A stretch of DNA of 52,075 bases, from assembly GCA_022706565.1 (NCBI GenBank), contig JAKJCH010000001.1:4064-56138 (forward strand). Direction: 5' to 3'. Both the position numbers and the translations under genes were made by a program. Source of the DNA: Bacillota bacterium (GTDB taxonomy: Bacteria > Bacillota > Syntrophomonadia > Syntrophomonadales > Syntrophomonadaceae). The notes below the pieces were generated by a model. It did not search any database. It saw nothing but the letters and a program-made list of their open reading frames with translations, and was not told the origin of the DNA. The stretch's first letter is position 1. The number at the start of each line of letters is the position of its first letter. Below, piece after piece: positions 1-52,075 of this stretch.

Positions 1-391
<391 letters not shown>

Positions 392-424
392 TCATTTTGC
401 CACGCAAGCCTGCGGTCTGGGCAA

Positions 425-1075
425 TTATCCCTTTATCTGGGACATGACCTCGGCGGCGAAATCCGATTGTTGTTTTTCTATACCCTCACCCAACTCATAG
501 CGAGTAAAGCGACGGACGTTTATATTTTCGCCTATTTTGGCAACATGCTCATGAATCAACTGCTGAACAGTTTTATCAGGATCTTTGATAAACTGCTGTT
601 CCAGCAGGCAGTTTTCCTTATAGAACTTCTCTATCCGACCTTCCACCATCTTGTCGATTATTTTTTCCGGTTTACCCTCTTCCAGGGCCTGGGCTCTTAG
701 AACCTCACGCTCATGGTCCAGGTCGGCGGCCGGCACGTTCTCGCGGGAAAGGTAGGCCGGATTGGTGGCCGCTATCTGCATCGCGATGTCATAAGCCAGC
801 TGCCTGAACTCATCGGTATTGCCTACGAAATCAGTTTCACAATTGACCTCGACCAGTACGCCAATGCGCCCTTTGCCATGAATGTACGATACGACAACAC
901 CTTCGCTGGCCACTCTGCCTGCCTTCTTGGCAGCCTTGGCCAAACCCTTGGCCCTTAACTCGTCGATCGACTTCTCTATGTCACCACCGGTCTCCACCAG
1001 CACCTTCTTGCAATCCATCATACCCGCGCCGGTTCTCTCCCGTAGCTCCTTCACCAATGTCGCTGTAATCTCCAC
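425..1075 (-). CDS. tsf: Translation elongation factor Ts
   Basis: Guanine-nucleotide exchange factor for EF-Tu. The 216-residue product begins with [20 protein letters not shown], the conserved N-terminal domain that contacts EF-Tu, and contains [15 protein letters not shown], the core-domain signature with the TDFV motif. The length matches the short EF-Ts form common in Firmicutes and Thermus rather than the 280-residue E. coli form. The start is GTG at 1075, preceded by AAGGAGG seven bases upstream. It lies 83 bases behind rpsB, with a terminator-like hairpin in between that may reduce its expression relative to S2. Confidence 0.97.
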
Positions 1076-1114
1076 TTATTATCCTCCTTACATATTGCAT
1101 TCCAAATTATCATT

Positions 1115-1149
1115 AAAAAAGGGTGTACCGGAAAAACCGTCCACCCTTT
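1115..1149 (-). terminator. Terminator-like hairpin between rpsB and tsf
   Basis: On the minus strand an AAAGGGTG arm (1142-1149) pairs with CACCCTTT (1118-1125); an inner CGG/CCG pairing closes the loop, and the 3-prime arm runs into a stretch of T (1115-1120 as A on plus). This resembles an intrinsic terminator. As tsf has no visible promoter of its own, it probably works as a partial attenuator that sets the S2 to EF-Ts ratio, as described for rpsB-tsf in other bacteria. That role is inference. Confidence 0.6.
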
Positions 1150-1158
1150 GCTCTAGCT

Positions 1159-1857
1159 TTATCCGGATATTTGTTCTCCCTGCTTGCTCTCCAGCACCGC
1201 ATCTGCGATCTTGGAAGATATCAACCTTACTGCTCTAATGGCGTCATCGTTGCCTGGTATTACATAGTCGATTTCATCAGGGTCGCAGTTGGTATCCACA
1301 ATGGCAACCACCGGGATATTCAGTTTACGGGCTTCCGCTACCGCGATCTTTTCTTTGCGGGGATCTACCACATACACGGCTCCGGGCAGTTTGTCCATAT
1401 CTTTGATGCCACCCAGGAATCTTTCCAGTCTTTCCCGCTCATTCTTCAGCTTGGCTACTTCTTTCTTGGTAAGAACTTCAAAGGCTCCTTCGGCCTCCAT
1501 CCTCTCTAACTCCTTGAGCCTCATGACTCTTTTGCGGATCGTCTTGTAGTTGGTCAGCATGCCGCCCAGCCAGCGTTGGTTTACAAAATACATCTCACAT
1601 CTTCTGGCTTCATCCTTGATGGTCTCCTGAGCCTGTTTCTTGGTCCCGACGAAAAGGATGCCCTTGCCTTCGGCTACCGTCTCTTTGATGAAAGCATAAG
1701 CTTCATCGAATTTTTTGACCGTCTGCTGGAGATCGATAATGTAAATACCGTTCCTCTCCATATAAATGTAACGGTCCATCTTGGGGTTCCATCTCCTGGT
1801 CTGGTGCCCGAAGTGAACCCCAGCCTCCAGCAGCTGCTTCATAGTAATTACCGACAT
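1159..1857 (-). CDS. rpsB: 30S ribosomal protein S2
   Basis: Small-subunit protein S2. The 232-residue product begins [20 protein letters not shown], the S2 signature, and shows [21 protein letters not shown] and the second signature [20 protein letters not shown] near the C-terminus. A longer frame starts at 1890, but the ATG at 1857 is preceded by AGGAGGT at ideal spacing, so it is chosen. It heads the rpsB-tsf-pyrH group and has its own sigma-A-like promoter about 110 bases upstream. It is transcribed divergently from the sigma-54 activator gene. Confidence 0.97.
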
Positions 1858-1964
1858 TTTCCTACCTCCTGTTGTTTTAGTCCTCCGCAAGCTTCATTCC
1901 GCCGGGAGACTTTTGGAAAAGCACACTCCCTACGGTCGGCTGGCGTGCGAAATCATCAACAGAT

Positions 1965-1994
1965 AATATATCACAATTAAATACGGGTTGGCAA
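1965..1994 (-). promoter_or_regulatory. Sigma-A promoter of rpsB-tsf
   Basis: On the minus strand TTGCCA (1989-1994) and TATATT (1965-1970) are separated by 18 bases, a good match to the housekeeping consensus. Transcription would begin near 1957, leaving a leader of about 100 bases before rpsB. That leader could carry an S2 autoregulatory structure, but I could not identify one. Confidence 0.65.
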
Positions 1995-2256
1995 GAAAGT
2001 AGAATATTGCCGCCAATCTTCTTCTGGGTAACTCCATTGATAAAGTAAGTGTCACCCTTTGAAGAGGAAGCGCTTGGCTAAATTGCGCAATAAATCGGAT
2101 TAGAATTGTACTGTTTCAAGTCTTCAATCATATATATTGTCCCAATAATCGTTGATTCAAGCCGGGAACTACGATTCCTCCCACCCAGGAAGATAAATCC
2201 CGTGCATTTTTCAAAACCATATGCTAAATTGAAGCCAAGGTGGTGGCATTAATTAT
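1995..2256. other. Intergenic region between divergent rpsB and activator gene
   Basis: Beyond the rpsB promoter there is no convincing gene. A TTGTAC (2106-2111) and an AT-rich TATATA (2131-2136) could be a poor plus-strand promoter for the activator, but the spacing of 19 is long. No hairpin followed by T was seen. Confidence 0.35.
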
Positions 2257-4350
2257 ATGAAGATTAGAGAGATTATGACCATTGATCCGATCTGTCTTCG
2301 TCCTGATCAGACAGTGGGAGAGGCAGCCATCATTTTTATGGAGCATAAGATCGATGGCGCCCCGGTGGTGAATGGGAACCGTGAATTAATCGGCCTATTC
2401 ACAAAGACTCACATATATCGGGTAGTAAACGGAGACCGGGATTTTGATCGTCCGGTGGCGCAGATGATGAGCACCGACCTGCTCGTCGGACATCCGGATG
2501 ATGAATTCGGTGATGTAGTCAATGCGACGGTGCCACGTCTACCGGTGGTTGATGACCGGGGTCGGGTCGTGGGTATTTGTACCCGCGGGGACATCGCCAA
2601 AGCCTTCTTTGATTCGTATCAGAATATCTCGCTGGAATTGGACGCCATTATCAATTCAGCCCATAATGTTATCGTATCGATTGACCACAATGGCTTTATA
2701 AAGGTTTGGAATGCAGCTGCGGAGAGAATCCTGGGCTCTAAAGCCTCCGAGGTCAGTGGGCGTCATATCCAAGATGTCCTGCCCGAGAGCGACCTTACCC
2801 GCGTTATAGATATCGGTACAGCTGAACCCCTGAAAAGGATCAGTTTGAGGGGCCATCAATTTTTGTCCAATCGTTCTCCTATTATTAAGGAAGGAGAAAT
2901 TGTCGGGGCGGTGGCGGTGCTCCTGGACGTATCTGAATTGGAGAGTGTTTCAAGGGAGTTGGAACGCTTCAAGGAACTCAACCGGGAGTTGGATGCGATT
3001 ATTGACTCCTCTTTTGATGGTTTATATATTACCGACGGAAATGGTATCACCCTTCGCCTCAATAAGGCTTATGAAAGGATCACCGGCATCAGCGCCGATG
3101 AATTCATTGGCAAAAATGTGACCACTATTGAGTCTGAGGGAATCGTCTCGGAATCAGTTACAGCGTTGGTACTGGAGAAGCGCAGTCCGGTGACCATCAG
3201 CCAGGAGATGCGTACCGGTAAAATGACTTTGGCTACCGGCAACCCGGTTTTCGATGATAAGGGCAACATCTTCCGGGTGGTTAGCAACGTCCGTGATATC
3301 ACCGAACTCAATGCTTTGAGACAAAAACTGGAAGAGTTTGAAGGCCTGAGCCAGCACTATGAATCGCAGCTGCGCACTCTGAAATTGCAATACGTTGGTT
3401 CAGACAATATTGTGACCAATTCTAGTCGCATGATTACTCTGCTATCCACGGTGATCAGGCTGGCTCAGTTTGATTCCACCATTTTGATTACGGGTGAATC
3501 TGGTACCGGTAAGGAATTGATTGCCGAGGTAATTCACAACAACAGCAGCCGCCGGGACCAACCCTTTATAAAAGTCAATTGCGGGGCAATTCCTGAGACA
3601 CTGCTGGAATCGGAACTATTCGGTTATGATTATGGTGCTTTCACGGGTGCCAAGAAAGAAGGCAAACCGGGTTATTTTCAGTTGGCGGCGGGAGGAACAC
3701 TGTTTCTGGATGAGATCGGCGATCTGCCCTTAAATCTGCAGGTTAAACTGTTGCGGGTACTGCAGAACAAGGAGTTCGTCCGCGTCGGCGGCACCAAACC
3801 CCTGCAAGTTGATGCCAGAATCGTGACGGGCACCAATCGCAATCTGCTGGAGCTGGTGGAGAAAAAACTGTTTAGGGAGGACCTTTACTACCGCCTTAAT
3901 GTGGTCCCCATCAATGTCCCCCCTTTGCGGGACAGGATCGAGGATATTCCTCCCCTGGTTGCTCATTTCACCAAGTTGTACAACCGCAAACACAAGCTCA
4001 ACCGCAGGTTTGCCCCCGAAGTAGTAGATGTTTTTATGGGTTATAATTGGCCTGGCAACGTGCGAGAGTTGGAAAACCTTATAGAAAGATTGATAGTTGT
4101 AGGTACCAAAGATCTTCTGACCATCGACGACCTGCCAGCATTTTTGGTAAACTCCGGTCCAGTAAATCCTGAGGTAACGGTCTCCGGTATCATACCCCTG
4201 CAAGATGCAGTGGAGAATGTAGAGAAGCAGATCCTCGAGAAGGCTTATCAACAATACCGCACCACCCGGCAAATGGCTGCAGTGCTTAAGGTGGACGCAT
4301 CGACTGTGGTTAGAAAAGCAGCCAAATATGGTATATCACATACCAAATAA
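2257..4350 (+). CDS. Sigma-54-dependent activator with CBS pair and two PAS domains
   Basis: Bacterial enhancer-binding protein of 697 residues. Order of parts: two CBS motifs (about 1-120; REIMTIDPICLRPDQTVGEA begins the first), PAS (about 122-235), second PAS (about 236-355), AAA+ sigma-54 interaction domain (about 382-620), Fis-type helix-turn-helix (about 650-690). Visible motifs are Walker A GESGTGKE at 413-420, the sigma-54 contact loop GAFTGA at 460-465, Walker B LFLDEIGDL at 482-490, and NWPGNVREL. All parts needed for sigma-54 activation are intact. CBS pairs commonly bind adenine nucleotides, and PAS domains bind small ligands, so it probably senses a metabolite or energy state. It sits directly upstream of palindromes, a sigma-54 promoter and beta-oxidation genes, which are its likely targets. 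The ribosome site (AAGGTGG) is far from the ATG. Confidence 0.92.
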   Translation: MKIREIMTIDPICLRPDQTVGEAAIIFMEHKIDGAPVVNGNRELIGLFTKTHIYRVVNGDRDFDRPVAQMMSTDLLVGHPDDEFGDVVNATVPRLPVVDDRGRVVGICTRGDIAKAFFDSYQNISLELDAIINSAHNVIVSIDHNGFIKVWNAAAERILGSKASEVSGRHIQDVLPESDLTRVIDIGTAEPLKRISLRGHQFLSNRSPIIKEGEIVGAVAVLLDVSELESVSRELERFKELNRELDAIIDSSFDGLYITDGNGITLRLNKAYERITGISADEFIGKNVTTIESEGIVSESVTALVLEKRSPVTISQEMRTGKMTLATGNPVFDDKGNIFRVVSNVRDITELNALRQKLEEFEGLSQHYESQLRTLKLQYVGSDNIVTNSSRMITLLSTVIRLAQFDSTILITGESGTGKELIAEVIHNNSSRRDQPFIKVNCGAIPETLLESELFGYDYGAFTGAKKEGKPGYFQLAAGGTLFLDEIGDLPLNLQVKLLRVLQNKEFVRVGGTKPLQVDARIVTGTNRNLLELVEKKLFREDLYYRLNVVPINVPPLRDRIEDIPPLVAHFTKLYNRKHKLNRRFAPEVVDVFMGYNWPGNVRELENLIERLIVVGTKDLLTIDDLPAFLVNSGPVNPEVTVSGIIPLQDAVENVEKQILEKAYQQYRTTRQMAAVLKVDASTVVRKAAKYGISHTK

Positions 4351-4375
4351 CAAGAAATAAGGATTCAAATACTTG

Positions 4376-4395
4376 TTGATGCATCAATGCAACTT
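4376..4395 (+). promoter_or_regulatory. Candidate activator site 1
   Basis: TTGATGCA-TCAA-TGCAACTT. It fits the consensus TTGATGCA-N4-TGCAACAA, an imperfect palindrome with TGCA half-cores. The centre lies about 317 bases upstream of the predicted sigma-54 start. Binding by the adjacent activator is inferred. Confidence 0.5.
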
Positions 4396-4396
4396 A

Positions 4397-4416
4397 CCGT
4401 TGCACTGGTGCATCGT
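4397..4416 (-). promoter_or_regulatory. Candidate activator site 2 (inverted)
   Basis: On the minus strand this reads CGATGCA-CCAG-TGCAACGG. It is a second copy of the motif in opposite orientation, its centre about 22 bases from site 1, that is about two helical turns. Confidence 0.45.
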
Positions 4417-4420
4417 TTTT

Positions 4421-4440
4421 TAGATGCATAAACGCAACGC
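4421..4440 (+). promoter_or_regulatory. Candidate activator site 3
   Basis: TAGATGCA-TAAA-CGCAACGC. A weaker third copy, its centre about 24 bases after site 2, so sites 1-3 could lie on one face of the helix. Confidence 0.4.
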
Positions 4441-4676
4441 GAGAAACCAAGAAAGATCCCCGCCTTTTCAATAGGGAACTTCCAATACTGGTCTTGTGCA
4501 AGTCGTTACATGAGACAACCTGTCGTAATGTTGGGGAGTATTCATTCCTTGTTCAAGGCCACATAGGAACCTTGATGCACCGATGCAACAAAATGTTAGG
4601 GGACGGGGCCACCCGCATCCCCCTTTTAAAACCCAATCGCCGCGGCTTGGGGGCATTTTAGAATTATACCTGATTA
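4441..4676. other. Enhancer-to-promoter spacer without a gene
   Basis: Apart from candidate site 4 I see no gene, hairpin terminator or sigma-A promoter here. A 62-codon minus-strand frame at 4468-4656 has no recognisable content. The region is best explained as DNA looped between the distant activator sites and the sigma-54 promoter. Confidence 0.45.
4572..4591 (+). promoter_or_regulatory. Candidate activator site 4 (best copy)
   Basis: TTGATGCA-CCGA-TGCAACAA is the most symmetrical copy; only the base beside each TGCA core breaks the dyad. Its centre is about 121 bases upstream of the predicted sigma-54 start, the usual distance for an enhancer-binding-protein site. Confidence 0.55.
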
Positions 4677-4692
4677 TGGCATGATACTTGCT
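4677..4692 (+). promoter_or_regulatory. Sigma-54 promoter for the Com-like gene and probably the beta-oxidation operon
   Basis: TGGCATGATACTTGCT matches the -24/-12 consensus TGGCACG-N4-TTGCW at all but one position; GG and GC are separated by exactly ten bases. Transcription should start near 4703. The gene upstream encodes a sigma-54 activator with an intact GAFTGA loop, which supports the assignment. Confidence 0.85.
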
Positions 4693-4746
4693 TAGTAAAT
4701 ATAGAAGATACGCGATGAGTTGTCGGGAGATCAGGGGTTAAGGGGA

Positions 4747-4929
4747 GTGATTTTTATTATTCTAAAGGATTTCCGGTGCCACAAATGCCAAAAGCTTTTA
4801 GGGAAGTACTTGGAATGCCGGCAGTTAGAAATCAAGTGCCCGCGCTGCGGGGCACAGAATAGTCTGCGTGACACAGCTGTATTTACGAAAATAATTAAGG
4901 ATTCACTTACCGCCGTCAGTTCGATTTAA
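4747..4929 (+). CDS. Com-like small zinc-ribbon protein
   Basis: A protein of about 60 residues containing FRCHKCQKLLGKYLE followed by EIKCPRCGAQNSL: two Cys-x2-Cys pairs in the arrangement of phage Mu Com (RCKNCNKLL ... EIRCPRC). Mu Com binds a stem-loop in the mom mRNA and allows its translation. The start is unclear: a GTG at 4747 sits too close to AGGGGA, a TTG at 4720 lacks a good site, and an ATT at 4756 would have ideal spacing and would give an N-terminus about as short as that of Mu Com. It is the first gene after the sigma-54 promoter and is followed by a terminator and then the thiolase operon. The family match is clear; a regulatory role here is inferred from position. Confidence 0.75.
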   Translation: MIFIILKDFRCHKCQKLLGKYLECRQLEIKCPRCGAQNSLRDTAVFTKIIKDSLTAVSSI

Positions 4930-4982
4930 TTGGAATCAACCCAACTACATATCGCTTTATAGTATCTGTTAGAGAGCCTTTG

Positions 4983-5020
4983 AGCCCCGCCAGACAAATA
5001 CGTCTGCGGGGTTGTTTTTA
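4983..5020 (+). terminator. Terminator or attenuator before the thiolase operon
   Basis: CCCCGC-C-AGAC pairs with GTCTGCGGGG with one bulged C and a loop of about six bases, followed by GTTTTTA. It is a convincing intrinsic terminator between the Com-like gene and the beta-oxidation genes. Sigma-54 transcripts must read through it to reach thiolase unless a second promoter is used. Confidence 0.8.
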
Positions 5021-5031
5021 TCTTCAATAAT

Positions 5032-5109
5032 AAGGAGGTGAATTGTTCCAGTCACGGTAGGACTCTAGTATTTTTAGCAGTCAATGAACGATTTAAGGAG
5101 GATGAGAGA
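5032..5109 (+). promoter_or_regulatory. Thiolase leader with two Shine-Dalgarno sequences
   Basis: An AAGGAGG at 5032 has no in-frame start at proper spacing for thiolase; the only start behind it, TTG at 5043, ends after five codons. A second AAGGAGG at 5095 serves the thiolase ATG at 5110. Between them TTGTTC (5043-5048) and TAGTAT (5066-5071), 17 apart, could be a weak sigma-A promoter that would make thiolase partly independent of the upstream terminator. All of this is tentative. Confidence 0.35.
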
Positions 5110-6465
5110 ATGTCGGATTTTGTACAGAAACTTGATATGAAGAGGGCGGATTATCCGAAGACTGTGCCTGTTACCGGATTTGGCGAGAGGAAGCCTGATT
5201 ACAAAGGTATGGGCCGCAAACTGGACAACCCCTATGCCAAACTACGGGAAGTCGTGTGTGTTGCCGCAGCTCGTACCCCTTATGGTGTATTGGGCGGCAA
5301 GCTTAAAGAATATGATGCACCCCAGCTGGGCGCTCTGGCCATCAAGGAAGTTATGCGCCGGGTAGAGGGCAAGGTCAAAGGCGAAGATGTGGACTACGTG
5401 TACATGGGCGAAGTCGTCCCCGCCGGCGTAGGCCAAGTCCCCAGCCGCCAAGCCACCCTTTTGGCAGGTTTGCCGGAGTCGGTTCCTTCCATCACTATCA
5501 ACAAAGTCTGTTCCTCCGGTTTAAAAACCGTTGACCTGGGCGTACAGCTGATCAAAGTCGGCCGGGCCGATATCGTTATCGCCGGCGGTATGGAAAGCAT
5601 GACCAACTGCCCCTATTCGCTGCCCGATGAAAGATTTGGCGGCCGGATGGGATTACCTAATGGACGGCTGGTAGACTTGATGGTCTATGATGGCCTGTGG
5701 GATGCCTTCTATAACCGTCACATGGCTATACATGGTTCGGAAGTATCTGACGAATTTGGCATCACCCGGGAAGACATGGATTGGTGGGCATACCTTTCCC
5801 AAACTAGGGCTGTGGATGCAATGGAAAATGGCCGCCTCGACGACGAGATATTCCCGGTTGAAATCAAGAAGGGCAAAGAAATCATGGCCAAGGACGAAGG
5901 CCCTCGCCCCGGCACCACCATCGAAGCCCTTGCCAAGCTTCCTCCGGTATTCAATCACAAGAGCCCTGTAACCGGCGGCCCGGGCAGCGTTACAGCAGGT
6001 AATGCTCCGGGTGTCAACGATGGAGGCAGCGCAGTCATGCTCATGAGCCGTGAAAAGGCGGATGAGTTAGGATTGAAGCCGCTTTTCACCATCGTAGACT
6101 ATGCCGAGGTATCCCAACAGACCAAGGATATAGCTACCGTTCCCGGCCTCTCCATCAAGAAGGTACTGGAACAGAACGGCCTTACTGCTGATGATATCAA
6201 GCTGGTGGAAGCCAACGAGGCCTTCGCAGCCGTGGTTCTGGTCAGCTGTATGAAGATCGTAGGCATGAGCAAGGAAGACATGATCAACAAGGTCAATGTC
6301 AACGGATCCGCTATAGCCTATGGACACCCGATCGGTTCTTCCGGGGCTCGGATCCTGATGACCCTCGGCTACGAATTAAAACGCCGCGGCGGCGGGTACG
6401 GCGTATGTGGAATCTGCTCCGGCCACGCTCAAGGCGATTCTATGCTGATATATGTTGAGCCATAA
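5110..6465 (+). CDS. Acetyl-CoA C-acetyltransferase (thiolase) with N-terminal extension
   Basis: Cleaves acetoacetyl-CoA (or longer 3-ketoacyl-CoA) with CoA to acetyl-CoA in the last step of beta-oxidation. Chosen start ATG 5110 with AAGGAGG gives 451 residues; an in-frame GTG at 5038 is unsupported. Visible are NKVCSSG (nucleophile C134), NEAFA (369-373), GHPIGSSG (H406) and the second cysteine C436. Two oddities: the catalytic core begins only at about residue 46 (REVVCVAAARTP), so there is a charged N-terminal extension absent from the usual 390-residue enzymes; and the canonical C-x-GGG-x-G segment reads CSGHAQG. It is followed by the dehydrogenase after 45 bases, which makes degradation of 3-ketoacyl-CoA the likely direction. 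Confidence 0.92.
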   Translation: MSDFVQKLDMKRADYPKTVPVTGFGERKPDYKGMGRKLDNPYAKLREVVCVAAARTPYGVLGGKLKEYDAPQLGALAIKEVMRRVEGKVKGEDVDYVYMGEVVPAGVGQVPSRQATLLAGLPESVPSITINKVCSSGLKTVDLGVQLIKVGRADIVIAGGMESMTNCPYSLPDERFGGRMGLPNGRLVDLMVYDGLWDAFYNRHMAIHGSEVSDEFGITREDMDWWAYLSQTRAVDAMENGRLDDEIFPVEIKKGKEIMAKDEGPRPGTTIEALAKLPPVFNHKSPVTGGPGSVTAGNAPGVNDGGSAVMLMSREKADELGLKPLFTIVDYAEVSQQTKDIATVPGLSIKKVLEQNGLTADDIKLVEANEAFAAVVLVSCMKIVGMSKEDMINKVNVNGSAIAYGHPIGSSGARILMTLGYELKRRGGGYGVCGICSGHAQGDSMLIYVEP

Positions 6466-6510
6466 AACACCGATTCGATAACATCAAATCATTGTGAGGA
6501 GGAAGGAAAT

Positions 6511-7365
6511 ATGGAAATCAAAAAGGTAATGGTCATCGGTGCGGGCCAGATGGGCGGGGGCATAGCTCAAGTTTCAGCCCAGGCTGGTTTTGAGACTGTT
6601 CAATATGACATCAACATGGAATTGGTCGACAAGGGCATTGCTCTCATCAAAAAGAACCTGGGCCGTGATGTTGAAAAAGGCAAACGCACCCAGGAAGATA
6701 TGGATGCCATTCTAGCCAGGATCAAACCCTCGGTCAGTCTGGAAGATGCCGCTGACTGCGACCTGATCGTAGAAGCCATTGTCGAAAACTTCGATATCAA
6801 GAAAAAGGTGTTTGAGGAATTGGACCGGATCGCTCCTCCCCATGCGATTCTGGCCAGCAATACATCCTCCCTGCCTATTACCCAGATAGCGGCCTGCACC
6901 AAACGCCCCGGTCAGGTAATCGGTATGCACTTCATGAATCCAGTTCCAGTAATGAAACTGGTGGAAGTAATCCGCGGACTGGCTACCACCGATGATGTCT
7001 ATAACACCATCGAGGAAGCCTCCATCAAGATGGGCAAAACCCCGGTTTGGTGTAAGGACGTTCCTGGCTTCATCTCCAACCGCGTTCTGCAGGTGATGAT
7101 CAACGAGGCGCTGTGGGAGCTCTATGAAGGTGTTGCTCCAGCCGAGAATATCGACAATATCATGAAGCTGGGCATGAACCATCCCATGGGTCCCTGTGCA
7201 CTGGCCGACCTCATTGGATTGGATACCGTGCTAGCGATTCTCAATGTAATGTACACCGGCTATGGTGATCCCAAATACCGTCCCTCCCCTCTCCTGAAGC
7301 AATATGTGCAAGCCGGATGGCTGGGACGCAAAACCGGCAAGGGTATATTCGACTACAGCAAATAG
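6511..7365 (+). CDS. hbd: 3-hydroxybutyryl-CoA dehydrogenase
   Basis: Oxidises 3-hydroxybutyryl-CoA to acetoacetyl-CoA with NAD. The 284-residue protein has the Rossmann motif GAGQMGGGIAQ at 10-20, the catalytic HFMNPVP with H140, and the C-terminal helical domain (NRVLQVMINEALWELYEGV, GPCALADLIGLD). Length and motifs match the short clostridial Hbd family. GAGGAGGAAGG precedes the ATG. It lies between thiolase and crotonase in a tightly spaced operon; in a syntrophic context it would feed NADH to hydrogen or formate formation, which is inference. Confidence 0.95.
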   Translation: MEIKKVMVIGAGQMGGGIAQVSAQAGFETVQYDINMELVDKGIALIKKNLGRDVEKGKRTQEDMDAILARIKPSVSLEDAADCDLIVEAIVENFDIKKKVFEELDRIAPPHAILASNTSSLPITQIAACTKRPGQVIGMHFMNPVPVMKLVEVIRGLATTDDVYNTIEEASIKMGKTPVWCKDVPGFISNRVLQVMINEALWELYEGVAPAENIDNIMKLGMNHPMGPCALADLIGLDTVLAILNVMYTGYGDPKYRPSPLLKQYVQAGWLGRKTGKGIFDYSK

Positions 7366-7398
7366 GTCCATGAAGTCTAGGCCAAGGGAGGGATAGAA

Positions 7399-8181
7399 AT
7401 GGAATTCGCCAATGTGTTGCTGGATAAGATCGACAACATCGCTATTCTGACCATCAACCGCCCCAAGGCGCTAAACGCACTAAATAGGGACACTTTGTTG
7501 GACATTAAAGCGGCGGTCGAGGTTTTCCGGGATGATCCGCAAGCTGATGTGATGATAATCAAAGGCGCCGGCGACAAATCGTTTGTCGCCGGGGCGGACA
7601 TAACCTATATGCTGAATATCAACGCCATGCAGGCCAGGGAATTTGGCTTGTTGGGTCAGAGTGTCTTCTCACTGATCGAAACCATCGAGAAACCAGTAAT
7701 AGCTGCCATCAATGGTTTTGCCCTCGGCGGCGGGTGTGAATTGGCTATGGCCTGTGATTTCCGCATCTGCTCCGACAAGAGTAAATTCGGCCAACCCGAG
7801 GTGGGACTGGGAGTTACCCCCGGCTTCGGCGGTACCCAGCGCCTGCCACGACTGGTGGGCACGGGAATGGCCAAACAACTTCTGTACAGCGCTGACATAA
7901 TTGAAGCCGATGAAGCACTGCGAATCGGTTTGGTCAACGCGGTAGTCGAAGCCGACGCCCTGATGGATTATGTTATGAAACTGGCTCAACGGATCGCCTC
8001 CAAGGGGCAAATTTCGGTACGTCTGTGTAAAGTGGCGGTTAACGAGGGTATGCAAGCCGACATTAACCGGGCGATGACCATAGAAGCTGATGTTTTTGGT
8101 CTCTGTTTCGCTACGGATGATCAAAAGGAAGGCATGAGCGCCTTCGTAGAAAAACGCAAAGCCACATTTACCGGTAAATAG
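7399..8181 (+). CDS. crt: Enoyl-CoA hydratase (crotonase)
   Basis: Hydrates crotonyl-CoA to 3-hydroxybutyryl-CoA. The 260 residues show SFVAGADI (CoA-binding and oxyanion region), GGGCELAMACD with E114, and FGQPEVGLGVTPGFGGTQRL with E134; both catalytic glutamates of the hydratase family are in place, which argues for hydratase rather than isomerase or other crotonase-fold activity. AGGGAGGG precedes the ATG. It is separated from the acyl-CoA dehydrogenase gene by only 18 bases. Confidence 0.95.
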   Translation: MEFANVLLDKIDNIAILTINRPKALNALNRDTLLDIKAAVEVFRDDPQADVMIIKGAGDKSFVAGADITYMLNINAMQAREFGLLGQSVFSLIETIEKPVIAAINGFALGGGCELAMACDFRICSDKSKFGQPEVGLGVTPGFGGTQRLPRLVGTGMAKQLLYSADIIEADEALRIGLVNAVVEADALMDYVMKLAQRIASKGQISVRLCKVAVNEGMQADINRAMTIEADVFGLCFATDDQKEGMSAFVEKRKATFTGK

Positions 8182-8199
8182 AAAGGAGCTGGAAAATAG

Positions 8200-9348
8200 A
8201 TGGATTTTAGTTTAAGTGAAGAGTCATTAATGATGCGGGATATGTTCCGCAAGTTTTCCAAGAACGAGGTAGAACCGCTGGCTGCGGAAATCGACCGCAC
8301 CCATCGATTCCCGATGGAAACCTTCCAGAAAATGGCTGGACTTGGCCTGTGCGGTCTTCCCATTCCTGAAGAATGGGGCGGAGCCGGGGCTACTTATCTG
8401 GACTTCGCCATATTTGTGGAAGAGTTGGCCAAATGCTGCGCTTCCACAGCAGTTATTATGAGCGTTCACACTGGTCTGGGCTGCATGAGCACTTGGCTCT
8501 ATGGCGGCCAGCGGGTCAAGGAAAAATATCTTAGAGCTTTGGCCTCCGGAGAGATCGTAGGAGCCTATGCGTTAACCGAACCCAATGCCGGTTCCGATGC
8601 TGCCTCCATCAAATGCAAAGCCGAGGACAAGGGAGACTATTTCCTGGTCAATGGCAGTAAAATATTTATAACCAATGGCGGAATCGCCACCACCTATTGC
8701 ACTTTCGTCAAGACCGATCCCACTCAGGGACCTGGTAAAGGAATAACCTGCCTGCAGATCGAGAAGGACACCCCCGGTTTCACTATGAGCAAACCAGTCC
8801 AAAAGATGGGCATGAACGGCTCACCCACTGTCGAACTCTATTTCGAAGATGTCAAAGTACCCAAAGAAAACATGCTCGGCGTTCAAAACGACGGGTTCCA
8901 GGTGGCCATGGGCCTCCTTGCCGGTGGACGGATCACTATAGCCGCCCAGGGATTAGGCATCGGAGAAGGGGCTCTGGAGTTCACCAACCAGTACATCAAA
9001 GAAAGACAACAATTCGGCAAACCTTTGGCAGCCAATCAAGGGGTTCAGTTTATGGTGGCTGATATGGCCACTGCCCTGGATGCGGCTCAGCTGTTGGTAT
9101 ATCGGGCTGCCTGGCTGAAGGACAACAAGTTGCCTCACAACAAAGAGGCATCCATGGCCAAGAAGTTTGCCACAGACACCAGCATGGAAGTTTGCACCAA
9201 TTGCGTGCAGTTGATGGGCGGTTACGGTTACTGCAACGAGTTCCCGATTGAGCGCATGATGCGCGACGTCAAGATCACCCAGATTTACGAGGGTTCCAAC
9301 CAGATCCAACGCATGATTATCGGTCGTGAAGTAATCGGCAAATGGTAA
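8200..9348 (+). CDS. Short-chain acyl-CoA dehydrogenase (butyryl-CoA dehydrogenase type)
   Basis: FAD enzyme oxidising butyryl-CoA to crotonyl-CoA. The 382-residue protein shows AYALTEPNAGSDA and FITNGG (FAD and substrate binding), the C-terminal helical domain with RQQFGKPLAANQGVQFMVAD, and IYEGSNQIQRM with the catalytic base E364, all diagnostic. Length is normal. No etfA or etfB gene lies in the window, so its electron carrier must be encoded elsewhere. AAGGAGC lies 12 bases before the ATG. Specificity for C4 rather than longer substrates cannot be fixed from sequence alone; the name bcd is therefore not assigned. Confidence 0.93.
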   Translation: MDFSLSEESLMMRDMFRKFSKNEVEPLAAEIDRTHRFPMETFQKMAGLGLCGLPIPEEWGGAGATYLDFAIFVEELAKCCASTAVIMSVHTGLGCMSTWLYGGQRVKEKYLRALASGEIVGAYALTEPNAGSDAASIKCKAEDKGDYFLVNGSKIFITNGGIATTYCTFVKTDPTQGPGKGITCLQIEKDTPGFTMSKPVQKMGMNGSPTVELYFEDVKVPKENMLGVQNDGFQVAMGLLAGGRITIAAQGLGIGEGALEFTNQYIKERQQFGKPLAANQGVQFMVADMATALDAAQLLVYRAAWLKDNKLPHNKEASMAKKFATDTSMEVCTNCVQLMGGYGYCNEFPIERMMRDVKITQIYEGSNQIQRMIIGREVIGKW

Positions 9349-9472
9349 TCAGATTCCAACAGTCTCGAGTCAGCGATTTTCACCCGGGAGATCGAACCCA
9401 GAACGAGGTCCTAAGTTGTTATCCAACACGAACTTCAGGTAGACCCCCAAAAATAATGGAGGAGGTAGATCA

Positions 9473-10450
9473 ATGGGTAAGATTAACAAGATAACCCTAA
9501 AAGAAGCTGCCGGGCTAATCAAAGACGGCGACATGCTGTCGTTCAGCGGCTTCACAATTTGGCGCCGCCCGATGGCTCTGATCTATGAATTGGTGCGTCA
9601 GGGTAAAAAGGATCTGCACTTGTTTGAAGTCAACGGTGGTACTCATACCGAGATACTGGCAGGCGCAGGCTGTGTGAAAATCTGGGAATCCTGCTGGGTA
9701 GGACACGAACTCTATGGTAAATTAGGTGAATCCGTAGCCCGGGGACAGGTTGAAGGTTCTATTCTAGTTGAAGATTACTCCCATGCCCAGTGTGTTGCCC
9801 GACTACTGGCTGGCGCTTATGGTCTTCCCTTCTTCCCCACCGCTTTGTCCATGGGTACCGATATACTGAATCCCAAGTTCGACATGCTCGGCAAAGCCGG
9901 CCTGCGGGATGGCTCTAATCCCAAAATACCGTTGAAAAAATACGACACTATACCTGACCCCATGTACGATATGGGCAATATCCTGCTGATGCCAGCCGCC
10001 AATCCCGATTGGGCTTTAGTATACGCCCAACAGGTTGGGGACGAGGGCACTGTCCGGGTTCTGGCCCAAACTTATGTGGATCTGGAAGTTATAAAGGCAG
10101 CCAAGAAGGTTATCGTCATCGCTGAAGAGATCGTCCCGGACAGCTACTTGAGAGATGAGCCTGCGCTGAACATTGCTCCTGGTTACGCCATCGATTACGT
10201 CATCGAACAGCCATTCGGTGCACATCCTACTGGCTCCCAGTTCTTCTATGACGTCGATGCCGATTTTATCAGAGCTTTCTATCAGGCTTCCAAGAGTGCC
10301 GACGGGTACAAGAAATTTGCCGATGAGTGGATCTTTGGGGTGGATGGATTTGATGAATACCTGGAAAAACTAGGGGTAAATCGGCTCCTGAAACTGAAAG
10401 CCAATAGTGTCATGGGCTATTCGACTACTATGAAAAGGGGGACGAGGTAG
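9473..10450 (+). CDS. CoA-transferase subunit A, glutaconate CoA-transferase family
   Basis: Class I CoA-transferase alpha subunit, 325 residues, close to the 320 of GctA. The N-terminus KINKITLKEAAGLIKDGDML and the FSGFTIWRRPMALIYELVRQ segment are typical of the family, which differs from the shorter acetate/acetoacetate (AtoD) type. It ends in TAG directly abutting the ATG of subunit B, so the two are translationally coupled. GGAGGAGGT lies before its ATG. Position behind thl-hbd-crt-acyl-CoA dehydrogenase suggests that it activates the fatty acid by taking CoA from acetyl-CoA; substrate is inferred, and a dicarboxylic or branched acid is also possible. Confidence 0.88.
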   Translation: MGKINKITLKEAAGLIKDGDMLSFSGFTIWRRPMALIYELVRQGKKDLHLFEVNGGTHTEILAGAGCVKIWESCWVGHELYGKLGESVARGQVEGSILVEDYSHAQCVARLLAGAYGLPFFPTALSMGTDILNPKFDMLGKAGLRDGSNPKIPLKKYDTIPDPMYDMGNILLMPAANPDWALVYAQQVGDEGTVRVLAQTYVDLEVIKAAKKVIVIAEEIVPDSYLRDEPALNIAPGYAIDYVIEQPFGAHPTGSQFFYDVDADFIRAFYQASKSADGYKKFADEWIFGVDGFDEYLEKLGVNRLLKLKANSVMGYSTTMKRGTR

Positions 10451-11254
10451 ATGACTGCAAAAAACTATGCGGAAAACTACAAAGGCGCTGATTTGCTAGC
10501 AGTAGCTGCGGCCAGAGAAGTGCAGGACGGTGACATCGTTTTCGCCGGCACCGGTCTGCCCATGCTGGCCATAGCATTGGCCCAGATTACCAACGCCCCC
10601 AATGCAGTGTGTATATACGAAGCCGGCAGCATTGACGGCAGGCCCAAAGACCTGCCCGCTTCGGTAGGTGACGCCCGCTGCGCTACCCAATCATCAGTTG
10701 CTGCTGGTCTGACCGAAGCATTCTACGGCCAGCTCCACAGCGGTTATGTAGATCTGGCCTTCCTGGGCGGAGCCGAGATCGACAAGTATGGTAATGTCAA
10801 TACTACTGTGGTGGGAGATTATGCAGCTCCTAAGAAACGTTTCACCGGCAGCGGCGGCAATCCTGATATCAACTCTTTTGCTAGAAGAACCGTCTTCATC
10901 ATGGTTCAGGAAAAACGCCGCTTTAAGGAGCATGTGGATTACATCACCTCTCCTGGCTGGCGTATTCCTGAATGGCCCTCTGGAGAGATGAAATCCAAGA
11001 AGGAAGTATACGGAAAGTTTTTCAATGGCGGGCTCTCAGCGGTTATCACCAATATGGCAGTGTTCCGCTTCGACGAAGACGGGATTATGTACCTGGATAC
11101 GGTTCATCCCGGATTTACTCCCGAGCAGGTAAAGGAAAACTGCGAATTCGATCTGAACATCTCCAGGTGCAGAGGTGTGACTGAAAGGCCAACCGTTGAA
11201 GAAATTGAGCTTCTGTATAAGGTGGTCGATAAAGACGGTATATTCCTTCCCTAA
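10451..11254 (+). CDS. CoA-transferase subunit B, glutaconate CoA-transferase family
   Basis: Beta subunit, 267 residues, the same size as GctB. It carries the conserved VFAGTGLPMLAIALAQ segment, CIYEAGSIDG with E57 as the probable catalytic glutamate that forms the enzyme-CoA thioester, and DLAFLGGAEIDKYGNVNTT, a family hallmark. The assignment of E57 rests on alignment from memory with the GctB glutamate. It starts immediately after the subunit A stop codon and is the last gene of the tightly packed part; a strong terminator follows about 105 bases later. Confidence 0.88.
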   Translation: MTAKNYAENYKGADLLAVAAAREVQDGDIVFAGTGLPMLAIALAQITNAPNAVCIYEAGSIDGRPKDLPASVGDARCATQSSVAAGLTEAFYGQLHSGYVDLAFLGGAEIDKYGNVNTTVVGDYAAPKKRFTGSGGNPDINSFARRTVFIMVQEKRRFKEHVDYITSPGWRIPEWPSGEMKSKKEVYGKFFNGGLSAVITNMAVFRFDEDGIMYLDTVHPGFTPEQVKENCEFDLNISRCRGVTERPTVEEIELLYKVVDKDGIFLP

Positions 11255-11472
11255 ACGGGATTATGCTACGCGGAATGAATTAGCGGCATAGCGATAACAA
11301 GCCCGTTACCTGTGCGCAGTACCATAATAATCTTGGGTAACACCTCCCCTTCCTATATGCCCTGGCATTCTTGCCAGGGCTCTTTTATTAGAGGAATCGA
11401 AGGAATTCTCTCGAATAAAAGAAAAGGACCTGGAATTTCTTGGTCCAACAACCACTAGAATGGAGGGAGTTT
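11255..11472 (+). other. Spacer between CoA-transferase B and CaiB-type gene
   Basis: Contains the terminator above. No clear sigma-A or sigma-54 promoter was found for the next gene, although it must either have one or depend on read-through. Confidence 0.4.
11359..11386 (+). terminator. Terminator after the CoA-transferase genes
   Basis: GCCCTGGCA (11359-11367) and TGCCAGGGC (11372-11380) form a perfect nine-base-pair stem with a four-base loop followed by TCTTTTATT. It ends the main beta-oxidation operon. Confidence 0.88.
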
Positions 11473-12654
11473 ATGAGTTTACCACTGGAAGGAATTAGGG
11501 TTTTGGACTTGTCCAGATACCTACCTGGGCCTTTTTGCACCCAGATACTGGCAGATTTTGGAGCGGAGGTCATCAAGGTTGAAGATCCCCGAGGGGGTGA
11601 CCTGGGGCGCACCCTGACGCCGTGTATCGAGGGGGAGAGTGCTCGTTTTCCTACTGTAAACCGCAATAAGAAAAGCATTACCCTGGATCTCAAGCAGTCT
11701 TCAGGCAAGGATATCTTCAGGAAACTGGTCACCAACGCCGATGTGGTGGTCGACCAGTTCCGGCCCGGCGTCATGAAGAAGATGGGCTTGGATTATGATG
11801 CCTTAAAGACTGTGAATAAGGGCATCATATATTGCGCCATAACTGGATACGGATGCACCGGGCCTCTAAAGGATGCTGCCGGCCATGACCTGAATTATCT
11901 TAGCTTGGCCGGAGTTACCGGATTAACCGGAGTTTATAAAGGGCGCCCGGCCATGTCGGGAGCACAGATAGCTGATATCGCCGGAGGTACCCTTTATTCG
12001 GTCATCGCCATCCTGTTGGCCTTGGCCAGCCGTGAAAAAACCGGGGAAGGCCAGTTTTGCGATGTGGCCATGCTGGATTGCTCCATAAGTCTGCTGGCCT
12101 ATACGCTGGGCGAGTGGGCCGGCTGGGGCAGATTGCCGGAGATGGGCAACGACGTGCTGACAGGAGGTTACGCCTGCTATAACGTTTATGAGACCAAGGA
12201 CGGTAAACATGTCAGCCTTGGGGCGGTGGAAGATAAATTCTGGGCCCAGTTCTGCCAGAAGCTGGACCGGGCTGAATATGTTAAGCCCCAGTGGAATCCC
12301 GATCTTCAGGCGGATATTCAGTCTGACATCCGGGAAATAATGCTGACCAAGACCAGAGACGAGTGGGTGGAATTCTTCGCCAACGATGACATCTGCTTCA
12401 CTCCGGTTCTGACAATGGAAGAGATGTGCAACCATCCCCAGGTGGCGGCACGGGACATGATCCTTAAACTGGCCAACTTCAAGGGTTCAGGGCGGGAGAT
12501 CCCCCTGACCGGAGTTCCTATCAAGTTATCAGGGACCCCGGGGGCAGCCAAACTTGAGTTCCCAGCCCTGGGACAGGATACGGAAGCAATTCTCAGGAAA
12601 ATCGGGTACTCGGACCAACAAGTTGCGGAGTTCAGGCAAAAAGGGATAATATAA
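11473..12654 (+). CDS. CaiB/BaiF family CoA-transferase
   Basis: Class III CoA-transferase, 393 residues, starting LPLEGIRVLDLSRYLPGP and AEVIKVEDPRGGD, the family signature. QIADIAGG contains D168, the expected catalytic aspartate that carries the acyl group. GPFCTQILADFGAEVIKVE binds CoA. The ATG at 11473 with GGAGGGAGTT is preferred over an in-frame start at 11440. Members move CoA between carboxylic acids or racemise 2-methylacyl-CoA, and sequence alone does not decide. It stands alone between two terminators, downstream of the beta-oxidation operon and in the same direction, so a role in substrate activation is plausible but inferred. Confidence 0.88.
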   Translation: MSLPLEGIRVLDLSRYLPGPFCTQILADFGAEVIKVEDPRGGDLGRTLTPCIEGESARFPTVNRNKKSITLDLKQSSGKDIFRKLVTNADVVVDQFRPGVMKKMGLDYDALKTVNKGIIYCAITGYGCTGPLKDAAGHDLNYLSLAGVTGLTGVYKGRPAMSGAQIADIAGGTLYSVIAILLALASREKTGEGQFCDVAMLDCSISLLAYTLGEWAGWGRLPEMGNDVLTGGYACYNVYETKDGKHVSLGAVEDKFWAQFCQKLDRAEYVKPQWNPDLQADIQSDIREIMLTKTRDEWVEFFANDDICFTPVLTMEEMCNHPQVAARDMILKLANFKGSGREIPLTGVPIKLSGTPGAAKLEFPALGQDTEAILRKIGYSDQQVAEFRQKGII

Positions 12655-12695
12655 CCAGATAATGTCACTTTTTTTAAACGTTAAGCCTACATTCG

Positions 12696-12730
12696 GATAG
12701 CCAGGCCATGTGCCTGGCTATCTCTAATTG
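12696..12730 (+). terminator. Hairpin terminator after the CaiB-type gene
   Basis: GATAGCCAGGC (12696-12706) pairs perfectly with GCCTGGCTATC (12712-12722) around a five-base loop; the following TCTAATT is only moderately T-rich. Confidence 0.7.
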
Positions 12731-12828
12731 GACCCACAACGCCAGTGATAAATGGAGCTGAAGAGCCGGCACTTGTAGGAGAACCCGCAAATGATTGCTC
12801 CTCCCCTCTGCATATTTTTAAATACTAG

Positions 12829-12859
12829 ACCACCCATGTCAGGGATGAGTGGTTTTCTC
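12829..12859 (+). terminator. Second hairpin with T-rich tail
   Basis: ACCAC-CAT at 12829-12837 pairs with ATG-GTGGT at 12845-12853, followed by TTTCTCT. No gene lies directly upstream, so it is either a back-up terminator or the end of a small RNA that I cannot define. Confidence 0.4.
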
Positions 12860-12990
12860 TGTTCGCTTGATTATTTTTTTGGCTGCTTCTGGAAAGGGGC
12901 TTGAATAATCAAAACTACAGGCATAGAATTGACGGTAATGAAAACGTTCGGTTTGGACTGTTGCAGCAATTGCATAGGGGAGGGTTACAA

Positions 12991-13140
12991 ATGGAGAAAA
13001 ACTGGGATTGCCTGGATTGTCAGGCTTGCACGGTTTGTGCCCGTACGGATAGCGAATGCGGCATCTATCGCGAGTATTATGGTTATGAAATACCCCAGTC
13101 AGTAGTCGAAGAATCCGTTAAAAAAGTGGATGCAGCCTAG
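12991..13140 (+). CDS. Cys-rich 49-residue protein of unknown function
   Basis: Starts at ATG 12991, preceded by GGGGAGGG at good spacing; a longer frame from TTG 12901 has no ribosome site. The first twenty residues hold WDCLDCQACTVCARTDSEC, five cysteines in a C-x2-C-x2-C-x2-C-x6-C pattern that could bind zinc or an iron-sulfur cluster, followed by an acidic, Tyr-rich tail. I do not recognise a family. It is the last plus-strand gene of the accessory block, and the good ribosome site plus coding-like content argue that it is real. Confidence 0.6.
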   Translation: MEKNWDCLDCQACTVCARTDSECGIYREYYGYEIPQSVVEESVKKVDAA

Positions 13141-13158
13141 GTTGTGTAGGATGCCCAC

Positions 13159-13240
13159 TGAAACTGATAAATAGCCTGTTTGTTATTTACCAGTCTCGTA
13201 AAACACAGTCGAGCCAGATTTGGCGGCTCCGAGACGAGGA
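13159..13240. other. Two overlapping hairpins in the convergent intergenic region
   Basis: ACTGATAAATA (13163-13173) pairs with TATTTACCAGT (13184-13194) with one mismatch. GTCTCG (13193-13198) pairs with CGAGAC (13230-13235) around an inner GAGCC/GGCTC stem. The two share bases 13193-13194. No known riboswitch or RNA family was recognised. It lies between the Cys-rich gene and hslU and could be a 3-prime untranslated structure or part of a small RNA. Confidence 0.35.
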
Positions 13241-13330
13241 CTCACTATCAAGAATAATGTCTGTAGTCAGCTGAAGCCAAAACCAACAAACAAAAGATAG
13301 AGAAAAGCAATTGCTGCAACAGTTACCCAA

Positions 13331-13363
13331 GAGAGCGCTGTCCGTAAGATCGACAGCGCTCTC
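13331..13363. terminator. Strong bidirectional hairpin between convergent genes
   Basis: GAGAGCGCTGTC (13331-13342) and GACAGCGCTCTC (13352-13363) form a perfect 12-base-pair stem. The plus-strand tail GTCTTTGG is mildly T-rich; the minus-strand side is not. Placed between the convergent Cys-rich gene and hslU, it probably stops transcription at least on the plus strand. Confidence 0.6.
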
Positions 13364-13460
13364 GTCTTTGGTTACAGGGCTGTATCAAGTTGCAGGGGAG
13401 CGGCCTTCACCCCCATTAGATTGGCAGCAATTCTAAATGGTCTTCCCCAAGTGGTTCAAC

Positions 13461-14861
13461 CTAAAGTATGAAACGGCTTAAATCCTCGTCCTGCACAATT
13501 GTGCTTAACCTGGTCTCGACATAGTTACGGTCGATAACGATCTCCTGCCCCGACATATAAGCAGCTTCAAAAAGCAAATCCTCCAGGACTTTCTCCATGA
13601 TTGTATGCAGCCGCCGGGCCCCGATATTTTCAGTTCGGGCATTGACTTCGTAGGCGATCTCGGCAATATACTCGACCGCTTCGTCGGCGAAATGCACAGC
13701 CAGCCCTTCCGTGCCTAATAAGGCCGTATATTGCTTTAAGAGTGAATTATGGGGTTCCCGCAATATTCGCACCAGATCTTCCTTTTTTAAATTTTCCAAT
13801 TCCACCCGGATCGGAAAACGGCCCTGCAGTTCTGGAATCAAATCCGATGGCTTGCTGACATGGAAGGCTCCCGCGGCTATGAAAAGAATGTGGTCGGTTT
13901 TGACCGGCCCATATTTGGTGATTACCGTGGAACCTTCGATAATAGGGAGTATATCGCGTTGCACCCCGCCCCGCGAGACATCGGGACCATAGGAACCCTC
14001 TTTGCTGGCGATCTTGTCGATCTCATCCAGGAAAACCAATCCATCCTGCTCCACCCGCCTAATGGCCTCGCGGTTGGCTTCATCGGTATCGATGAGCCGC
14101 ATCGCCTCCTCATGGCTCAGGATCTCGCGGGCTTCTTTGACTTTTAACTTGCGCTTCTTGCTGGACTTGGGCAACAGCCCTCCCAACATGTCCTGGAAAT
14201 TGACCCCCATTTCCTCAACACCCGAACCTGAGATGATCTCCATGAACGAGTTGTTCCTTTCCTCAACGTCTATTTCGACTATCTCATCCTCAAGTTCCTT
14301 GCGGGCCAGTTTCCGGCGGATGATTTCTCTTTGGTTCTCAGCTTCCTTCAACTGGCGCTGGAAATCCTCATTATCGCGGGGGTTATGCTGTACCTGCCCC
14401 ATCAGGAATTCCAACGGGTTTTTATTATAAGCAGTCGGTTTGGCAGGCAGGGGATACAAGTAGTCAATCAGTCTTTCCTCAGCCAAAGCCGCTCCCTTTT
14501 CCCGGACCTCGTCCATTTTTTCCTGTTTCACCATCCGCAAGGCGGTCTCTACTAAATCCCGGATCATGGAATCGACGTCCCGCCCCACGTAACCGACTTC
14601 CGTGAACTTACTAGCCTCCACCTTAATAAACGGGGCTTTGACCAGTTTGGCCAGCCTTCGCGCAATCTCCGTCTTGCCTACCCCGGTGGAGCCTATCATA
14701 ATAATGTTCTTCGGATATATCTCCTCGCTCAATTCCTGGGGCAGCATCTTGCGTCGGTACCGGTTACGCAAAGCGATGGCCACTGCTTTTTTGGCTTCTT
14801 GCTGCCCTACGATGTATTTGTCCAGTGCCTCCACTATTTCTTTCGGTGTAAGATTATGCAA
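13461..14861 (-). CDS. hslU: ATP-dependent protease ATPase subunit HslU (ClpY)
   Basis: AAA+ unfoldase that feeds substrates to the HslV peptidase. The 466-residue protein begins [24 protein letters not shown], has Walker [11 protein letters not shown], the intermediate domain (about 110-240), Walker [13 protein letters not shown], and ends in EDLSRFIL; the C-terminal tail is what docks into HslV. Start ATG at 14861 lies 23 bases after the hslV stop. It is last in the topA-trmFO-xerC-hslV-hslU order familiar from Firmicutes, but the codY gene that usually follows is absent. Confidence 0.97.
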
Positions 14862-14884
14862 GACAAAATCTCCTTTTAGTCATT

Positions 14885-15418
14885 CTATTCAACTACCTCC
14901 ACGGTAATATGGTCGTTGGTATATACGCATATTTCCCCGGCGATCTTCATTGCTTCATGAGCTATCTCTGCCGCCGATAAATCAGTAAAACGGGCCAAGG
15001 CCCGAGCTGCTGCCAGAGCGTAGGAACCGCCTGAACCGATGGCGGTGATACCATCGTCCGGTTCGATCACCTCGCCATTACCCGACACTATGAACATCTT
15101 CTCCCGGTCGGCCACGATGAGCAGGGCTTCCAACTTGCGCAGAATCCTGTCCGTACGCCATTCCTTGGCTATCTCCACCGCTGCCCGGGTTAGATTGCCC
15201 CCGGTGGCTTTGAGCTTCTCCTCGAACTTGGCGAACAATGTGAAGGCATCGGCTACTGAACCAGCAAATCCGGCCACAACCTTCCCTTCATAAATCTTCC
15301 TGATCTTGACCGCATTATTCTTCATAACTACATTCTGGCCGAAGGTCACCTGACCATCTCCGGCTATAGCCATCTGGCCGTCCTTTTTCACTGCTACAAT
15401 GGTTGTTCCTTCAAACAC
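14885..15418 (-). CDS. hslV: ATP-dependent protease peptidase subunit HslV (ClpQ)
   Basis: Proteasome-like N-terminal threonine peptidase. The 177 residues start [20 protein letters not shown]; cleavage before T5 would expose the catalytic threonine, so the short propeptide is as in Bacillus Clp[28 protein letters not shown] and [16 protein letters not shown] are conserved family segments. It follows xerC by six bases and precedes hslU, with which it forms the two-component protease. Confidence 0.97.
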
Positions 15419-15424
15419 CTGGCC

Positions 15425-16363
15425 TCACCTCCGCGGATGATTTTCTTCATGAATAGTCTTTAATCTGTCTTTGGTCACATGAGTATAGATCTGTGTAGTG
15501 GATAGTTTAACATGTCCGAGCAACTCTTGCACCGAGCGCAGGTCAGCACCGTTATTCAGGAGATGGGTGGCAAACGTATGTCTCAGGGTGTGGGGAGTAA
15601 CCTTTTGATGTATGGCCAGCTGCTCCACGTATTTATTGAGAATATTGCGGATGCTGCGGGCAGTCAAACGACCGCCTGATTTATTCAGGAAAAGGGCCGG
15701 GGTGTTTTGACTACTACGGGAAAGCAGGACTGGCCTTCCCTTATCCAGGTAAGCCGCAATAGCCCGCTTGCACTTGGCTCCCATCGGTGCCATGCGTTGC
15801 TTGCGGCCCTTACCCATAATCATGATCCAGCCTTCCTTGCAATCCAGGTCGTCGATGTTGATACCTACCAACTCACTCACCCGGACCCCGGCTGCATACA
15901 GGGTCTCGAGAATAGCCTTGTCTCTTAAGCCTGACGGGCTTTTGGTATCAGGGGCTGCAATGAGCATACGCATCTCCATGGGGTAGAGGAAGCGGGGTAG
16001 TCTCTTCTCCTGCCGGGGGGTGGAGACATTCGTAATAGGGTTGCCGGCCAGCAGGTTTTCCCGGCACAGGTATTTGACAAATGAGCGTAGGGCAGCCATC
16101 TTGCGGGCTATGGTAGCCCGACTCAAATCATGATTGAACATCTGGACTATGTACTCCCGGGCGGATAAATTGGTAACCGCGGAGACTGATAGGGCCGTTT
16201 TTTCAAGACCATGAAAACCAGCCAGGAAATCCAAATACTGATCCAGGTCGGTCTGATACCCGATCAGGGTCAATGGGGAGGCACTCTTTTCCACGCGGAG
16301 ATAAGCCAAAAATGAAGGGATTTCATTGGCCAGCAAGGTGTTTAATTCAGGTTCTGTGGTCAT
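15425..16363 (-). CDS. xerC: Tyrosine recombinase XerC
   Basis: Resolves chromosome dimers at dif together with a partner recombinase. The N-terminal SAM-like core-binding domain (FLAYLRVEKSASPLTLIGYQ) is followed by the catalytic domain with AGVRVSEL (Arg), TPHTLRHTFATHLL (His-x2-Arg), LGH and the nucleophile in TQIYTHVT. Start ATG at 16363 has GGAGG five bases upstream and gives 312 residues; an in-frame ATG at 16384 overlaps the trmFO stop. The genomic place next to hslVU equals that of Bacillus codV. Confidence 0.94.
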   Translation of the reverse strand: MTTEPELNTLLANEIPSFLAYLRVEKSASPLTLIGYQTDLDQYLDFLAGFHGLEKTALSVSAVTNLSAREYIVQMFNHDLSRATIARKMAALRSFVKYLCRENLLAGNPITNVSTPRQEKRLPRFLYPMEMRMLIAAPDTKSPSGLRDKAILETLYAAGVRVSELVGINIDDLDCKEGWIMIMGKGRKQRMAPMGAKCKRAIAAYLDKGRPVLLSRSSQNTPALFLNKSGGRLTARSIRNILNKYVEQLAIHQKVTPHTLRHTFATHLLNNGADLRSVQELLGHVKLSTTQIYTHVTKDRLKTIHEENHPRR

Positions 16364-16380
16364 GGTGTCCTCCAAACCTC

Positions 16381-17709
16381 TCATGCTTCTGTATCCGGAA
16401 GCCCGGCCTGGCTGAGAAATTCCATCATCTTTTGACCTGACCGGGTGGCATAAGCCTCATATCGTTTCTTCTTATCCTTCACTGGCATCTCCAGTGGAGG
16501 CAGAATGCCAAAATTGGCGTTGACGGGCTGAAAGTCAGTCTGGGTGGGATCGGTTATAAAAGCCAGCAAGGCCCCCATCATGGTGTTTGGATCCATCCTT
16601 AAGGGCGCATTGCCCCGGCAGCGGCGCAGTGCATTGACTCCAGCCAGGATCCCCGTAGCGGCTGATTCCATGTATCCCTCCACTCCCGTGATCTGCCCGG
16701 CAAAAAACCAATTGGGGTTCTGTCTTAACTGCAAGGTGCACAGCAAAACCCGGGGGCTGTTTATGTAGGTATTACGATGCATGACTCCGTATCTTACAAA
16801 TTCCGCATTCGCCAGCCCCGGTATCAAGCGAAAAATCCGGTCCTGTTCGCCCCATTTGAGCCGGGTCTGAAACCCGACAAGGCCAAGGACCGTACCTTCT
16901 TTATTCTCTTGCCGCAGTTGGACCACCGCCCAGGCCCGCTGGCCGGTGCGCGGATCTATCAGACCCACCGGCCGCAGGGGGCCGAATCTGAGAGTGTCCA
17001 GGCCCCGGCGGCCCATGACTTCTATGGGCATACAACCCGAGAAAAAGAGGTTCTTGTCAATACTATGACCCTCGGCAATATCCGCTTGTACCAGTTCCTG
17101 GTAAAAGTGCTCATATTCGTCCCGGCTCATGGGGCAATTGTAATAATCGCTGTCACCCTTGCCGTAGCGAGAGGCCTTAAATATCCTCTCCATATCCAAA
17201 CTCTCCAAGGTAACGCTGGGGGCGACCGCATCATAGAAAAACAGGTTCTTTTCACCGGTGATCCGGCTCAATTCCCGGTACAATGCATCCGAAGTGAGCG
17301 GGCCGGTTGCTATTATGCAGACCTCATCGGCGGGCGGGGCCTCCACCTCCTGGCGGATGATTTCAATGTTGGGGTGGTTTTCTATCCGTTCGGAAACCAG
17401 CTGCGCGAAGTATTCCCGATCGACGGCTAGAGCCGATCCGGCTGGAACCCTGGCCTGTTCCGCACATTCCAGGATCAGTGACCCCAAGGTCCGCATTTCC
17501 TTCTTAAGCAATCCTTGGGCTGTGGCTGGCAGGTCCGATTTCAGTGAATTGCTGCAAACCAGCTCCGCCAGATGCGCCGAGCGGTGAACCGGGGTCATCC
17601 GTACCGGTCTCATTTCATAGAGTCTTATCCTCATACCAGCCTGGGCCGCATGGTAGGCCGCTTCGCAGCCAGCCAGGCCGCCGCCGATCACGTTAATGGG
17701 CGACAACAT
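16381..17709 (-). CDS. trmFO: tRNA (uracil-54-C5)-methyltransferase, folate-dependent, TrmFO
   Basis: Flavoprotein that makes ribothymidine at tRNA position 54 using methylenetetrahydrofolate. Starting at ATG 17709 inside the end of topA, the 442-residue product begins SPINVIGGGLAGCEAAYHAA, the FAD-binding GxGxxG fold, and carries CSNSLKSDLPATAQGLLKKE and GQITGVEGYMESAATGILAG, typical of the family. The longer frame reaching to 17802 is rejected because it would overlap topA by more than 100 bases, while the chosen start has GAGGG just upstream. It overlaps topA by 17 bases and is translationally coupled. Confidence 0.95.
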   Translation of the reverse strand: MLSPINVIGGGLAGCEAAYHAAQAGMRIRLYEMRPVRMTPVHRSAHLAELVCSNSLKSDLPATAQGLLKKEMRTLGSLILECAEQARVPAGSALAVDREYFAQLVSERIENHPNIEIIRQEVEAPPADEVCIIATGPLTSDALYRELSRITGEKNLFFYDAVAPSVTLESLDMERIFKASRYGKGDSDYYNCPMSRDEYEHFYQELVQADIAEGHSIDKNLFFSGCMPIEVMGRRGLDTLRFGPLRPVGLIDPRTGQRAWAVVQLRQENKEGTVLGLVGFQTRLKWGEQDRIFRLIPGLANAEFVRYGVMHRNTYINSPRVLLCTLQLRQNPNWFFAGQITGVEGYMESAATGILAGVNALRRCRGNAPLRMDPNTMMGALLAFITDPTQTDFQPVNANFGILPPLEMPVKDKKKRYEAYATRSGQKMMEFLSQAGLPDTEA

Positions 17710-19780
17710 GTTCCCTCGATTCGGATCGATGCTTGCATTCCGGATTCTGACAGACCGCTTGTGAACCTTGCTTGTTGTATTTCTCCACCATCGCATCGCC
17801 ACAGATCGGGCATTTCTCTCCGGTGGGTTTGTTCCAGGAGCGGAAGTTGCATTCCGGGTAGTTCTTGCATCCGTAGTACCTTCGCCCTTTTTTCGATTTT
17901 AGGGCCAATACCGGTCCGCTGCATATTGGGCAGTTCACTCCTGCCTCTTCGTTGATGGACTCAGTATAGCGGCAATCCGGGAATCCAGAACAAGCTATAA
18001 ACTTGCCAAAGCGGCCGTGCTTGATGAGCAAGGGCTTGCCGCACTGAGGACATTCCTTACCGGCATCCTCGTCTTTTATTTCCACCTTTTCTATAAGGTC
18101 CTGGGCCTTTTCAAGATCGGCATTGAATGGATCGTAAAAATCCCTGATTACTTCCTTCCAGTTCATTTTGCCTTCTTCGACCAAATCCAGTTCTTCTTCC
18201 ATACGAGCCGTAAAACCAATATCCACGATGTTGCCGAAGTGCTGGGTAAGCAGATCCACTACTATGTAACCAAGTTCGGTAGGTACAAATTGCTTATTCT
18301 GCCGTTCTACATAACTCCGCTTGATTATGGTCTCGATGATAGGCGCATAAGTGCTGGGGCGACCAATATTCTTCTCTTCCAGGAGTTTCACCAAGCTGGC
18401 ATCGGTATAGCGGGGCGGCGGTTGGGTAAAGTGCTGCTCGGGGATTAGTTTTTCCAATTGCAGAGGCTGCCCATCCTCCATATCGGGGATGGGGTTTCTG
18501 ACCTCATCCTCCTCATCTTTATATACCTTTTTATACCCAGGGAACTTCAGTTGGGATGAACTGGCCCGCAAACCGTACTCTCCCGCGTTGATCTCGGCCT
18601 TGACCGTATCATAGCGGGCCGCCGCCATCTGGCTGGCCACAAAACGCTCCCATATCAACTTATAAAGGCGATATTGGTCGCGGCTGAGATACTGTTTAAT
18701 ACTGTCGGGGGTACGGATCACCGATGACGGCCGGATGGCTTCATGAGCATCTTGAGCTGATTTGCGGCTCTTATATTGATTCGGAGTATGAGGAGCAAAA
18801 GAATCCCCATATTCGGCTTTGATGAAATCCAGTGCCTCCGCCTGGGCCGTATTGGCAATCCGGGTAGAATCGGTACGCAGATAGGTGATCAACCCGACCG
18901 CGCCCTTTTTGCCTAATTCCAAACCCTCATACATTTCCTGGGCTACCCGCATGGTTCGGCTGGGGGAAAAGCCTAATCTCCTCGAAGCCTCTTGCTGCAG
19001 GGTACTGGTTGTGAAAGGTGGTTTGGGCCGTATTTGTTTTTCCTTTTTTTCAAGGCTCTTTAAAATATACTCCGCACCTTGCAGGTAATCGGCCACCTTT
19101 TGCTGTTCGCTGGCGTTCTTGATTTCCAGTTTGCGTCCCCGGTAGGAAAGCAGGTTGGCGCTGAATTGACTGCTGCCATCTTTAGATAGAAGAACCTCAA
19201 TGGTCCAGTATTCTTCTGGTTTAAAATCCTGAATCTCCTTCTCCCGTTCGCAGATAACCTTGACCACCACCGATTGCACCCGCCCGGCACTGAGCCCTTT
19301 GCGAACCTTGCTCCATAACAAGGGGCTAAGGTTGTATCCCACCAGACGATCCAAAACCCGCCGGGCCTGCTGGGCATTAACCAGGTTGACATCAACCGGC
19401 CGGGAGTTCTTGATAGCCCTTTTGATAGCCTCGGAAGTTATCTCATTGAACTCTATCCGGCACTTGGAGCCCTCGGGAATATTGATGAAGTTCTGCAGAT
19501 GCCAGGCGATGGCCTCTCCTTCGCGGTCAGGGTCGGTAGCCAGCAGTACCCGGGAGGATTTCTTGGCCTCATTCCTTATTTCCTTAAGAATCTCCCCCTT
19601 ACCGCGGATGGTAATGTATTGGGGTTCAAAATTGTTGTTGACATCTATACCCAGCTTGCTCTTGGGCAAATCCCTTATGTGTCCGACACTTGCTTTCACG
19701 CGGTAGTTCTTGCCTAAAAATTTGGCTATGGTCTTCGCCTTGGCGGCGGACTCGACGATCACCAGAGTATGGTCGGCCAA
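17693..19780 (-). CDS. topA: DNA topoisomerase I
   Basis: Type IA topoisomerase, 695 residues, relaxing negative supercoils. TOPRIM domain at the N-terminus (LVIVESAAKAKTIAKFLG; DPDREGEAIAW), catalytic domain with GLITYLRTDSTR carrying the active-site tyrosine, and about three C-terminal zinc-ribbon modules (CPQCGKPLL, CPICSGPVL, CPICGDAMV). Length is normal for Firmicutes. It lies after dprA with a gap of 68 bases, and its end overlaps trmFO. Confidence 0.97.
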   Translation of the reverse strand: MADHTLVIVESAAKAKTIAKFLGKNYRVKASVGHIRDLPKSKLGIDVNNNFEPQYITIRGKGEILKEIRNEAKKSSRVLLATDPDREGEAIAWHLQNFINIPEGSKCRIEFNEITSEAIKRAIKNSRPVDVNLVNAQQARRVLDRLVGYNLSPLLWSKVRKGLSAGRVQSVVVKVICEREKEIQDFKPEEYWTIEVLLSKDGSSQFSANLLSYRGRKLEIKNASEQQKVADYLQGAEYILKSLEKKEKQIRPKPPFTTSTLQQEASRRLGFSPSRTMRVAQEMYEGLELGKKGAVGLITYLRTDSTRIANTAQAEALDFIKAEYGDSFAPHTPNQYKSRKSAQDAHEAIRPSSVIRTPDSIKQYLSRDQYRLYKLIWERFVASQMAAARYDTVKAEINAGEYGLRASSSQLKFPGYKKVYKDEEDEVRNPIPDMEDGQPLQLEKLIPEQHFTQPPPRYTDASLVKLLEEKNIGRPSTYAPIIETIIKRSYVERQNKQFVPTELGYIVVDLLTQHFGNIVDIGFTARMEEELDLVEEGKMNWKEVIRDFYDPFNADLEKAQDLIEKVEIKDEDAGKECPQCGKPLLIKHGRFGKFIACSGFPDCRYTESINEEAGVNCPICSGPVLALKSKKGRRYYGCKNYPECNFRSWNKPTGEKCPICGDAMVEKYNKQGSQAVCQNPECKHRSESREHVVAH

Positions 19781-19848
19781 AATATCACCTCGTTAGATTT
19801 TTGTTGCTCTATATACATACATATGTGAAAAGTAATTTATGTCTGACC

Positions 19849-20940
19849 TTAAACCTTCACATAGTAATTACCCGGCATAGCTCTAATTATTCCCTCCAAT
19901 TCCAGTTTCAAAAGCGCTGCACTGAGCTTCCCGACACCTAACCGGGACAGCTGGACCAATCTATCGAAATGGACCGTGTCATGAGCTAGAGCCTCCAGAA
20001 CTGCTGCTTCGTCGCTGTCTGCAGGAAAAGCCAAAACGCCCTGTTGAGACGCCGGATTTACGGCTACATCCATCCCGTATTCATGTAGAATATCATCCAG
20101 GCTGTTCACCAAGCAAGCTCCCTGTTTAATTAAGTTATTGGTGCCCATGCTGTTCTGGCTGTTAATGGGGCCTGGTATGGCAAAAACATCGCGTCCTTGT
20201 TCCAGAGCAAAATCGGCTGTGATCAAGGCTCCGCTCCGTTGCTTAGCCTCTACTACCAGCACCCCCCGTGATAATCCAGATATGGTGCGATTGCGGGCTG
20301 GAAAATTACCCGATTCGGGCTTGGTACCGGGTGCAAACTCGCTGATTACAATTCCATTGTCGACTATCTGCTGGTATAGCTTGCGGTTTTCCCGCGGATA
20401 TATTACATCTATGCCGCTGCCCAATACGGCAGCCGTTTTACCGCCCGCTTCCAGAGCTCCCCGGTGGGCCTCGGTGTCGATGCCTCTGGCCATACCGCTG
20501 ACAACAACTACCCCCTGCCCGGCCAATTCCCGGCCGAACCGGAAAGCTTGCGTCCGGCCATAACTGGTTGCTACCCGGGAGCCAACCACAGCCAGGCAGA
20601 ATTCATTTAAAATATGGAGGTCACCCCGATAGTAAAAAAGATAGGGCGGATCTGCTGTATTCCGCAGCAGCTCTGGATATTCATCGTCCTCCACGCAGCA
20701 TACTTCAATGCCGTCACGTTGCAGTCGTTCATAAAGGCTGACAGGATCATTATGCTGGCGGGCCTGAACGATGCCGGCGCAAGCCGCTGCGGGCAGGGAC
20801 CAAGTCTTCCACAAGCGGTCATCACCTTCCAAGCAAGCCCGGAAACTCCCCGCTTGCTGTCTGATCCTGGCCAGGGTCTTATGCCCGATACCCGGTATGC
20901 TGTGTATAAAACACAGACAGGCCATTTCCTCTCGTTGCAT
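19849..20940 (-). CDS. dprA: DNA processing protein DprA (Smf)
   Basis: Single-stranded-DNA-binding loader of RecA in natural transformation. A helix-hairpin-helix start (SIPGIGHKTLARIRQQAG) precedes the Rossmann-type DprA core with VVGSRVATSYGR, SGMARGIDTEAHRGAL and GSGIDVIYPRENRKLY, followed by a small C-terminal winged-helix part. ATG at 20940 is preferred to 20988, which has no ribosome site; initiation at 20922 is also possible. It lies upstream of topA as in Bacillus. Confidence 0.92.
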   Translation of the reverse strand: MQREEMACLCFIHSIPGIGHKTLARIRQQAGSFRACLEGDDRLWKTWSLPAAACAGIVQARQHNDPVSLYERLQRDGIEVCCVEDDEYPELLRNTADPPYLFYYRGDLHILNEFCLAVVGSRVATSYGRTQAFRFGRELAGQGVVVVSGMARGIDTEAHRGALEAGGKTAAVLGSGIDVIYPRENRKLYQQIVDNGIVISEFAPGTKPESGNFPARNRTISGLSRGVLVVEAKQRSGALITADFALEQGRDVFAIPGPINSQNSMGTNNLIKQGACLVNSLDDILHEYGMDVAVNPASQQGVLAFPADSDEAAVLEALAHDTVHFDRLVQLSRLGVGKLSAALLKLELEGIIRAMPGNYYVKV

Positions 20941-21128
20941 AGTTACCGCGCTCCATTTGCTTAGATCAATAACAGCATAATAACACAAATGGAAATTTTA
21001 TACATCATCTGGCAAGTCCCTAAAGCAATTGATATCACAAAATCCGGGACTATGCAAGATTATGCCGCCCCGGCTGGCATTCGAGGCAGGCCAGTCAGGC
21101 TTGACGAATCCGGGTAAATTATTGGCAG

Positions 21129-21144
21129 GGGGGTCTTAACCCCC
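21129..21144. terminator. G/C hairpin behind the methyltransferase gene
   Basis: GGGGGT and ACCCCC form a short, very stable stem with a four-base loop; a direct repeat CTGCCAAT (minus strand) flanks it. There is no T-tract, so termination is uncertain. The remaining 20941-21185 interval shows no gene. Confidence 0.4.
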
Positions 21145-21185
21145 ATTGGCAGAATAATTATAGGTGCGGTTTATCTGGTTGGTGA

Positions 21186-22553
21186 TCAGGCCTTGATATC
21201 AACAACCCCCATAGTCTGGTTGGCCCAAACATCCCATACCTTGATGGCTATCTGGCGAGACCGACCCGCTTCGACCCTAACCAGGATATCCAAAGTCAAG
21301 GGACCTTGAAACCTGTTTTTTTCTCTAATTACTTGGCAGCAGGAGTTAAAGATCCCCTGGTAATCCAGGTCAATCTCCCAGAATTCAATATAGTCGCTGC
21401 AATGCTGGCGTTGTAATTGGGGTTCAATATTGAATGGCCGATAATCATCGATGCCCAGGTCAACCAGTACGTATCCTTGGTCAAAGCTGCTCAGCCGGGG
21501 TTTCTTCAGGACAATTTCGCCGCCCGGCGGGCTTTCATACTGATCTGGGACAATTATCGTAAAGGGGCTGGAGCCATTTCTTATCAACCGATACATGGTG
21601 GTCTGCAATCCCAATGGGCTGTTGTCGCATAACAACCAGCGCCTTCCGGTTTGGTTGCACACTTCCGCCAGCGTGCCGGAACCGCTGAAGAAATCTGCTA
21701 CCAGGCTGCCGGGCCGGGATGCCGCTTCCACCAGCCGCTTCAGCAGCTGCTTCGGTTTTTGGGTTGGATACTTGAGGTTCTCATGGGCAGTAGGGCTCAG
21801 GATTTTGTTGATGTCGGTCCACCAATCCTGCATCAAAGCTCCATCCTGATGGAGCTGGTAACGATCTCCTTTGACTCTGGTCAATCCTCGCTCCACTGTC
21901 CCTTGGGTATAGGGGCGATACTGGGGATTATAGATGTATTCGGGAGTTCGCGCATACCACAGGATTGAATCATGTTTGCGATGAAAGTGACGCCGTGAAT
22001 TCCCCCCTCCCCCAAAACACCAGGCAATCTCGTTGATGAAATGGTCCATCCCGAAGATCTCGTCCAGAAGCACTCGCACATAATGACTAGCATGCCAATC
22101 AACATGGACGAAGATGCTCCCCTCCTCGGAGAGCATTTCCTTCATTGCCGCCAGGCGGGGGTACAGCATATCCAGGTAGGAAGTCAGTCCTGCCGTCCAG
22201 CGGTCATGGAAAGCCGGCCTTACCACTGGGTGCTGGTCTGGGCCGGACCCAATGTTAATGGATGAATTATAGGCTATATCGGTCATGTAAGGAGGGTCAA
22301 TGTAGATCAAATCTACACGGGGGTATCCCGCCCACAGCGAAGGGTTGCGCATAAAAGCCAAGTTATCGCCCAGGCAAAAGGTGTTTTGGATGGCCTCGGG
22401 GGGCGCAAATATCTCTGCTTGTTGATAATAGGACTGAGTACCGATAATAGGGTTGATATTTACCCGCTCCAGCTCACGGAATTCCGGGATAGGTTCACTA
22501 TGATTCCTATCTTTGCTTTCCCAGGTGAGTTCGATCAGTTTCTGCTCCTGCAT
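21186..22553 (-). CDS. Orphan site-specific DNA methyltransferase
   Basis: Amino-group DNA methyltransferase with the beta-type order: motif IV DPPY (86-89, in DLIYIDPPYMTDIAYNS) precedes the AdoMet motif I in ADFFSGSGTLAEVC (near residue 300). DPPY favours N6-adenine methylation. The last 110 residues or so form a beta-rich domain that I do not recognise. The start is ATG 22553: the longer frame would begin at a GTG inside a terminator hairpin. No restriction endonuclease gene is adjacent, so it is solitary. It lies between sigG with its small peptide and dprA, a place where relatives usually do not carry a methylase. Confidence 0.85.
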   Translation of the reverse strand: MQEQKLIELTWESKDRNHSEPIPEFRELERVNINPIIGTQSYYQQAEIFAPPEAIQNTFCLGDNLAFMRNPSLWAGYPRVDLIYIDPPYMTDIAYNSSINIGSGPDQHPVVRPAFHDRWTAGLTSYLDMLYPRLAAMKEMLSEEGSIFVHVDWHASHYVRVLLDEIFGMDHFINEIAWCFGGGGNSRRHFHRKHDSILWYARTPEYIYNPQYRPYTQGTVERGLTRVKGDRYQLHQDGALMQDWWTDINKILSPTAHENLKYPTQKPKQLLKRLVEAASRPGSLVADFFSGSGTLAEVCNQTGRRWLLCDNSPLGLQTTMYRLIRNGSSPFTIIVPDQYESPPGGEIVLKKPRLSSFDQGYVLVDLGIDDYRPFNIEPQLQRQHCSDYIEFWEIDLDYQGIFNSCCQVIREKNRFQGPLTLDILVRVEAGRSRQIAIKVWDVWANQTMGVVDIKA

Positions 22554-22588
22554 GGCATCACCGGCTTTTTGTGCCAGTTTACCACAAC

Positions 22589-22614
22589 AAAAAAGTCCTG
22601 TCTTCACAGGACCA
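22589..22614 (-). terminator. Terminator behind the sigG transcript
   Basis: On the minus strand GTCCTGT and ACAGGAC form a seven-base-pair stem with a four-base loop followed by TTTTTT. It ends the sigG and small-peptide transcript just before the methyltransferase gene. Confidence 0.85.
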
Positions 22615-22647
22615 ACCTATTAACCAGCTATTCTTCCATTAGCGTGG

Positions 22648-22794
22648 CTATTGACAACTGGAACTGGCATCCATAAATATCAGGTTGTCATAGGTAAAGG
22701 CTTTGGTGCTTTGCCAGGCATTGACCGTCAAAGGCACCATAAGGGCCAATATTACGGCGATCAATATTACCGCCAACAGATTGCGATTCTGCAT
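22648..22794 (-). CDS. 48-residue membrane or secreted peptide behind sigG
   Basis: An ATG at 22794 preceded by GGAGGGGGCAGG opens a frame of 48 codons ending in TAG. After MQNRN comes a hydrophobic run of about 15 residues (LLAVILIAVILALMV), then PLTVNAWQ, so the N-terminus looks like a signal peptide or membrane anchor. The mature part is short and Ser-rich and ends in Cys-Gln. It starts 17 bases after the sigG stop and is followed by a strong terminator, so it is probably cotranscribed with sigG in the forespore. I do not recognise the family. Confidence 0.65.
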   Translation of the reverse strand: MQNRNLLAVILIAVILALMVPLTVNAWQSTKAFTYDNLIFMDASSSCQ

Positions 22795-22811
22795 CCTGCC
22801 CCCTCCTAGAT

Positions 22812-23582
22812 CTACACATATTTCTTCAGCTGTTTAAGGGCCGCTTTTTCCAACCTTGACACTTGGGCTTGGGAGATGCCTATCTCGTCTGCGACTTCCA
22901 TCTGGGTCTTGCCGTTGAAGAACCGCAGGGATACGATATGTTTCTCCCGCTCATTGAGTTTCTTAAGAGCTTCGTTGATGGTAATAGACTCCAGCCATTG
23001 CGAATCATTATTCTTGTCGTCACTGATCTGATCCATAACCAGGATCGGATCACCACCGTCATTGTAGATGGGTTCAAATAGAGAGACCGGTTCCTGAATG
23101 GCGTCGAGGGCAAAAACCACCTCTTCCCGCGGCACATCAAGCTTCTCTGCCATCTGGGTTATGGTAGGTTCGGTGGAATTCTCGGCCAGAAGCCTTTCCC
23201 TAACCTGTAGGGCCTTATAAGCAATATCCCGCAGCGAGCGGGAAACCCGAACCGGATTGTTGTCGCGCAGGTAACGCCTTATCTCCCCGATGATCATCGG
23301 CACCGCATAGGTAGAGAATCGCACATTCTGACTCAGATCAAAATTGTCAATGGCTTTGATAAGACCGATACAACCGACTTGAAACAAGTCGTCCACATAT
23401 TCCCCCCGGTTGTTGAAGCGCTGAATCACACTCAATACCAGGCGCAGATTGCCTTGAATCAGACATTCCCTGGCTTCGTTCTGGCCATTATGCATATTCT
23501 CAAACAGGATGCGCATCTCTTCATTCTTCAATACCGGCAGTTTTGATGTATTCACCCCGCAGATTTCAACCTTGGTTATCAA
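22812..23582 (-). CDS. sigG: Forespore RNA polymerase sigma-G factor
   Basis: Late forespore sigma factor, 256 residues. The N-terminus KVEICGVNTSKLPVL is the sigma-G hallmark. Region 2 shows FQVGCIGLIKAIDNFDLSQNVRFSTYA, region 4 EREKHIVSLRFFNGKTQMEVADEIGISQAQVSRLEKAALKQL in two halves. It lies behind sigE but with its own 289-base upstream region, as in Bacillus, where forespore promoters drive it. I could not assign a confident sigma-F or sigma-G promoter. Confidence 0.96.
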   Translation of the reverse strand: MITKVEICGVNTSKLPVLKNEEMRILFENMHNGQNEARECLIQGNLRLVLSVIQRFNNRGEYVDDLFQVGCIGLIKAIDNFDLSQNVRFSTYAVPMIIGEIRRYLRDNNPVRVSRSLRDIAYKALQVRERLLAENSTEPTITQMAEKLDVPREEVVFALDAIQEPVSLFEPIYNDGGDPILVMDQISDDKNNDSQWLESITINEALKKLNEREKHIVSLRFFNGKTQMEVADEIGISQAQVSRLEKAALKQLKKYV

Positions 23583-23871
23583 AAAGCCACCCCTTCTCTC
23601 CGTATTTGCTGCTGTTGGGGAAGAGCCATTTTATTTTTTCTATTCATTCAGGTTTGTTTTTAATTATTTACTTATATGCCACATCTTATTCTTGCCAGAA
23701 AAACGAAAAAGAGCCTTGACCAATGCTCTTCAATATTGCCAAAGAAAGCTGATCGCTATGCAAGACGCCCGTTCCTTACGCGCGTCTTGTACTCTTCAAT
23801 CGCGGAATTCTATTGCCTGCCCCATGCCCTTTTTCAACGGTCTGCCCAGACCAGCACTTTTTTGGAGTGCT
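23583..23871 (-). other. Upstream region of sigG
   Basis: Holds a terminator-like hairpin (23704-23730), a perfect eight-base-pair inverted repeat CAAGACGC/GCGTCTTG (23760-23788) and AGCACT/AGTGCT around the sigE stop. Sporulation promoters are expected here, but no pair of boxes is convincing. No gene seen. Confidence 0.4.
23704..23730 (-). terminator. Terminator behind sigE
   Basis: On the minus strand AAGAGC and GCTCTT form a six-base-pair stem followed by a short T run; it would separate spoIIGA-sigE from sigG. Confidence 0.5.
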
Positions 23872-24594
23872 CTATTCAATCTTGCGTATTTCCCGGTTCA
23901 ATCTCTTGAGGATCCTTTTCTCCAGGCGGCTGATGTAAGATTGAGAAATCCCCAGCAAGTCAGCTACCTCCTTCTGGGTCTTTTCGGCTCCATCATTTAA
24001 TCCAAAACGCAGTCTGATGATAGTGTGTTCGCGCGGAGTAAGTTTGTGCATGGCCTGCCAAAGCAAAGATTTTTCCACTTCCCCTTCAATTTTTTTGTAT
24101 ATCATATCGCCTTCAGTACCCAATATGTCTGACAGGAGCAACTCGTTGCCATCCCAATCAATATTGAGTGGTTCGTCTAACGATACCTCAGCCCGGTTTT
24201 TTTGATTGCGGCGCAGGTACATCAGAATTTCATTCTCGATGCAGCGAGAAGCATAGGTGGCGAGCTTGATGTTTTTCTTGGGTTCAAAGGTATTGACTGC
24301 TTTTATTAAGCCAATGGTACCAATAGAAACCAGATCCTCGATGTTTATGCCGGTATTCTCAAATTTTTTGGCTATGTATACTACCAAACGCAGATTATGT
24401 TCGATAAGGCTGGTCTTTACTTCTTCGTCCCCCTGGTCCAAGCGAGCAATAAGACTGCTTTCCTCCTTCTCCTTCAGGGGCGGAGGCAGGATCTCGGTTG
24501 AACCGATATAGTGAACATAATCAGGCAATCGCCTCCGGATATACCACTTCACCAGAATTAGCTTCCAAGCAACCAGCTTCTCCCAAATATTCAT
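23872..24594 (-). CDS. sigE: Mother-cell RNA polymerase sigma-E factor (pro-form)
   Basis: Early mother-cell sigma factor, 240 residues. The hydrophobic and basic N-terminus ([20 protein letters not shown]) matches the pro-sequence removed by SpoIIGA. Region 2 has [21 protein letters not shown] and [20 protein letters not shown]; region 4 has [15 protein letters not shown] and [20 protein letters not shown]. It follows spoIIGA by 12 bases, so protease and substrate are made together. Confidence 0.96.
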
Positions 24595-24606
24595 TTATCA
24601 TGCCTC

Positions 24607-25497
24607 CTATGCAGTCTGCAAGATTTCAGATGGAATCAACAATTGATAATTGTCTTCGATGGTCAACCGGTCCAGATATACACCAACTACCAGGTTTTTG
24701 TACAAGGCTGACGGCCAATCCGGATCGATTATGACCTGATCGCATCGGAACCCTACCATCATGCCGCTCTTCTGACCTATCGAAGAAAACGGGATCAAGC
24801 GCAGGCGATTTGCCCAACTGCTGTTGCTCAAGGCTTCGAGAAGATCATTCTGATCACGCATGTTCTCCAAGATGGCCCGGCAGTCGCGAGGAATACAATT
24901 CTTAAGCAATTCGTATTCTGCCACTACCACCGGCCGGCGGGTCAAAGGATCACGCAGATGGTTACCTGTATCCAGAAAACCCTCACCGCAACAAACCCTG
25001 TTCCCAAAATGAAGTTCTACCTTGTGTTTCAAGAGAGCCGGGATCAGCTTGCGAGCCAGGTACTTTTCTCCTTGATAGCCCACCACGACAGCGCCAAGAA
25101 TACCTCCCAGGAGCCACCATAACCCTACTCCCTTGTCTCCCACCGCCTGGCTAAACTGGTAACCCAGTGCTACCGTAGCGCCAGCCGCCACGAAACTGAC
25201 TCCGAAGAAAGCCAGCAAAGTCTTGCTGAAATCTGACCATCCTCGCGGGTGAAAGGCCAATATTACTATAAAAAGGGAGACAAATATCTTGGCCGGCCAG
25301 CTATACAAAGCATTCAGGTGAGGAAATAGATTTCCTACGCCATACATTGCCCCGAAGATGGCCACACCCGCAAAACGCAGGTAGTCGGTTTTTCTTCCCG
25401 CCAGTTTGGACGTGGACCACAGGATGATATAGTCCATTATGAAGTTCACCAGGAATGTTATATCGGCATAAACAACCGGTTGGTTCAACCAACTCAC
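24607..25497 (-). CDS. spoIIGA: Sporulation sigma-E processing peptidase SpoIIGA
   Basis: Membrane aspartic protease that activates pro-sigma-E. The 296 residues start with several membrane segments (about residues 8-145) followed by a soluble domain with EGFLDTGNHLRDPLT, where D176 in the DTG triplet is the expected catalytic residue. Length and order next to sigE are typical. It lies downstream of ftsZ, from which it is now separated by a group II intron. Confidence 0.93.
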   Translation of the reverse strand: MSWLNQPVVYADITFLVNFIMDYIILWSTSKLAGRKTDYLRFAGVAIFGAMYGVGNLFPHLNALYSWPAKIFVSLFIVILAFHPRGWSDFSKTLLAFFGVSFVAAGATVALGYQFSQAVGDKGVGLWWLLGGILGAVVVGYQGEKYLARKLIPALLKHKVELHFGNRVCCGEGFLDTGNHLRDPLTRRPVVVAEYELLKNCIPRDCRAILENMRDQNDLLEALSNSSWANRLRLIPFSSIGQKSGMMVGFRCDQVIIDPDWPSALYKNLVVGVYLDRLTIEDNYQLLIPSEILQTA

Positions 25498-25748
25498 CTA
25501 TCAATCCGATCAATCTGATACTCAACACAAACAGTGGGTCGTTCCATTTATATGGGTGCAGTTAAGATATATGTCTGCCAAATTATACTAGAATCCTATG
25601 CCATTAATTTGTTGTTTTAAGGATGCCCGGCAAAGCATCTTATCCCATTTATAGCCAATTTGCGGGCATTTTTTCTATCAGCGACTGCTGGTCGGGGCCA
25701 ACCCGCCGCCCGGACGGATCAGGTGATAGAGGAGCTGTCCGAAACTCA
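25498..25748 (-). promoter_or_regulatory. Upstream region of spoIIGA with a TATAAT box
   Basis: On the minus strand a perfect TATAAT (25582-25587) lies about 85 bases before spoIIGA. No TTGACA-like box lies at 17 bases, which recalls the activator-dependent spoIIG promoter, but no clear Spo0A box was seen. On the plus strand AATGCCCG and CGGGCATT with a long loop and TTTTTT (about 25622-25675) resemble a terminator without an obvious gene. Confidence 0.4.
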
Positions 25749-25792
25749 ATCGGGTAGGAGGTAGGTGATTAGTTCACCTACCGACCTCCCAC

Positions 25793-25824
25793 AGCACCGT
25801 ACGTACCGTTCGGTATACGGCGCT
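25793..25824 (-). ncRNA. Group II intron domain V
   Basis: On the minus strand AGCGCCGTA pairs with TACGGTGCT; the inner ACCG-loop-CGGT hairpin and the two-base bulge complete the 32-base catalytic domain V fold. The domain is followed by a long domain VI stem GGTAGGTGA/TCACCTACC. Confidence 0.85.
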
Positions 25825-25838
25825 TCCAAAGTTTACAC

Positions 25839-27248
25839 TTACTTAGCAGAGTAGCATTCCGTCAAACTGAGATATCCGGCACGTTTGAATCTCTCGTTGG
25901 GTAAGGCTCTTAATAAGATTGGGCTATGGGCAGTACGCCAATAGCCTTTTCTTGTGTTTGCCCACATCCATGCCTGTTCTTCCTGGATTCCTGAGCGCTT
26001 GAGGTTCTCGAAACGTGTGCGGATTCTCTTCCATCGTTTCCATGTCACCATCCGTATACGACTTCTAATCCATTCATCCAAGCCCTGTAGCAGGTTCTTG
26101 GCGTCCGCCAGTTTGAAGTAATTCATCCAGCCCCGTACCACTTGGTTCAGCCGGACTTTTCTGGCCTCAATTCCCATCCCGTTACTGCGTCCGGTGATTT
26201 CTCGGATTTTGTCCTTGAATTTCCGGACACTCTTGGGATGTATCCTCAGCCTTCCTTCTCCTTTGTGGATGTAGAAGCTGTACCCCAGATATTTGACCCT
26301 GTTCACATGCGTCACCTGTGTCTTCTCCCTGTTTACCTTCAGGAATAGCTTCCCTTCGATGTATGGGAGGATATGGCCCAGCGTGCGGTTGGCTGCCTTC
26401 TTGCTCTTGCAGAATATCAGCAGGTCATCTGCGTAACGCACAAAACGGTGTCCCCGCCTCTCCAGTTCCCGGTCGCATTCATTCAGCATGATGTTCCCAA
26501 GTAGTGGACTTAGTGGACCGCCTTGCGGTACTCCTTCCGGGCTGTCCTCAAACATCCCGCCCGCCATGACTCCCGCTCGCAGGAATTTATGGATGAGCGA
26601 GATTACTCGTCCATCCTTTATCGTTTCCGACAATATCTGGATGAGCCTGCTCTGGTTGACCGTGTCAAAATACCTTTCCAAATCCATATCAACTACGTAT
26701 CTGTAGCCCTCTGTGATATTGGTCTGGCATCTTCTGAGCGCATCATGCGCACTTCTTCTCGGTCTGAATCCAAAGCTGTTGTCTGAGAATTGCTTTTCAA
26801 AGATTGGACTTAGGACTTGGCATATCGCTTGTTGGATTAGTCTGTCCACGACGGTTGGTATCCCTAGTTTCCTGGTTTTCCCGTTCTCTTTGGGTATTTC
26901 TACCCGGCGCACGGGTTTGGGACGGTAAATACCTTCCCGGATGGATTGTATGAGTTTCCCCTGGTTTTCTTTCAGGAAGGGTAGAAGTTCATCTACCTGC
27001 ATACCGTCAATTCCACCCGCGCCTTTGTTCCTCTTTACCTGCTTGTAGGCGCGGTTCAGATTGTCTCTGCCCAGGATTTGCTCCAACAATCCTTCCCTCT
27101 GCTGGTTGGTGTCGGTGCTGTCGGTTTCAGTCATCTTCAGTGACCCGCACGCTTCTGCATTCTCTCTCTGTTCCGCAGATACCCTTTGCAGATAGCCTTC
27201 CGTTCGAAGTTGTCTGTGCTTTAGCTTGTCACTTTCAGTAACTTTCAT
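25839..27248 (-). CDS. ltrA: Group II intron reverse transcriptase/maturase
   Basis: Intron-encoded protein of 469 residues from ATG 27248 (GGAGG eight bases upstream). Reverse-transcriptase domain with NKGAGGIDGM, SFGFRPRRSAHDAL, GVPQGGPLSPLLGNI and the catalytic YADD (about residue 275), then the maturase domain (VRLNQVVRGWMNYFKLADAK). No HNH endonuclease domain follows, as in class C or D introns. The frame is intact, so the element may still be active or have arrived recently. Confidence 0.95.
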   Translation of the reverse strand: MKVTESDKLKHRQLRTEGYLQRVSAEQRENAEACGSLKMTETDSTDTNQQREGLLEQILGRDNLNRAYKQVKRNKGAGGIDGMQVDELLPFLKENQGKLIQSIREGIYRPKPVRRVEIPKENGKTRKLGIPTVVDRLIQQAICQVLSPIFEKQFSDNSFGFRPRRSAHDALRRCQTNITEGYRYVVDMDLERYFDTVNQSRLIQILSETIKDGRVISLIHKFLRAGVMAGGMFEDSPEGVPQGGPLSPLLGNIMLNECDRELERRGHRFVRYADDLLIFCKSKKAANRTLGHILPYIEGKLFLKVNREKTQVTHVNRVKYLGYSFYIHKGEGRLRIHPKSVRKFKDKIREITGRSNGMGIEARKVRLNQVVRGWMNYFKLADAKNLLQGLDEWIRSRIRMVTWKRWKRIRTRFENLKRSGIQEEQAWMWANTRKGYWRTAHSPILLRALPNERFKRAGYLSLTECYSAK

Positions 27249-27651
27249 GACCCACACCTCCTCTGGTTCAGCCCTTCCCTTTGCTTCTAGAAAGCTCCGG
27301 TACTATGGCCTCGGCTGACTTCTCACGACAAATCTTGTTTCAACCGGGCTTCTTACTCTGTTTCCGCCCGTCCGCGAGATCTCCCCGGGTAAGAACGCAG
27401 TCTTTCCTTCCATCCATCTGCCACATTTACACCGCAAGTTTCCGGATAGTTTTGGGCTTCAGTTTGTTAGGCAACCTCACCCAACTTTCGATGCCTTATG
27501 TGATTTCTGTTCGTCAGACCGGAAGTTTGCCGCCGGCTTCCTTCAGATTCCTCGTCACCGAGGACACCCTTGCCCTTGGCTATGTGCTTGGCACTATCAA
27601 CCCGCACTAGGGACTTTCACCCATTAGACTGCGCCCATGCCGGGCGCACCT

Positions 27652-27682
27652 AAAAAAGCCAGCCTCTGCTTAGAGACTGGCT
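27652..27682 (-). terminator. ftsZ terminator and intron target
   Basis: On the minus strand GCCAGTCTCT pairs with AGAGGCTGGC (one G-U pair, four-base loop) followed by TTTTTT. It stops ftsZ transcription; the intron begins two bases behind the T run. Confidence 0.9.
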
Positions 27683-27713
27683 AGGGATTAGTCCGAATTT
27701 ATCTGATGTCTGA

Positions 27714-28793
27714 CTATTTCCGCTTTAACACGAAAGGAGGTATCTCCAAATCATTGCGATCCAGATAAGAGGGGGTCGGCCGGCCACCGGCCTGGCGGGG
27801 CTGGCGCTGAACCGGTTCACTGGTGGGCTGCAGCCGCGGGCCATCGAAGCCTGTAGCAATGACTGTCACTCTTACCTCATCTCCCAGCGATTCGTCCGTA
27901 TTGGCTCCAAAGATGATGTTGGCTTCGGCATCGGCTGATTCATGTATGATCGCTGCTGCCTCCTGGATCTCGAACAAGGTCAAGTCCTCGCCACCGCTGA
28001 TATTAAACAAAACTCCTTTGGCTCCCTCGATGGAGGTTTCCAGCAGCGGGCTTGAAATAGCCTGCCGGGCAGCTTCAGCCGCACGGTTCTCCCCTTTGGC
28101 CTGTCCTATTCCCATTAATGCGGAGCCGGTATTCTTCATCACCGTCTGTACATCGGCAAAATCACAGTTGATTAGACCAGGAATGGCGATAAGATCAGAA
28201 ATGCCCTGAACGCCCTGGCGCAGGATGTCATCAGCTACCCGGAAAGCATCATTGACCGGGGTGTTCTTTTGTACTACCGCCAACAGCCGGTCATTGGGGA
28301 TTGTGATAAGACTGTCCACTTCTTCCTTCAATGCCTGTATACCTTTTTCGGCTTGTTGATTTCTTTTTCGTCCCTCAAACAGGAAGGGCTTGGTTACTAC
28401 TCCAACTGTTAAAGCCCCCAACCGTTTAGCCACCCGGGCAATGATGGGGGCACCACCGGTCCCGGTTCCCCCGCCCATTCCGGCCGTTACAAAAACCATG
28501 TCAGCGCCTTGCAGGGCGCGAACGATCTCATCTTCGCTCTCCTCCGCCGCTTTCATTCCGATTTCGGGATCGGCTCCAGCACCGAGGCCTTTGGTAAGTT
28601 TTCCCCCTACCTGGATCTTCTTCTCCGCTTTCGATAAAGCCAAAGCCTGGGAGTCGGTATTGACAGAAATAAATTCGACCCCTTTCAAATTAGCCTCGAT
28701 CATCCTATTAATAGCGTTGCTTCCCCCGCCGCCAACACCTATAACCTTAATGTCAGCAAACTGCTCCATCTCTACATCGAAATCCAACGGCAT
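27714..28793 (-). CDS. ftsZ: Cell division protein FtsZ
   Basis: Tubulin-like GTPase forming the division ring. The 359 residues show [13 protein letters not shown], the GTP-binding [21 protein letters not shown] and the T7 synergy region. A short linker ends in the C-terminal peptide IPPFVLKRK, the docking site for FtsA and SepF. GAGGAGG lies before the ATG. It follows ftsA by 18 bases and is the last gene of the division cluster. Confidence 0.98.
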
Positions 28794-28811
28794 GTTTTAC
28801 CCTCCTCAAAT

Positions 28812-30041
28812 TTAAGAAAATAAATCCTTTAACCAATAATTAATTCTGTCAACTATACCGGAAACTCCTGACGGTTTCTGGATCGACTCCGGATCCATAT
28901 GTCTTAGTCCGCATATCAAGCCACCTAAAGCTACGGAATTTTGAGGCTGGCAGAATTCCGAACTGAGTCCTCTTATATTATCGGGTCTTCCCAATCGAAC
29001 CGGTACATTAAAATAGTCTTCCATCACTGCCACAATACCCTGCAGTTGTGCTCCCCCGCCGGTAAAAACAATACCTCCGGCTAATTTGTCCAAGTCACAA
29101 GACTGCTGTAATTCAGTATAAATCATTTCCATCATTTCCAAAACCCGTGCAGAAATTATTTCCGCAACCAGTTTTTGGGGTACTTGTTTGGTTTCATTTC
29201 CTTGGATATTGTGAATTTCTATCATTACCTCGTCTGAGGCTAAATCGGGTGAGGCTAAGCCGAACTGTTCCTTGATGCGGGTTCCTTCCTCTATCGACGT
29301 TCTGAGCACAATGGCCAGATCCTTGTTAATATAGTCGCCGCCGACAGGCAGTACCGCCGTTGATCGAATTGTACCTTGGGAGAATATGCTGATCTCCGTA
29401 GTCCCGGCACCCATGTCTATCAGGGCTACCCCCATCTCTTTTTCGGCCGGTAATAAAACGGATTCGGCATTCAGCAATTGGTTATACACGGTTTCATCTA
29501 TGGAAAGGTTGATACGCTGAGCGCTTCGCTGCAGATTCTGCATGGCTGCGGCAGCGGCGTAGATCACCAGGGCTTCGGCTTCCAGTCGGTTTCCTACCAT
29601 CCCCACCGGATCCTTGACACCGTCATACCCGTCGATAATGTATTGCCTCTCTATTACCTGAACAATAGCCTTGTCCGGTGTCAATGAGATATTAGTAGCC
29701 GAACTCAAGACCCTTTCCTTGTCTTCTGCGGCAACCACGCTGTCCGGGTTTCCTACCGCAATCACCGCCCGGTTGTTGACCGCACCAATGCTTATGCTGG
29801 AGAAACCAGTAACCGTGCTCAGAATCTCTCTGCCGGTCATCCTCTCCAATTCATTCAGACAGTTATCAATGGAACGCGAGGTGCTTTCGATATCGATAAT
29901 GTTTCCCTTACGAAGCCCAGCCGAGGGGATTCGGGCCATACCCAGTACCTGAACCTCCTGTTGATGGTTCATCACCCCTAGAGCCGCCTTCACCTCACAG
30001 GTACCGACATCCAAACCTACTGCTATGTTGCGTTTGTTAAT
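28812..30041 (-). CDS. ftsA: Cell division protein FtsA, apparent ATT start
   Basis: Actin-like membrane anchor of the FtsZ ring. The conserved frame contains DVGTCEVKAALG, DMGAGTTEISIF and GGIVFTGGGAQLQGI, and a C-terminal amphipathic end (IVDRINYWLKDLFS). The first ATG/GTG/TTG in frame is the TTG at 30014, which would delete the first beta strand and has no ribosome site. The in-frame ATT at 30041 has GAGGAG nine bases upstream and yields NKRNIAVGLDVGT, the normal FtsA start; the frame is closed by TAG just upstream at 30068. ATT is therefore proposed as start, giving 409 residues. Confidence 0.85.
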   Translation of the reverse strand: MNKRNIAVGLDVGTCEVKAALGVMNHQQEVQVLGMARIPSAGLRKGNIIDIESTSRSIDNCLNELERMTGREILSTVTGFSSISIGAVNNRAVIAVGNPDSVVAAEDKERVLSSATNISLTPDKAIVQVIERQYIIDGYDGVKDPVGMVGNRLEAEALVIYAAAAAMQNLQRSAQRINLSIDETVYNQLLNAESVLLPAEKEMGVALIDMGAGTTEISIFSQGTIRSTAVLPVGGDYINKDLAIVLRTSIEEGTRIKEQFGLASPDLASDEVMIEIHNIQGNETKQVPQKLVAEIISARVLEMMEMIYTELQQSCDLDKLAGGIVFTGGGAQLQGIVAVMEDYFNVPVRLGRPDNIRGLSSEFCQPQNSVALGGLICGLRHMDPESIQKPSGVSGIVDRINYWLKDLFS

Positions 30042-30121
30042 TTTAAAGCACTCCTCACACGGTTTCTACCAACTAAATACTACAAACGCAACTATATTCC
30101 TTTTTTGGAACCTTGTTTTTA

Positions 30122-30457
30122 TCAGTACTTTTTCAGTAAATATCGACGGATAATCCCCATATTTTGGAATAACCGAACCCCAAACACCACGACTGCGGCC
30201 AGGTACAACTCCAATCCCAATTTATCGCCAAAATAAGCTAATGCCGATGCCAGCAGAGAATTGGTAAAAAAGCCGGTTATAAATATCGTGGTATCAAAGG
30301 AATCCTCCATAAAAGCACGGATACCCCCCAGTACCGAATCCAATGCCGCCAACACGCCAATGGATACATACTGCACCATGGAGGCCGGCAGGAAAATCGG
30401 CAGCTGATAGCCTATGAACAGTCCCAGAGCCAAGCACAACAGGGTTATCCACCACAT
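30122..30457 (-). CDS. sbp: Small basic membrane protein, DUF1290 (Sbp)
   Basis: A 111-residue membrane protein with three or four hydrophobic segments. FIGYQLPIFLPASMVQYVSIGVLAALDSVLGG in two parts and the C-terminus RLFQNMGIIRRYLLKK match the small basic protein encoded between ftsQ and ftsA/ftsZ in Firmicutes and other Gram-positives. The function is unknown. ATG at 30457 is preferred to TTG at 30466. It begins 17 bases after the DUF881 gene. Confidence 0.85.
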   Translation of the reverse strand: MWWITLLCLALGLFIGYQLPIFLPASMVQYVSIGVLAALDSVLGGIRAFMEDSFDTTIFITGFFTNSLLASALAYFGDKLGLELYLAAVVVFGVRLFQNMGIIRRYLLKKY

Positions 30458-30474
30458 ATCTACCAATCCGCCCT

Positions 30475-31179
30475 TTACTTTTGTTTCGGAGTAGAGAACT
30501 GGAATTTTAAAGCGCCAGTGTAAGCAGGTATCTCGATATTATCGCTGCGAGCCAGCTGGGTCTGCAACCCGAAGGTCTTAAGTTCTTCCAGTTTGCCGCC
30601 CTTGATGGTCAGTCCGCTCTCCAGCAGCTGCTGGTTACCGATAGCCTTGATCACAAAGGGGGGACCGATTTTATTCCAATTGACCAATATCGTAGTACCC
30701 GCACAGCGGATCTCGGACATGGCAACAATTCTTTGGTTATTGACGGATATGGCTTCCGCACCGGATGCTTTTATCTCGTTTACAATACTCAAAATATCGC
30801 TGTCATGAACCAGGTAAGCATTAGGATCCTCTCCCGGCTGCAAGACCTGGGGATTATCATTTAGGGTCACAATGATGCCCGGACCGGTCACTGCGGTCAA
30901 ACCAGCAGCCAAGTTTGATTTGCGCAGCTCTGCCTGCAAGTCTTGGTTGAGTTGGCTTTCACTGCTGACATTGGCCAGCTTTTCTCTCAGCTCGACTACC
31001 TCTTCAGACAGGGCCTGATTTTCTTTAAGCAAAGCGCTATTGGCAGCGGTCAGGTCGTCCACCCTGGAGGTGCGCAGGTTGGTACCATAACTCTCCGAGG
31101 TTCGGTATTGAACCGACAACATGATGCCTACGATTACACAGATAGCCATTATCGCAATTTTGCCTGTTTTGTTATGCAT
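30475..31179 (-). CDS. DUF881 membrane-anchored protein
   Basis: 234 residues: one N-terminal membrane segment (IAIMAICVIVGIMLSVQY), a coiled coil of heptads (about 45-90; LKENQALSEEVVELREKL), then the DUF881 domain with LTAVTGPGIIVTLNDN and EAISVNNQRIVAMSEIRC. Members are found next to ftsQ and DUF1290 in Gram-positive division clusters; the biochemical function is unknown. A role at the division site outside the membrane is inferred from topology and neighbours. Confidence 0.88.
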   Translation of the reverse strand: MHNKTGKIAIMAICVIVGIMLSVQYRTSESYGTNLRTSRVDDLTAANSALLKENQALSEEVVELREKLANVSSESQLNQDLQAELRKSNLAAGLTAVTGPGIIVTLNDNPQVLQPGEDPNAYLVHDSDILSIVNEIKASGAEAISVNNQRIVAMSEIRCAGTTILVNWNKIGPPFVIKAIGNQQLLESGLTIKGGKLEELKTFGLQTQLARSDNIEIPAYTGALKFQFSTPKQK

Positions 31180-31189
31180 GTTTCCACCT

Positions 31190-31945
31190 CTACCCTCTGG
31201 TTTTTACAACCGGCTCCCCCTTAAACCGGAGGTCGACATATTCTAATTCATCTATGCCCTTCTCGCTCATTTCTTCTTCCATGTCCAGAACTTCGCTGAA
31301 CATCTTAACCTTCTCATCCAATCTCTCCAGATCTCCAAACCGGACCTCAGTCCCCTGTACGGTGTAGATTTTCAAAGTTCCATCCTGGTTTTGATAATGC
31401 ACGTCCGATATGCGGGCTTGCTGCTCGCCCGGTATGGCTTGCCACACCTTTTTTATCATATCCGTAGCTTCGACATTGATAGTCTGCCCAAGGTTCACGT
31501 ATTCGGGAACATTCTCCAAAGTGATGATCAGTTGATTATCAACTGGGATATTATTTAGTTTGTCAAAACAAACCCCCGTATCATCGATACACAAAAACAG
31601 GTCTTTAAATGGTATGACTGCCCATACCTGCCGTTCAACAACACCGATCGAAATCTGATTGGGTAAGTGCCGCCTGACTTCTGCCTGCTTGATCATGGGG
31701 TGAACTTCGATGGACTTGACGGCCAATTTTTCGTCCAGGGAAAAAACATTCATGCCCGGAGCCAGTCCTGACAATGCCAGTATCTCTTCCTGGGTCACCT
31801 TTTCACTGCCGGTCACTCTGATCTGGGTGACATCAAAAATAGTGCTATGCATGAAGAGGTAAGCCGACAGCAAAGCAATAAATGCAAACAGAACCAAGCT
31901 GAATCTTCGCGCAAACTTCCTCCGACCCACAACTTCCCCTTCCAT
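31190..31945 (-). CDS. ftsQ: Cell division protein FtsQ/DivIB
   Basis: 251 residues with a basic cytoplasmic tail, one membrane segment (FSLVLFAFIALLSAYLFMH), a POTRA domain (IFDVTQIRVTGSEKVTQEEI onward) and the beta domain. It links the cytosolic and periplasmic parts of the divisome together with FtsL. It is the first gene of the ftsQ-DUF881-sbp-ftsA-ftsZ unit and has its own promoter. Confidence 0.92.
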   Translation of the reverse strand: MEGEVVGRRKFARRFSLVLFAFIALLSAYLFMHSTIFDVTQIRVTGSEKVTQEEILALSGLAPGMNVFSLDEKLAVKSIEVHPMIKQAEVRRHLPNQISIGVVERQVWAVIPFKDLFLCIDDTGVCFDKLNNIPVDNQLIITLENVPEYVNLGQTINVEATDMIKKVWQAIPGEQQARISDVHYQNQDGTLKIYTVQGTEVRFGDLERLDEKVKMFSEVLDMEEEMSEKGIDELEYVDLRFKGEPVVKTRG

Positions 31946-31975
31946 CCATCAAGTCTTTGGTATTTTCTAGAGAAA

Positions 31976-32004
31976 ATTATAACAGAGAATCATCTGACTT
32001 TGAA
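31976..32004 (-). promoter_or_regulatory. Sigma-A promoter of the ftsQ-ftsZ unit
   Basis: On the minus strand TTCAAA (31999-32004), a 17-base spacer and TATAAT (31976-31981) preceded by TG, an extended -10 box. It lies directly behind the murA terminator, which makes a new transcription unit likely. Confidence 0.7.
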
Positions 32005-32056
32005 GCGAACCGAACTTCGGCTCTCTTGTATTCTTGGATAGATCGTGATAACTCCA

Positions 32057-32096
32057 TAAAAAAAGTGGTTGTGGACAAATTCCTGGTCCAACCACT
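32057..32096 (-). terminator. Terminator behind murA
   Basis: On the minus strand AGTGGTT (32090-32096) pairs with AACCACT (32064-32070), with inner GGAC/GTCC pairing, followed by TTTTTTT. It separates the mur part from the fts part of the cluster. Confidence 0.85.
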
Positions 32097-32137
32097 AAAT
32101 ATCCAGTATAGTTGACTCTTCCAATTTCGCTCTATCA

Positions 32138-33391
32138 TCAGGAAGAGACACGTTTTACATCTGCCCCCAGCTTAGCCAGCTTCTCGTGGATCTTCTCGTA
32201 GCCCCGGTCAATGTGCTCAAGCCGGCCAATGCGGGTTTCCCCCTGAGCATAAATGCCGGCTAGGATGAGAGCAGCTCCCGCCCGCAGGTCGGACGCTTCA
32301 ACCGCTGCACCTTCCCAATCGCTCTTACCGTTTATGATGGCCACCCGCCCCTCCAGCTTGATGTCGGCACCCATACGGCGCAGCTCCGGCACATGCATGA
32401 ACCGGTTTTCAAAAATGGTTTCCACGATAACGCTGGTTCCAGGCATGGTCGCCAGCAGTGCCATCATCTGGGCTTGCATGTCAGTTGGAAATCCGGGGTA
32501 AGGCATAGTCTTGACATCGGTAGGACGATAATGCGGTCTGCCTAGTATCCGGATGCCTCCCGACCAGGGAATAATTTCGACTCCCACCTCAGTAAGCTTG
32601 GCCATCAATGGCTGCAGGTGTTCTGTCACCACATTCTCGATCCAAACATCTCCACGGCTGATGGCTCCCGCCACCATATAAGTTCCCGCTTCTATACGGT
32701 CTGGTATGACAGTATGCTCTACGCTGCCCAACGACTTTACGCCTTCAATACGGATAGTATCCAGGCCTGCACCTTTTACCCGCGCCCCCATGCGGTTGAG
32801 GAAATTTTGCAGATCCACAATCTCCGGTTCGCGGGCCGCATTTCTGATTATCGTATTGCCAGGTGTCATGGCTGCCGCCATCATGATATTTTCTGTAGCT
32901 CCAACACTGGGGACATCCAGCATCACTTCTTTGCCCTGGGCAGAATCCGCCTTGCCGATCATCAGCCCATATTCTTCCGTAATCTGGTAACCCATGTGAC
33001 GGAAACCTTTGATATGGAGGTCCATGGGCCGAGACCCTATAGCACAACCTCCCGGGTATGCGACCCGGGCACCCTTGAATCGGCCCAGCAGAGGTCCCAT
33101 GACCAGGTTGGATGCCCTCATCCGCCTGGATATCTTCTCGGGAAGTTCGTTGCTGCATGCTGATCGGCCATCGATTATCAGAACATCGCCTTCCCTTTTC
33201 ACTTTAGCACCTAACAGCTCCAGGACCTCCGACATGACGTTTATGTCATCCAGTTCCGGAACCCGGTTCAGGATTACTTCACCGCTGCACATCAGGCTGG
33301 CAGCCATAATCGGGAGGATGGCATTCTTGGAACCACTGATTTCCACCTGGCCTTTTAAGGCTTTGCCTCCCTTGACCAGTAATTTATCCAT
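32138..33391 (-). CDS. murA: UDP-N-acetylglucosamine 1-carboxyvinyltransferase
   Basis: First committed step of peptidoglycan synthesis: transfers enolpyruvate from PEP to UDP-GlcNAc. 417 residues, starting with SGSKNAILPI and containing YPGGCAIGSRPMDLH, where C116 is the fosfomycin-sensitive cysteine. Length and motifs are normal. It follows murC by 27 bases; the murB gene often found in this place is absent. Confidence 0.97.
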   Translation of the reverse strand: MDKLLVKGGKALKGQVEISGSKNAILPIMAASLMCSGEVILNRVPELDDINVMSEVLELLGAKVKREGDVLIIDGRSACSNELPEKISRRMRASNLVMGPLLGRFKGARVAYPGGCAIGSRPMDLHIKGFRHMGYQITEEYGLMIGKADSAQGKEVMLDVPSVGATENIMMAAAMTPGNTIIRNAAREPEIVDLQNFLNRMGARVKGAGLDTIRIEGVKSLGSVEHTVIPDRIEAGTYMVAGAISRGDVWIENVVTEHLQPLMAKLTEVGVEIIPWSGGIRILGRPHYRPTDVKTMPYPGFPTDMQAQMMALLATMPGTSVIVETIFENRFMHVPELRRMGADIKLEGRVAIINGKSDWEGAAVEASDLRAGAALILAGIYAQGETRIGRLEHIDRGYEKIHEKLAKLGADVKRVSS

Positions 33392-33418
33392 TACTCTTCC
33401 TCCAATTAAACCATGGGC

Positions 33419-34792
33419 CTATTCCAATTCCCCGGCCAAATGAACGCCCATCTTCCACACGTCGCCGGCACCCATGGTTATCAGCAGGTCATTACTCTTC
33501 AAGATGCTTTTTAGATATGCCTCGGCTTCTTCGAGGGTAGGAATATACTTGGCATTGCATCCGGATGCCAATGCCGCCTGATAAACCAGCTCCCCGGTTA
33601 CATTTTCAATGGGGGTCTCCCCAGCTGAGTAGATATCAGTGATAACAACCAGATCAGCTTCGCGGAATGATTCGCCAAATTGTTCGTACAATAACTTGGT
33701 CCGAGTGTAACGGTGGGGTTGGAAAATCACCACCAGGCGATCCTGGTGGAATTGTCTGGCCCCTCTGATAGTGGCCTTGATTTCGGTGGGATGGTGGGCA
33801 TAATCATCTACTATGGTAATACCTTTGACCCGGGCTATAATCTGAAACCTCCGTTTGGCACCAGGAAAAGACTGCAGGGCTTTGGCCACCATGTTAAAAT
33901 CCAGGCCGATCTCTACCGCTACGGCAACAGCCGCCACGGCGTTCAGAGCGTTGTGTTTACCGGGTATGGATAGTCTCATCGAGCCCAATCTTTCCTTGCC
34001 CCGGTATACATCAAAAGATGATCCCATACCCTCTGGCTCCCAATTGGTGAAGTAATAATCCAGACGATCATCGCTCTCACCATACATCAGGATCCGGGTA
34101 GGCAATTCGTCCCTCATCTGACGCAGTAACGGATCCCCACCATATATCACAGCAAAACCGGACGGCATGATTTGCCCCAGGAATTGCCGGAAAGCCGCTT
34201 GCAGTCTATCCATCGACTGATAAAAATCGAGATGGTCATTTTCTATATTGGTCACAATCGCTGCGTAGGGTTTGATGTCCAAGAAGGATGCATCACTCTC
34301 GTCGGCTTCTGCCACAAAATAGTCGTTGGCGCCTAGCCGCGCATGTAATTGAGTACCTTGTATCTCCCCGCCCACGATCATGGTGGGATCGAGACCGCAG
34401 CCCGCCAGAGCGGAATACAACATGGAAGTGGTGGTGGTCTTGCCATGGGCGCCGGCTACGGCCAGACCCAAGTGCTCGTTGACCATGCGAGCCAACATCT
34501 GCCCCCTCTTGATTACCGGTATCTGAAGAGCCCTGGCAGTTGTTACTTCAATATTGTCAGCTGGGATAGCCGAGGAGATGACCACCAGATCTATCCCTTC
34601 CTGCAGGTTGGCCGCGGAGTGGCCCTGGTATATGGTCACTCCGATTTCTTCTAACTGGGTGGTAATGCTGGTGGTATTCAGATCCGAGCCGCTTACCCGG
34701 ACCCCCTGCTCTCTAAGCACGCGGGCAATCCCACTCATGCCCGCACCTCCTACCCCAACCATATGCACCCAGGACCCGGATTCGGTGGTCAT
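33419..34792 (-). CDS. murC: UDP-N-acetylmuramate--L-alanine ligase
   Basis: Adds L-Ala to UDP-MurNAc with ATP. VGVGGAGMSGIARVL at the N-terminus, the ATP loop GAHGKTTTTSML, EADESDASF and the C-terminal Rossmann-like domain (FQPHRYTRT) are diagnostic. ATG 34792 with AAGGAG eight bases upstream is preferred over 34813 and gives 457 residues. It lies between murG (gap 131 bases, no clear promoter) and murA. Confidence 0.96.
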   Translation of the reverse strand: MTTESGSWVHMVGVGGAGMSGIARVLREQGVRVSGSDLNTTSITTQLEEIGVTIYQGHSAANLQEGIDLVVISSAIPADNIEVTTARALQIPVIKRGQMLARMVNEHLGLAVAGAHGKTTTTSMLYSALAGCGLDPTMIVGGEIQGTQLHARLGANDYFVAEADESDASFLDIKPYAAIVTNIENDHLDFYQSMDRLQAAFRQFLGQIMPSGFAVIYGGDPLLRQMRDELPTRILMYGESDDRLDYYFTNWEPEGMGSSFDVYRGKERLGSMRLSIPGKHNALNAVAAVAVAVEIGLDFNMVAKALQSFPGAKRRFQIIARVKGITIVDDYAHHPTEIKATIRGARQFHQDRLVVIFQPHRYTRTKLLYEQFGESFREADLVVITDIYSAGETPIENVTGELVYQAALASGCNAKYIPTLEEAEAYLKSILKSNDLLITMGAGDVWKMGVHLAGELE

Positions 34793-34923
34793 CAACTCAT
34801 CTCCTTCGATCATAAAACGTCTTATGATTCACTTTATAGTATGCACAATTAATAGGAGTGGTTACATCCCGCTCAACTAGCTTGTCCCAATCGTACAACG
34901 TGAGACAGTATAAATTTAGCCGT

Positions 34924-36006
34924 TTATAATGACAGGATCTCGTCAGCAATGTCTTTCAGGGCATTAGGTCGAGCTTCCTTAAGCATATTCTGCCCCATCT
35001 CTGTCAATTTGCCCGGTTCCTTCCTTAGCTTCTCCACAATCTTGTAAAGGCTGTCGCCATCCAGGAATTCGTCGATTATCATTTCAGCCGCCTTTTTCTC
35101 CACCAGTGCCCGGGCATTCTTCTCTTGATGGTTTTCGGCTGCATATGGATATGGGATAAATATGGCCGGTAAACCCAGCAGTTCCAATTCACAGACCGTG
35201 CTGGCCCCAGCCCGGCATACTGCCAGATGGGCGGCGGCCAGGGCGTTCTCCATATCGAATTTATATGGGACCATTTCCAATCCGCATTTTAGCGCTTTCA
35301 CATCGACTCTTTTTTCCAAAGCCTGTTTCATTTCTTCATAACCGGCTTCACCAGTTATCCAGATAAAATTGATTTCAGTATTCCGATACCGGTCAATGAC
35401 CGGTACCATGGCCTGATTGATACTGTTGGATCCCAGACTGCCACCAAAAGCCAACAGCGTGAACCGTCCGGAGGGCCTGGAAACCTTGCCGTACATCGAC
35501 AGTATTTCAGGGCGCACCGGCAAACCCGTTACTTTAATATTGGAACCGTCCAGATACTGGCCGGCCTCGGGAAATGTCAGCAATACCCGGTCCACCCTCT
35601 TGGCGAGGTTGCGGTTGGCCAGCCCGGGAATAGCGTTTTGCTCATGGATCACCGTACGAACATCCATAAACGTCCCCGAAAAAACCACCGGGAATGATAC
35701 ATACCCACCGGTACCTACGATGATATCGGGATGAAAGTCTTTGATAATCTCACGGGCTTGCAGGAAACTGGCCGGGAACTTGAGGAGGGTTTTACTCGAT
35801 TTGAGCATCGAGGAGCGGTCAATACCAGTAATGTCAATGGTTCTGAAAGGAATCCCGGTGCGAGGTACTATTCGGTTCTCCAGCCCCTTGGCGGTTCCTA
35901 CATAGAGCAATTGCAGGTCCGGAAGCCTGCTTTTCAACTCGCTGGCGATAGCCAGAGCCGGATAGATATGACCACCGGTCCCTCCGCCGGTTAGGATAAC
36001 TCTCAA
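34924..36006 (-). CDS. murG: Lipid II synthase (UDP-GlcNAc transferase) MurG
   Basis: Peripheral membrane GT-B glycosyltransferase that makes lipid II from lipid I. 360 residues with the N-terminal [20 protein letters not shown] loop, [24 protein letters not shown] and the UDP-GlcNAc pocket [26 protein letters not shown] in two parts. It starts 14 bases after ftsW. Confidence 0.97.
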
Positions 36007-36020
36007 AATCGATTCCTCCC

Positions 36021-37121
36021 TCAGGTTTGTGTGCTGTAACGCGAGATATTAAGCAACAGGCCTACCATAATCATGGTAAACAACAGTGACGTACCCCCAT
36101 AGCTTAAAAACGGCAGAGTTATACCCGTTACCGGTAAGGCCCCGGAAACTACCGCTATGTTTATTATAGCCTGAAATACGATTATGGTTGTAAGCCCTGC
36201 TGCCATTAGTCTAGAGCAATTATCTGGGGCGTTTATTGCAATTTTATACCCTCGCCATGCAAAAAGCAAAAACAGGGTCACCACCACGCTGCAGCCGATA
36301 AAACCAAGTTCTTCCCCAAGGATGGCAAAAATAAAGTCGGTATGCTGCTCAGGCAGGTAGAAGAACTTCTGCCGGCTTCGTCCCAAACCCATGCCAAACA
36401 ATCCGCCAGAACCTAACGCGTACAGGGATTGAATCGTCTGAAATCCCTCATCACTGGCATATTTCCAAGGATTCAGGAAAGCTACCACCCGTTCCATACG
36501 GTAAGGGGCAACGGCGATAGCTGCTACTACTGCACCCAGACCTGATAGCATTATGGCCCCCAGATGCGACCATTGTGCCCCTGCCACCAACAACATAAAG
36601 AATACGGTAGCCGCAATCGTAAAAGCAGTGCCTAGATCAGGCTGGAGCATGATAAGCCCGCATACAAGCATTACCATGACTAGGAAAGGCAAAACCCCGG
36701 CGGTGAAAGAGGAAATCCGATCCAGTTTGGTGTCCATCGCCTTGGCCAGGAACATGACCAGGGCTACTTTGGCCAATTCGGACGGGGAAAAACTCATAAA
36801 ACCCAAATCAAACGAACGGCTGGAGCCTTTTACTTCAGTCCCTAAAGGGGTCACAACCAAGATCAACAACACCACTGCCAGAACCGTCAAAGGGATTGCA
36901 AAATCACGTAACCTAGAGAAGTTTATTTTCATGGTAATTGCCATAGCCACAAGACCGATGACTGCCCATAGCAGCTGCTTTTTAAAAAAATAGTATGGAT
37001 CCCCATAATTCACATTGGCGGTAACCGCACTGGAACTGAACACCATAACCAATCCAATTCCCAGCAGAGTCAAGGCCGAGATAAACAAAATAAAATCAGG
37101 CGGCCCCTTTTTTAGCCTCAT
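36021..37121 (-). CDS. ftsW: SEDS peptidoglycan polymerase FtsW/SpoVE
   Basis: Polytopic SEDS glycosyltransferase of 366 residues with about ten membrane segments. [11 protein letters not shown], the [14 protein letters not shown] segment with the conserved Pro-Ser-Glu-x2-Lys, [19 protein letters not shown] and [12 protein letters not shown] mark the family. In this place it may serve in division, sporulation (SpoVE) or both; sequence does not decide. It follows murD by three bases. Confidence 0.94.
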
Positions 37122-37124
37122 TGT

Positions 37125-38516
37125 TTACCCCCCTTTGGAATCATGCCCTGTTTCCCCCTCAATCAATCTGGCTACTTCTTGACAGAAGAGGTCTCCCCTG
37201 TGTTCATAGCTGGCAAACATATCCCAACTCGCACAGGCCGGGGAAAGCAAAACCACATCCCCGGGAACGGCTAACTGGCTGGCCCTTTCCACCGCAGCGA
37301 CTAAATCATCTACCTCATATATATTCCTGAAGCCCTGTTCCATTACCGCAGTTTTTAGCATACCCTTAGCTTCACCGAGCAGTACCAGGGCTTTGATCCG
37401 GGAGGCCATTAGCCTGGCAACTCCCGAATAATCCCCACCTTTGGCGCGCCCCCCGGCAATAAGCACAATCGGTTCCGAAAATGCTTCCAATGCTTTTATG
37501 GTGGAATCCGGGTTGGTTCCTTTAGAATCATTGATATAAAGCACTCCCCTGTGAGAGGCTACTTGCTCCAACCGGTGTCTAACCCCGGTGAATCTGTTCA
37601 GTGCCCGACTGATCGAATCTTCCCGGACTCCAGCGGACCAGGCCATTGCTACCGCACAGAGAATGTTCTCCAGGTTGTGTTTACCCCTCAGGCCAACGCC
37701 TTCCAGTGAAGCAATCAACTGCCTGGTCCCATTCCCAGCAAGAAATACCTTGTTATCCTCTACAAAGAAGCCCTCTGTCAGTGCCCGTTCGGCAGAAAAG
37801 AATACAATGCGGGATTCGGCAGTTTGACTGAAGGAACGAACCATTTCATCTTCATAATTGAGAATGAGATAATCGCTGCTGTCCTGCCGGCGGAAGACCA
37901 TACCTTTGATCCGGGCATACTCCGCCATAGATTTGTGCCGGTCCAGATGATCAGGAGTGAGATTTAATATCCCGGCAACATGAGGTTTAAATGTATCTAC
38001 GGTCTCCAACTGAAAACTGGAGACTTCCACCACCAATTCGCCCGATGGCAAATCATCAACCAAACTGCACAACGCGGTCCCGATGTTTCCACCTACCGCC
38101 GAGACTCTGCCATCCTGCTCCAGGATGAAATGCAGCAGAGCGGTAGTAGTGGTTTTGCCATTGGTTCCAGTGATGGCATATACCTCGACCGCAGGCGACT
38201 TGAGTTGGAAAGCCAGTTCCATCTCCCCTATTATTGGTATGGCAACTGACTTGGCCATCTTGACGATTTCGGTATCCATCGGGACCCCTGGACTCACCAC
38301 AATTAAATCCCAGTCCTGCTTGGCCAGAGGTGGAAGTTCGCCGGCATACATGGAAATATTAAGCCTTTCCAGTTGCTCAGCCCCGGTTCTAATCAGGGCT
38401 CGTTCCTTGGCGTCATAAGCCCCCACGACCGCCCCGCGTCTATTTAAAGCCACTGCGGCAGCCAGGCCGCTGCGGGCTATGCCTATAATCAAAATTCTTT
38501 TTCCCGTAAAAGACAT
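37125..38516 (-). CDS. murD: UDP-N-acetylmuramoylalanine--D-glutamate ligase
   Basis: Adds D-Glu to UDP-MurNAc-L-Ala. 463 residues, N-terminal Rossmann domain (ILIIGIARSGLAAAVAL), ATP loop GTNGKTTTTAL, NLTPDHLDRH and C-terminal NDSKGTNPDST. Located between mraY and ftsW in the common order. Confidence 0.96.
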   Translation of the reverse strand: MSFTGKRILIIGIARSGLAAAVALNRRGAVVGAYDAKERALIRTGAEQLERLNISMYAGELPPLAKQDWDLIVVSPGVPMDTEIVKMAKSVAIPIIGEMELAFQLKSPAVEVYAITGTNGKTTTTALLHFILEQDGRVSAVGGNIGTALCSLVDDLPSGELVVEVSSFQLETVDTFKPHVAGILNLTPDHLDRHKSMAEYARIKGMVFRRQDSSDYLILNYEDEMVRSFSQTAESRIVFFSAERALTEGFFVEDNKVFLAGNGTRQLIASLEGVGLRGKHNLENILCAVAMAWSAGVREDSISRALNRFTGVRHRLEQVASHRGVLYINDSKGTNPDSTIKALEAFSEPIVLIAGGRAKGGDYSGVARLMASRIKALVLLGEAKGMLKTAVMEQGFRNIYEVDDLVAAVERASQLAVPGDVVLLSPACASWDMFASYEHRGDLFCQEVARLIEGETGHDSKGG

Positions 38517-38527
38517 TAGTTTTTCCC

Positions 38528-39502
38528 CTATCCGATATTTCTAAATCCCAATAAGCCTATCATTACAAATGATGCCGACAAGACATAAAACAAATATACT
38601 ACTTTGGTCTCTGGCATGCCTTTCAACTCGAAATGGTGGTGCAAAGGCGCCATCAGAAATACGCGCCTCCGGGTGGCCTGAAAAGATATTACCTGAATAA
38701 TCACACTCAAAGTCTCGATTACATATACGCCAGCCAGAACAATCAGCGCGATTTCACTATGGGTCATGGCCGCAACCGAAGCCACTCCGGCACCTAAGGC
38801 CATTGAGCCGGTGTCGCCCATAAATACCCGCGCCGGGTGGCGGTTAAAAAACAAGAATCCCAGGCAGGCTCCCGCCAACGCACCGCAATAAATCAAGAGA
38901 TTGCCATGATTGGACATTATGCAGACGATTGCCAAGCCCAGCACAATGAAAAAGGTAACCCCGGCTGCCAGACCATCCAGCCCGTCGGTCAGATTGGCCC
39001 CGTTGGCTGACGATATGAGCACTAGAACCACAAAGGGGAGGTAAAGCCAACCCATTTCCAGAACAAATCCCGAAAACGGGATGACTATTTCCGTCCCTCG
39101 TTCCAACACAAACATCAACAGCAGGCCGAATATGGAGCTGATTAAAATCTGCAGGCCCAGTTTTTCCCGCGCCCTCAGCCCCAAGGATCTCTTCAGCACT
39201 ACTTTAATATAATCATCCCAAAAACCTATTCCGCCAAAGCATAGGGTTATAAGCACTGCGATGAGGACTTCACGGCTGCTGCCCGCGAATAGAAAGCTGG
39301 CCACCATTACCGCAGTGATGATTACTATCCCGCCCATGGTAGGCGTACCTGCCTTGACATAGTGATTGCGGGGACCATCCTCCCTGATACTCTGTCCCAC
39401 TTTCAGGCGCCTCAGGAATGGAATCATGAAAGGACCCATGGATAAAGCAATGACGATAGCCACAGCCGCAGCCCAACCCGCATTTATTATGTAATCGTGC
39501 AT
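38528..39502 (-). CDS. mraY: Phospho-N-acetylmuramoyl-pentapeptide transferase
   Basis: Membrane enzyme making lipid I from UDP-MurNAc-pentapeptide and undecaprenyl phosphate. About ten membrane segments; GTPTMGGIVI, FWDDYIKV, NLTDGLDGLAAG and RVFMGDTGSMALG carry the catalytic aspartates. ATG 39502 with GGAGG six bases upstream gives 324 residues, the family length; the longer frame to 39619 would overlap murF by more than 100 bases. Confidence 0.96.
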   Translation of the reverse strand: MHDYIINAGWAAAVAIVIALSMGPFMIPFLRRLKVGQSIREDGPRNHYVKAGTPTMGGIVIITAVMVASFLFAGSSREVLIAVLITLCFGGIGFWDDYIKVVLKRSLGLRAREKLGLQILISSIFGLLLMFVLERGTEIVIPFSGFVLEMGWLYLPFVVLVLISSANGANLTDGLDGLAAGVTFFIVLGLAIVCIMSNHGNLLIYCGALAGACLGFLFFNRHPARVFMGDTGSMALGAGVASVAAMTHSEIALIVLAGVYVIETLSVIIQVISFQATRRRVFLMAPLHHHFELKGMPETKVVYLFYVLSASFVMIGLLGFRNIG

Positions 39503-39516
39503 CCTTTGCCTCCGAA

Positions 39517-40899
39517 TCAGGCAGGGATCAGCCATCCCTGTAATATTTCTTCCATGCGCATGCCGCGTGAACCCTTGAATAAAACTACATCGCGGCGGCT
39601 CACATTCCTTCTCAGCCATTCCAGGGCGTCTTCCCGCCTGGTGAAGCTTACTACCCGTTCCGCAGGGAGCCCGGCCTCTATGGCGCCCTCAGCAATATAT
39701 GCTGCCCGCTCCCCAAGCGTTACGATCAGATCCATATTAAGCTGGGCGGCCCGGCGCCCTACCAACAAATGGCCTTCCTTCTCGAAATCTCCCAGCTCCA
39801 GCATATCCCCCAGTGTTGCCACTGCACGGCGATTCATGCTTATCTCCCGGCAAACCTCGATGGCAGCTGTCATCGATACCGGATTGGCATTGTATGTATC
39901 GTTGATGACCGCCCCGCCTTCCGGCAATTCGATGATATTGAGCCGGTTTTCAGCGGTCTGGTAAGAACTAAGGCCCTGATGGATGATTGCGGGACTGACT
40001 CCCAGCAAAATGGCACACCCGACCGCAGCAGCCAGGTTGGGAGCCAATTGCGGGGCCGGCAGAGGGAAATAGAAATCATGTTTCTGGCCCCATAAACTGA
40101 GCGAGATGTTTATTCCCGCCCCCGATTTGGCAACCTGGATTATGCGTACATCACAACCATCATTATAACCAAAGGTGTGCTTTATGCAGGGATATTTCTG
40201 AGCGGCTTCAAGCAGATAATGATTATCCCCGTTCATCAACACAAATTTGTCCGGGGATATGAATTCCAACACTTCACACTTGGCCGCGGCTATGTTCTCT
40301 AGGCTCCCCATGGTCTCTAAATGTACGGCTTCCACATTGGTTATGATAGCGTGAGTAGGTCTTAGAATAGCAGACAGACGGGCAATCTCTCCCCTGGCCC
40401 GCATGGCCAGTTCTACTACCGCGGCCTGATGGCTGTCATTCAGGCTTAGAAGGGTCAAGGGCAGGCCTATTTCATTATTAAAGTTGCCTGGGGTTTTCAA
40501 GGTGTTATAGACTGGCGCCAAGCAGGCGGCCAGCATGTCCTTGGTGGTAGTCTTTCCGACACTGCCAGTAACGGCCACAACGGGAATGTCAAACCGGTGC
40601 CGGAAACCAGCAGCCAGACTTTGCAAGGCTTGTAAGGTATCACGCACGACTATGACCGCAGTGCTCCCAAAGGAGGATATTTTGTCGGGCTTGGAGACGA
40701 CTACAGCAGCAGCGCCGGTTTCAATTAGCTGGTTTACGTAATCATGACCATCAAAGTTTTCGCCCTCAAGGGCAAAAAACACCTGTTTCGGGTCATAGCG
40801 GCGGGAATCGGTGCTGATGCCTTCAACCCAGGCGTTCACGTCACCGGATAACAGGGTACCCTGAACGCTTTCCAGGATATACTTCAGGCTTAACCACAT
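39517..40899 (-). CDS. murF: UDP-MurNAc-tripeptide--D-Ala-D-Ala ligase
   Basis: Adds D-Ala-D-Ala to the tripeptide precursor. 460 residues with STDSRRYDPKQVFFALEG, ATP loop GSVGKTTTKDMLA, NFNNEIGLPLTLL and VINDTYNANPVSM, all characteristic. It overlaps murE by ten bases. Confidence 0.96.
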   Translation of the reverse strand: MWLSLKYILESVQGTLLSGDVNAWVEGISTDSRRYDPKQVFFALEGENFDGHDYVNQLIETGAAAVVVSKPDKISSFGSTAVIVVRDTLQALQSLAAGFRHRFDIPVVAVTGSVGKTTTKDMLAACLAPVYNTLKTPGNFNNEIGLPLTLLSLNDSHQAAVVELAMRARGEIARLSAILRPTHAIITNVEAVHLETMGSLENIAAAKCEVLEFISPDKFVLMNGDNHYLLEAAQKYPCIKHTFGYNDGCDVRIIQVAKSGAGINISLSLWGQKHDFYFPLPAPQLAPNLAAAVGCAILLGVSPAIIHQGLSSYQTAENRLNIIELPEGGAVINDTYNANPVSMTAAIEVCREISMNRRAVATLGDMLELGDFEKEGHLLVGRRAAQLNMDLIVTLGERAAYIAEGAIEAGLPAERVVSFTRREDALEWLRRNVSRRDVVLFKGSRGMRMEEILQGWLIPA

Positions 40900-42368
40900 T
40901 GATTCATTTTCCCTTTCAGAAATTCAGCTACTACTAAACGGTCATCAAAATCAAGCACCTGGTCCTTGACCAGTTGGTAGGTTTCATGCCCCTTGCCCGC
41001 AATGATAATCAGATCGCCCTTTTTGGCCAGACAGATGGCTTGATGAATGGCCTCGCGCCGATCAATGATCTTGGCATAATGGGAGTTCTCCACTTCCTCC
41101 AGACCGGGAATAATATCGTCGATAATTGCTTCCGGTTCCTCACTGCGCGGATTATCCGAGGTAACGATACAAAAATCGCTGTATTGAGCTGCGATCCTGC
41201 CCATCTGGGGCCGCTTGGTTCGGTCGCGGTCACCACCACAGCCAAACACGGTTATTAAACGGTTCTGAAGTATCTCTCGGGCCGTCTTGAGTATGTTCTC
41301 CAGTCCATCCGGGGTATGGGCATAGTCGACAATAACCGTGAAATCCTGGCCACAGTCAACCTGTTCAAAGCGTCCGGCGACTCCGGCGACTTTGTTCAGG
41401 GCAGCGGCGATCACATCGGAGCTTATACCCTCTTTCAAAGCGAAGGCGATGGCAGCTAAAGCATTGTAAATACTGAACCGGCCAATCAGCTTCATGTCAA
41501 TGTCAAACCGGTCCCCCTGGTATAATACCGAAAAATGGCTGCCCTTTAAACTAAACCTTATATCGACGGCTTGAACCATGGCCTCATTACCAATGCCATA
41601 AGTGATGCAGTCTCCGGTGTTGGCCCGGATAAAATCGCCGGCAGCGGGATCATCGGCATTGATCACTGCGAACTGACCCTGGCCAGGATTGAGCTTGCCA
41701 AACAGCTTCAGTTTGGATTCCTTGTAGCTTTCCATGCTGCCATGGTAATCAAGATGATCCTGGGTTAAATTGGTGAAAACAGCACAGTAGAACTGCAGCT
41801 GATCCACCCGGCCCAAATCCAGAGCATGGGAGGAAACCTCCATGACCACGTATTGACCTGATTCGCGCCGCACATAGTCCAAGAATTCCTCGATGTCTAC
41901 TGATTCAGGGGTGGTATTGCTGAATACCTTCTCATAATCTCCCAGACGCGAATATAGGGTTCCCATTATTCCTGCTTTACAGCCCCACTCTTCCAGAATA
42001 GCCTTTATCAGATGGGTGGTGGTGGTTTTGCCGTTGGTTCCGGTTACTCCTATCAGTTTGAAATGACGGGACGGATGCCCATAGTAATTGGCGGCCGCCA
42101 CCGGCATTGCCCGGCGGCTGTCGCCCACCTGCACGACGGCCATGCTTGGAGGAACATCGACCTTCTTTTCAACTAGCACGGCTACCGCGCCACGACCGGC
42201 CGCTTGTTCAATATAATCATGGCCATCGGTCTTTAATCCCGGAATGCAGATAAATAGATCACCCGGTTTGGTCTTCCTGGAATCAAAACTGATTCCTTCG
42301 ATCTCCTGGTCCAAGGATCCGTTGAGCAACTGATATTCCAATCCTTGGAGCACCGCTTCCAATTTCAA
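40890..42368 (-). CDS. murE: UDP-MurNAc-L-Ala-D-Glu--meso-diaminopimelate ligase
   Basis: Third ligase of the stem peptide, 492 residues. SFDSRKTKPGDLFICIPG, GTNGKTTTTHLI (110-121), and SDNPRSEEPEAI near residue 405. The DNPR motif is the one that selects meso-diaminopimelate; lysine enzymes differ here. The cell wall therefore most likely carries meso-DAP. It begins 43 bases after the penicillin-binding protein gene. Confidence 0.96.
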   Translation of the reverse strand: MKLEAVLQGLEYQLLNGSLDQEIEGISFDSRKTKPGDLFICIPGLKTDGHDYIEQAAGRGAVAVLVEKKVDVPPSMAVVQVGDSRRAMPVAAANYYGHPSRHFKLIGVTGTNGKTTTTHLIKAILEEWGCKAGIMGTLYSRLGDYEKVFSNTTPESVDIEEFLDYVRRESGQYVVMEVSSHALDLGRVDQLQFYCAVFTNLTQDHLDYHGSMESYKESKLKLFGKLNPGQGQFAVINADDPAAGDFIRANTGDCITYGIGNEAMVQAVDIRFSLKGSHFSVLYQGDRFDIDMKLIGRFSIYNALAAIAFALKEGISSDVIAAALNKVAGVAGRFEQVDCGQDFTVIVDYAHTPDGLENILKTAREILQNRLITVFGCGGDRDRTKRPQMGRIAAQYSDFCIVTSDNPRSEEPEAIIDDIIPGLEEVENSHYAKIIDRREAIHQAICLAKKGDLIIIAGKGHETYQLVKDQVLDFDDRLVVAEFLKGKMNQCG

Positions 42369-42411
42369 GGCCCCGCCCCCTCTCTCATTTCAATTGGCTG
42401 CTGCCGATAAC

Positions 42412-44523
42412 TTACTCCAGAGGTTCGAACTTCACCTTTATAGTCGAGCCGCTGGTCACCACTTTCCCCGCCACCGGGGATTGATCACTCGCTAAACCAT
42501 GGCCTTCCGGAATCAGGTGCAATCCTAAATCTGACAGGATCCGGGCTACCTCCTTCATCGATTTGCCGCTTAAGTCGGGGACGGTGATCTCGCCGCCGGC
42601 ACCACTTTTATCAAATGGGGACATACTTATTATTACCTCAGAACCTCTGGTTAATTTACTCCCCGCGCGGGGCGTCTGCTGCCAGACAATATTACCCTCG
42701 CCTACCACCTTGGCGGCCAATCCCCGCCCCGCAATAAGTGATTGGGCTTCCGCCAAAGGAAGGTTAACAACATTGGGGATAATCACCTGCTGATCCTGCT
42801 GGGCAGCTATCTTACCGTCAGCAGTCCGCAGCGGCACTCCAAGATACCGCAACGAATCGCTGATGATCTCCCGAGCCGCCGGGGCAGCCACCCATCCGCC
42901 ATAATACGGATATCCCTGGGGCGCATCAACTACTACCATGACTACCAACCGGGGGTCGTCTGATGGGGCCAATCCGATGAAGGAAGCCACATACTCATTG
43001 GCCAGGTAGCCCCCGCCGGGTGCGATTTTCTGAGCAGTTCCGGTTTTACCTCCTACACGGTAGCCCTCAATATAAGCATTACGGCCGGTACCGTTGGTCA
43101 CCTCTCCTTCCAGAATGTTGCACAGCTCCTTGGCTGTAGGTTCAGATATGACCTGGCGGATTACCTCCGGCTCAATGGTTTTAACCACATTACCTTCAGT
43201 GTCCAGCACCTGTCTCAATAGATGGGGTTTCATGAGCTTACCACCATTGGCGACCGCCGCAACCGCATTCGTCAATTGCATGGCAGTGACAGCGTTGGCC
43301 TGCCCCATGGCCATGGTGGCCAGGTCGATCTGTTTGGCATTAGCCTGGTTGACCAGTATACCCTTCGCTTCACCGGGAAGGTCGATCCCGGTCGGCTGAC
43401 CGAACCCAAACCCGTGCAGGTACTTGAAATATTTATCCATACCTAGGTCCAACCCTACCTTGACAAATCCCACATTGCAGGAATTCTCCACGATCTGGGC
43501 AAAAGTCTGACTGCCATGGGCCTTGCGATTGGGACAGCCAATAGTCTCCTTACCTACCTTCACATAGCCTGGACAATAGAACGGAGTGTCGCGATTGACC
43601 AGGTTTTCCTCCAGGGCCATCGCGGAAGTGGTTATTTTCATGGTCGACCCAGGTTCATAACTGTCATTGATGGCGAAATTTCTTCGGTTGCTAGCCGGTG
43701 AAGCGCCATAGTTGTTGGGATCGAAGGTTGGCCGGGAGGTCAGGGCCAGGATTTCACCGGTCTGGGGATCCATCACAATGGCAGCGGCACTCTTGGCCTG
43801 CCGTTCGGCAAAGATCTTATCCAGCTCCCTTTCCACGATATACTGTATAGTCTCATCGATGGTGAGAACTAGATTGCCTCCATCCACTGGGGCGATATAT
43901 TTATGGGTGGCTTCAGGTATTTCCCGGCCAGCCGCATCATGTTCGATGATAATCCGGCCCTTGGCCCCGCCCACCAAGTCGTTGTAATAGTGGTCAATCC
44001 CCTCCAGCCCTGTGTTGTCGGTGCCGGATATGCCTAGTACGTGACTGGCCAGGGTACCTTTGGGATAAAAACGGCGGCTCTCCTCGGTCAGATCGATCCC
44101 AGCCAGCTTCATATCACGAATCTGTTGTGCCTGTTCCGGGCTTATCTGCCGCTTGACCCACTCAAAGGAACTGTTGGCGGTTATCCTTTTCAAGGTATTC
44201 TCCTGATCAAGGCCCAGCACCTGGGATAATTTTTGCGCCGTCTCCTGCTCTGTTTTGGAACGTTTAACCTCGGCAGGTATGGCATAAACCGAATCGGCGC
44301 TTATTGAAATGGCCAGTTCATGACCGTTGCGGTCATAAATAATACCCCGTTTCGACTCTACCGGTACGTCCCGCATTCGGTTTTGGGTAGCCTTTTCTGA
44401 AAGTTCGGCCCCTTTGACAAACTGTACCCAGAAAATCCGCCCCCCAAGTAGGACGAAAGCAATTGTAAACAAGAAAAAAAGCGTAGCGATACGCTTTCTT
44501 AAAAGCAAACCGGTCGTTTGCAT
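42412..44523 (-). CDS. spoVD: SpoVD-like class B penicillin-binding protein with two PASTA domains
   Basis: Transpeptidase of 703 residues: short cytosolic tail, membrane segment (about 12-33), dimerisation domain, transpeptidase domain with the nucleophile in PGSTMK (S293), SCN and KTGTAQ, then two PASTA repeats (about 585-640 and 645-703). Tandem C-terminal PASTA domains occur in both PbpB and SpoVD of Bacillus. Only one such gene is present in this cluster, so it may serve division, the spore cortex or both; the symbol is therefore tentative. Confidence 0.9.
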   Translation of the reverse strand: MQTTGLLLRKRIATLFFLFTIAFVLLGGRIFWVQFVKGAELSEKATQNRMRDVPVESKRGIIYDRNGHELAISISADSVYAIPAEVKRSKTEQETAQKLSQVLGLDQENTLKRITANSSFEWVKRQISPEQAQQIRDMKLAGIDLTEESRRFYPKGTLASHVLGISGTDNTGLEGIDHYYNDLVGGAKGRIIIEHDAAGREIPEATHKYIAPVDGGNLVLTIDETIQYIVERELDKIFAERQAKSAAAIVMDPQTGEILALTSRPTFDPNNYGASPASNRRNFAINDSYEPGSTMKITTSAMALEENLVNRDTPFYCPGYVKVGKETIGCPNRKAHGSQTFAQIVENSCNVGFVKVGLDLGMDKYFKYLHGFGFGQPTGIDLPGEAKGILVNQANAKQIDLATMAMGQANAVTAMQLTNAVAAVANGGKLMKPHLLRQVLDTEGNVVKTIEPEVIRQVISEPTAKELCNILEGEVTNGTGRNAYIEGYRVGGKTGTAQKIAPGGGYLANEYVASFIGLAPSDDPRLVVMVVVDAPQGYPYYGGWVAAPAAREIISDSLRYLGVPLRTADGKIAAQQDQQVIIPNVVNLPLAEAQSLIAGRGLAAKVVGEGNIVWQQTPRAGSKLTRGSEVIISMSPFDKSGAGGEITVPDLSGKSMKEVARILSDLGLHLIPEGHGLASDQSPVAGKVVTSGSTIKVKFEPLE

Positions 44524-44550
44524 CTATTAACCACCCCGTTTATTATTTCT

Positions 44551-45036
44551 TTAATTATTAGCTGCCAAGCGTGACAAACTTGCATAAAGATTGTTCAGAA
44601 GCCTCTGGCTCAGACTCATATTATCGACATCTGCATATGTATTGGCAGCAACGCTTACCGGTTTGGCTTGGGCCGCCATAGCGATCGAGGTTTTGGCATC
44701 CGCTTTATACATACCCAGTTGGTTGACCGCCACCTGTTCCACATGGGCCAGTGAGCTCTTCTCCGCTATCTGATACTCCAAGCGCTGATTGGCGGTCGTC
44801 ATAGCCTGGATTTCCTGTTCCAGTCGTTCAATTTCGTACCCCAAGGAAGCGCTTTTCATACATAAGGCAACCAGCAACAAAGCGTAGGCAAAAACGGCAA
44901 AGGAGGCTTTGAGATAAAGTTTACGCTTATGATTGACCTTAAGGACTGTGCGGCGGGCCTTTACCGTTCTAGGTGATTCGGCCAGTTTCTGGTTGTAATT
45001 CCAATCCCGGGCTGCACTAGATTGGGCTTGTAGCAT
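44551..45036 (-). CDS. ftsL: Cell division protein FtsL
   Basis: 161 residues: basic cytosolic tail, one membrane segment (LYLKASFAVFAYALLLVALC), then a coiled coil (YEIERLEQEIQAMTTANQRLE) and a Leu/Ala-rich tail. This topology and the place between rsmH and the penicillin-binding protein gene identify FtsL, although sequence similarity in the family is low. The extra-cytoplasmic tail beyond the coiled coil is about 70 residues, longer than in many relatives. Confidence 0.85.
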   Translation of the reverse strand: MLQAQSSAARDWNYNQKLAESPRTVKARRTVLKVNHKRKLYLKASFAVFAYALLLVALCMKSASLGYEIERLEQEIQAMTTANQRLEYQIAEKSSLAHVEQVAVNQLGMYKADAKTSIAMAAQAKPVSVAANTYADVDNMSLSQRLLNNLYASLSRLAANN

Positions 45037-45063
45037 ACTATTACTCCTCTCTGCGCTTTAGAA

Positions 45064-45981
45064 CTATATTCTCTCCGCCACTCGCAGCTTAGCGCTTCGG
45101 GCTCTGGGGTTAACAGCAATTTCTTCGTCTGTAGGTATAATGGGTTTGCGGTGAACCAGCTTCAACGGCGGCCGGCAACCGCATATACATACTGGGAAAT
45201 CTGGCGGACACTTGCACTGCCTGGTTTGATCCAGGAGAAACTGTTTGACGATACGGTCTTCCAAGGAGTGAAAGCTGATTACACACAGCCTGCCCCCAAC
45301 CTTTAATGCCGCAACCGCTTGCGGAAGAACTTCCCGAAGTGCCTCCAACTCCTCATTGACTGCTATTCTAATAGCTTGAAAGCTCTTCCGGGCCGGGTGC
45401 TTTTCCCGCCTATACCTGGCCGGGACAGCTTCTTTGATAATTTCCGCCAGTTCCAGGGTGGTATTTATAGGTTGCTGATGGCGAGATTTTACTATGGCGT
45501 TACTAATACTGCGGGCATGGCTCTCCTCACCATACTCAAAGAGGATGCGGGTAATTTCCGATTCAGTCCAGCAATTCACAATTTCCCAGGCGGAAAGCTT
45601 CTGCTCCCGGTTCATGCGCATGTCCAAGCGGGCATCATCATGGAAACTGAATCCGCGTTCACTGATATCAAGTTGAAAAGAGGAAACTCCCAGGTCGATC
45701 ATTATTCCATCGACATGGATGATTTCCAAATCGTACAATACCTTATCCAACTGTCTGAAATCAGATTTTACTAAAGTAAGGTTGTCAGCATTCAGTTTAA
45801 CCTTGGTATTATTAAGTGTATCAGCATCCTTATCGATGCCTATGACTCTTGCATCGGGGGCCAGATGATCTAAAAGCAGACTCAGGTGTCCGCCCCCGCC
45901 AACCGTGCAATCCACGTATGTACCGTGCCGATCAGTGACCAGGTTCTGTATGGTTGCCTGTAATAACACGGGCTGATGCAA
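45064..45981 (-). CDS. rsmH: 16S rRNA (cytosine-1402-N4)-methyltransferase
   Basis: AdoMet-dependent methylation of C1402 in the decoding centre. 305 residues starting HQPVLLQATIQNLV, with DCTVGGGGHLSLLL (AdoMet site), MIDLGVSSFQLD, ERGFSFHDDARLDMRM and ISFHSLEDRIVKQF. It follows mraZ by 15 bases, the invariant order. Confidence 0.97.
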   Translation of the reverse strand: MHQPVLLQATIQNLVTDRHGTYVDCTVGGGGHLSLLLDHLAPDARVIGIDKDADTLNNTKVKLNADNLTLVKSDFRQLDKVLYDLEIIHVDGIMIDLGVSSFQLDISERGFSFHDDARLDMRMNREQKLSAWEIVNCWTESEITRILFEYGEESHARSISNAIVKSRHQQPINTTLELAEIIKEAVPARYRREKHPARKSFQAIRIAVNEELEALREVLPQAVAALKVGGRLCVISFHSLEDRIVKQFLLDQTRQCKCPPDFPVCICGCRPPLKLVHRKPIIPTDEEIAVNPRARSAKLRVAERI

Positions 45982-45996
45982 TACTAATTCTCACTC

Positions 45997-46428
45997 CTAA
46001 ATTCCCAGTCCTACCAAGTTTTCAGCAATCATCTCATATGAAGACTCTGCTGCCTGATTATATTGTGCCCAGTTATCACCAGCCCAAATCTCGACCCTGG
46101 AACCTACCCCAATCACGATCAAATCCTTATTGATACCGGCATAATCCCTAAGATTGGGAGGCAATACTATTCGCCCTTGCTTGTCTATCTCTAGTTCGGA
46201 AGCACCAGAAAAGAAAAACCGGGCAAAAGATCTGACATCGGCTCGGGTAAAGGGGAGCGATTTCAGCTTCTCCTCGATGTTTCTCCATTCATTTAATGGA
46301 TACAGGAAGATGCAATTATCCAAGCCTTTGGTGGCAACAAACCTGACTCCCAATTCCTCGCGGAACTTGGCCGGGATAATGATCCTTCCTTTGGCGTCCA
46401 GGGAATGCTGGTATTCTCCCAAGAACAT
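45997..46428 (-). CDS. mraZ: Transcriptional regulator MraZ
   Basis: AbrB-like double-loop DNA-binding protein that controls the division cluster. ATG 46428 with GAGGAG upstream gives 143 residues starting FLGEYQHSLDAKGRIIIPAK; the second copy of the motif is ELEIDKQGRIVLP. The frame could extend to 46491, but that part overlaps its own operator boxes. It heads the cluster and probably represses or tunes its own promoter. Confidence 0.96.
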   Translation of the reverse strand: MFLGEYQHSLDAKGRIIIPAKFREELGVRFVATKGLDNCIFLYPLNEWRNIEEKLKSLPFTRADVRSFARFFFSGASELEIDKQGRIVLPPNLRDYAGINKDLIVIGVGSRVEIWAGDNWAQYNQAAESSYEMIAENLVGLGI

Positions 46429-46465
46429 AAGTTCTGCTCCTCGGTGATGTTTTTGTGGGTTGATC

Positions 46466-46491
46466 CTCCACTTTGCTCCACATCTCTCCAC
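46466..46491 (-). promoter_or_regulatory. MraZ operator: three GTGGAG boxes
   Basis: On the minus strand GTGGAG occurs at 46486-46491, 46476-46481 and 46466-46471, each separated by exactly four bases. This ten-base periodicity is the known MraZ-binding pattern upstream of mraZ. Confidence 0.85.
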
Positions 46492-46502
46492 CCCTATTCG
46501 AT

Positions 46503-46531
46503 TAGCTAAAACCGATTCCCTTCATTGTGAA
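46503..46531 (-). promoter_or_regulatory. Candidate promoter of the mraZ cluster
   Basis: On the minus strand TTCACA (46526-46531), 17 bases, TAGCTA (46503-46508). It lies directly upstream of the MraZ boxes as expected, but both hexamers are only fair matches. A TATAAT at 46777-46782 further upstream lacks a good -35. Confidence 0.45.
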
Positions 46532-46670
46532 AAAAATAACTATTTAAAATTTTGCTTATTTCGATAGACGTTTATCATTTTCGATGAAATCCCTTACAAA
46601 TTTTGTCTCACATCTTGTAAAAAAAGATCGCTATATGGGTATTCCGGGCCTGGACCCAGAAACATAAAGT

Positions 46671-46712
46671 GGGTCAACCGCCATACCTATAAGGGTATTG
46701 GTCAGCCGACCC
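46671..46712 (-). repeat. Long imperfect inverted repeat between the ACT gene and mraZ
   Basis: On the minus strand GGGTC and GACCC enclose a second pairing ATACC/GGTAT with several G-U pairs between. It may be the end structure of the paaK-ACT transcript or part of the mraZ leader. There is no clear T-tract. The rest of 46532-46838 shows no gene. Confidence 0.4.
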
Positions 46713-46838
46713 AACTCGAGATTAGTGCTCAGAATTTGCCTCATCAAATAGGTTTCATTAAATGCACTTCCCAAAAATTATACTGAAATATTCAATTCAA
46801 CGGGCAAACTCGCCACCGATGCGACGAACCCAATCGAA

Positions 46839-47267
46839 TTACAATTTATAAAGGTCCTGGGCCTCCACATAGTTGATGTTCTTCTTCTCAAATACTTCCC
46901 TGGCCTTTTTGATATCCTCGACTTTAAATATAACCAGAGCATCACCGCCCGCAAATCCCAAAAATGCGTATAGGTATTCGATATTGATATTCTCTTCGGA
47001 AATCTGGTCCAGAACATCAGCCAGACCGCCGGGTGAATCCGGCATGCGTACTGCAATTACCTCAGTCTCGCTCACTGTGAAGCCAGCATCCTTGAGGATC
47101 TTGTAGGCATGATCGGGATCATTGACAATCAATCGCAGTATACCGAAATCAGAGGTGTCTGCAATGGAAAGAGCCCTGATGTTGATACCTGCATCACCCA
47201 GTACCCTGGTAACGTGGGCCAGTCGTCCGCTGGAATTCTCCAAGAATACTGAAATCTGCTTTGCCAT
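46839..47267 (-). CDS. Protein with two ACT domains
   Basis: 142 residues made almost only of two ACT domains (QISVFLENSSGRLAHVTRVL at 4-23; IAVRMPDSPGGLADVLDQI at about 71-89), both with the ligand-binding Gly in the loop. ACT domains bind amino acids or related small molecules. Such stand-alone proteins are often encoded beside phenylacetate-CoA ligase in anaerobes, as here, with an 11-base gap, so it is probably a ligand sensor or regulatory partner of the ligase. That role is inference. Confidence 0.85.
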   Translation of the reverse strand: MAKQISVFLENSSGRLAHVTRVLGDAGINIRALSIADTSDFGILRLIVNDPDHAYKILKDAGFTVSETEVIAVRMPDSPGGLADVLDQISEENINIEYLYAFLGFAGGDALVIFKVEDIKKAREVFEKKNINYVEAQDLYKL

Positions 47268-47278
47268 TTCAATCCCTC

Positions 47279-48580
47279 CTATATCTTGCGATTGTCTTTG
47301 ACCCTGACAGCTTTGCCTTCACTGCGCGGTATGGATTTCGGTTCCACCAGCCGCACCTTTACACTTATCAATAGATTGCTTTCCAATTCCTTGGCAATCC
47401 GCTTGTGGAGGTCCTCCAACTTTCTCACTTCATCGCTGAAAATATCCTCTGAAACCTCCACCTGCACCTCCATTATGTCCAGGTTATCCTGTCGCTCCAA
47501 TATTATCATATAGTGCGGTTCCACTCCAGGAATGCCGAGCAGTACCGTCTCAATCGCGGACGGGAATACATTTACTCCGCGTACTATCAACATATCATCA
47601 GAACGCCCCAGCACCTTCTGCATACGCACATGGGTCCTCCCGCAGGGGCATTCACCATTTGACAGGGTGGTCATATCCCTGGTCCGGTACCGAATCATTG
47701 GGATAGCTTCCTTGGTTAGGGTGGTGATCACCAGTTCCCCCAGTGATCCTTCCGGGAGCACCTCCTCAGTGACGGGATCGATGATTTCGACCAAGAAGTT
47801 ATCCTCGGCGATATGGAGGCCGGTTCTGAAAGGACACTCGATAGCTACCCCCGGTCCCATTATTTCACTTAAGCCATATATGTCATAGGCCTTTATGTAC
47901 AGCTTGTTTTCGATCTCGGTGCGCATCTGTTCCGACCAGGGTTCAGCCCCGAATATTCCCGCTTTCAACTTAAGGCCGGCCGGATCTATGCCCATGTCAT
48001 GCATCACTTCGGCGATAAACAGCGCATATGACGGGGTGCAAGCTAGATGAGTGGATCCGAAATCCTGCATCAGCAAAATTTGGCGCTGGGTATTGCCACC
48101 TGATGCCGGAATAACCGATGCTCCTAGCCGCTCCGCTCCATAATGGGCCCCCAAGCCCCCGGTAAATAACCCGTATCCATAAGCTACCTGAATCACCGAT
48201 CTCTTATCAGCCCCGGCGCTTACCAGAGCGCGCGCCATCAGGTCCGCCCAGGTATCCACGTCTTTGCGGGTATACCCTACTACCGACGGTTTACCGGTGG
48301 TACCGGAAGAAGCATGAATGCGTACAACTTCGCTCATAGGGACCGCAAAAAGACCAAAGGGGTAATTGTCACGCATCTCCTGTTTGGTGGTGAAAGGTAG
48401 TTTTTGCAGATCTCCCAGGGTATTGACATCGTCTGGTTTTATGCCGGCAGCATCCATTTTAGCCCGGTAGGCCGGTACAAAGGCATAAGAACGGAATACT
48501 GTTTCCTTAAGTCTTCTAAGCTGCAGTTTTTCGAGGTTATCCCTCGCCATACACTCCTTCTCCTGATCCCAATAAGTCAT
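47279..48580 (-). CDS. paaK: Phenylacetate-CoA ligase family protein
   Basis: Adenylate-forming acyl-CoA ligase: arylacetic acid plus ATP and CoA gives the CoA thioester. ATG 48580 (GGAG upstream) gives 433 residues, the usual size. The P-loop-like [44 protein letters not shown] and RTRDMTTL are typical. The substrate might be phenylacetate or indoleacetate from amino-acid breakdown. Together with the ACT gene it forms a two-gene unit just upstream of the mraZ cluster. Confidence 0.9.
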
Positions 48581-48698
48581 TACTCCGCTCCCTTCGGTAT
48601 CACTTTTACAAGATAAAACAACTACGAAGCTCATTATAATACCAAAACCCAATTTGTTCTACCAAATAATGTGTCGTGTGGCCGAGTTGTCCCCAAAA

Positions 48699-48887
48699 TT
48701 AAAAAAAACCCCACTGGACCGTGGCGCCGCGAGTTTTAACCTGCCTAGCAGGGGGGTGTTCTCTCATATACTTTATGTGTCCCTCCAAATAGGGCTTGCA
48801 AGTGGTATATGAAGGCCGAACTCCCAAAGTTTTTGTGTTGGCAAAAACTATACGGCCGTTCACGCGAACAGCAGGGGTTTCTGACAT
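48699..48887 (-). CDS. Doubtful 62-residue hypothetical protein
   Basis: An open frame from ATG 48887 to the TAA within a T-rich stretch. The product is basic and aromatic (CKPYLEGHIKYMREHPPARQ) with no recognised motif. There is no Shine-Dalgarno sequence before the ATG, and no start further inside is better. Its amino-acid mix is not absurd, so it is listed with low confidence. Confidence 0.25.
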   Translation of the reverse strand: MSETPAVRVNGRIVFANTKTLGVRPSYTTCKPYLEGHIKYMREHPPARQVKTRGATVQWGFF

Positions 48888-48925
48888 TTCTTTATTTGTT
48901 TAGGTAGATGATAACATAGAAACGG

Positions 48926-48947
48926 CCGGGCTTCAACCAAAGCCCGG
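48926..48947 (-). terminator. Hairpin behind aspS
   Basis: On the minus strand CCGGGCTT and AAGCCCGG form a perfect eight-base-pair stem with a six-base loop; the tail CCGTTTCT is only weakly T-rich. Confidence 0.5.
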
Positions 48948-48978
48948 TGTAATTATGTGTGCCATTTCCCATAAATTA

Positions 48979-50739
48979 CTAGGTTTCTCTGATTTTTAAA
49001 GATAACTCGCGCAGCTGTTTGGGGCTGACCGGAGAAGGTGCATCAGTCATGGGGCAGGAGGCACTCTGGGTTTTAGGAAAAGCGATGACATCCCGGATAC
49101 TGTCACGGCCAGCCATCAACATGACCAAGCGGTCGATCCCAAAAGCGATGCCTCCGTGAGGCGGTGCGCCATATTCGAACGCATCCAGCATGAAGCCGAA
49201 TTTCTCCCGGGCATCCTGACTGTCAATACCTACGGCGGCAAACATCTTCGCCTGCAGATCGCGATTGTGGATACGAATGCTGCCCCCGCCTATTTCAGTA
49301 CCGTTCAATACGAGGTCATAGGCACGGGCTCTAACCTGCTGGGGTTTGGTGTCCAATAAAGGGATATCCTCCGTTTTAGGAGAGGTAAACATATGGTGAA
49401 CAGCCGCAAAGCGATTCTCCTCCGGATCGAATTCCAACAGCGGGAAATCGTGTACCCAAGCGAAAGCCAGTTTGGTGGGAGAGCACAGACCTAGCCGCCG
49501 GCCTAAATGCAGTCTCAGGAATCCGAGTACCCGGGCTACCACGTCGGCCTGATCCGCACCAAACAGAAGCAGGTCTCCAGGATGGGCATCCAGAGCCTTG
49601 ACAATCTCCTGCATGGTATCCGGGGCAATAAACTTGCTGATTGGTGACTTCAATTCGGTCTCGGTGACATTGATCCAGGCCATTCCTTTGGCACCATATT
49701 CCACTGCCATCCGGCCCAATTCGTCTATCTCACGCCTTGCAAACGAGCCGCAGCCCTTGGCGTTCAAAGCTCTGACCACACCGCCGCTTTGAATAGCGCT
49801 GGCGAAAACCTTGAAATCGACGTTAGCAACCAACCCAGATATATCAACTATTTCCCAATCAAAACGCAGATCGGGTTGGTCGGTACCATATTTGAGCATG
49901 GCTTCCTGATAGGAAATACGCGGAAATGGAACCGGAATCTCGACCTGACAGCCACTTTGGAACAAACGCGGCATCATTCCCTCTATCAACGCAATGATAT
50001 CCTCTTCGTCTACAAAAGACATCTCCAGGTCCAACTGCGTAAATTCCGGCTGGCGATCAGCCCGCAAATCCTCATCCCGGAAACAGCGGGCTATTTGAAA
50101 GTACTTTTCCATCCCTGCCACCATCAACATCTGTTTGTACTGCTGGGGGGACTGGGGCAGGGCAAAGAATTCTCCTGGATGAAGCCGGCTGGGTACCAGG
50201 TAATCGCGTGCCCCTTCCGGGGTACTGCGACCCAGGATCGGGGTCTCGATCTCAATGAAGCCCCGTTCATCTAGATAATCGCGGATTTCTTTGACGACCC
50301 GATGGCGCAGCAGCAGATTCTCCTTCATTTCCGGGCGGCGCAGATCCAGATACCGGTAACGCAAGCGCAGCAATTCGTCAACTTCGATACCGTTTTCAAT
50401 ATAGAAAGGCGGAGTCTTGGAAGCATTCAAAACCTCCATTGCCTCTACATATATCTCTACTTTACCGGTCTTAAGATTGGGGTTTTCAGTATCTTTGGGC
50501 CGTTCCCGCACTTCGCCGCGGACGGCTACCACGTATTCACCTCTTACGCTTTCAGCCAGGTGGAATGCGGATTCGTCCAGTTCGGGGTTGAATACGATCT
50601 GTATTATACCGGAGCGGTCCCGTAAATCGATGAAAATGAGGCCGCCGTGGTCGCGGCGGGAATCTACCCAACCGTTCAGGACCACTGTTTCGCCAACTAA
50701 TCCCAATCCAATGTCAGTCGCATTATGCGTTCTCTTCAT
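48979..50739 (-). CDS. aspS: Aspartyl-tRNA synthetase
   Basis: Class IIb synthetase, 586 residues, the bacterial type. OB-fold anticodon domain at the N-terminus (VVLNGWVDSRRDHGGLIFIDLRD), motif 2 in QIARCFRDEDLRADRQPEF, a bacterial GAD insertion (about 300-410), and motif 3 HGGIAFGIDRLVMLM. It follows hisS by 20 bases, the common Firmicute pair. Whether it also charges tRNA-Asn cannot be told without the Gat and asnS genes. Confidence 0.97.
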   Translation of the reverse strand: MKRTHNATDIGLGLVGETVVLNGWVDSRRDHGGLIFIDLRDRSGIIQIVFNPELDESAFHLAESVRGEYVVAVRGEVRERPKDTENPNLKTGKVEIYVEAMEVLNASKTPPFYIENGIEVDELLRLRYRYLDLRRPEMKENLLLRHRVVKEIRDYLDERGFIEIETPILGRSTPEGARDYLVPSRLHPGEFFALPQSPQQYKQMLMVAGMEKYFQIARCFRDEDLRADRQPEFTQLDLEMSFVDEEDIIALIEGMMPRLFQSGCQVEIPVPFPRISYQEAMLKYGTDQPDLRFDWEIVDISGLVANVDFKVFASAIQSGGVVRALNAKGCGSFARREIDELGRMAVEYGAKGMAWINVTETELKSPISKFIAPDTMQEIVKALDAHPGDLLLFGADQADVVARVLGFLRLHLGRRLGLCSPTKLAFAWVHDFPLLEFDPEENRFAAVHHMFTSPKTEDIPLLDTKPQQVRARAYDLVLNGTEIGGGSIRIHNRDLQAKMFAAVGIDSQDAREKFGFMLDAFEYGAPPHGGIAFGIDRLVMLMAGRDSIRDVIAFPKTQSASCPMTDAPSPVSPKQLRELSLKIRET

Positions 50740-50759
50740 TACCCGGTAATCCTCCCTAT

Positions 50760-52022
50760 CTATCCCAATATCCTCTTTATGTACGGAATCAGCTCCTGCT
50801 GGGGTATTTCTTCCTGTTGGCCGGTACCCATGCTGCGCACCGTGAATATGCCCTGGTCCATCTCATTCTCACCCATCAGCACCACGATTCGAGCCCCTAG
50901 TTTATTGGCCAGTTTCATTTGAGCCTTCATGCTGCGCCCGTTATAATCGCGATCAGCCCTTATGCCGGCCCGGCGTAAACAATCCAAGATGTGCATCGCT
51001 GCATCGGTGTATTTTTCGTCCAAAACCGCCAGGAACACTTCCAAATCAAGAGCCGGCCAGGCTGGCTGTGGATCATTCGCCATGGCCAGTAGCAGGCGTT
51101 CCAAACCCAGCGCAAAGCCGATCCCGGGAATATCCGGTCCTCCACAGGCCTTTACCAGGCCGTCGTATCTTCCCCCACCGCCGACTGCGCTCTGGGCCCC
51201 AATAGACGGAATGTGAATTTCAAAAGCAGTATTGGTGTAATAATCCAAACCCCGGACTAGATTGTTGTCCTGAATGTATTTGATACCCATGGTATCCAGT
51301 GATGACTTGACTGTTGCATAATGACCGGCACAATCGCTGCACAGGCTGTCAATGATATATGGGAATCCTTTTACCGCTTGCTGGCAGGCACTTTCTTTGC
51401 AATCCAGCACCCGCAGGGGATTTTTATCAAAACGAGAGCGGCAGTCCGGACACAGCCCGTCCTTTAACGGCGCGATGTGGGCTATGAGTCGTTCCCGGTA
51501 GACCTCCCGGCAATCCGGACAGCCAACCGAATTCAGATGCAATTCACAATCTGATAATCCCAGCTTGGCCAGGATTGCGATTAACAGAGCAATCACTTCG
51601 GCATCCACATAGGGACTTCGGCTCCCGAAGACTTCTACCCCGAATTGATGAAACTGCCGGTAGCGACCGGTTTGGGGGCGGTCATAGCGAAACATGGGAC
51701 CGATGTAATACCATTTGACTGGCATGACCCCCCCAAAAACCCGGTTTTCGATCAAAGACCGGGCGCAGGAGGCAGTGCCTTCCGGCCGTAAAGTCAGGCT
51801 GCGGTCGGATTTATCCAGAAAGGTGTACATCTCTTTGGTCACAATGTCGGTAGTGTCACCCACTCCCCGTTCAAACAATTCCGTATGCTCGAAAAGAGGA
51901 GTCCTAATCTCGTTATAGCCGAAAAGGGCGGCGGTTTCCCGCAATTTTCTCTCCAGGTATTGCCACTTAAGGGATTCGGGCGGGAGGATATCGTACGTGC
52001 CCCGCGGAGCTTTGATTTCCAT
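50760..52022 (-). CDS. hisS: Histidyl-tRNA synthetase
   Basis: Class IIa synthetase, 420 residues from ATG 52022 (GGGGGA upstream; TTG at 52025 is the alternative). EIKAPRGTYDILPPE, RPEGTASCARS, motif 2 in MFRYDRPQTGRYRQFHQFG, the histidine signatures LVRGLDYYTNTAFEI and GGGGRYDGLV, and a C-terminal anticodon domain are visible. It is the first gene of hisS-aspS; its promoter and any T-box leader would lie largely beyond the window end. Confidence 0.97.
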   Translation of the reverse strand: MEIKAPRGTYDILPPESLKWQYLERKLRETAALFGYNEIRTPLFEHTELFERGVGDTTDIVTKEMYTFLDKSDRSLTLRPEGTASCARSLIENRVFGGVMPVKWYYIGPMFRYDRPQTGRYRQFHQFGVEVFGSRSPYVDAEVIALLIAILAKLGLSDCELHLNSVGCPDCREVYRERLIAHIAPLKDGLCPDCRSRFDKNPLRVLDCKESACQQAVKGFPYIIDSLCSDCAGHYATVKSSLDTMGIKYIQDNNLVRGLDYYTNTAFEIHIPSIGAQSAVGGGGRYDGLVKACGGPDIPGIGFALGLERLLLAMANDPQPAWPALDLEVFLAVLDEKYTDAAMHILDCLRRAGIRADRDYNGRSMKAQMKLANKLGARIVVLMGENEMDQGIFTVRSMGTGQQEEIPQQELIPYIKRILG

Positions 52023-52075
52023 CAAGAGTCCCCCGTTTACGTGTTTTCTCTGGATAATTCTAGAGTAAGGCTTGA

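Follow-up and report, generated by a model that had tools for sequence, protein, structure and literature searches.

The window, by which we mean the whole 52-kb stretch of DNA analysed here, belongs to a 1.77-Mb genome that is 88% complete, and the loci closest to it lie in MAGs named Syntrophomonas and Syntrophomonadaceae. The gene at 2257..4350 (plus strand) encodes a 697-aa activator with the domain order CBS-CBS-PAS-PAS-AAA+(sigma-54)-HTH, as assigned by Pfam (PF00571, PF00989/PF13426, PF00158, and PF18024). Its AAA+ sigma-54 domain matches PF00158 with E = 1.8e-69, the GAFTGA loop is present in the translation as GYDYGAFTGAKK, and the C-terminal Fis/TyrR-type HTH matches PF18024 (HTH_50) with E = 2.6e-10. 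By sequence, the sole sensible solved relative of this HTH is the TyrR homologue 1g2h (E = 0.01). The recognition helix reads VDASTVVRKAAKYG, and its first residue, Ala681, is the specificity residue; the helix also begins at Ala681 in an AlphaFold model of low confidence (mean pLDDT 62, about 76 in the HTH).

The operon downstream (5110-11254) has the features of a butyrate β-oxidation operon. Its first enzyme gene encodes a thiolase (5110..6465, plus strand; Pfam PF00108/PF02803), and ORFs assigned by homology to 3-hydroxybutyryl-CoA dehydrogenase, crotonase, acyl-CoA dehydrogenase, and CoA-transferase A and B occupy 6511..11254 on the same strand. A consensus match to a sigma-54 promoter, TGGCATGATACTTGCT, lies at 4677..4692 (plus strand), with the -24 GG at 4678-4679 and the -12 GC at 4690-4691, and it fits the Clostridiales sigma-54 consensus given in PMC6615313. 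The genome carries rpoN, the gene for sigma-54 (PF04552, E = 8.2e-62).

Between the activator gene and the operon, the original prediction placed four copies of a 20-base palindrome, and all four were recovered there, within 216 bases. Copy 1 (TTGATGCATCAATGCAACTT, 4376..4395, plus strand) is centred 293 bp upstream of the -24 GG. Copy 2 is inverted and reads ACGATGCACCAGTGCAACGG on the minus strand (4397..4416; 272 bp upstream), copy 3 (TAGATGCATAAACGCAACGC, 4421..4440, plus strand) lies 248 bp upstream, and the promoter-proximal copy 4 (TTGATGCACCGATGCAACAA, 4572..4591, plus strand) lies 97 bp upstream, a common position in the orthologs. As had been proposed, copy 4 is the most symmetrical, with 7/8 positions versus 5, 6, and 4 in the other copies, and the nearest to the promoter (97 bp versus 248-293 bp for copies 1-3). 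The TGCA-N4-TGCA core, said to be common to all four, is exact in 3/4 copies, but the right half of copy 3 reads CGCA. Likewise, the spacing of two helical turns described for copies 1-3 comes, from centre to centre, to 21 bp (about 2.0 turns) and 24 bp (about 2.3 turns). The distance from copy 3 to copy 4 is 151 bp.

The TGCA-N4-TGCA core occurs four times in the window, three of these among the copies, whereas shuffled sequences contain it 0.99 times on average and 0/100 shuffles reach four; chance similarity is therefore not a sufficient account of the copies. Across the 1.77-Mb genome, GATGCA-N4-TGCAAC has three exact matches, all inside the 216-base stretch, so the motif is not equally frequent at random genomic places, an outcome that had been named in advance as counting against a binding site. 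GATGCANNNNTGCAAC is found without mismatch in the whole genome only as copies 1, 2, and 4, and copy 3, with one mismatch, is among the few such places genome-wide. Exact GTTGCANNNNTGCAAC occurs at nine sites in 61 genomes, and at least five of the nine lie next to a CBS-PAS activator; its reversed control was found in one genome of the 61.

Protein searches of 61 genomes yielded about 60 loci with related activators, a further 60 came from across the phylum, and the neighbourhoods of all were fetched. The genomes compared are drafts, and most counts are inflated by kinship. The order EBP (enhancer-binding protein), UAS, sigma-54 promoter, and thl-hbd-crt-acad-ctf is kept in most of about 18 orthologous activator loci, with the promoter in the same place, and the motif TTGTTGCA-N4-TGCAACAA recurs between the orthologous activators and the sigma-54 promoter of the β-oxidation operon. 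Counting only independent regions where thiolase follows the activator, and leaving out the window and two 86% relatives, we found a site with at least 13/16 matches to TTGWTGCA-N4-TGCAWCAA in 13/18 EBP-to-thiolase regions. In the same 18 regions, 400 palindromes with permuted half-sites matched a mean of 0.285 regions and a maximum of four. For 25 Ala-type regions, each truncated at the sigma-54 promoter, an EM search without any prior returned gTGTTGCA-N4-nGCAACag as its top motif. The other outcome named as adverse, absence of the motif upstream of orthologous operons, was thus not what the comparison gave. A weight matrix was trained on 25 orthologous loci, with neither the window nor its two closest relatives among them. 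Of all positions in the 52-kb window, the four copies take its top four ranks (copy 4 first, followed by copies 1, 3, and 2); the consensus for its training sites was derived from the originally predicted motif, and only the EM run was free of that motif.

Conservation has limits. In the orthologs L067 and L068 (71% identity) the best sites score only 12/16, beyond the order the exact motif is rare, and distant activators of 40-50% identity call for a relaxed, class-specific test. In an Ala-type clade with the helix VDASTISRKA (L089, L091, L092, L094, L096, L123, L191), no symmetric site can be recognised nearby. Activators with the helix VDAST[IV]SRKA (L089, L092, L094, L096, L123), and those with IDPST or IDSST (L111, L113, L115, L116, L085), have no such symmetric palindrome beside the gene, and the operators of these sub-clades must differ or lie elsewhere.

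The proximal site is positioned with some regularity. In 15 loci it lies 74, 84-90, 95-99, or 109-110 bp from the -24 GG, and the nearest site is usually about 84-110 bp upstream, in near-helical steps. These positions are phased, with a best period of 11-12 bp (p = 0.0024 versus a uniform distribution, kinship ignored).

We scored the identity of one motif base on symmetric G-X-TGC-N6-GCA-X'-C sites within 450 bp on either side of the activator gene. Among 129 relatives, the base at X in TTG-X-TGC goes with the residue that opens the recognition helix: T accompanies Ala, A accompanies Gln, and G accompanies His. The association was first seen with exact motifs in the relatives, where Ala was found with GTTGC sites at 18/37 loci and with GATGC sites at 0/37, and Gln with GATGC sites at 6/11. 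Over all loci, X was T in 62 cases and G in one for Ala; A in 33, T in five, and C in two for Gln; and G in all six for His. The counts expected from the remaining loci were roughly 0.1 to 3 of each. The out-of-sample phylum set gave seven T for Ala; 18 A, four T, and two C for Gln; and five G for His, with a Fisher p of 0.0002 for the Ala/Gln contrast. Since the letters of the motif change with the helix of the adjacent activator, the motif appears tied to that protein. On a tree built without the HTH, the Ala/Gln change amounts to essentially a single event, and the two to three origins of His were all accompanied by G. Because these phylogenetic events are few, the apparent one-residue code Ala-T, Gln-A, His-G is suggestive, not proven.

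Two extensions of this code were rejected: that it had switched independently many times, which the tree contradicts, and that it covers TyrR, whose specificity residue is His even though X is T. Among the distant activators, L219 (Gln, TTGATGCACATGTGCATCAA), L240 (His, ATGGTGCATTATTGCACCAT), and L222 (His, GTGGTGCAAAGATGCACCGA) have class-specific sites that are nearly perfect and precede a sigma-54 promoter by 71-82 bp.

Copies 1 and 2 invite a different account. The original prediction held that no gene explains the palindromes, which overlooked that these two copies plus a T6 run form a terminator-like hairpin (4378..4421, plus strand) just 3' of the activator stop codon. The predicted folding energy of GATGCAtcaaTGCAAC-ttacc-GTTGCActggTGCATC is about -22 kcal/mol, and L065 and L066 show a similar arrangement. 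The two copies could accordingly be only the terminator arms of the activator gene, their likeness to copies 3 and 4 being secondary. We consider this very unlikely. Copies 3 and 4 would be left unexplained; terminators keep no letters, yet GTTGC/GCAAC is conserved across more than 12 genera; and the letters vary with the recognition helix. Many orthologs, moreover, carry distal sites with no T-run or have a separate terminator hairpin of their own (L067, L107, L110). As these relatives outside the clade keep the sites without the hairpin, the hairpin appears to be an added use and not the reason for the motif. Both functions are likely to hold, so termination competes with a UAS only as the sole explanation, and in this clade copies 1 and 2 probably also terminate the activator gene. 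The window copies are hybrids, with GATGCA in one half and GCAAC in the other (A versus T), though the activator residue is Ala. Such hybrid half-sites are confined mainly to the clade of the window and its two nearest relatives (L065, L066) and are perhaps connected with the use of copies 1 and 2 in termination.

That the palindromes serve another regulator as operators, be it a repressor or a global factor, is suggested by their geometry, which is generic for dimeric HTH proteins. The sites, however, accompany this activator family, their letters follow its helix residue both in and out of sample, they lie at enhancer distance from sigma-54 promoters and not over promoters, and exact sites occur nowhere else in this genome, all of which makes another regulator extremely improbable. 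Several similar palindromes in a non-coding stretch can also represent dispersed repeats, such as REP or mobile palindromes, or the resemblance could be fortuitous; with exact sites confined to one locus in the genome and rare in the relatives, with position and gene context conserved over divergent genera, and given the permutation control, this is scarcely credible.

We are thus left, with high confidence, with the reading that the four palindromes are UAS of the adjacent CBS-PAS sigma-54 activator and drive the butyrate β-oxidation operon. The sequence-level hallmarks of an EBP and its UAS are all present: an AAA+ domain with GAFTGA, an HTH, a sigma-54 promoter together with rpoN, and dyad-symmetric sites at about 80-250 bp upstream that are conserved at orthologs. 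The sites are very probably UAS of a sigma-54 enhancer-binding protein. What the compared sequences show directly is the sites themselves, how they are conserved, where they lie, and how they covary with the recognition helix. The proposal of a binding site of CBS-PAS activators accordingly gains support from genomic uniqueness, ortholog conservation, and helix covariation.

By analogy with what is established for this class, including binding, looping, ring formation, and ATP-driven activation, the activator would bind through its TyrR/Fis-type HTH, one dimer per palindrome. Protein bound at copy 4 (97 bp upstream) and at copies 1-3 (about 250-290 bp) would together nucleate the AAA+ ring, and DNA looping would bring this ring to the sigma-54 RNA polymerase at TGGCATGATACTTGCT. 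ATP hydrolysis would then open the promoter of the com-like/thiolase/hbd/crt/acyl-CoA dehydrogenase/CoA-transferase operon. The trigger would be signals sensed by the CBS and PAS domains of the activator.

The TyrR box is TGTAAA-N6-TTTACA, with an outer TGT-N12-ACA frame. The present system resembles TyrR in this outer frame and in an HTH of the PF18024 type, but has inner TGC where the TyrR box has AAA. NtrC sites are TGCACC-N5-GGTGCA; like the present sites they are enhancer palindromes built with TGCA words, while the spacing, the half-site order, and the HTH subfamily differ. According to PMC6615313, Clostridiales EBPs with a Fis-type HTH have several palindromic UAS 100-250 bp upstream of a sigma-54 promoter, the activator gene is usually adjacent, and TGT-N10..12-ACA is shared by 15/39 groups. 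TTGTTGCA-N4-TGCAACAA likewise contains TGT-N12-ACA, and the target in a Clostridiales example there is a related butyrate-pathway operon. The best copy in the window has this frame in one half only, its left half reading TGA. Unlike the UAS described there, the sites here have a strong TGC-N6-GCA inner core and belong to CBS-PAS activators of probable butyrate-oxidising syntrophs; the words 'syntroph' and 'thiolase' are absent from the main text of PMC6615313. The site had been called so far undescribed. In the main texts searched, the exact motif was indeed not found, and neither a description of these sites nor one of a chromosomal leader with Com came up, but the TGT-N12-ACA geometry is known from PMC6615313. 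The searched literature also held nothing on how syntrophic butyrate oxidisers turn on the β-oxidation operon.

The operon leader holds a second set of features. A Com-like zinc-ribbon ORF (4747..4929, plus strand; about 60 aa, start codon uncertain) is conserved between the promoter and thiolase in the orthologs; matches to the Com family PF10122 have E = 3e-9, the value for this ORF, and 4.5e-10. Downstream lies the element GAGAGCC-TTT-GAGCCCC (4972..4988, plus strand), found de novo, followed by a terminator-like hairpin with a T-run, CCCCGCCAGAC...GTCTGCGGGG (4983..5019, plus strand), whose 5' arm, by folding and alignment, is the second half of the element. The de novo search identified this leader motif, not the UAS, as the strongest conserved intergenic element: the uncut EBP-to-thiolase regions gave the leader and the com ORF. 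GAGAGCC-N2-4-GAGCCCC precedes the terminator-like hairpin; its distance from the thiolase match is usually no more than about 115-180 bp, and it often occurs in two copies that flank the small ORF. It is present in 23/61 relatives, with one hit for the reversed pattern, and PF10122 in 22/61. The element occurs in 22/22 genomes with Com versus 1/39 of the others (hypergeometric 1e-15, kinship ignored); in 300 phylum genomes outside this group it is about as rare as the reversed control. A leader with a Com-like ORF and elements overlapping hairpins was observed in the window (4747-5019) and in L125, L131, L141, L142, L147, L149, and L272.

The SELEX consensus of a Com zinc finger is GAGNNCC(N)2-3GAGNNCC (PMC6483171). 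Both halves of the element, GAG-AG-CC and GAG-CC-CC, fit this consensus, which was consulted after motif discovery. In folds of 39 relatives, nearly every copy of the element contributes its second half to the terminator as the 5' arm. Of 25 aligned copies, 24 retain the lower stem CCCC/GGGG, and the upper stem varies with pairing kept in single folds. RNAalifold credits two-sided changes at only one pair, since the columns of the upper stems cannot be brought into register. In searches of this region, nothing at 4340-5200 came near the gathering score of any Rfam family, and no tRNA or tmRNA was found in the leader.

In phage Mu, Com melts an inhibitory stem that adjoins its site (PMC6483171). 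By analogy, Com binding would compete with the terminator in this leader, and the terminator, with a Com-type RNA site in its 5' arm, would form a second probable control point for transcripts, possibly a chromosomal Com antitermination system. The PF10122 zinc ribbon and the GAGNNCC-N2-3-GAGNNCC RNA motif are shared with Mu-type Com and mom (PMC6483171). The differences are that the operon here is chromosomal and metabolic, and that the motif overlaps a terminator stem and not the translation-inhibition stem of mom.

Taken together, many syntrophic Firmicutes might place this operon under double control, by a CBS-PAS activator reading TTG-X-TGCA-N4-TGCA-X'-CAA through the Ala-T/Gln-A/His-G code, and by a Com-type peptide that binds the leader GAGNNCC-N2-4-GAGNNCC and prevents the overlapping terminator; for this combined scheme we judge the case to be evenly poised. 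The helix code and the Com leader are its less expected parts, the UAS frame being already known. Activation of the β-oxidation operon is a bottleneck step of methanogenic degradation, and an activator, sites, a promoter, and a putative second, RNA-level switch can now be named for it. With a residue-to-base rule, one could predict the operators of a large activator family from the sequences of its proteins. The Com family is known from phage Mu, and a functional Com leader would extend its reach to everyday bacterial metabolism; double control, if true, would make a chromosomal relative of the Mu translational activator an antiterminator of central catabolism.

The element is also seen apart from this operon. 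In L126 and L127 (at 1500, genomes G008 and G030), it stands with no terminator in the leader before another gene, where its CCCC lies opposite the downstream G-rich stretch GAGGGGGGG, resembling Mu-style translational masking; both genomes carry com elsewhere. In L139 (genome G001), the element and a perfect terminator stem, CCCCGCGAGAA/TTCTCGCGGGG, precede a CoA-transferase operon, and the Com gene of that genome is on another contig, which makes this leader a candidate Com target in trans.

Follow-up and report, generated by a model that had tools for sequence, protein, structure and literature searches.

We propose, with moderate confidence, that a Com-type RNA switch of the phage kind controls beta-oxidation in syntrophic Bacillota through Com-dependent antitermination. 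The proposal stems from a window of 52,075 nucleotides (the whole stretch of DNA analyzed here) from a Syntrophomonadaceae bacterium, in which one strand holds, in order, a sigma-54 activator gene, a set of repeats, a sigma-54 promoter, com, a hairpin, and a beta-oxidation operon. A terminator-like hairpin with a U-tract lies in the leader, and a predicted protein site overlaps one of its arms. The locus is most likely one of Com-dependent transcription attenuation, and its sense is probably antitermination, a sign that we infer from the geometry of the site and from phage Mu.

The genome from which the window derives is a draft of 1.77 Mb that is 88% complete. The predicted start of the com-thiolase transcript lies at an exact sigma-54 site, next to the gene for a sigma-54 activator (Table 1). 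The pattern TGGCAYRNNNNTTGCW has its only exact match in the window at this site (4677-4692), and the marks of a sigma-54 operon are present: a -24/-12 promoter, an adjacent activator, and rpoN in the genome. Upstream of com, a 16-bp repeat occurs in four copies, one of them inverted, which are probably sites for the activator. Thiolase has its own Shine-Dalgarno sequence at 5095, with its start ATG at 5110, and the thl-hbd-ech-acd order of the operon is repeated in relatives. The minus strand of the window also carries group II intron RNA domains (25749-27564; three Rfam matches) and a 6S RNA (48704-48880; 89.4 bits).

Table 1. Features of the com-thiolase locus, with positions counted from the first letter of the window
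Feature	Position	Strand	Basis
Sigma-54 activator gene: CBS x2, PAS x2, AAA+ sigma-54 interaction domain, HTH_50	2257-4350	+	Pfam
Enhancer-like repeat 1, GATGCATCAATGCAAC	4378-4393	+	
Enhancer-like repeat 2, inverted copy	4399-4414	-	
Enhancer-like repeat 3	4423-4438	+	
Enhancer-like repeat 4	4574-4589	+	
Sigma-54 -24/-12 promoter, TGGCATGATACTTGCT	4677-4692	+	Exact consensus match
com-like zinc-ribbon gene; start at GTG 4747 or at a near-cognate codon just 3' of the GTG	4747-4929	+	PF10122
Bipartite Com operator (predicted), GAGAGCC-TTT-GAGCCCC, GAGAGCCTTTGAGCCCC	4972-4988	+	Fits SELEX consensus
Terminator-like hairpin; 5' arm is the second operator half-site	4983-5013	+	MFE, compensatory stem changes across relatives
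U-tract, TTGTTTTT	5012-5019	+	Sequence
Extended Shine-Dalgarno-like element without evident gene, AAGGAGGTGAATTG	5032-5045	+	
Thiolase, first enzyme gene of the operon	5110-6465	+	Thiolase_N, Thiolase_C (Pfam)
Downstream operon genes: 3-hydroxyacyl-CoA dehydrogenase, enoyl-CoA hydratase, acyl-CoA dehydrogenase, two CoA-transferase subunits, family III CoA-transferase	6511-12654	+	Pfam

As an earlier note on this DNA had supposed, a Com-family zinc ribbon is encoded directly 5' of thiolase: its product scores 36.1 bits against Pfam PF10122 (Zn_ribbon_Com; curated cut-off, 22.9), the open frame around it spans 4705-4929, and the zinc-ligand cysteines (CxxC...CPRC) are present. In alignments, the four zinc-ligand cysteines and an EIKCPRCG core are common to this protein and phage members of the family. 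The predicted structure has four strands and a C-terminal helix (mean pLDDT, 86.6); a sequence search of the PDB found no Com structure, and Foldseek with a 60-residue model returned no match below an E value of 0.7. The start of com is odd in this clade. Either the GTG at 4747 nearly touches the Shine-Dalgarno sequence or the start is a near-cognate ATT or ATA (4747-4762), and GTG-ATT-NNN-ATA is kept at this place in the two nearest relatives; the unusual start codon could itself be regulatory.

Leaders that carry GAGCCCC (all of L001-L030 except L022) show GAGAGCC-N2-4-GAGCCCC just 5' of the hairpin, with GAGGGCC and two one-base variants also represented. We derived this motif from the leaders before comparing it with a published SELEX consensus (Nowacka et al. 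2019, PMC6483171). In that study, SELEX with the zinc finger of Haemophilus sputorum Com yielded a bipartite consensus, NGAGNNCC(N)2-3GAGNNCCNN; GAG(N)2CC occurred twice in 868 of 999 sequences, and duplex RNA was bound weakly. The operator in the window fits the consensus GAGNNCC-N2-3-GAGNNCC, which was obtained with the H. sputorum domain and not with the window Com. A spacer of 4 was seen in 2 of 68 operator contexts. In this clade the half-sites are imperfect complements of each other (AG faces CC, giving an A-C mismatch, in 58 of the 68), so the Com hairpin that they would make is not predicted to form alone.

The pattern tracks com genome by genome. It is found once in the window's own genome, at 4972-4988; with up to two mismatches allowed, that genome gives three matches, including the real one, versus three for the reversed control, which is chance level. 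Across 54 family genomes there are 59 matches versus 6 for the reversed pattern, and these occur in all 26 genomes with com and in 2 of the 28 without it, the latter at about the chance rate. In these family counts, the match credited to genome G030 is a copy before CoA-transferase subunits and not its com copy, and that credited to G025 lies on contig C9 and not on C84.

The hairpin that the earlier note had placed between com and thiolase was recovered at 4983-5013, with a U-tract running to 5019 (MFE, -20.6 kcal/mol; z, -4.26; equaled by none of 200 dinucleotide shuffles). It resembles an intrinsic terminator and ends 96 nt before the thiolase ATG. A simple terminator scanner did not list it, and Rfam gave no family at the site either at gathering level or at permissive E values. 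RNAalifold on a MAFFT alignment yielded only three pairs because loop lengths vary, and it was replaced by an anchored-arm analysis of 68 unique motif contexts from the Bacillota set. A GGGG or GGAG clamp lies 10 to 39 nt 3' of the operator in 57 of these (8.8% by chance), and the 11 contexts without a clamp were left out of the stem, T-tail, and Shine-Dalgarno-like counts. Of the variable stem pairs, the first is preserved as G-C, A-T, T-A, or G-T in 54 of 57 contexts (31.4 when permuted) and the second in 39 of 57 (28.4 permuted), and a T-rich tail follows 50 of the 57 hairpins versus 10% in the control. Leaders of genus g4 and some trans copies have a weak U-tract or a weak close hairpin.

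In the window, the predicted protein site (4982-4988) overlaps the 5' arm of the terminator. Under a strict rule, the second half-site forms a terminator 5' arm at 46 of 72 operators versus 9 of 487 lone half-sites. Almost no change is seen in the half-sites, whereas the terminator stem varies with compensation, as expected if a protein site is superimposed on a terminator. Beyond the hairpin, 31 of the 57 leaders contain GG[AG]GGTG, compared with 18 of 2000 random places; a Shine-Dalgarno-like element of this kind, without a gene, resembles the Shine-Dalgarno elements that stabilize mRNAs.

PF10122 was detected in 26 of the 54 family genomes, spread over 11 of 23 genera, whereas all 14 control genomes gave no match. 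From 35 PF10122 rows, 27 com places (L001-L027) were detailed, the rest being second copies on the same stretch or not fetched; L028-L030 were left out of the linkage counts as the same places as L005, L004, and L009. The linkage suggested by the earlier note holds in these relatives: an operator lies 3' of com at 26 of 27 loci, a count that takes in two one-base variants (AGAGGCC at L019 and the first copy, GAGGAGCC, at L020), and the gene after com is a thiolase at 20 loci, a CoA-transferase at 4, and an enoyl-CoA hydratase, an acyl-CoA dehydrogenase, and another gene at 1 each. Syntrophomonas wolfei subsp. methylbutyratica JCM 14075 (L070) is a named example. An operator is also found 5' of com at 8 of the 27 loci. 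A homologue of the activator lies upstream at 21 of 27, and 20 of 27, all among those 21, have a strong sigma-54 site 5' of com; these sites were scored by an ad hoc weight matrix, and the same scan gave no strong site at any of the six loci without the activator.

The one locus without an operator is L022 (G025:C84), where a second com copy with a different hairpin precedes an acyl-CoA dehydrogenase gene. At L019/L153 (G030:C74), com and a shifted operator precede a gene for a Na+/sulfate symporter, next to an IclR regulator. Genus g7 (L003, L004, L005, L007, and L009) has a tandem com pair, and behind each of the two genes stands an operator-hairpin whose stem sequence is its own. In a phylum sample of 398 genomes, 20 matched Com, 17 of them above the cut-off. 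Beyond the family, an operator again lies near a beta-oxidation gene at L156, L157, and L158; none was found at the phylum loci L159-L163, and com of Pelotomaculum (L116) sits in a different context and lacks an operator. We also looked for the thiolase in 16 of the 28 genomes without com, and 11 reached the cut-off. Only G034 (a single contig; 63% identity) combines activator, sigma-54 site, and thiolase in this layout, and com, operator, and terminator-like site are all absent from its thiolase leader; the others have no close counterpart of the operon. This one case fits a coupled gain or loss.

Eighteen of the 59 family matches lie away from com. An operator precedes cobO and methylmalonyl-CoA-mutase-type genes in 4 of 4 g4 genomes and 4 of 5 g7 genomes, a PGA_cap gene in 4 of 5 g7 genomes (with a family III CoA-transferase next in L145), a C_GCAxxG_C_C gene in 2 of 5 g7 genomes, and CoA-transferase subunits in G030. 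Three copies (G008:C46, G021, and G046) look like chance matches, one being inside an ORF. By weight matrix, a strong sigma-54 site is absent at the copies away from com except for a candidate in L147, and the window's own genome has no trans operator copy.

Outside the family, we assembled 137 com loci, dropped 20 identical ones to leave 117, and allowed spacers of 2 to 5. The bipartite motif occurs between -80 and +150 nt from the end of the com match at 51 of the 117 loci versus 0.23 expected, an expectation computed from the rest of the same loci; 66 lack the full motif, and Mu's own site is a partial match. In 33 of 39 unique motifs, the variable NN of one half is the full complement of the NN in the other, versus 12.8 motifs when permuted, and none of 5000 permutations reached the observed count; these loci are related and their kinship stays in the permutation control, so the counts overstate independence. 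As a pattern in sequences, this complementarity supports the occurrence in nature of the hairpin suggested by SELEX. Among 57 downstream ORFs at other com loci, Bacillota L064, L069, and L079 included, 30 match D12 methyltransferase, 7 N6_N4 methylase, and 3 Mom. Where the locus is proteobacterial or from a phage, a median of 37 nt separates the operator from the start codon of the target, and T-rich tails are present at 6 of 51, which is the Mu-like, translational layout. Ten further loci (L251-L260, from eight genomes of the family of L100 and the genome of L139) include one with the full motif and several with visible looser half-sites. Plasmid records gave one com match, and phage records gave 17, all below 60% identity.

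An operator half-site within a terminator was also seen at phage com loci: viral L202, L211, L215, L232, L241, and L243, and genome locus L133. The second half-site is inside a terminator at 5 of 39 viral operators versus 3 of 436 lone half-sites, and at 1 of 30 operators on non-Syntrophomonadaceae genome contigs (L133, in a phage head gene cluster) versus 7 of 772 lone half-sites; at L202, a similar hairpin was recognized by eye. The stems mostly differ from those of Bacillota. At the loci scanned for downstream genes, these encode a portal protein (L211), scaffold and major head proteins (L241), a major head protein (L202), and head proteins (L133), and such com-operator-terminators, several of them before portal, scaffold, or major head genes, are possible late-gene attenuators.

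In the proposed mechanism, sigma-54 activation would yield a leader transcript that encodes Com and then reaches the terminator-like hairpin before thiolase. Com made from the leader would bind GAGAGCC-NNN-GAGCCCC as it emerges from RNA polymerase, before the GGGG arm is made; with the second half-site held in a Com hairpin, the terminator would be blocked and polymerase would enter the operon. When Com is absent, most transcripts would end after com. The 5' arm of the hairpin doubles as the second half-site, so an RNA bound by Com should be unable to fold into the hairpin, and the reverse; polymerase also finishes the operator before it makes the 3' arm, which could let bound Com act ahead of the terminator. 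As the A-C mismatch weakens the Com hairpin in most leaders, its formation should depend on the protein. In this scheme, Com would provide a second checkpoint downstream of sigma-54 activation; operator copies 5' of com would confer autoregulation, and those before cobO and acyl-CoA mutase or CoA-transferase operons would form a small trans regulon in some genera. The earlier note had imagined a post-transcriptional switch like that of Mu, and it did not mention the sigma-54 promoter, the four repeats, the activator gene, or the operator. A putative Com recognition sequence does lie at the hairpin, and the idea of translational opening gave way, because a hairpin without a start codon that ends in a U-tract is better fitted by transcription attenuation.

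Several other explanations bear on the same observations. Com and the extended Shine-Dalgarno element might instead set ribosome access to the processed operon mRNA or its decay, a translational or stability control that we regard as rather unlikely. The Mu-like operators of proteobacteria and phages, close to start codons and seldom followed by T-rich tails, favor it, as does the Shine-Dalgarno-like element in over half of the leaders, whereas the T-rich tails behind most Bacillota hairpins speak against it and the thiolase Shine-Dalgarno sequence and ATG lie 80 to 100 nt 3' of the hairpin. It is also unlikely that Com binds the operator yet promotes termination, or just represses itself, as negative feedback on a strong sigma-54 transcript. 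RNA-binding proteins that promote termination exist, and operators before com would suit autoregulation of either sign; however, binding of the SELEX type should compete with the terminator, whose 5' arm is the second half-site, and Mu Com acts as an activator. The weak binding of duplex RNA reported in PMC6483171 likewise weighs against this feedback.

Small genes commonly have a terminator after them, and the hairpin could in principle be the ordinary terminator of com, with thiolase served by its own promoter and the conservation unrelated to Com. We consider this very unlikely: the half-sites are near-invariant beside a compensating stem, the pattern co-occurs with com, matches the SELEX consensus, and recurs away from com before CoA-transferase and mutase operons, and a simple scan of the plus strand from hairpin to thiolase found no sigma-70-like site. 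Beyond Com-dependent antitermination at this locus, we would put at about even the wider idea that Com-dependent attenuators form a general class, defined by a leader-encoded zinc ribbon, a two-half-site operator, and a terminator sharing the second half-site. Phages would use it before portal, scaffold, or capsid genes, and in fatty-acid-oxidizing Bacillota it would have been domesticated into a second checkpoint that follows sigma-54 control, with coenzyme-B12-dependent acyl-CoA mutase and CoA-transferase operons as trans targets.

Chromosomal use of com is not new, since com-like genes have been described in Pseudomonas, where they precede genes for the bacteriocin llpA and for levansucrase (PMC6240691). 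The available portion of that 2018 review leaves the more general role of Com-like proteins still to be explored; the loci it describes resemble ours in having a com-like gene 5' of a gene other than mom and differ in their targets, and that portion gives no operator or terminator for them. The portion of the Syntrophomonas wolfei proteomics available to us names regulators and no such switch (PMC4324140), and in the open-licence literature on Com, attenuation, and Syntrophomonas regulation we found no description of a natural operator, the terminator overlap, or the link to beta-oxidation. A native operator across the Com family, a testable mechanism, and a target list can now be given, and the switch may provide a point of regulatory control over syntrophic fatty-acid oxidation, which is a bottleneck in communities that form methane.

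In protein-dependent antiterminators of the BglG/LicT, HutP, and TRAP types, the RNA element recognized by the protein overlaps an intrinsic terminator, and the two structures exclude each other. The predicted Com site likewise overlaps a predicted terminator, but the protein and RNA element are unrelated to theirs, and the gene for the regulator lies in the same leader, just 5' of the site. The CBS/PAS/AAA+/HTH activator, repeated upstream sites, and -24/-12 promoter are those of activator-controlled sigma-54 catabolic operons, to which the locus would add a second, RNA-level checkpoint after the promoter. Closest is the com/mom system of phage Mu (PF10122; the mom mRNA TIS), which shares the protein family, a small gene directly 5' of its target on the same strand, an RNA hairpin between the genes, and a GA-containing recognition sequence. 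In Mu, the target is DNA modification, the site is partial, and the TIS includes the target start codon, whereas here the target is beta-oxidation, beginning with thiolase, under sigma-54 control, the bipartite operator is complete, and the hairpin, with its U-tract, stands about 96 nt before the start codon.
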